NCBI RefSeq assembly: GCF_000003605.2
Contig: NW_003118930.1
Span: 158,938 to 181,710, forward strand
Reading direction: 5' to 3'
Length of the DNA stretch: 22,773 nucleotides
Origin: Saccoglossus kowalevskii
Taxonomy: Eukaryota; Hemichordata; Enteropneusta; Harrimaniidae
The translations under genes and the position numbers were made by a program. This document shows, piece by piece, positions 1-22,773 of the stretch (the first letter of the stretch is position 1; every line of letters begins with the position of its first letter). The notes beneath the pieces are model-generated. The model was not told where the DNA came from. It made no database searches and saw only the letters and a program-made list of their open reading frames with translations.

Positions 1-179
1 ATGTGAACGGCCTTTCTTTCAATCACGTAACTGAAACGCTTTATCGCTGGAAGGCGTCATTTATAGAAACGGTCTATTATGTTGGTCTCTCACAGAATCA
101 GATTTATAATGAGTGAAATAAGTTTGCCATTTTTTTCAATGTATTGCACAACATGTTGGTCTCATTTTAATATTAACAG

Positions 180-1909
180 TCTGTAAAGCCGCGAATAAGA
201 AATGTGTTGGATTTTACGATGCAGCTGAAAACTGCTTCTCACATGGTACAGAGGCCGGACCGCATCCAGGACCAGGTGAGTTCATTAATTATTCATCTAA
301 TAACTCCATAACAAACACTAAGCAGAAGAAGAATATAATTTTTAAAATGCTAAGCTAAAAATGTCATGATTTGTGTACAAAGTACATAATTCCATACAAG
401 CACTCGGGAATATTTCAAGTCATTCTCATCGAAATCTTTGCGGCCATTTGCATCTAAGGTCAATTGAAAGAAGTGGTGCTATATTAATCTGATTGGTTCT
501 CTTTGAAAGAGAAATAAACATCATACTCAATCTACGTTCTTACATATAATAATCCTTACCTAATTATCTCCTCTTCTCCTAAACTAGGGTTGCTTAATGG
601 CTGGTTCGACGGCTGCTTGGCATGGGCCGACACACCTTTCCGTAACTTAACAGTAGACTTCACCGAACCATATTTCGATGTCAGAGCGACTGAAGCACGG
701 TTTTATGTCGCCGAAGGTAATCCAAAAAGCTTTGATCCCACAAATTTTAAAGATGCTAGCCTGGGTAAGTACAAATACATATGCGTGCAGACAGTAATAA
801 TTCTCAGTAATATGTTATTTTACATTATTATTATAATCATTGTTTATTTAAAATCATTATAATTATTATTAGGTATTCTCACTGCATGGGCTCATGAATA
901 TCGCTGCTTGCGAACTAGCCATCCAGGAATCTTCCACGATATGACGAGAGAGCACATCAAGATGGCGAGCACAAAAATGGAACTGCGTCGCATGATAGTT
1001 GCTGGTGAGGTGAGGCGATGTTGCATTTTATATATTACAAATATCACGCTTGTGTTCGTATTATGTAGATTTCTTAAATTTCCATCTTAGTAAACTCATC
1101 CATTTGACACGGTTATCAAATATTTGAATATACTAGTATGTTAACAATTTGTTGAATTCTTAGAACGATTTTGTTATTTGTTTTCAGGTCGATGCTGGTT
1201 TTGCCAATGAGGTTATAATGGACAGAATCAACGAGGCAGGTGGGCTTGAGAAGGTTGGAGATCCATTCGCGTGTGCATCAAATCCACTTACCGGAAAAAC
1301 CACTATGCATGTTATGACTCGTAAAGGAAGTGACGTACCAGAATGGTGGAACAAAGCATTCCATACTATCAAAGAAAATGGAAAATATTACAAATTGTGC
1401 CGTGATATTCAACAAAGAACTGGTAAGAATCAAAACATTCACACGTTCTCTTCAACATTCAATGCAGAAAAAATAACAAAAGTCAATACAGAGTAATTAG
1501 CCTGTTGTCTCTAATATGACGTCTGTACTAATTTCAAAGCATCCGTAAATTGAAACTGCTAATTGACCATAAAAGCAAATGGACGCCGAGATCTCGTTGA
1601 GATCGAGTGAGTCGAAAGTTCGATTTGTTTTGGCCCTTCAATCATTGTTCAATTCTTTCTTGTCATTGTGTTCACTGTTCCAAAATGATATGGTTATATG
1701 ATCAGTTGAATGACACGATGACGGAACAAAGTTTAACAAATTTTTAGGGGCACAAGCAAGTCTCGCAACTCTTCACTCTCATCGAAATCTCGGCGGCCAT
1801 TCTTATTGTAGTATCACCATTCGTCAAAATTGATGAATTTGCAGCAGAAATGGCTAATGATGTTCTTGTGTTTTTTTTTTCAGGCCGGATACCAGGCTGC
1901 GTCGATTAG
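180..1909 (+). CDS. Secreted SBP_bac_3-like protein, copy 1 (5'-partial, last five coding exons)
   Basis: Exons read from splice sites and phase: 180-275, 588-764, 873-1009, 1188-1422, 1884-1909 (stop TAG 1907-1909). All introns are GT-AG (276-587, 765-872, 1010-1187, 1423-1883) and the phases join without a stop, giving about 222 residues. The visible part covers most of a family 3 solute-binding domain: L-NGWFDGCLAWADTPFR followed by VDFTEPY matches the bacterial 'G-x-D ... T-x-x-R ... VDFS-PY' signature. AGE then VDAG matches the 'G-R-VDAV' segment of the second lobe, and the end resembles the closing helix of that family. Bacterial relatives capture amino acids; by inference this is a secreted amino-acid-like ligand binder. 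The first exons, including the signal peptide expected from copy 2, lie before position 1. Eight cysteines are kept in common with copy 2. The related iGluR ligand-binding domain is an alternative, but no pore interrupts the two lobes here. Confidence 0.85.
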
Positions 1910-2060
1910 ACTCCGGTATTGTTTTTAACTTTAGTACAAATGTACATCTTTTAAAACACAACAGTACAGTTTGCGATTTTTTTTACAGCGTTCATTAAAT
2001 GCTTACATCATAATTAAGTTTGTGTGTAATTCTATTATTTAATAAAAGATTGTTATCTTA
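1910..2060 (+). terminator. 3' UTR and poly(A) signal of copy 1
   Basis: AATAAA at 2041-2046 lies about 130 nt after the stop. The surrounding sequence is shared with copy 2, so the processing site predates the duplication. Confidence 0.6.
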
Positions 2061-2739
2061 TAATTGCCTCAAATTTATGTTGTGTACGTGCGTATGTAAG
2101 TGTGTTAGGAGTATTCTATCTGCTTCTCAAGTACATTTAAAATAATAGCGTATGTATGTTATAGACCTTAGATGCAAGTGGTCATCGAAATCTCGTTGAG
2201 ACAAACAGGGCCACAAGACTTGTTTGCACCTATCTAATAACGTCCCACTCGCTCGCGTCCACTGACCCCGTGATTCATGTAATCCTAGTATGTGGGACTG
2301 TGGACGCAATACCGGAATACTCAGTATGGATGGCGGAACAAAAACACATTTTGTAACGAACCGGCTCTTGGCGAGATGACGACGACCAATTGAATTGTGC
2401 CAAATCAGTTTTAATTATTTGACGACGTTACCGAATTAAATATAATCAACAATATAATAGTCATTAAAATTTAACTAAAAATACGTGAAATATACATACA
2501 AAGAAGAAATTAACTGCCTAGTTCGACTTTTTATTACATATATACTGTCAAATGTTTTTTTAAGGGAACACGTCGCCATAACACGTTCGTTCATTAAGGT
2601 ATAAAGATTTCACCTAATTAATCTTTCACCCGTCTAATTAAATCATTTTAAATGCAAATTTTAAAATCACGATATCTTCAGCAATGAAACCCTCCTCTCG
2701 TATAGAAAAGGTTCCTCAACACACTGGGACTAAGACTGC

Positions 2740-3290
2740 TGGATCCTAGAAGCTGATTACAGTGTACACACTACATCGCAGCAGCTGAACAAGCGTCTAC
2801 GTTGTGATATACAGTAGACTTACTGTTACCTGGCACTGATAAATAGAGTGTACTTGTGTCTCCATATATCACACTGGATACTGATCTCTAAAGCAAAGCT
2901 TCCTGAATCGCTTAGGTTCCCATTCTGTCTATGTGAAAGTGGATCTACTGAACCGTGGTGGTTACAGGTAACACAATGGAATACATGGACCTAATGATGA
3001 GAGGAATCGCAGTGGATATATTGGGCAACGGTTGTTGTGGGAAACATAGTGAACATATTTTACCCCGGTGGCTACAAGTAACACAGTAAACATTCTGGAC
3101 CTTTGTGGCTACAGGTAACAAACACAGTGTATGTATTGGACTTTTGGGTAAACTCAGGGGTAGGGGTATAGTAGATCCTATCGACTGGATGGAATACAAT
3201 AAACTACTGATACCCGTTGATTGAAAAAAAACAGTGTACTTACTGGACCCAGGTGACTAGATGACACACAGTGGACTGGGATGTCAAGGC
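2740..3290. repeat. Decayed 37-bp tandem repeat
   Basis: Units starting near 2957, 2994, 3031, 3068 and 3105 follow a consensus beginning GGTGGCTACAGGTAACACAG and ending near TGGACC. The spacing is about 37 bp. Weaker fragments such as ACAGTGTAC and TACTGGACC extend to about 2740 and 3290. Seen directly in the sequence; units are diverged, so the array is old. Confidence 0.6.
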
Positions 3291-3919
3291 TTCTCAGAAA
3301 TATAGTAACAGTATTTTCGCCCCGCGCCATAGTGTTTCCCCCAAAACCGCATTTTGTGAAAACTGGGTCGCTATTAACTTCGGGAAGACGCTATTTATAT
3401 CAGGTGATGTAATGTTCCAAAAATTCAGAACAATCCACTAACTTCCTGCGTTATTATGAGTGCAGTTAGAAAATGCATTTAAAATACCATTGCCATGGAA
3501 ACATTCAATCAATCTAGACAAGCCTTGTTATCTGGATAGCATCGTGAACGATACCGAAGTTTTCATATCAGTCAAAATTAAGCACATTTTTTGACACTAG
3601 TCATAATAGTATTCTGTGGGCAAGAGAAACGACAATATATTATACAAAATACGAAGGAGCCGATACTTGTTTAGTCTGTGGCATCAGGTGGTTTCATGTA
3701 TGCGTGCTTTGTTTTATCATGTGATCATGTTGTATTCTTAGTTATTCCAGAATTTGCACAATATTTGTAGTTTATACTGGATCCCAAATATAATGCAAAA
3801 TAAAATAACAACAGCTATTCTTACATTAAGAAATCCTATGCACATTCAAATAAAATAATGCAGGTAGCTTCCAACAAAACGTCAATGAAAATTTTTTAAC
3901 TTTAGTTTTCAAATGTAAA
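3291..3919. other. Intergenic, no gene seen
   Basis: AT-rich DNA with frequent stops in all frames. I see no splice-bounded coding block, RNA gene or clear repeat. Confidence 0.5.
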
Positions 3920-5420
3920 TTTACGTACTTAATTTGGAAACAACCTGAAAACCTCTCAAGATTTGCATGGTGTTGTGCATGGCAATGTCTACAACTACAG
4001 TATCCTTCACGACCTTTGACACAACTTAAAATAACAGGTATCACAATAGACTCTGGTACTGGTTGTTGATGGCACATCAGCTTTGGTACTAAACTACCCT
4101 CGTAGCAAATTTCCAAATGTGGCACTTACTTCAAATTTGAAGATTTCTCGCCATGAAATAACCAACTGTTTGGCTGCATCTAAACACTAATCTTTTTCTT
4201 TCATATGCCCACTATGCTACTCGTGGGGTCACATTCGGATAATGCATGTATCACTGGCAGTATATCACATAATCTGGGACCAAGACTAGCTGCAGCGATG
4301 TGGATGTGGATAAACCGCCTGCCTACCAACATCTGTTTGGAACCACAATTTATTTACCATGAACAACATGATGGCAACATATCACTGCAACATCTTGACA
4401 AAGGTTTATCGCACGTTTTTCTTCAATCAAAAACGTGTACAAAGATTCTACAGTCACCGTTTTCATGGTAAGAATTCAGTGATGAGATCATCTCATATCC
4501 GGTATTGTTTATTGATTTTCCATCATCACAATATTTTACTAGGAAGTTCAGGAAGTTTATTTGATTCTTGGTACTAGAAAAAAAAACTCTTTCGGAATTG
4601 CTGGCATATTACAGTTTTAGATTAACTTCGTCTGTTCTTCTCATCAGCTTTTATGTAGTGCGTTATATCGACATGGACTTCATTTGCATATCTATAGCTA
4701 TATACTAAATGTCATCTGTGTATCACATTCAATTTGGGGTTCTTTCATAAGGGTAGTCTTCCACAATTTGACATTCAAATTGGCCAATGAGAGTGGAACT
4801 GGAGCCAGTTTATAGGAGTGAATCTCTTGCAGATCAATATTCTTCTGCTCAGACACAACGTTTTGGTGCTTGTTTCTCGTTGGCGTGTTTAATGGGTTTT
4901 TTCAAGCTTGCAAATATTTCGACACTCGATTTGGTCAATGGCACCCAAAAGCTCAACTCTAGCGTAATATTTCAAGGCTACTATTCAATTCGGGAATTAT
5001 TTTCTACAACCTGTAGTCATACAACTTTGTGGTTTTTGAGTTCTTTGCCTTGCATTGCTTTACATGAGTAGTGGTTCAAAGCAAATCCTGGCCTGTGTCA
5101 TCATTTTGATGAGACAAAGTTATTCAGAGACTGTATTTCATTTCCAGATGTGTATCTCATTTCATCTTGTAAAATGGCAGCTGTATGGTACAAGACTTGT
5201 GTAACAGTATCCATTCTAACACTCTCCCTGTCAGTGGATGACACTTCAGATGACATTTTCTTCAATTATGCAAGAATGTTAACACGTTCTGAAATTTCTG
5301 AAGAGGAGCTACAAACAAGTTCACTCCTATTTTTCTGGACTCGAGGATTGAGGATTCTGCGTCATGTATTGCTGGGCTGTTTCTTTTTGTTCACTCCTCA
5401 GGTGCTTTTTAAACATTTAT
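3920..5420 (-). pseudogene. Decayed relic of an unnamed repetitive animal protein family (HA..CD motif, Cys-rich tail)
   Basis: On the minus strand, about 4324 to 4206 reads FIHIHIAAASLGPRLC then LPVIHALSECDPTSS. This resembles the 'RyIpiH.IA..LGP..c..LP..HA.tGCDt.SsF' segment of a large family of uncharacterised proteins repeated in cnidarian, mollusc and chordate genomes. About 4090 to 3930 reads GSLVPKLM, then PESIVIPVILSC and YCSCRHC, resembling that family's closing 'aPESil.li.C.C..gC...C.C' tail. The two blocks are too close together, so the middle is deleted, and frames are broken by stops. Fragments upstream to about 5420 (for example near 5220-5120) may belong but are weak. The family link is from memory. 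Confidence 0.5.
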
Positions 5421-5422
5421 AG

Positions 5423-6845
5423 AAAGGGGTTTATCATAAAAGCTCTGCTTTTATGGATGAGCTTTGGTTCGACCTCGTCAATTAAACCTTAAAACGTAGC
5501 ATCATATTCCAAGCATGCACTGTACATCTTTGATAGCATCCTCGATGGAACATGTTGACAAATTGGACGCAATGACCAATTTGTCACAGTATATGAACTT
5601 CTAGTTTACAACCCTACACATTCACAAGGTTCAGTCTGGACTTCTGAAATAGCTACACGTAAATGAGAGACATTTCTACTGCTTATATAACTAGCATAGC
5701 AAGCTGAGAATAATTTATTGAAACTCTCTGGTTCAATATGTTGAAATATTTCATCATTCCTAATCAACTTCGTTATGCCTTTAGTTTTATTCCTGGAATT
5801 GTTGTAATATCCAGATCCATCTTACCTACTCTTGTTCCGCTCTAAAGCTGACTATACACCTACTTATAACTTACTTGAACCTACTCAATCTGCAAAAACA
5901 TTAATACAAGTAATCTTATAAAGAATTTGTAATCACAACAATGTGTTTGTCTGCTAGGTTTTACCATTCAAAAAAACTTATTTAGCTTTATGAATATTTA
6001 GCTTTTTTCGATAATTGCACCAGACAGCAAATAGAGAAATCATGTTCACCTGAAAACAATCAATTATAACATAAAAATTGCATGTTAACTAACGTAAATT
6101 CACCTGAATAGCTGCTAAATGTTTCCATTACTTCCATTACAAAATTTCGCAATATAGCGGTTTTGTTCGATGATTACAATGGACCAATCAAGGAAATTGT
6201 GTCGTCTAAAAACAAAAACATTCCCAATGATGATCAATGAAATCATTCAAAATTTATGCGTCTGACCGCTGCAATCAACAACTTGCAAAATGTGATTGTT
6301 TTGACTACGGTATGTATTCATTTAGTGGAAAGCATGAATGATTATTTTACACCGTATTTACTCAATAAAACCCCTAGCCGTGTTTAATTTAGCATTATAT
6401 GCAAATTACTACCACTTAAGCTGTTAATAAAAACTAGCACAGTAACATAGCAGTGATACAGTATTTGGTTATCAGTCACTTGTGTACATTAGTTGATAGG
6501 ATAAAAACAATGACATTAGTTATAAATGGTAAATGTTTCGTATTTTTTATAGCATAATCTTGCTATCATCACACATTTTCAGACTATGGAGAGGAAAGTA
6601 ACGTTACATGTATCTTCAAGTGTTGGCAAACAAATTACCATATTCTATGCACGAGGCGTTTAATTTTGACCTAATCTGAAGAAAAAATGTTATTCCTGAA
6701 AAGCATAATCATAAATGGAATAAAATTGTGTGTATGTGACAGGGCTTTATGAGTATTTTGCGTGATTATGCTAGGAACAATTACTGATATATACAAAATG
6801 GAATTGCAGTTATTAAAATTTGTTTTTACACCATAGGCGTAGTTT
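5423..6845. other. Intergenic, no gene seen
   Basis: AT-rich DNA with only short chance open frames and no recognisable motif or RNA gene. Confidence 0.5.
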
Positions 6846-6859
6846 GTTACCATGGTAAC
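6846..6859. promoter_or_regulatory. Perfect RFX X-box palindrome
   Basis: GTTACCATGGTAAC is a perfect 14-bp palindrome matching the symmetrical X-box (GTTNCC-AT-GGNAAC) bound by RFX winged-helix factors, which drive ciliary genes in animals. No promoter or gene is recognised beside it, so function is unproven. A half-site, GTTACCATGG, occurs at 16455-16464 in the copy-2-specific part of intron 8. Confidence 0.4.
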
Positions 6860-7550
6860 GACAATATTATGTTTATTTCAATCGGTATATATACCTCTAC
6901 AGTCTGTCCTTGGTAGGTTTAAAATGCCCACTTGAACAGTTATATACTGCCACCTGTATATTAATGTACTGGGTCCAAACTACGACTTCGCACCATCAAA
7001 CCTTTGCCAGTTGCAGTGTAATCAGAAATGAGTTTTGGGTTGCTGGATCCCGGACTGCATGTGATTTCCCGACGTTTCGCGTGTGTTTTGGTGATAAACA
7101 ATGAATCTAAATGGATATTTTAGCTCGATAACTTTTCTATTATGGTATGGTTAATACACCTTCGACAAAATAAACTGTTATGAAAATTTATCTAATATTG
7201 TGCCTATATTGTGCATATTTAAATAAACAAATTAACAAAAAATTAAAAAAATTGTTTTTAAAAATGTTGCACCAAAATGTTGACATTGATACTGTTCACT
7301 ATTTTATTTTAAAAACTTAAAAAAATAGCCTTTTTCATCATGTATATATAGTGTATTGGTAGTGTTACACATAAAATGCATGACATGTCTAGACAAATTT
7401 GGACAAATGAAGATAATGATCGATAATTTAACAAGTTGATACATGAAGAGAAAGAATGTGATCATAAAACGTTATCTTGCCGACAGGTTAATTGAACAAT
7501 AGGTCGGATGTCCCGACAACGCAACTCGTTATTCGATACTATAAACGAGC
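6860..7550. other. Intergenic, no gene seen
   Basis: AT-rich sequence including a very A/T-rich patch around 7200-7330. The only structure noted is a small 5-bp-stem hairpin, GTCGG..CCGAC, at 7503-7517. Confidence 0.45.
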
Positions 7551-7604
7551 TTATATTATATTATATTATATTATATTATATTATATTATATTATATTATA
7601 TTAT
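7551..7604. repeat. (TTATA)n microsatellite
   Basis: About eleven uninterrupted copies of the 5-bp unit TTATA. Confidence 0.95.
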
Positions 7605-7662
7605 GCTTTTTGGTTCACGGGTAAAATAAAATAAAAGACGATCACTTAACTGTACAAAAATA

Positions 7663-7739
7663 CCTTGGAACCCCGTAGGCAGGCCGGTGACACCGGTTCG
7701 CACTTAAGGGGGTATAAACCCCCCTGCCAAATTCCAAGG
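7663..7739. repeat. Compact multi-stem palindromic element
   Basis: Outer arms CCTTGGAA (7663-7670) and TTCCAAGG (7732-7739) pair perfectly. Inside them GGCAGG (7678-7683) pairs with CCTGCC (7723-7728). Two hairpins are nested within: CCGG-TGACA-CCGG (7684-7696) and GGGGG-TATAAA-CCCCC (7708-7723, sharing one base with the inner stem). The result is a junction of stems in 77 bp, GC-rich against an AT-rich background. It may be a foldback element end or a structured RNA; I recognise no family. Confidence 0.6.
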
Positions 7740-8771
7740 GAAAATTAAAACATTTAAAACACAGAACAAGTAACATAAAACATATACGCGCTTGTGCAAG
7801 TGTATGCAAAGATAGCCCACCAAGAAGACAAAACTCTTGGTTTCTGTGCTTGTGCTAAGTTTGCTAAAGCAATGGTGTTCGTTTGTATCGATGTTTTACA
7901 AGACAAGACAACTTCTTGTTTGAAAATAGATCATACCTGCCACAATTACTGTAGAATGCGAAGTGTGTTATCCTCGATTTTACTTAGTGCACTCTCTACC
8001 GTCCACATAATCTCAAATTCAGGCAGTTGGTTCATGATCCGGGAACATTCATATTCTGTTTCAAGCCTCGACTTAATAATAACTTTGAATACGAAATTCC
8101 AGAGGCTAACTCGAGCCTTTGTTTTGCATTTTTTTACGACGGCTGACATGAATTGCAACCTTAGCCATGCACGCTAAGAAACAGAATATACCTTGTGCCT
8201 TGCTAGACATAAAGTGTTTTGAGCGATGGGGTGGTAAAATAGTGAACCACCAAATCGGAATGCGAAAGTCTGGTTGAAGTAGTCGCGACGTGATGTTATT
8301 AAAATAATGGAGTAAGGCGCTATTTGATGGACAATCATAGAAAATCCCCATGTTTGTCAATGACTGGTGTTTTATAGCAATCCTTGTAGTTGGGTTTAGC
8401 ATTTTCAGGCAGACTAAGGATGTCACGCCAAACAGTGTCAAGTTTGTGTGGATGTTGTTTTATTGACAGGACACGTATTACATATCTATAGATTGTGCCC
8501 TTATCAACCTTATATAGTGGCAATTTTTGTTCATCAGAAAAGTGCAGTTCAAAGCTATGATGTTCCAAAACATAATAGAGCATTTGTTATCGAGGCGATG
8601 GTTGTGGTTGGTCAAAAACGACATCACCTGAATTATCCCACCATAACATGATTGGACAGCACGTTATTATATCTGTGCGCATACTCGTAGCTATCAATTA
8701 CGCAAGATAAAAAAGTAAGGTGATTGTCACAATTAACAATTGACTAATTCACAGTCACTCTACACCTGAAG
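7740..8771. other. Region upstream of copy 2, no gene recognised
   Basis: Several overlapping minus-strand frames run from 8583 to 7946, in which the reading frame would shift twice, and one plus-strand frame runs 7794-8177. None matches a family I know. The last 70 bp before the ATG hold a weak TATA-like GATAAAAAAG (8705-8714) and Inr-like TCACAGT and TCACTC (8749-8760), so the copy 2 promoter may lie here, though a leader exon further upstream is equally possible. Confidence 0.35.
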
Positions 8772-8817
8772 ATGAAAGGTCGTCTTACTATTTTGCTCCT
8801 TGCTGTCTCCCTTTGTG
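8772..8817 (+). CDS. Exon 1: signal peptide of copy 2
   Basis: Encodes MKGRLTILLLAVSLCG with the final Gly split (phase 1), then donor GTGAGT at 8818. Basic residues followed by the hydrophobic LTILLLAVSL make a classic secretory signal peptide; cleavage is likely just after Cys15/Gly16. An in-frame TAA at 8745 means the open frame cannot extend far upstream without another exon. Too short for simple ORF finding. Confidence 0.75.
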
Positions 8818-11800
8818 GTGAGTTCCTATAATATATGTGTGTTTTTCAAGATCTATACTATGTTACATAATTAGCATATATGTATGAGTGTCGGGATGAT
8901 ATTTCGTTATTATGATACAAATATTTCATAAAACCAGAATTTTAAGTTGAACAATAGCAGACCTGAAATACAAAATGGTATACACAACCTCCAAATCCTG
9001 AATATAGATGTGTAAAGGTTGCATATTCGGAAGTGAACAATTGTACTGTTTTTTTTAGGAGATGAAATGATTTGCTTTTCCAAATCAAATATGTGTTGAT
9101 TTTGTTTATAAACATATTGTTTGTAACGGTACCTGTCAATTTTTCTTTCAAAATGTTCATCTCGCTCAACCCCGCATCGCTAAAAGCGTTCTACTCATGT
9201 TATATATGTAGTGTGTATATGAGTGCATGTCCATCGGATATCCGAAGCTTTAAGGTGCGTCCGAATACGCGGTATGCGAATATATTTCTTCCAGTAAAAT
9301 TGTAAAAATAAAATTGTTTCTGATAGTCTAATGAAAATAAACATAACTTACAACATCTGGTTCGATGAACAAATTCATAATTTTAATTGAAAGAATTTCC
9401 ATGTATTGCCGACGACATTATTTTAAATATATCGGCTGCCATGTACTTTTATATGGGGTCGGCCACGTCAATACCCTTGAATCTATTTTTAGCGATGTAT
9501 CAACTCATGTTGGTGAAATGCTAATCTGCAACTATCATACAAAGGTTGCCATGATAAGTCAATAACTGTAACGATAAATCTCAGACAGCATCGTGAACTA
9601 TGCGACACAGAACTAGATATGTACGTTTCTGTGGTAAATGTATCATCTGCAAACCGTGCGTTTGTATGGTAGTTCGATGACAGAACAAGCTGTATGCAAA
9701 TCAATAACTTTTGTCTATCAAATTTTTGAAGCCACTTATCATCTTTACCTTTACATCTAACATTCAGGCCAATCAGAGAGGAGGTTTGTATATATGCTTT
9801 GTATATATGCATCGAAATAATTGTACGCTCAATATGAGTGGTTAACTGAAAACAAACGATAATCACACTGTGCGATATGTGACGAGTAACACCGAAATCA
9901 GCATATATGTATTATGAATAATTTATAACCCTAAATATTTGTAAACGGATTTACTCATTGCATGGATGTGTGCCCACTTAACTTACTGTTTCGCCGAATG
10001 CCTACTGTATTCGACCACCTTTCGATTTCAATAACACAAATTAAAAAATTATTTATTTTGTGTTTATATAATATAATTATAAATATAAACATACTTTTCC
10101 TGACTTCAGTATATTGCTATTTCAAAAGAAATCTCTGTTTTTGGTTATCCCATTCTAGGTGTACGATGCATGCCCAATCCATTGGCTATGGCCTTGTTTG
10201 GTCAAGGTGTAAGTATTATTTTCATTCATTTGGGTCAATTGAAAGTGTTTTTGCCATTTATATAGTTTCATCGTGAATTTAGAACGAAAGGTGACAGTTC
10301 AATTCCAACACGAAAATATATACTGTGTCAACGTGTTTACGCTATAATACTGAATTGTGTTTTAACAGGCTCAGCATAGCTCACATGATGGACATGGACA
10401 TGGAGACGGTTTGTTTGGTGGTCCTAGTGGGGGTCTTACTGATCTGCCCCCAATTATCAAGGCTGCTGTCGCTAGTAGACTCTCTGGCCAGTCTGGATAT
10501 GGCTCATTTGCTGGTGGAGCTGCTGGTGGAATAGAACTGCCATCAATGGAATGTGAGGATGGAACATACGAATGCGGTAGAAGCATGACTGAACAAGTCT
10601 TCGTCGGTGGAGATGGACGCCCACAGTTTCAAGGTGGACCAATGCGAAACATGATTGACAAAGCTCCCATCTTTTGTCATCCAGGTTCAGAAAATTGCGG
10701 TGTTCATGTTAATTACCATGTGTACCTGAACCCCAAACCCATGGGCGGTATATGGGAAAGAGAACTTGGTGAAGCCAAAGTTCTTAGAGCAAGACGAGGA
10801 CCACCTGTTGTTTGTGCTCCTGGGAGTGACTGTGGTGGGCGCTCACAGATTATTGTTCACAATCAAGATGCTAGCGAAATCAGAAGAGCGTCACAAGAGA
10901 GATCCTCTACATACACTTTTGTAATACACGGTGCCAGCGTTGAGACTTTGTACGTACCATTTATTTTACTATTCACTCTAAGCAGCATGTATCGTAGGTC
11001 AAATAAAGAACTTTAAGGGGCTTTTTCTATTTTAAGTAACTTGGCCAAATTGAATTTGAAAGTCACAGCGCTCGCGGGTTATTCAGATCAGCGCAGGTGG
11101 ATGCAACTCCGCCGTTTAGCGACACAGTTGTATGTATGCTTGTTTGATCAAGCGTGCTAGTTGGAATTCCATTGTAGAAATAGATGCTTGTACATTAAGT
11201 GAATTGACACGTTTGAATGGGATTCATTTAGTACATGATGGATCTTGCACCGTGTGCGTTTATACCGACGCATCTTCAATTGGCTATGGTGGCTATATTG
11301 TTAACCAAGAAGGTAATGAGTGTACGTGTGTGGGTAAGTGGTCCAAATCTGAACAAGTTAAGAGCTCAACCTGGAGGGAACTAGTGGTAGTTCATCGTAT
11401 GTTACTATGCAACAGCAAAAGCTTTTAAGGCTTGAACGTGCAGTGGTGCACAGATAACCAGAATGTGGTGAGGATTTTGAATGTGGGTAGTAGAACACCC
11501 GAGTTACAAGACGTGGCGTGACACATAATTGAATCATGCGAGAGTATAGATACCTCAATATACCCAAGATGGGTGCCTCATAGGCAGAATGTTATAGCCG
11601 ATAGGCTGAGTAAATATGTCGATTGCGACGATTGGAGTATCGCGTTTGATACTTTCCAGGAGATTGATGCCCTGTGGGGTCCGCATTCTGTGGACAGGTT
11701 TGCCTCTGACAGCAACAATAAATGTGCAGCGTTCAATTCTAGATGGAATTGTCCCAATACTGAGGCAATTGATGCCTTCTCCCAAAGCTGGGATGGGTAA

Positions 11801-14800
11801 AATAATTGGTTAGTTCCTCCCGCCAAAACTAGTTAACAAAGTTATCTCCAAGATGAGATGTGACCGAGCTAGAGGTACATTAATCATTCCTAAGTGGCGG
11901 TCGGCCCCATTTTAGCCGGTGGTATGCCTAACTCAGGGGAAATATGCAGAATGGGTTCTAGAAAGCAGAAAACTATCGCATGTAAATACAGTACCTGGTA
12001 CAAAAAAGCCGGAACGGCGTGTTTAATGACGAGCTCAGTTTCTATCTGGTAGCGTTACGCATTCGTTTTTGAATGTCCGGGACCAGAATTGCAAATTGTT
12101 AGAGTTATTAATGGAACATTTTTGGGGGTTTTCAGGTTTAAGTTTAGCGAAAGCCATTAAAGAGGCGGCAGGCAGTAGTTCGGCCAACCCAGAGCTGCAA
12201 AGACTTTCCACTAAGCTGCCTTATTATCTCGTTGGGTGGCGTAGCGAAAATACGATCAACAATTACTTCACGTAATTCAAGAAATGGGAACACTTTATTC
12301 TCAGCAAAGGGGAGTCGGCTTTGCCAGCCAACTCAGTTCACGTGGCTCTTTTTCTCACTCATTTGTTAGAATGTAAAGTGTCTTCATGAGTCTTCTCCAG
12401 TCACGTTTATGCTATCAAGTGGGCACATGTTACAGCGGGGTACGCGGATCCCACCATTCATTCTTTGTTAGTCTTTCGGAGACCGCTAAGCATTCTCATC
12501 ACAATCGTATTAAATCTAGGAAGGATCCTATATCCGCCGAAATGTTGAAATCGCTTTGTGTTAAATACTATTCATGTACAGATTTGTTAATTTTAAAAGA
12601 TTTAGCTATGATTTTGTTAAGTTTTTCAGGTTTTCTGAAGTTTGCTGAAGTCAGTTCTCTAGCCTGTCGCGATGTTACTATTCACGACAACCACATGTCA
12701 CTCTTCATTTCGCATAGTAAAACTGATCAGTACAGACAGGGTAACACTGTCCTTATTTCTAGCCTCGATTCAGTCGCATGCCCGGTAGACAGGTTAGGTA
12801 GATATATCGAAGCTGCATCTATCACACTCACGTCTTCAGATTATCTTGTCAGTTTCTCAAAACTTAGGTCTGTAGCTGCGCGCGCCCGTGCTTTTTTTTG
12901 TTATCTAAGTGGCCACACCTGGCATGACCTTACCTTATGTAAGTGTGTTGTATATTAGTATTATCGGATGTGGTGAGTCTAGTAAAGACATATTGTTAAA
13001 CGCATTTCGTAGTATAGCGGGTAACTATTGTCTGTTTGGGATGACAAACAGACGGGTATGGTATGTGGGGTCACATGACTAGGGGTATGTAAAGGCAAGA
13101 CAGGCTGTGGAATGCCACTCTAGGCCAGTCACGCCACTGTGCAGTTTCTTCAGTTTTGTTTTTTTTAAATTGATTTATTTATTAAGTTATTCATTTTTTT
13201 CATTTGTTTATTGATTTTTGTATCACACTGGGTGACGCCCGCCACTTTCCCCTGGGCACGCTCGACAGTGCGGCGGGTACAGGTTTCCAGGGATTTTTTA
13301 TCCAATTTCCTATAGGAAAGGGTTTTTTATTCCTGGTTTTTCCTGGGCGGTCGGCGTGCCAGTAACGGGGTGCGATTTGTTCAGTTATGTTTAATGTGTT
13401 CTTTGATCTGTTCAATGTAAGTGGCATTTACCAAGCACAACATTCGATGGTGTTAAGCAGCCAATGTCGACCTTAAGTTTTTCGAATGCTAATTTAAGTT
13501 ATATTTTTTTTCCAATTAGTTTTTTGAATTGAATAGAATTGTTTGTTTTTGTATTTTCAATCACTTCACTTGAGCGCTACAAAACCATGTAACAGCAGCC
13601 GTTTTTTTAGTCGGCTTATCAGAGTATTGGTTTAAATAAACGGTTTCGCCGGACTGACTGCACATACGTGGCCACACCTGGCATGACCTGACCTTACCTT
13701 ATGTAAGTGTGTTGTATATAAGTATTATCGGATGTGGTGAGTCTATTAAAGACTTATTTGTCTGTAGTACAATACATCCAGTCATACATTTTGTTTTAGA
13801 AATTCTACTTCCGCAGCGGGCTAAACACACCTGGGAAGTTCGTACTACTGAAAGTTTGCTCGAATGGTTACATTAGTAAAATAGTCGTCATATAAATTCG
13901 CTTAATGGTGTGGTGTGTATCTCAGTCTCAGTGAAAAATACTACACATCTAATATGGATTTCTTCGTAGAACAGGGAATCCCGCCAGCGATTTAGTGACT
14001 TGATCATATCGAAAGATGCTGAAAACCCAATCTCAATGAAGCTACGGAACTGCTCGGCGAAGCTTGGTAATTGGCAAGGCGGGTATCTTGCGAACACCAT
14101 AGCAGTTGTATTTATCAAGTTACAAATAAAACTTAACATGCCAAAGGTTTCAGACAACATTTTTCCAGACAATTTAACTTATAGCAAATATTTTCTATAG
14201 AGTTGATGTTGATATTCAGTTATTGTTTTTCATCAGTGACCCGAATGAAGGTAAAATTGTTATGGGATTCCACAAGGATTTGGTCCAAGAAGGTAAAATG
14301 TTCTTAAAACACTATAGATAATAAAAAAAAAACAGTTCCAGTACATATTTCCATTTCCACGACTACCGCCCTCTAGCGACGACATAAATCTGTGACGTCA
14401 AATTGACATTAATGAACGAATACAGTGAATTTTTTTCTTTTTTTTTTGGTTTAACTATCTTTTATTCCATACAATAGAAATACAGTGAAATTTAATGTAT
14501 TTGATTCTGTAGTATTTTGACCTATAGTCAAATATTTTGTATAATGGACGGGTGACGATTGCAACAATGTCGACGATGTAAACGGCCTTTCTTTCATCAC
14601 GTAAGCATTGTCCCTAGCGGGCGTCATTTATAAAAACGGTAATTATTCTCGTCTCTTAAAATCAGATTTATAATTAGTAAAATAAGTACTTCCATAGATT
14701 AGTTTGCCACTTTTTTCATCATTGTATTGCACAACATGTTGGTCTCATTTTAATATTAACAGTATGTAAAGCGGCGAATAAGAAATGTGTTGGATTTTAC

Positions 14801-16865
14801 GATGCAGCTGAAAACTGCTTCTCACATGGTACAGAGGCCGGACCGCATCCAGGACCAGGTGAGTTCATTATTTATTCAACTAAAAACTCCATAAACTCCC
14901 ACTGAGCAGTAGAAGAATACATTTTTTGAAATTCTGAGCTGAAAATGTCATGAGTTGTGTACGAAGTACTCAGGAATATATACAATCACTCTCATGGACA
15001 TCCTTGCTCCGATTTGCATCTATGGTCAATTGAAAGAGGTGTTGTTATATTGAACTTATTGGCCCTTTTTTAAGTAGAAATAAACATCATATTCAATCTA
15101 TGTTCCTACAGAGTGGAATCATCTTTTACTTTAACTACCCCTTCTTCTCGTAAACTAGGGTTGCTTAATGGCTGGTTCGACGGCTGCTTGGCATGGGCAG
15201 ACTCACCTTTCCGTCTCTTAACAGTAGACTTCACCGAACCATATTTGGATGTCAGAGCGTCTGAAGCACGGTTTTATGTTGCTGAAGGTAACCCAAATGG
15301 CTTTGATCCAGTGAATATTCAAGATGCTACCCTGGGTAAGTAAAAAACCACATGCGTACAGACAGTAATAAAGTAATAATTCTAAGTAATATGGTATTTT
15401 ACATCATTATTATAATCATTGTTTATTTACAATCATTATAATTATTATTAGGCATCCTCACTGCATGGGCTCATAATTTCGTCTGCCTGCGAAGTAGCAA
15501 TCCAGACCAATTCCACGATATGACGAGAGATAAAATCAAGATGGCGAGCACAAAAATGGAACTGCGTCGCATGATAGTTGCTGGTGAGGTGAGAGATGTT
15601 GCATTTTATATATTAGAGATATCACGCTTGTGTTCGTTCTATGTAGATTTCTTAAATTTTCATCTTAGTGAACCCATCCATTGGACACGGTTATCAAATA
15701 TTTGAATATACTAGTAAGTTAACAACTTGTTGAATTCTTAGAACGATTTTGTTATTTGTTTTCAGGTCGATGCTGGTTTCGCCAATGAGTTTATAATGGA
15801 CAGAATCAACGAGGCCGGTGGGCTTGAGAAGGTAGGAGATCCATTGGCGTGTGCAACACACCCACTTACTGGAGAAACCCATATGCATGTTATGACTCGT
15901 AAAGGAAGTGACGTACCGGAATGGTGGAACAAAGCATTCCATACTATCAAAGAAAGTGGCAAATATTACAAATTGTGCCGTGATCTTCAACAAACAACTG
16001 GTAAGACTTCTCTCATTAATGTTACAACATACCACGTTATTGATATGCATGCGCAGCTGTGCAGGACTTTGATTTGTCACAACAAACATCATGCAACAAT
16101 ATTGTAGTATACTTTATTTCATAATTTTTTTTCATTGGATTATGATTTATCATAAACTGAAAATGTTTCTTTTTAAGCACATACAACAATGTTAGTTTTA
16201 TGAACAATGAGAAACATTACTACACATATGCAGTGATTGTTGTAGATACCACAAACAAATCAATGCACATAAGTGTTAGACAAATATTTCGTCGAACGAA
16301 TATTTAGTTATGTGCCACAAGGACAATGCATTAAGTTCATGATAAATCAGAATCAGATGTATTCATTTACATGTAGAATCAAAACATACATATTTTACGT
16401 ACAATACATAAATGATAGGTCGGTACAAAGAAACTATTAACCTGTTGTCAGTATGTTACCATGGTTTTCACATTTCATAAAATGAATGTCGTATAATGAC
16501 GTCTGTACTAATTTCAAAACCAGCGTACATGGAAACTGCTAATTGACTTTGAAGGCAAATGGCCGCCAAGACCTCGTTGTGAACGAAAGAGTCACATGAT
16601 TTTTTGTCCTTCAAACATTGTTCTGTTCTTTCTTGTCACTGCGTTCTCTGTTCCAAATAACATGGTTATATGGGTCAGTTGAACAGTGGACACGATGACG
16701 AAAGAAAATGAAACAATATTTTAGGGGCAAAAGTAAATTTCGTACTGTCTCACTTTTAGCAACACCTCGGCGGCCATTCTTATTTTAGTACCACCATTCA
16801 TCAATTGATGAACTTGAAGCTTCTGTTTTTTATTTCCAGATCGGACATTAAGCTGCATCGATTAG
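8772..16865 (+). CDS. Secreted Cys-module + SBP_bac_3-like protein, copy 2 (complete, nine coding exons)
   Basis: Inferred coding exons: 8772-8817, 10159-10208, 10369-10949, 14237-14292, 14763-14858, 15159-15335, 15452-15588, 15766-16000, 16840-16865 (stop 16863-16865). They total 1404 nt, 467 residues, with every phase consistent. Order: signal peptide 1 to about 18; His/Gly-rich linker about 35-46; Gly-rich segment about 49-90; three C-x5/6-C-G modules (Cys 94/101, 135/142, 181/187); SBP domain about 213-467. In the SBP domain, TFVIHG resembles the first strand, GKIVMGFHKDL the 'GkivGFdvDL' motif, SPFR (Arg295) the carboxylate-binding Arg, and VDAG (Asp383) the amino-group-binding Asp of bacterial amino-acid receptors. 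No transmembrane channel separates the lobes. The start has A at -3 and an in-frame stop at 8745-8747. Intron 3 (3.3 kb) holds a DIRS relic. The exon 3 to exon 4 join is the least certain step; two separate genes remain possible. Confidence 0.75.
8818..10158 (+). other. Intron 1 of copy 2
   Basis: Begins GTGAGT and ends TTCTAG. It is AT-rich with short chance frames only. I see no repeat or nested gene in it. Confidence 0.6.
10159..10208 (+). CDS. Exon 2 of copy 2 (50 nt)
   Basis: Lies between acceptor TTCTAG and consensus donor GTAAGT (10209). Entering in phase 1 and leaving in phase 0, it encodes GVRCMPNPLAMALFGQG, joining exon 1 and exon 3 in frame. It supplies Cys19 and the stretch after the predicted signal cleavage. 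The assignment rests on splice signals and phase only, with no homology. Confidence 0.6.
10369..10949 (+). CDS. Exon 3: His/Gly linker and triple two-cysteine module
   Basis: Acceptor TTTTAACAG precedes 10369 and donor GTACGT lies at 10950 (phase 2). Residues 33-226 begin with a linker containing HDGHGHGDG and a Gly/Ala-rich segment. Three related modules follow: C-EDGTYE-CG, C-HPGSEN-CG and C-APGSD-CG, each followed about 5-9 residues on by a beta-like stretch (EQVFV, NYHVYL, QIIVH). The exon ends with TYTFVIHGASVET, which I read as the first beta strand of the SBP domain. I do not recognise the cysteine modules. The open frame continues past the donor to a stop at 11014-11016, so a shorter read-through form is conceivable. 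Confidence 0.7.
11002..11007 (+). promoter_or_regulatory. Possible intronic poly(A) signal
   Basis: AATAAA sits just inside intron 3 of copy 2, nine bases before the stop codon (11014-11016) of the frame that reads through the exon 3 donor. Use of it would give a 247-residue protein with the cysteine modules and a hydrophobic tail (LYVPFILLFTL) but no SBP domain. Confidence 0.25.
12080..12910 (+). pseudogene. Tyrosine recombinase relic of the DIRS-like element
   Basis: After a linker with ELQRLSTKLPYYL, the frame gives SENTINNYF then FKKWEHFI, typical of the core-binding domain of DIRS recombinases. YAIKWAH and ADPTIHSL lie in a shifted frame near 12410-12465. The catalytic domain begins LLSFSGFLKFAEVSSLACRDV (about 12614-12676). 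Here the usual catalytic Arg of GFLRxxE is Lys. The frame runs into the terminal repeat at 12909 before the expected H-x-x-R and Tyr motifs, so the C-terminal half is gone and the enzyme cannot work. Confidence 0.7.
12909..12989 (+). repeat. Split direct repeat, left copy (candidate B1)
   Basis: GTGGCCACACCTGGCATGAC through GTAAAGACATATTGT is repeated at 13669. The left copy lacks a 5-bp insertion (CTGAC-like) present in the right copy. Confidence 0.8.
12990..13668 (+). other. Non-coding 3' region of the DIRS-like element
   Basis: Lies between the two direct repeats. In A1-ORFs-B1-A2-B2 elements this would be A2. The A1 partner is missing because the 5' end is lost, so the assignment cannot be checked here. 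It includes T-rich tracts around 13155-13200 and no open frame of note. Confidence 0.45.
13669..13755 (+). repeat. Split direct repeat, right copy (candidate B2)
   Basis: Matches 12909-12989 with a 5-bp indel and a few substitutions. It is preceded by AATAAA at 13635-13640, a possible element poly(A) signal. It likely marks the 3' end of the DIRS-like element. Confidence 0.8.
13761..14236 (+). other. Rest of intron 3 of copy 2
   Basis: Non-coding sequence between the element's 3' repeat and the acceptor CATCAG. The short frames here overlap on both strands and resemble nothing known. Confidence 0.5.
14237..14292 (+). CDS. Exon 4: N-terminal SBP motif of copy 2
   Basis: Acceptor CATCAG and donor GGTAAAAT bound a 56-nt exon encoding DPNEGKIVMGFHKDLVQE. 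This matches the 'd-GkivGFdvDLa' motif that follows the first strand in family 3 solute-binding proteins. It needs phase 2 entry, which donor GTACGT at 10950 supplies, and leaves in phase 1, which exon 5 accepts. The equivalent exon of copy 1 would lie before the window. Confidence 0.75.
14393..14400. promoter_or_regulatory. Full CRE-like palindrome in intron 4
   Basis: TGACGTCA is a perfect CREB/ATF site. About 15 bp upstream, CGCCCTCTAGCG (14367-14378) partly resembles a reversed CTCF core. Both could be chance. Confidence 0.2.
14763..16865 (+). CDS. Exons 5-9: main body of the SBP domain, copy 2
   Basis: Five exons that pair one for one with copy 1, with identical lengths (96, 177, 137, 235, 26 nt) and phases. 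Substitutions by exon, counted by hand: none in exon 5, about 10 of 58 residues in exon 6, 9 of 46 in exon 7, 9 of 78 in exon 8, and 5 of 8 in the terminal exon. Cys 246, 253, 263, 286, 347, 410, 452 and 465 are all kept in copy 1. The short tail after the final helix ends in a conserved Cys-x-Asp-stop. Confidence 0.85.
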
Positions 16866-17000
16866 ACGCCGATATTGTAATAAACATTATTACAAATGCG
16901 CATCTTTAACACAGCAGTCCAGGTTCATTAAATTCTTAAATCATAATTAAGCTTGTGTGCAATTCCAATATTAAATAAAAGATTGTAATCATATAATTGC
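16866..17000 (+). terminator. 3' UTR and poly(A) signal of copy 2
   Basis: AATAAA at 16974-16979 about 110 nt after the stop, in the same context (AATAAAAGATTGT) as copy 1. Confidence 0.6.
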
Positions 17001-17262
17001 CTCAAATTGATCTTTGTGTACGTACGTATGTGTGTCTGTGTGTTCGGTGTCCCACGCCCCACTCACTCACGTTCACTGTCCCCCTGATCCTGATTTATGC
17101 AATCTCAATATTTGGGACTGTGGACGAAATACCGGAATACTTTTGTTACGCAGTCGCTCTCGGCGAAATTACGGCGGTAAATTGTGCCTGTTCAGTTTTA
17201 ATTATTTGTAGAGATAATGTTACTAAATTATATATAATCTACACTATAATAGTCAACGATGT

Positions 17263-18480
17263 TTAGCTATTGACAAGAATCGCTCCAATGAATATTAGGT
17301 CAAGTACCTTATAATCAGTATTTGCGCAAACTGCGGACGATATATACAAAACGTTCGACCTTTTCGGCTTCCCATTCATATTGTTTGTTCAGATTTCCTT
17401 TGTCAACACTTTTGGATCGACTCCCAATGTTTAGGAATTCGCCTGGAATCACAGTGACCCACGTTAAATGAGGGAAACGAAGATACCGGAAAATTCTTAA
17501 TTATGTCTCGCAATTCATTCAGCAGTTCCAAGATCCCGCAATAAAGCTTTAAGAAAAATCTTAGGGTGCAACTTTAAGGTAGACACGTTTTGTTCACTCA
17601 CCCACTTAAGTACACGGAGAGAAACTTTCTTTTAAAGAGTAGTCACTCAGACGAACTTAGTAAGCATGCCTGGAAAGCATTGATATCATCCACGCATTTA
17701 AATAACACAATGTTTTAAAATTCCCCAAGATATGTTTCAATGCCAAAATTTGGCATGGTGATTGAAAAGTAATGGAATTTGTAATATCTGCTTTAATGTA
17801 CAAGTTATCGTAAATGACAATTACATAATAAAAATACTCAATTATAAGTGTACTGAACAAAGTGACAACTGGAAAACAAGAAATCTAATACATGGCCGGG
17901 GGGGATGCATTTCAGATCAGTAATTATCAACATCATACACTATGAATTTTCATTTCATCGTTCATTTCATCTTAGTTCCAGACACATTAAATTAATAGAT
18001 GTAATCATATTAAGTACTCTACAAACATAGTCTTTGACATTTAAAACTAGATAATGACTCCGTTTTCGACATTGTAAAATTGTTTCGTTTCTATGCAGAA
18101 AAATAAATCATTTCAAAAAAATCATATTTATTAAAGTTATTGGTACCAGTTTCTGAACACACTACACAGTTGCACAATTTCATTCAGCTTCTTTCAGTTA
18201 CAATTTCAAGACAAATACAAAGAAGATAATAATTTTGTTTCTGTAATATTCTTGTTTAATCTAATTTCATAAAGATTCCGTTATGAATATTTCCTAATTT
18301 ATCTCTGAATGTTATTGCTATTGTTAAGACCTCCAGAATTTCTCAATGTCGAAAATGAATAGTCATTATCGCAGTGATATGTATGGTTTAATGACGTTGC
18401 CCATGATAGGATTGAGTGTAAACAAACAAAAAATTCCTGTGTTATGTTGGATGAGAAAAAATTTGAATTAAATCGTAAAG
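17263..18480. other. Intergenic, no gene seen
   Basis: Downstream of the duplicated block, AT-rich, with short chance frames only and no motif or RNA gene recognised. Confidence 0.5.
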
Positions 18481-19310
18481 CAAAGACACTATCTATGAAT
18501 CTAATCCTTGGTCAATGCTGGTACTGTTTAGTATAAAACAGGAACAAAGACACTATCTATGAATCTAATCCTTGGTCAATGCTGGTACTGTTTAGTATAA
18601 AACATGAACAAAGACACTATCTATGAATCTAATCCTTGGTCAATGCTGGTACTGTTTAGTATAAAACATGAACAAAGACACTATCTATGAATCTAATCCT
18701 TGGTCAATGCTGGTACTGTTTAGTATAAAACATGAACAAAGACACTATCTATGAATCTAATCCTTGGTCAATGCTGGTATTGTTTAGTATAAAGCATGAA
18801 CAAAGACACTATCTATGAATCTAATCCTTGGTCAATGCTGGTACTGTTTAGTATAAAACATGAACACAGACACTATCTATGAACCTAATCCTTGGCCAAT
18901 GCTGGTACTGTTTAGTATAAAACAGGAACAAAGACACTATCTATTAATCTAATCCTTGGTCAATGCTGGTACTGTTTAGTATAAAACAGGAACAAAGACA
19001 CTATCTATGAATCTAATCCTTGGTCAATGCTGGTACTGTTTAGTATAAAACATGAACAAAGACACTATCTATGAATCTAATCCTTGGTCAATGCTGGTAC
19101 TGTTTAGTATAAAACATGAACACAGACACTATCTATGAATCTAATCCTTGGTCAATGCTGGTACTGTTTAGTATAAAACATGAACAAAGACACTATCTAT
19201 GAATCTAATCCTTGGTCAATGCTGGCTCAGTTTAGTATAAAGCATGAACAAAGACATTATCTATGGATCTAATCCTTGGCCAATGCTGGCATTGTTTAGT
19301 ATAAAAATGG
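18481..19310. repeat. 64-bp minisatellite, 13 copies
   Basis: Unit begins CAAAGACACTATCTATGAAT and repeats exactly every 64 bp (18481, 18545 ... 19249). Most units differ by 0-3 bases; the last is the most diverged. Common variable sites are CATGAA/CAGGAA, TACTG/TATTG and GGTCAAT/GGCCAAT. High homogeneity implies recent expansion or gene conversion. It has no open frame and no spacer structure, so it is not a CRISPR. Confidence 0.98.
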
Positions 19311-19898
19311 ATCCATGTTATACATCAGCAAAACAGTGACTTTAGTAATTCTAGCACCTGAATAGTGTGCACTCAGTAACCCAATTGAACAATTCGCTGT
19401 AAAATGTCATTTCTCCAAAACTCATTAGAGTCTGGTATGAACTGGTACTTTGTAACATTGCGAACACCGCCTGGTAACCTAACCTAAATAACGTTTTTCA
19501 CTGATTTTCTAGGCGAGTCTGTATTGTGTAGATATGCATTTTGATCATCCAGCAATGCAATTCCCCAAGTGTACGTATCAGTGCACCTGAGCTGGAGTAT
19601 TTGATCGGTAATAATCTACAATAGGTACAACTGATTCAGTTGGTCTTGGTCAATTACAACTCCCTCAAGTTTTAATATTTTGCTTTCAAAAGAATCCTTG
19701 GCCAATCAATCAGTTTTACATGACAATTCAGCGAATCAAAGGTTACATTTCCAAATTCAGGCTCATGAGTGTCAGTTGATATCTTCCTATCAATCGGGTG
19801 TCAGGAAAGTATGGCTTATTTTTATATCCCAGCACACTCATCCCAAACATATCTAGTTCTGTTCCATTACAAATAATCCAATTTCATTTGGGGTCTTG
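19311..19898. other. Intergenic, no gene seen
   Basis: A single ATCCTTGGCCAAT near 19690 echoes part of the 64-bp unit and may be a stray fragment. Nothing else is recognised. Confidence 0.45.
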
Positions 19899-20311
19899 TT
19901 ACTGTGTACGAGTGAATGAAAGGAACATCATCAGCAAAACTTGCTAACCAATCGCCTGTGCCAATTCAAATTAGCGTCTGAAGATCATTATCAGACCATC
20001 CCACTTTCAAAAGGAGACCAAGGTACTTTTAGAGAGGGGCATGATCGGTATACTGCTTTTCCATAATAATTTTTATCGTTGTTTTAATTGCATTTTATAA
20101 TTTATTACATTTAACATAGTGCAAAACAAGAAAAAATACAAAAATTGAGCATAAACTCACGACTTGAGAGTGCGCCCCTCTCAGTAAATACCATTGCCTC
20201 CTTTTGAGAATGAGGTGGTCCAAAGTGTTTTAAACAATAGTGATCTCCAGACATCAACACAGGCGATTCGTTGGTAATTAGATGTTCCTTTCATTCACGC
20301 GTCCACAGTAA
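19899..20311. repeat. Imperfect long inverted repeat (about 150-bp arms)
   Basis: Left arm 19899-20046 and right arm 20161-20311 are reverse complements with indels. Shared blocks include TTACTGTG, GTGAATGAAAGGAACATC, AATCGCCTGTG, CTCAAAAGGAG (TTCAAAAGGAG in the left arm) and GAGAGGGGC. The AT-rich loop is about 115 bp and may itself pair weakly. The structure suits a foldback or MITE-like element; no target-site duplication is clear. Confidence 0.75.
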
Positions 20312-21571
20312 TGATTATATACAGATTGTGACACTATGGTCATCTTTTGTGGGCAAGAAAAGAACCGATTTGAGTGATTGAAATCTAAATCGATTTCAGT
20401 GGTATTATCACTTTAACCACTCAAGTTAGTTCAACAAACTGACAATCCACATTCATCACTACATACAAGCTAGAAAAAAAGTTGTTGTTTTTTTCAAATA
20501 TTTATTACTCAATTTGTATTCATAATTTACAACTTGTCAGTGTGACCTAAAAACAATGTAGAGACCAAGCAAACAAACAAACCTAAATCTTCTCCTGTAT
20601 CCTAAAGTTTGAGTTTAACTCTACAAGTCTCAAACAAAACAACGCATTTAACCACATTGAAACCGTGATTCGTTTGATGAGATTTTAAGTGTATCAACTT
20701 ACTGTGATGTTAATGCCGTTGTTTTTTTTTAAACTTGCCTTTACATTAAAGTGTCTATCCTTCCAATAAATGAAATACATCTTTGAAATAATACTTTATC
20801 CATGAGAACAAAGCATGGAAAACCAATTATTCTAATATTTTAACTTCCAGCTACCTCGCTTCTGAGTACTTATCTCTAGCATAGTTTGATCAGATTCTGG
20901 TCGGCGTGCCTGTTAGTTTTAAAGGAAGAGCTGAAAAGTGTTTTTGTGTCATTTGAAACAAAGAAAATATGGTTAGGAATATGTCTCCTGTTAGTGCCGC
21001 AATATTTTGTTCACACATAAACTTTGCAGATGGACTTGACAGACATTTGTAATGTTTCATTTAAAAAAATCACTGCATCAGTTTTTCAGAGAAACTGATA
21101 TTTTTATTCTTGTATTTAGTCTAAAATTAACTAATATTCGGTGATGGGTAAGTGTGGATGAGAAATTACAAAAGGTGATTCACTTAAGCAGACCATTAAT
21201 CCCCAAATACATAATTTATACCCAGTTTGCAATATTGTCCACCACTAGAGGTCGCCCCTACACGTGTTAAGTTTACAATAATGACTTCTTGTTGATTTTG
21301 ATATGTGTACGGTGGCGAGGACGACTTCTTAGAGCTTTACGTAGTGCCACTTGTCAACTGGAAAAAAACAAATAAGGGTAAAACGAATATTTTTATAGAT
21401 ACAAGAGAAAGATTGATACAGGAAGTAATGATTGAAGATGCAGGAAGTGGAGAATCGGAAACAGGTAATAGAAAACCAATATATAGGAAGTTGTAAGCGA
21501 CAATACAGGAAAGTAAAGATTAAGGATAAGGTAATAGTGGTGCACACCACATGCTAGTACAACATCAACTA
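20312..21571. other. Intergenic, no gene seen
   Basis: AT-rich. Contains a small perfect hairpin, ATCAGTTT-loop-AAACTGAT, at 21077-21099 and a CTCF-like CCACTAGAGGTCGCC at 21242-21256. The short frame 21305-21496 has no recognisable content. Confidence 0.45.
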
Positions 21572-21779
21572 CTGTAGAATACTTTATTTTCGCTTGGAAT
21601 TTATTTTCGCTATTTTCGCTAAAGGGATGATTCTGTGAAAATAAAATCCAGCAAATATACTTTTTTTTCTATATTTCACATTAAACTCATCAAAAATCAG
21701 TGAAAATAAATTCCATACAAAACGCCCAAAAAGCCTTTTCAGCAAAAATTAATTCCAGCGAAAATAAAGTATTCCACAG
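21572..21779. mobile_element. MITE with TA target site (Tc1/mariner-like)
   Basis: Terminal inverted repeats begin CTGTRGAATACTTTATTTTC on both ends and continue into CGCT-GGAATT for about 40 bp. The element is 208 bp, flanked by TA on each side (21570-21571 and 21780-21781), the duplication made by Tc1/mariner transposases. It has no coding capacity, so it is non-autonomous. The ATTTTCGC theme repeats internally. Similar 'TTATTTTCG' MITEs are, from memory, common in molluscs and other marine invertebrates. Confidence 0.8.
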
Positions 21780-21781
21780 TA

Positions 21782-22680
21782 TATCCCCATTGACATGTGA
21801 CTGATTGTGCTGGCCATATGTTTATTTTCACAAATAGACACTCCTCTTTTTGCCAACACTTAGAATCAAGCATTCTCTATTAGGTTACATATATGAATTG
21901 TAAAACTGCACTGTTTTTTGTTTGTTTGTTTTTTATAATTGCAGTATGGATAGAATTTCTCGTTTTATCCGGTTTCTCAAGACATAAATTTATAATAGTA
22001 TACTTTCTGCCTCATGACATTTACGAGGTTATACCCACTATAGTGAGGTTTTACGGTAATTGTAAACCTGCTCCAAAGAATACAGTTACATACCTTCTGA
22101 ACTTATTGGCTCAGCTTCAGCTGGTGGAGCACTCTATCACAAGAAACAAACAAAATTCAAAAATATTTAATAGTGTCTTACAGTTTGAGGGAAAGAGTAC
22201 GGTAGCCATTCCAAAAATAAAACAGATGAGCAATTTAGAACTTTGCAGTAGAATGCGTTACCTGATCAACCGCTGACTGTGCATCTTCACCACTGGTAAT
22301 AAATGGACTTCCTGCCACTGAAATGTTTTCACTGTTGATAAAAGAAAAAATAGAGACAAATCTCTAACTATTTGTTGATAATCATGCTCATGCACTCTAG
22401 TGAGTTCCTGAAGTACCAAATTTTATTAAATACATTAGGTAGTTCTTCAAATGTATAGATATGCTAATACTTGGTAATTATGCATAAATTTTAGCTCATA
22501 ACATATGCTAACCACACATAATACATGTACCAAGTTTCATTGGCTTTTAATATATCAGTAGAACATACACATACACTCACAGAAATAATTTTTAAACTCA
22601 TAGTTGCTGTCGACATAGGAAGTAAAGTAAGCAAATAACACCGAATAAACGGCAAGGTAAAGACTATGTCTAATTATAGT
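21782..22680. other. Intergenic; one unassigned open frame
   Basis: Holds an open frame at 21893-22276 (127 codons) with a hydrophobic start and a basic remainder. I do not recognise a family and see no flanking splice or regulatory signals that make it a gene. Confidence 0.4.
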
Positions 22681-22689
22681 AAATACGTA

Positions 22690-22773
22690 CTGCGTGCGTG
22701 ACTCGAACCGGCGCTCGCGTACGGCACCTAATCGCCTAGCTTCACGCCACTACACGTCTTCCCCTCGGCCACC
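22690..22773 (-). mobile_element. tRNA-derived SINE head or tRNA pseudogene (cut by window end)
   Basis: On the minus strand the sequence has an A-box-like TGGCCGAGGGG (about 22762-22772) and a B-box GGTTCGAGTC (22700-22709) about 55 nt apart, the spacing of Leu/Ser-type tRNAs. The T-stem pairs poorly (GCCGG against CACGC) and the acceptor cannot be closed, so a functional tRNA is unlikely. The GC-rich block stands out from the AT-rich surroundings. Confidence 0.5.

Follow-up and report, generated by a model that had tools for sequence, protein, structure and literature searches.

Pore-free SBP_bac_3-like genes of Saccoglossus kowalevskii resemble bacterial HisJ/LAO-type binding proteins

Among animal proteins, the best-known carriers of the bacterial amino-acid-binding fold are the glutamate receptors. 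The locus described here, lying in a 22,773-nt stretch of Saccoglossus kowalevskii DNA (the window, analysed as a whole), raises the question of whether an animal gene encodes this fold complete and without a channel, and, if so, what such a protein is related to and what it might do. The gene (copy 2, positions 8772-16865, forward strand) is spliced from nine GT-AG exons to give an open frame of 467 codons followed by a stop codon, exactly the length of the translation in the original prediction. Exons 5-9 are repeated in frame in copy 1, whose 223 amino acids are 85% identical to copy 2 (dN/dS between the two copies is 0.53). Besides the AATAAA listed in Table 1 there is one at position 16879, and 33 occur in the window. 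Intron 3 contains the remains of a probable DIRS/Ngaro-like retroelement, with Pfam matches below the cut-offs (RT_RNaseH_2, 21.3 bits against 29.8; Dam, 17.4 bits against 28.1) and a direct repeat, 12906-12994/13665-13758, that is 90% identical.

Table 1. Features of the two gene copies and their surroundings (window positions)
Feature	Position	Strand	Description
Copy 1	180..1909	+	Exons 5-9 at 180-275, 588-764, 873-1009, 1188-1422 and 1884-1909; 5' part outside the window
Exon 1	8772..8817	+	Contains the start codon and a likely signal peptide (MKGRLTILLLAVSLC...); ends in phase 1
Exon 2	10159..10208	+	
Exon 3	10369..10949	+	His/Gly-rich, short Cys pairs, RARR site; 3' end STYTFVI is the likely first SBP strand
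Retroelement remains	11017..13780	+	Within intron 3, outside the protein; DIRS/Ngaro-like name and outer limits probable
Exon 4	14237..14292	+	EGKIVMGFHKDLVQE, beginning of lobe 1; assigned by the bacterial GFDIDL motif and exon 4 of paralogues
Exon 5	14763..14858	+	VCKAANKKC with the HisJ-type pair C246/C253; also C263
Exon 6	15159..15335	+	End of lobe 1 (C286, Arg295) into lobe 2, no channel insert
Exon 7	15452..15588	+	Lobe 2
Exon 8	15766..16000	+	End of lobe 2, then return to lobe 1; C410, C452
Exon 9	16840..16865	+	Short tail and stop; copy 1 stops at the equivalent position
AATAAA	16974..16979	+	Sequence context shared with the AATAAA at 2041 behind copy 1

The profile-profile alignment to SBP_bac_3 covers columns 20-243 of 257 (probability 98.6) and comprises both lobes, contiguous with each other, while exon 6 spans the lobe boundary uninterrupted and is continuous across what we take to be the site of the receptor pore. 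The complete, contiguous, channel-free SBP_bac_3-like domain proposed for this animal gene is thus confirmed; its first strand, probably contributed by exon 3, falls outside most SBP_bac_3 alignments. The single-profile searches suggested with that proposal gave a divided answer. Copy 1 passes the PF00497 (SBP_bac_3) cut-off of 26.4 bits (28.3 bits, E 1.6e-6), whereas copy 2 is one bit short of it (25.4 bits, E 1.3e-5), and all three lobe-1 pieces from paralogues exceed it (33.4-39.7 bits, E 4.8e-10 to 4.4e-8). PF10613 is not reported for the window copies at E<=1 and gives E 0.08-0.2 in the paralogues, while the control, the GluA2 ligand-binding domain, matches PF10613 at 1.5e-46 and PF00497 at 1.9e-19. 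Bacterial profiles score 47.3 and 40.5 bits, compared with at most 5.5 bits in 2000 shuffles.

Comparisons of the domain sequence point to bacterial binding proteins. A tblastn search of 72,556 plasmid records (E limit 10), where the donor of a possible transfer was sought, matched 92 records with E values down to 5e-5, and in 37 of them the match spans 80% or more of the domain; among the 20 matches listed, 18 are annotated as transporter substrate-binding proteins and two are unannotated. All 12 matches of the window profile to solved structures fall among binding proteins of bacterial type and their kin, and none is a receptor; the structure models of single exons (pLDDT 35.0 and 53.5) are too poor for fold searches. 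No relatives were confirmed in viral and bacterial genome collections by scans that require short exact peptide matches, and these negatives for that reason carry little weight as regards distant kin. There was no match to PHROGs (E<=0.1), to Rfam at gathering scores, or, for the N-region alone, to the phage collection. No title or abstract opening found in the literature describes such a protein in an animal. Transferrins, iron carriers secreted by animals, have a related fold of two lobes but belong to a different sequence family.

At the sequence level, the domain is more like the bacterial HisJ/LAO-type binders than the receptors. With the family profile, E is 3e-22 for HisJ-like proteins, 4.9e-14 for GlnH-like proteins and 8.3e-6 for glutamate receptors, so GlnH, the comparison initially proposed, is by score the poorer one, and the comparison with receptors holds at the level of the superfamily but not in the ranking of scores. 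Like HisJ/LAO proteins, the window protein has two contiguous lobes, the motifs GF..DL, VC....C and DF..PY, the counterpart of Arg77, and that of the C38/C45 pair (C246/C253), which is present in all 12 family rows with data, in 10/10 HisJ-like rows (eight of them selected by similarity to the window), and in none of the four GlnH-like and three receptor rows. It differs from them in being the product of a spliced animal gene, in its 20-26% identity to eight plasmid proteins, in an insert of about 11 residues past C263, four more family cysteines, an added N-region and a largely altered pocket, and no ABC transporter gene is seen in the window. The more specific models TIGR01096 (copy 1, E 7e-4, 19.2 bits, cut-off 256.35) and HisJ (11.6-11.9 bits, cut-off 459) stay below their cut-offs. 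GlnH-type proteins share the fold and the Pfam family, but match more weakly and join the receptors in trees. The smaller unrooted tree places the window rows among HisJ-like rows, while the larger one consists of three groups (the family, GlnH with receptors, and the HisJ-like rows, the last on one side of a branch supported at 76/38); the exact position of the family is not fixed by these unrooted trees.

The genome was matched at 36 places in one search (10 of them inside the window) and at 40 in another, corresponding to about 19-20 gene copies, 11 of which form two tandem arrays. The window gene is one of these copies rather than a lone protein. In exon 6 all ten pairs of five paralogues have dN/dS of 0.06-0.21, and this exon is therefore under purifying selection in them; in exon 8 one of the three pairs computed gives 0.80. 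Cysteines 246, 253, 263, 286, 410 and 452 do not vary in any row that has data for them (12 to 17 rows); Arg295 is retained in 16 of 17 family rows, the exception, L040, being a spurious piece.

As to secretion, copy 2 has a likely signal peptide, a hydrophobic N-terminus by hydropathy and no membrane segment (the highest 19-residue hydropathy past residue 25 is 0.99), from which secretion itself would follow only as a prediction. All three paralogues with upstream sequence read (L036, L035, L030) have a 52-base exon that probably encodes a signal peptide and, like exon 1 of copy 2, ends in phase 1. The rule used finds about two candidates by chance per 6.3 kb of shuffled sequence, so the agreement among paralogues is the sole support for these exons; the window signal peptide is not more similar to those of L036 and L035 than shuffles are. 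The N-terminal part of the window protein matches the N-region of L036 with a score reached by 0 of 2000 shuffles, while the N-region of L035 has its best match elsewhere in exon 3 (29 of 2000 shuffles reach the score). Exon 3 has a stop-free run of 216 codons, whereas no run in 300 shuffles is longer than 177, and a furin-like RARR site at residues 172-175. The anticipated cysteine modules were found there as three short pairs (C94/C101, C135/C142, C181/C187), making six cysteines ahead of the SBP domain. Disulphide pairing, here and in the SBP domain (C246/C253 included), is predicted, as is secretion.

To judge by the pocket, the description as amino-acid-binding in the original prediction is too strong. 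In HisJ, the contacts, which we take to be Arg77, Asp161 and a Ser/Thr cage, are matched in copy 2 by the Arg alone: the carboxylate Arg77 is retained as Arg295, while the cage is changed (S69 to A288, S70 missing, S72 to A290, T120 to W341, T121 to A342), Q122 is replaced by H343 and the amino-group Asp161 by N388. Asp161 is likewise absent from five of ten HisJ-like bacterial rows. Tyr14 and Leu117 of HisJ align with Tyr214 and Leu338, the stretch around the former pair being poorly aligned. With so much of the HisJ pocket altered, ligand binding, which is predicted for the copy 2 protein, may have been lost.

The reading we prefer, with a probability of roughly 0.55, is that copy 2 encodes a secreted, soluble, disulphide-braced Venus-flytrap binder of carboxylate ligands, of the HisJ/LAO kind. 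In this view, an N-region rich in Gly and Cys lies between the signal peptide and a full SBP_bac_3 domain, which extra disulphides would stabilise for extracellular life and whose two lobes would close on a small ligand with the carboxylate on Arg295, as in bacterial binding proteins. As there is neither a pore nor a known ABC transporter behind the protein, its likely extracellular role would be to carry, buffer or present the ligand. The roles listed in the original prediction (nutrient or neurotransmitter scavenging, chemosensory carrier, matrix or shell protein) are still speculative.

The strongest competitor, still considerably less probable, is a protein of extracellular matrix, shell, mucus or egg coat, in which the fold would serve as a stable disulphide-braced block and no ligand would be needed. 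The His/Gly-rich N-region with its short Cys pairs, the altered pocket and the conserved family cysteines all suit such a role, while the carboxylate Arg kept in nearly all family rows argues against it, as does the absence of the terms solute, periplasm, SBP, glutamate receptor and amino acid-binding from the main text of two papers on the Lottia shell proteome. Bacterial cyclohexadienyl dehydratase grew out of the binding fold, and a secreted enzyme of similar descent might be imagined here, since the 12 weak structure matches include this dehydratase and two reconstructed proteins related to it (E 0.89-1); HisJ and other binding proteins outscore them, and the enzyme is the least credible of the alternatives. 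An ionotropic glutamate receptor that has lost its pore is nearly as improbable, and we reject it. The window protein belongs to the same superfamily, has Arg at the carboxylate site like the receptor ligand-binding domains, and is connected to receptors by the family profile; moreover, with the larger row set the data do not reject a joint clade of family and receptors (p-AU 0.147). However, the same clade is rejected with the smaller set (p-AU 0.012), and in both trees receptors pair with GlnH-like proteins (99/99 and 99/96) to the exclusion of the family. The pore, a PF10613 match comparable with the PF00497 one, receptors among the structure matches and, in the three receptors compared, the HisJ-type Cys pair are likewise lacking. 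The same genome also carries ordinary receptors: all eight receptor-like loci fetched from it match receptor queries, and none matches the window proteins (E 0.01).

Another alternative, unlikely though less so than the enzyme or the receptor, divides the locus into two genes, one of exons 1-3, perhaps read through to the stop at 11016 as a separate protein of 247 amino acids, and one SBP gene starting from exon 4 with its first exon unseen. In its favour, the donor of exon 3 (10949) is weak, agreeing with five of nine consensus bases, the retroelement remnant separates exons 3 and 4, and the read-through would gain a hydrophobic tail (hydropathy 1.67). The join gains no support from bacterial profiles, which rank this donor 328th and, with the second profile, 106th of 394. 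With the paralogue-exon profile it ranks fourth of 394, which supports the join, though every score is at most 2.5 bits and three other donors are higher. Upstream of exon 4, five of the seven paralogue loci that have this exon and some upstream sequence contain a first-strand exon with R[VI]Y[TS]F, which the end of exon 3, STYTFVI, resembles. When these five exons are summed, exon 3 narrowly tops the 141 segments (125 vs 120), but taken singly only one of the five ranks it best; the match of L045 to exon 3 is reached by one of 2000 shuffles and the matches of the other four by 80-247. The N-region match to L036 also argues for a single gene. A further stretch resembling the first strand, in L042/L045, was rejected: it is located between exons 4 and 5 of that locus, so the likeness is due to chance. 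Overall, the paralogues give moderate backing to the join of exons 1-3 to exons 4-9, and the exon 3-4 junction is accordingly retained as predicted in the single-gene model.

As for the origin of the family, we suggest tentatively, and at somewhat less than even odds, that an animal lineage acquired a bacterial HisJ/LAO-type binder independently of the origin of the receptors; old inheritance would be the alternative. The gene would then have gained introns, a signal peptide and extra disulphides and expanded to some twenty secreted carboxylate binders whose pockets differ, and the family would be the soluble equivalent of the ionotropic glutamate receptors, serving chemosensing, nutrient handling or defence. 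Anaerobic fungi are reported to have acquired SBP_bac_3 genes from bacteria and archaea (PMC11291939), a precedent for entry into a eukaryote in which the hosts named in the relevant passage are fungal and none is an animal.

With about twenty genes and their bacterial-type likeness, the family may represent secreted binders of small molecules that are as yet little known. If it is indeed conserved, expanded, secreted, pore-free and closer to another kind of bacterial binding protein, it would be a second use of this fold in animals besides the glutamate receptors, and its members are definite genes with which to look for ligand, tissue and route of gene arrival.

The nine exons that the original prediction had named for copy 2 are real as sequence features: joined through GT-AG introns, they yield 467 codons with the stop at 16865. 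The encoded protein begins with a hydrophobic N-terminus, followed by a His/Gly-rich stretch and three short Cys pairs; beyond the N-terminus it shows no membrane segment. Exon 3 lies inside a 216-codon stop-free run, the maximum in 300 shuffles of the window being 177. Copy 1, which lies upstream in the window, has counterparts of exons 5-9 whose splice sites and stop position agree with those of copy 2; its protein is 85% identical to that of copy 2. The two copies share 75-94% identity in introns and 73-98% in exons, with gaps in none of the five exons, and dN/dS is 0.53 (21.3 synonymous changes per 148.9 sites, 41.7 non-synonymous per 520.1). Reading through exon 3 leads to a hydrophobic tail, and this extension may possibly encode an alternative short protein.

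Features of the window
Feature	Position	Details
Copy 1	180-1909	exons 5-9 in view
TTATA microsatellite	7551-7604	10.8 perfect copies
Copy 2	8772-16865	nine exons
Exon 3 read-through	10950-11016	open to stop at 11016; AATAAA at 11002
DIRS/Ngaro-like retroelement remains (by look)	11017-13780	weak Pfam matches to RNase H and Dam-methylase, below cut-off; lies in intron 3
Direct repeat in retroelement remains	12906-12994 and 13665-13758	
Tandem array	18481-19306	64-base unit x 12.9, 96% matches

The domain was predicted to be SBP_bac_3-like, and in the PF00497 profile search copy 1 scores above the cut-off, while copy 2 falls one bit under it. In tblastn against plasmids (E limit 10; 92 records, 37 of them covering at least 80% of the query), most of the domain aligns with bacterial substrate-binding proteins (best E 5e-5), and the profile alignment with eight plasmid proteins spans columns 20-243 (probability 98.6). 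Triples of bacterial proteins, drawn at random twelve times from ten proteins (two draws gave the identical set), match the window profile with probabilities 96.3-97.6 and E from 1.9e-9 to 3.1e-12, whereas a glutamate-receptor triple reaches only 0.6 (E 0.098). Among solved sequences (E<=10), copy 2 alone has four matches: three amino-acid binding proteins (E 0.34-0.48) and, by chance, a calcitonin receptor (E 1.4). The two-copy profile has 12 distinct matches (E 0.03-1) with HisJ on top; six are transporter domains (glutamine ABC, PAAT-family or permease subunit labels), three are dehydratase-related, and glutamate receptors are absent from the 12. Of the NCBIfam models, TIGR01096 (the Lys/Arg/Orn-binding family) matches copy 1 with E 7e-4 and 19.2 bits, far under the cut-off of 256, and the HisJ model matches copy 2 with E 0.15. 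In L001 and L002, the bacterial proteins closest to the window domain are flanked by amidase-family and arginine-deiminase-family genes, with no permease gene within the short stretch around the binding-protein gene.

The searched assembly (572 Mb, window included) contains both this family and glutamate receptors. The Pfam search gave 11 places; all eight examined (L013-L020) match glutamate-receptor queries, and at E 0.01 not one of them matches the window proteins. They are glutamate-receptor exons for ligand binding: L016 and L017 resemble GluN1 (75-80% identity over 55 aa), in support of an animal assembly, and L013-L015 and L020 are less similar to the three receptors compared. The 467-aa protein has 36 matches (E<=0.01), 10 in the window and 26 elsewhere, and a paralogue piece has 40, both window copies among them. 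By exon-6 matches there are six family genes on contig C812 and five on C3981 (on a single strand in each case), two far along the window's own contig, one each on C2441, C687 and C885, and two in the window; one more, on C46, is seen from exons 5 and 8, while C1875 may have another, from exon 5 alone with a stop inside the match. The family thus comprises at least 19-20 gene copies, a lower bound because the search scores best candidates only, and a count that does not imply wholeness of each copy. Lobe-1 pieces of three paralogues match PF00497 with E 4.8e-10, 1.9e-9 and 4.4e-8, and PF10613 with only 0.08-0.2.

Exons 1-3 and 4-9 had been assigned to one gene, and paralogue first strands, signal-peptide exons and N-region matches speak in favour of this; from sequence comparison we put its probability at about 0.85. 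When 394 candidate donors were joined to exon 4, bacterial profiles did not favour the real one (ranks 328 and 106); a five-paralogue profile ranked it 4th, every score being at most 2.5 bits. A first-strand-like stretch R[VI]Y[TS]F precedes exon 4 in five of the seven paralogue loci having exon 4 and upstream sequence (four from a scan limited to phase-2 donors, one from the motif), and exon 3, likewise phase 2, ends with STYTFVI. Exon 3 narrowly has the top summed score of 141 open segments (125 vs 120) and is the best segment for one of the five paralogues; its alignment score is reached by 1/2000 shuffles for paralogue L045 and by 80-247/2000 for the other four.

Candidate signal-peptide exons, each of 52 bases and ending in phase 1, lie upstream of paralogues L036, L035 and L030, with similar starts (MSRFVLLTLVCLAL, MNRFSVLALICLFA and MARIALVTLFCLVC, respectively); exon 1 of copy 2 has 46 bases and phase 1. 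Since L036 and L030 have further candidates, and the signal-peptide rule alone gives about two by chance per 6.3 kb, it is the agreement among paralogues that constitutes the evidence. L036 and L035 share a coding N-region next after this exon. That of L036 matches exon 3 (0/2000 shuffles as good), and that of L035 has its best match elsewhere in exon 3 (29/2000); the aligned pieces of both lack exon 3's three Cys pairs. The N-regions of L055/L036 and L056/L035 also carry a short repeated P[IL]LRA-like motif downstream of the signal peptide; in Pfam nothing passes the cut-off for them, one match having E 0.044.

Pairwise alignments lie 12.4-18.3 standard deviations above shuffles for the eight plasmid proteins, 7.2 for HisJ and 6.8 for the nopaline-binding protein, vs 1.6-4.4 for four GlnH-like proteins and -1.0 to 0.8 for three receptors, the first three groups being favoured by their selection: the plasmid proteins had been picked for their likeness to the window, and HisJ and the nopaline-binding protein via a profile containing both. 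The GlnH-like four had been picked for likeness to GluA2. The solved-sequence and NCBIfam searches above, free of this bias, point weakly in the same direction. The family profile (copy 2 as anchor and 16 paralogue loci, duplicates merged) gives E 3e-22 for the HisJ-like set, 4.9e-14 for the GlnH-like and 8.3e-6 for the receptors, the first being helped by having ten rows vs four and three; the profile itself includes a spurious exon-6 piece (L040) and intron letters at exon ends in a few rows, with exon 7 mostly absent.

The two-copy tree separates HisJ-like proteins and the window from GlnH-like proteins and receptors (support 99/99). Forcing the window together with receptors is rejected (p 0.012), and with GlnH-like proteins and receptors it is not (p 0.204). 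Once nine paralogues are included, the family forms a single clade (100/100) with a long stem, receptors again group with GlnH-like proteins (99/96), a weak branch (76/38) sets the HisJ-like rows apart, and forcing the family together with receptors is not rejected (p 0.147). Being unrooted, the trees show only that GlnH-like proteins, not the family, are the nearest rows to receptors; the family's putative HisJ-like assignment comes from the scores and from the HisJ-type cysteine pair.

In HisJ, Arg77 holds the ligand carboxylate and Asp161 the amino group. Arg295 aligns with Arg77 and is conserved in 16 of 17 family rows, all but the spurious L040 piece; Tyr14 and Leu117 of HisJ have Tyr214 and Leu338 of copy 2 as counterparts. 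Asp161 is replaced by Asn388 in copy 2 and varies within the family, its equivalent being also missing in five of the ten HisJ-like bacterial rows, while Ser69, Ser70, Ser72, Thr120 and Thr121 are all changed. This pattern agrees better with a ligand that is a carboxylate but not a standard amino acid than with the predicted amino-acid binding, and the fold may also be a scaffold that binds no ligand. Strong purifying selection acts on exon 6 in five paralogues, each of the 10 pairs giving dN/dS within 0.06-0.21 (dS near saturation in some); three exon-8 pairs give 0.80, 0.22 and 0.20. Six cysteines are invariant across family rows, which would suit an extracellular protein.

SBP_bac_3 is well known as a domain family, and automatic database labels for such animal proteins may well exist. 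Among the matches listed, no account of secreted, pore-free SBP_bac_3 proteins of animals was found in the open-access literature; the main text of two Lottia shell proteome papers contains no such binding-protein terms, 'bacterial' occurring once, in a reference. As a possible source of the family we propose bacterial transfer, for which a report on SBP_bac_3 genes moved into anaerobic fungi (PMC11291939) offers a eukaryotic precedent.
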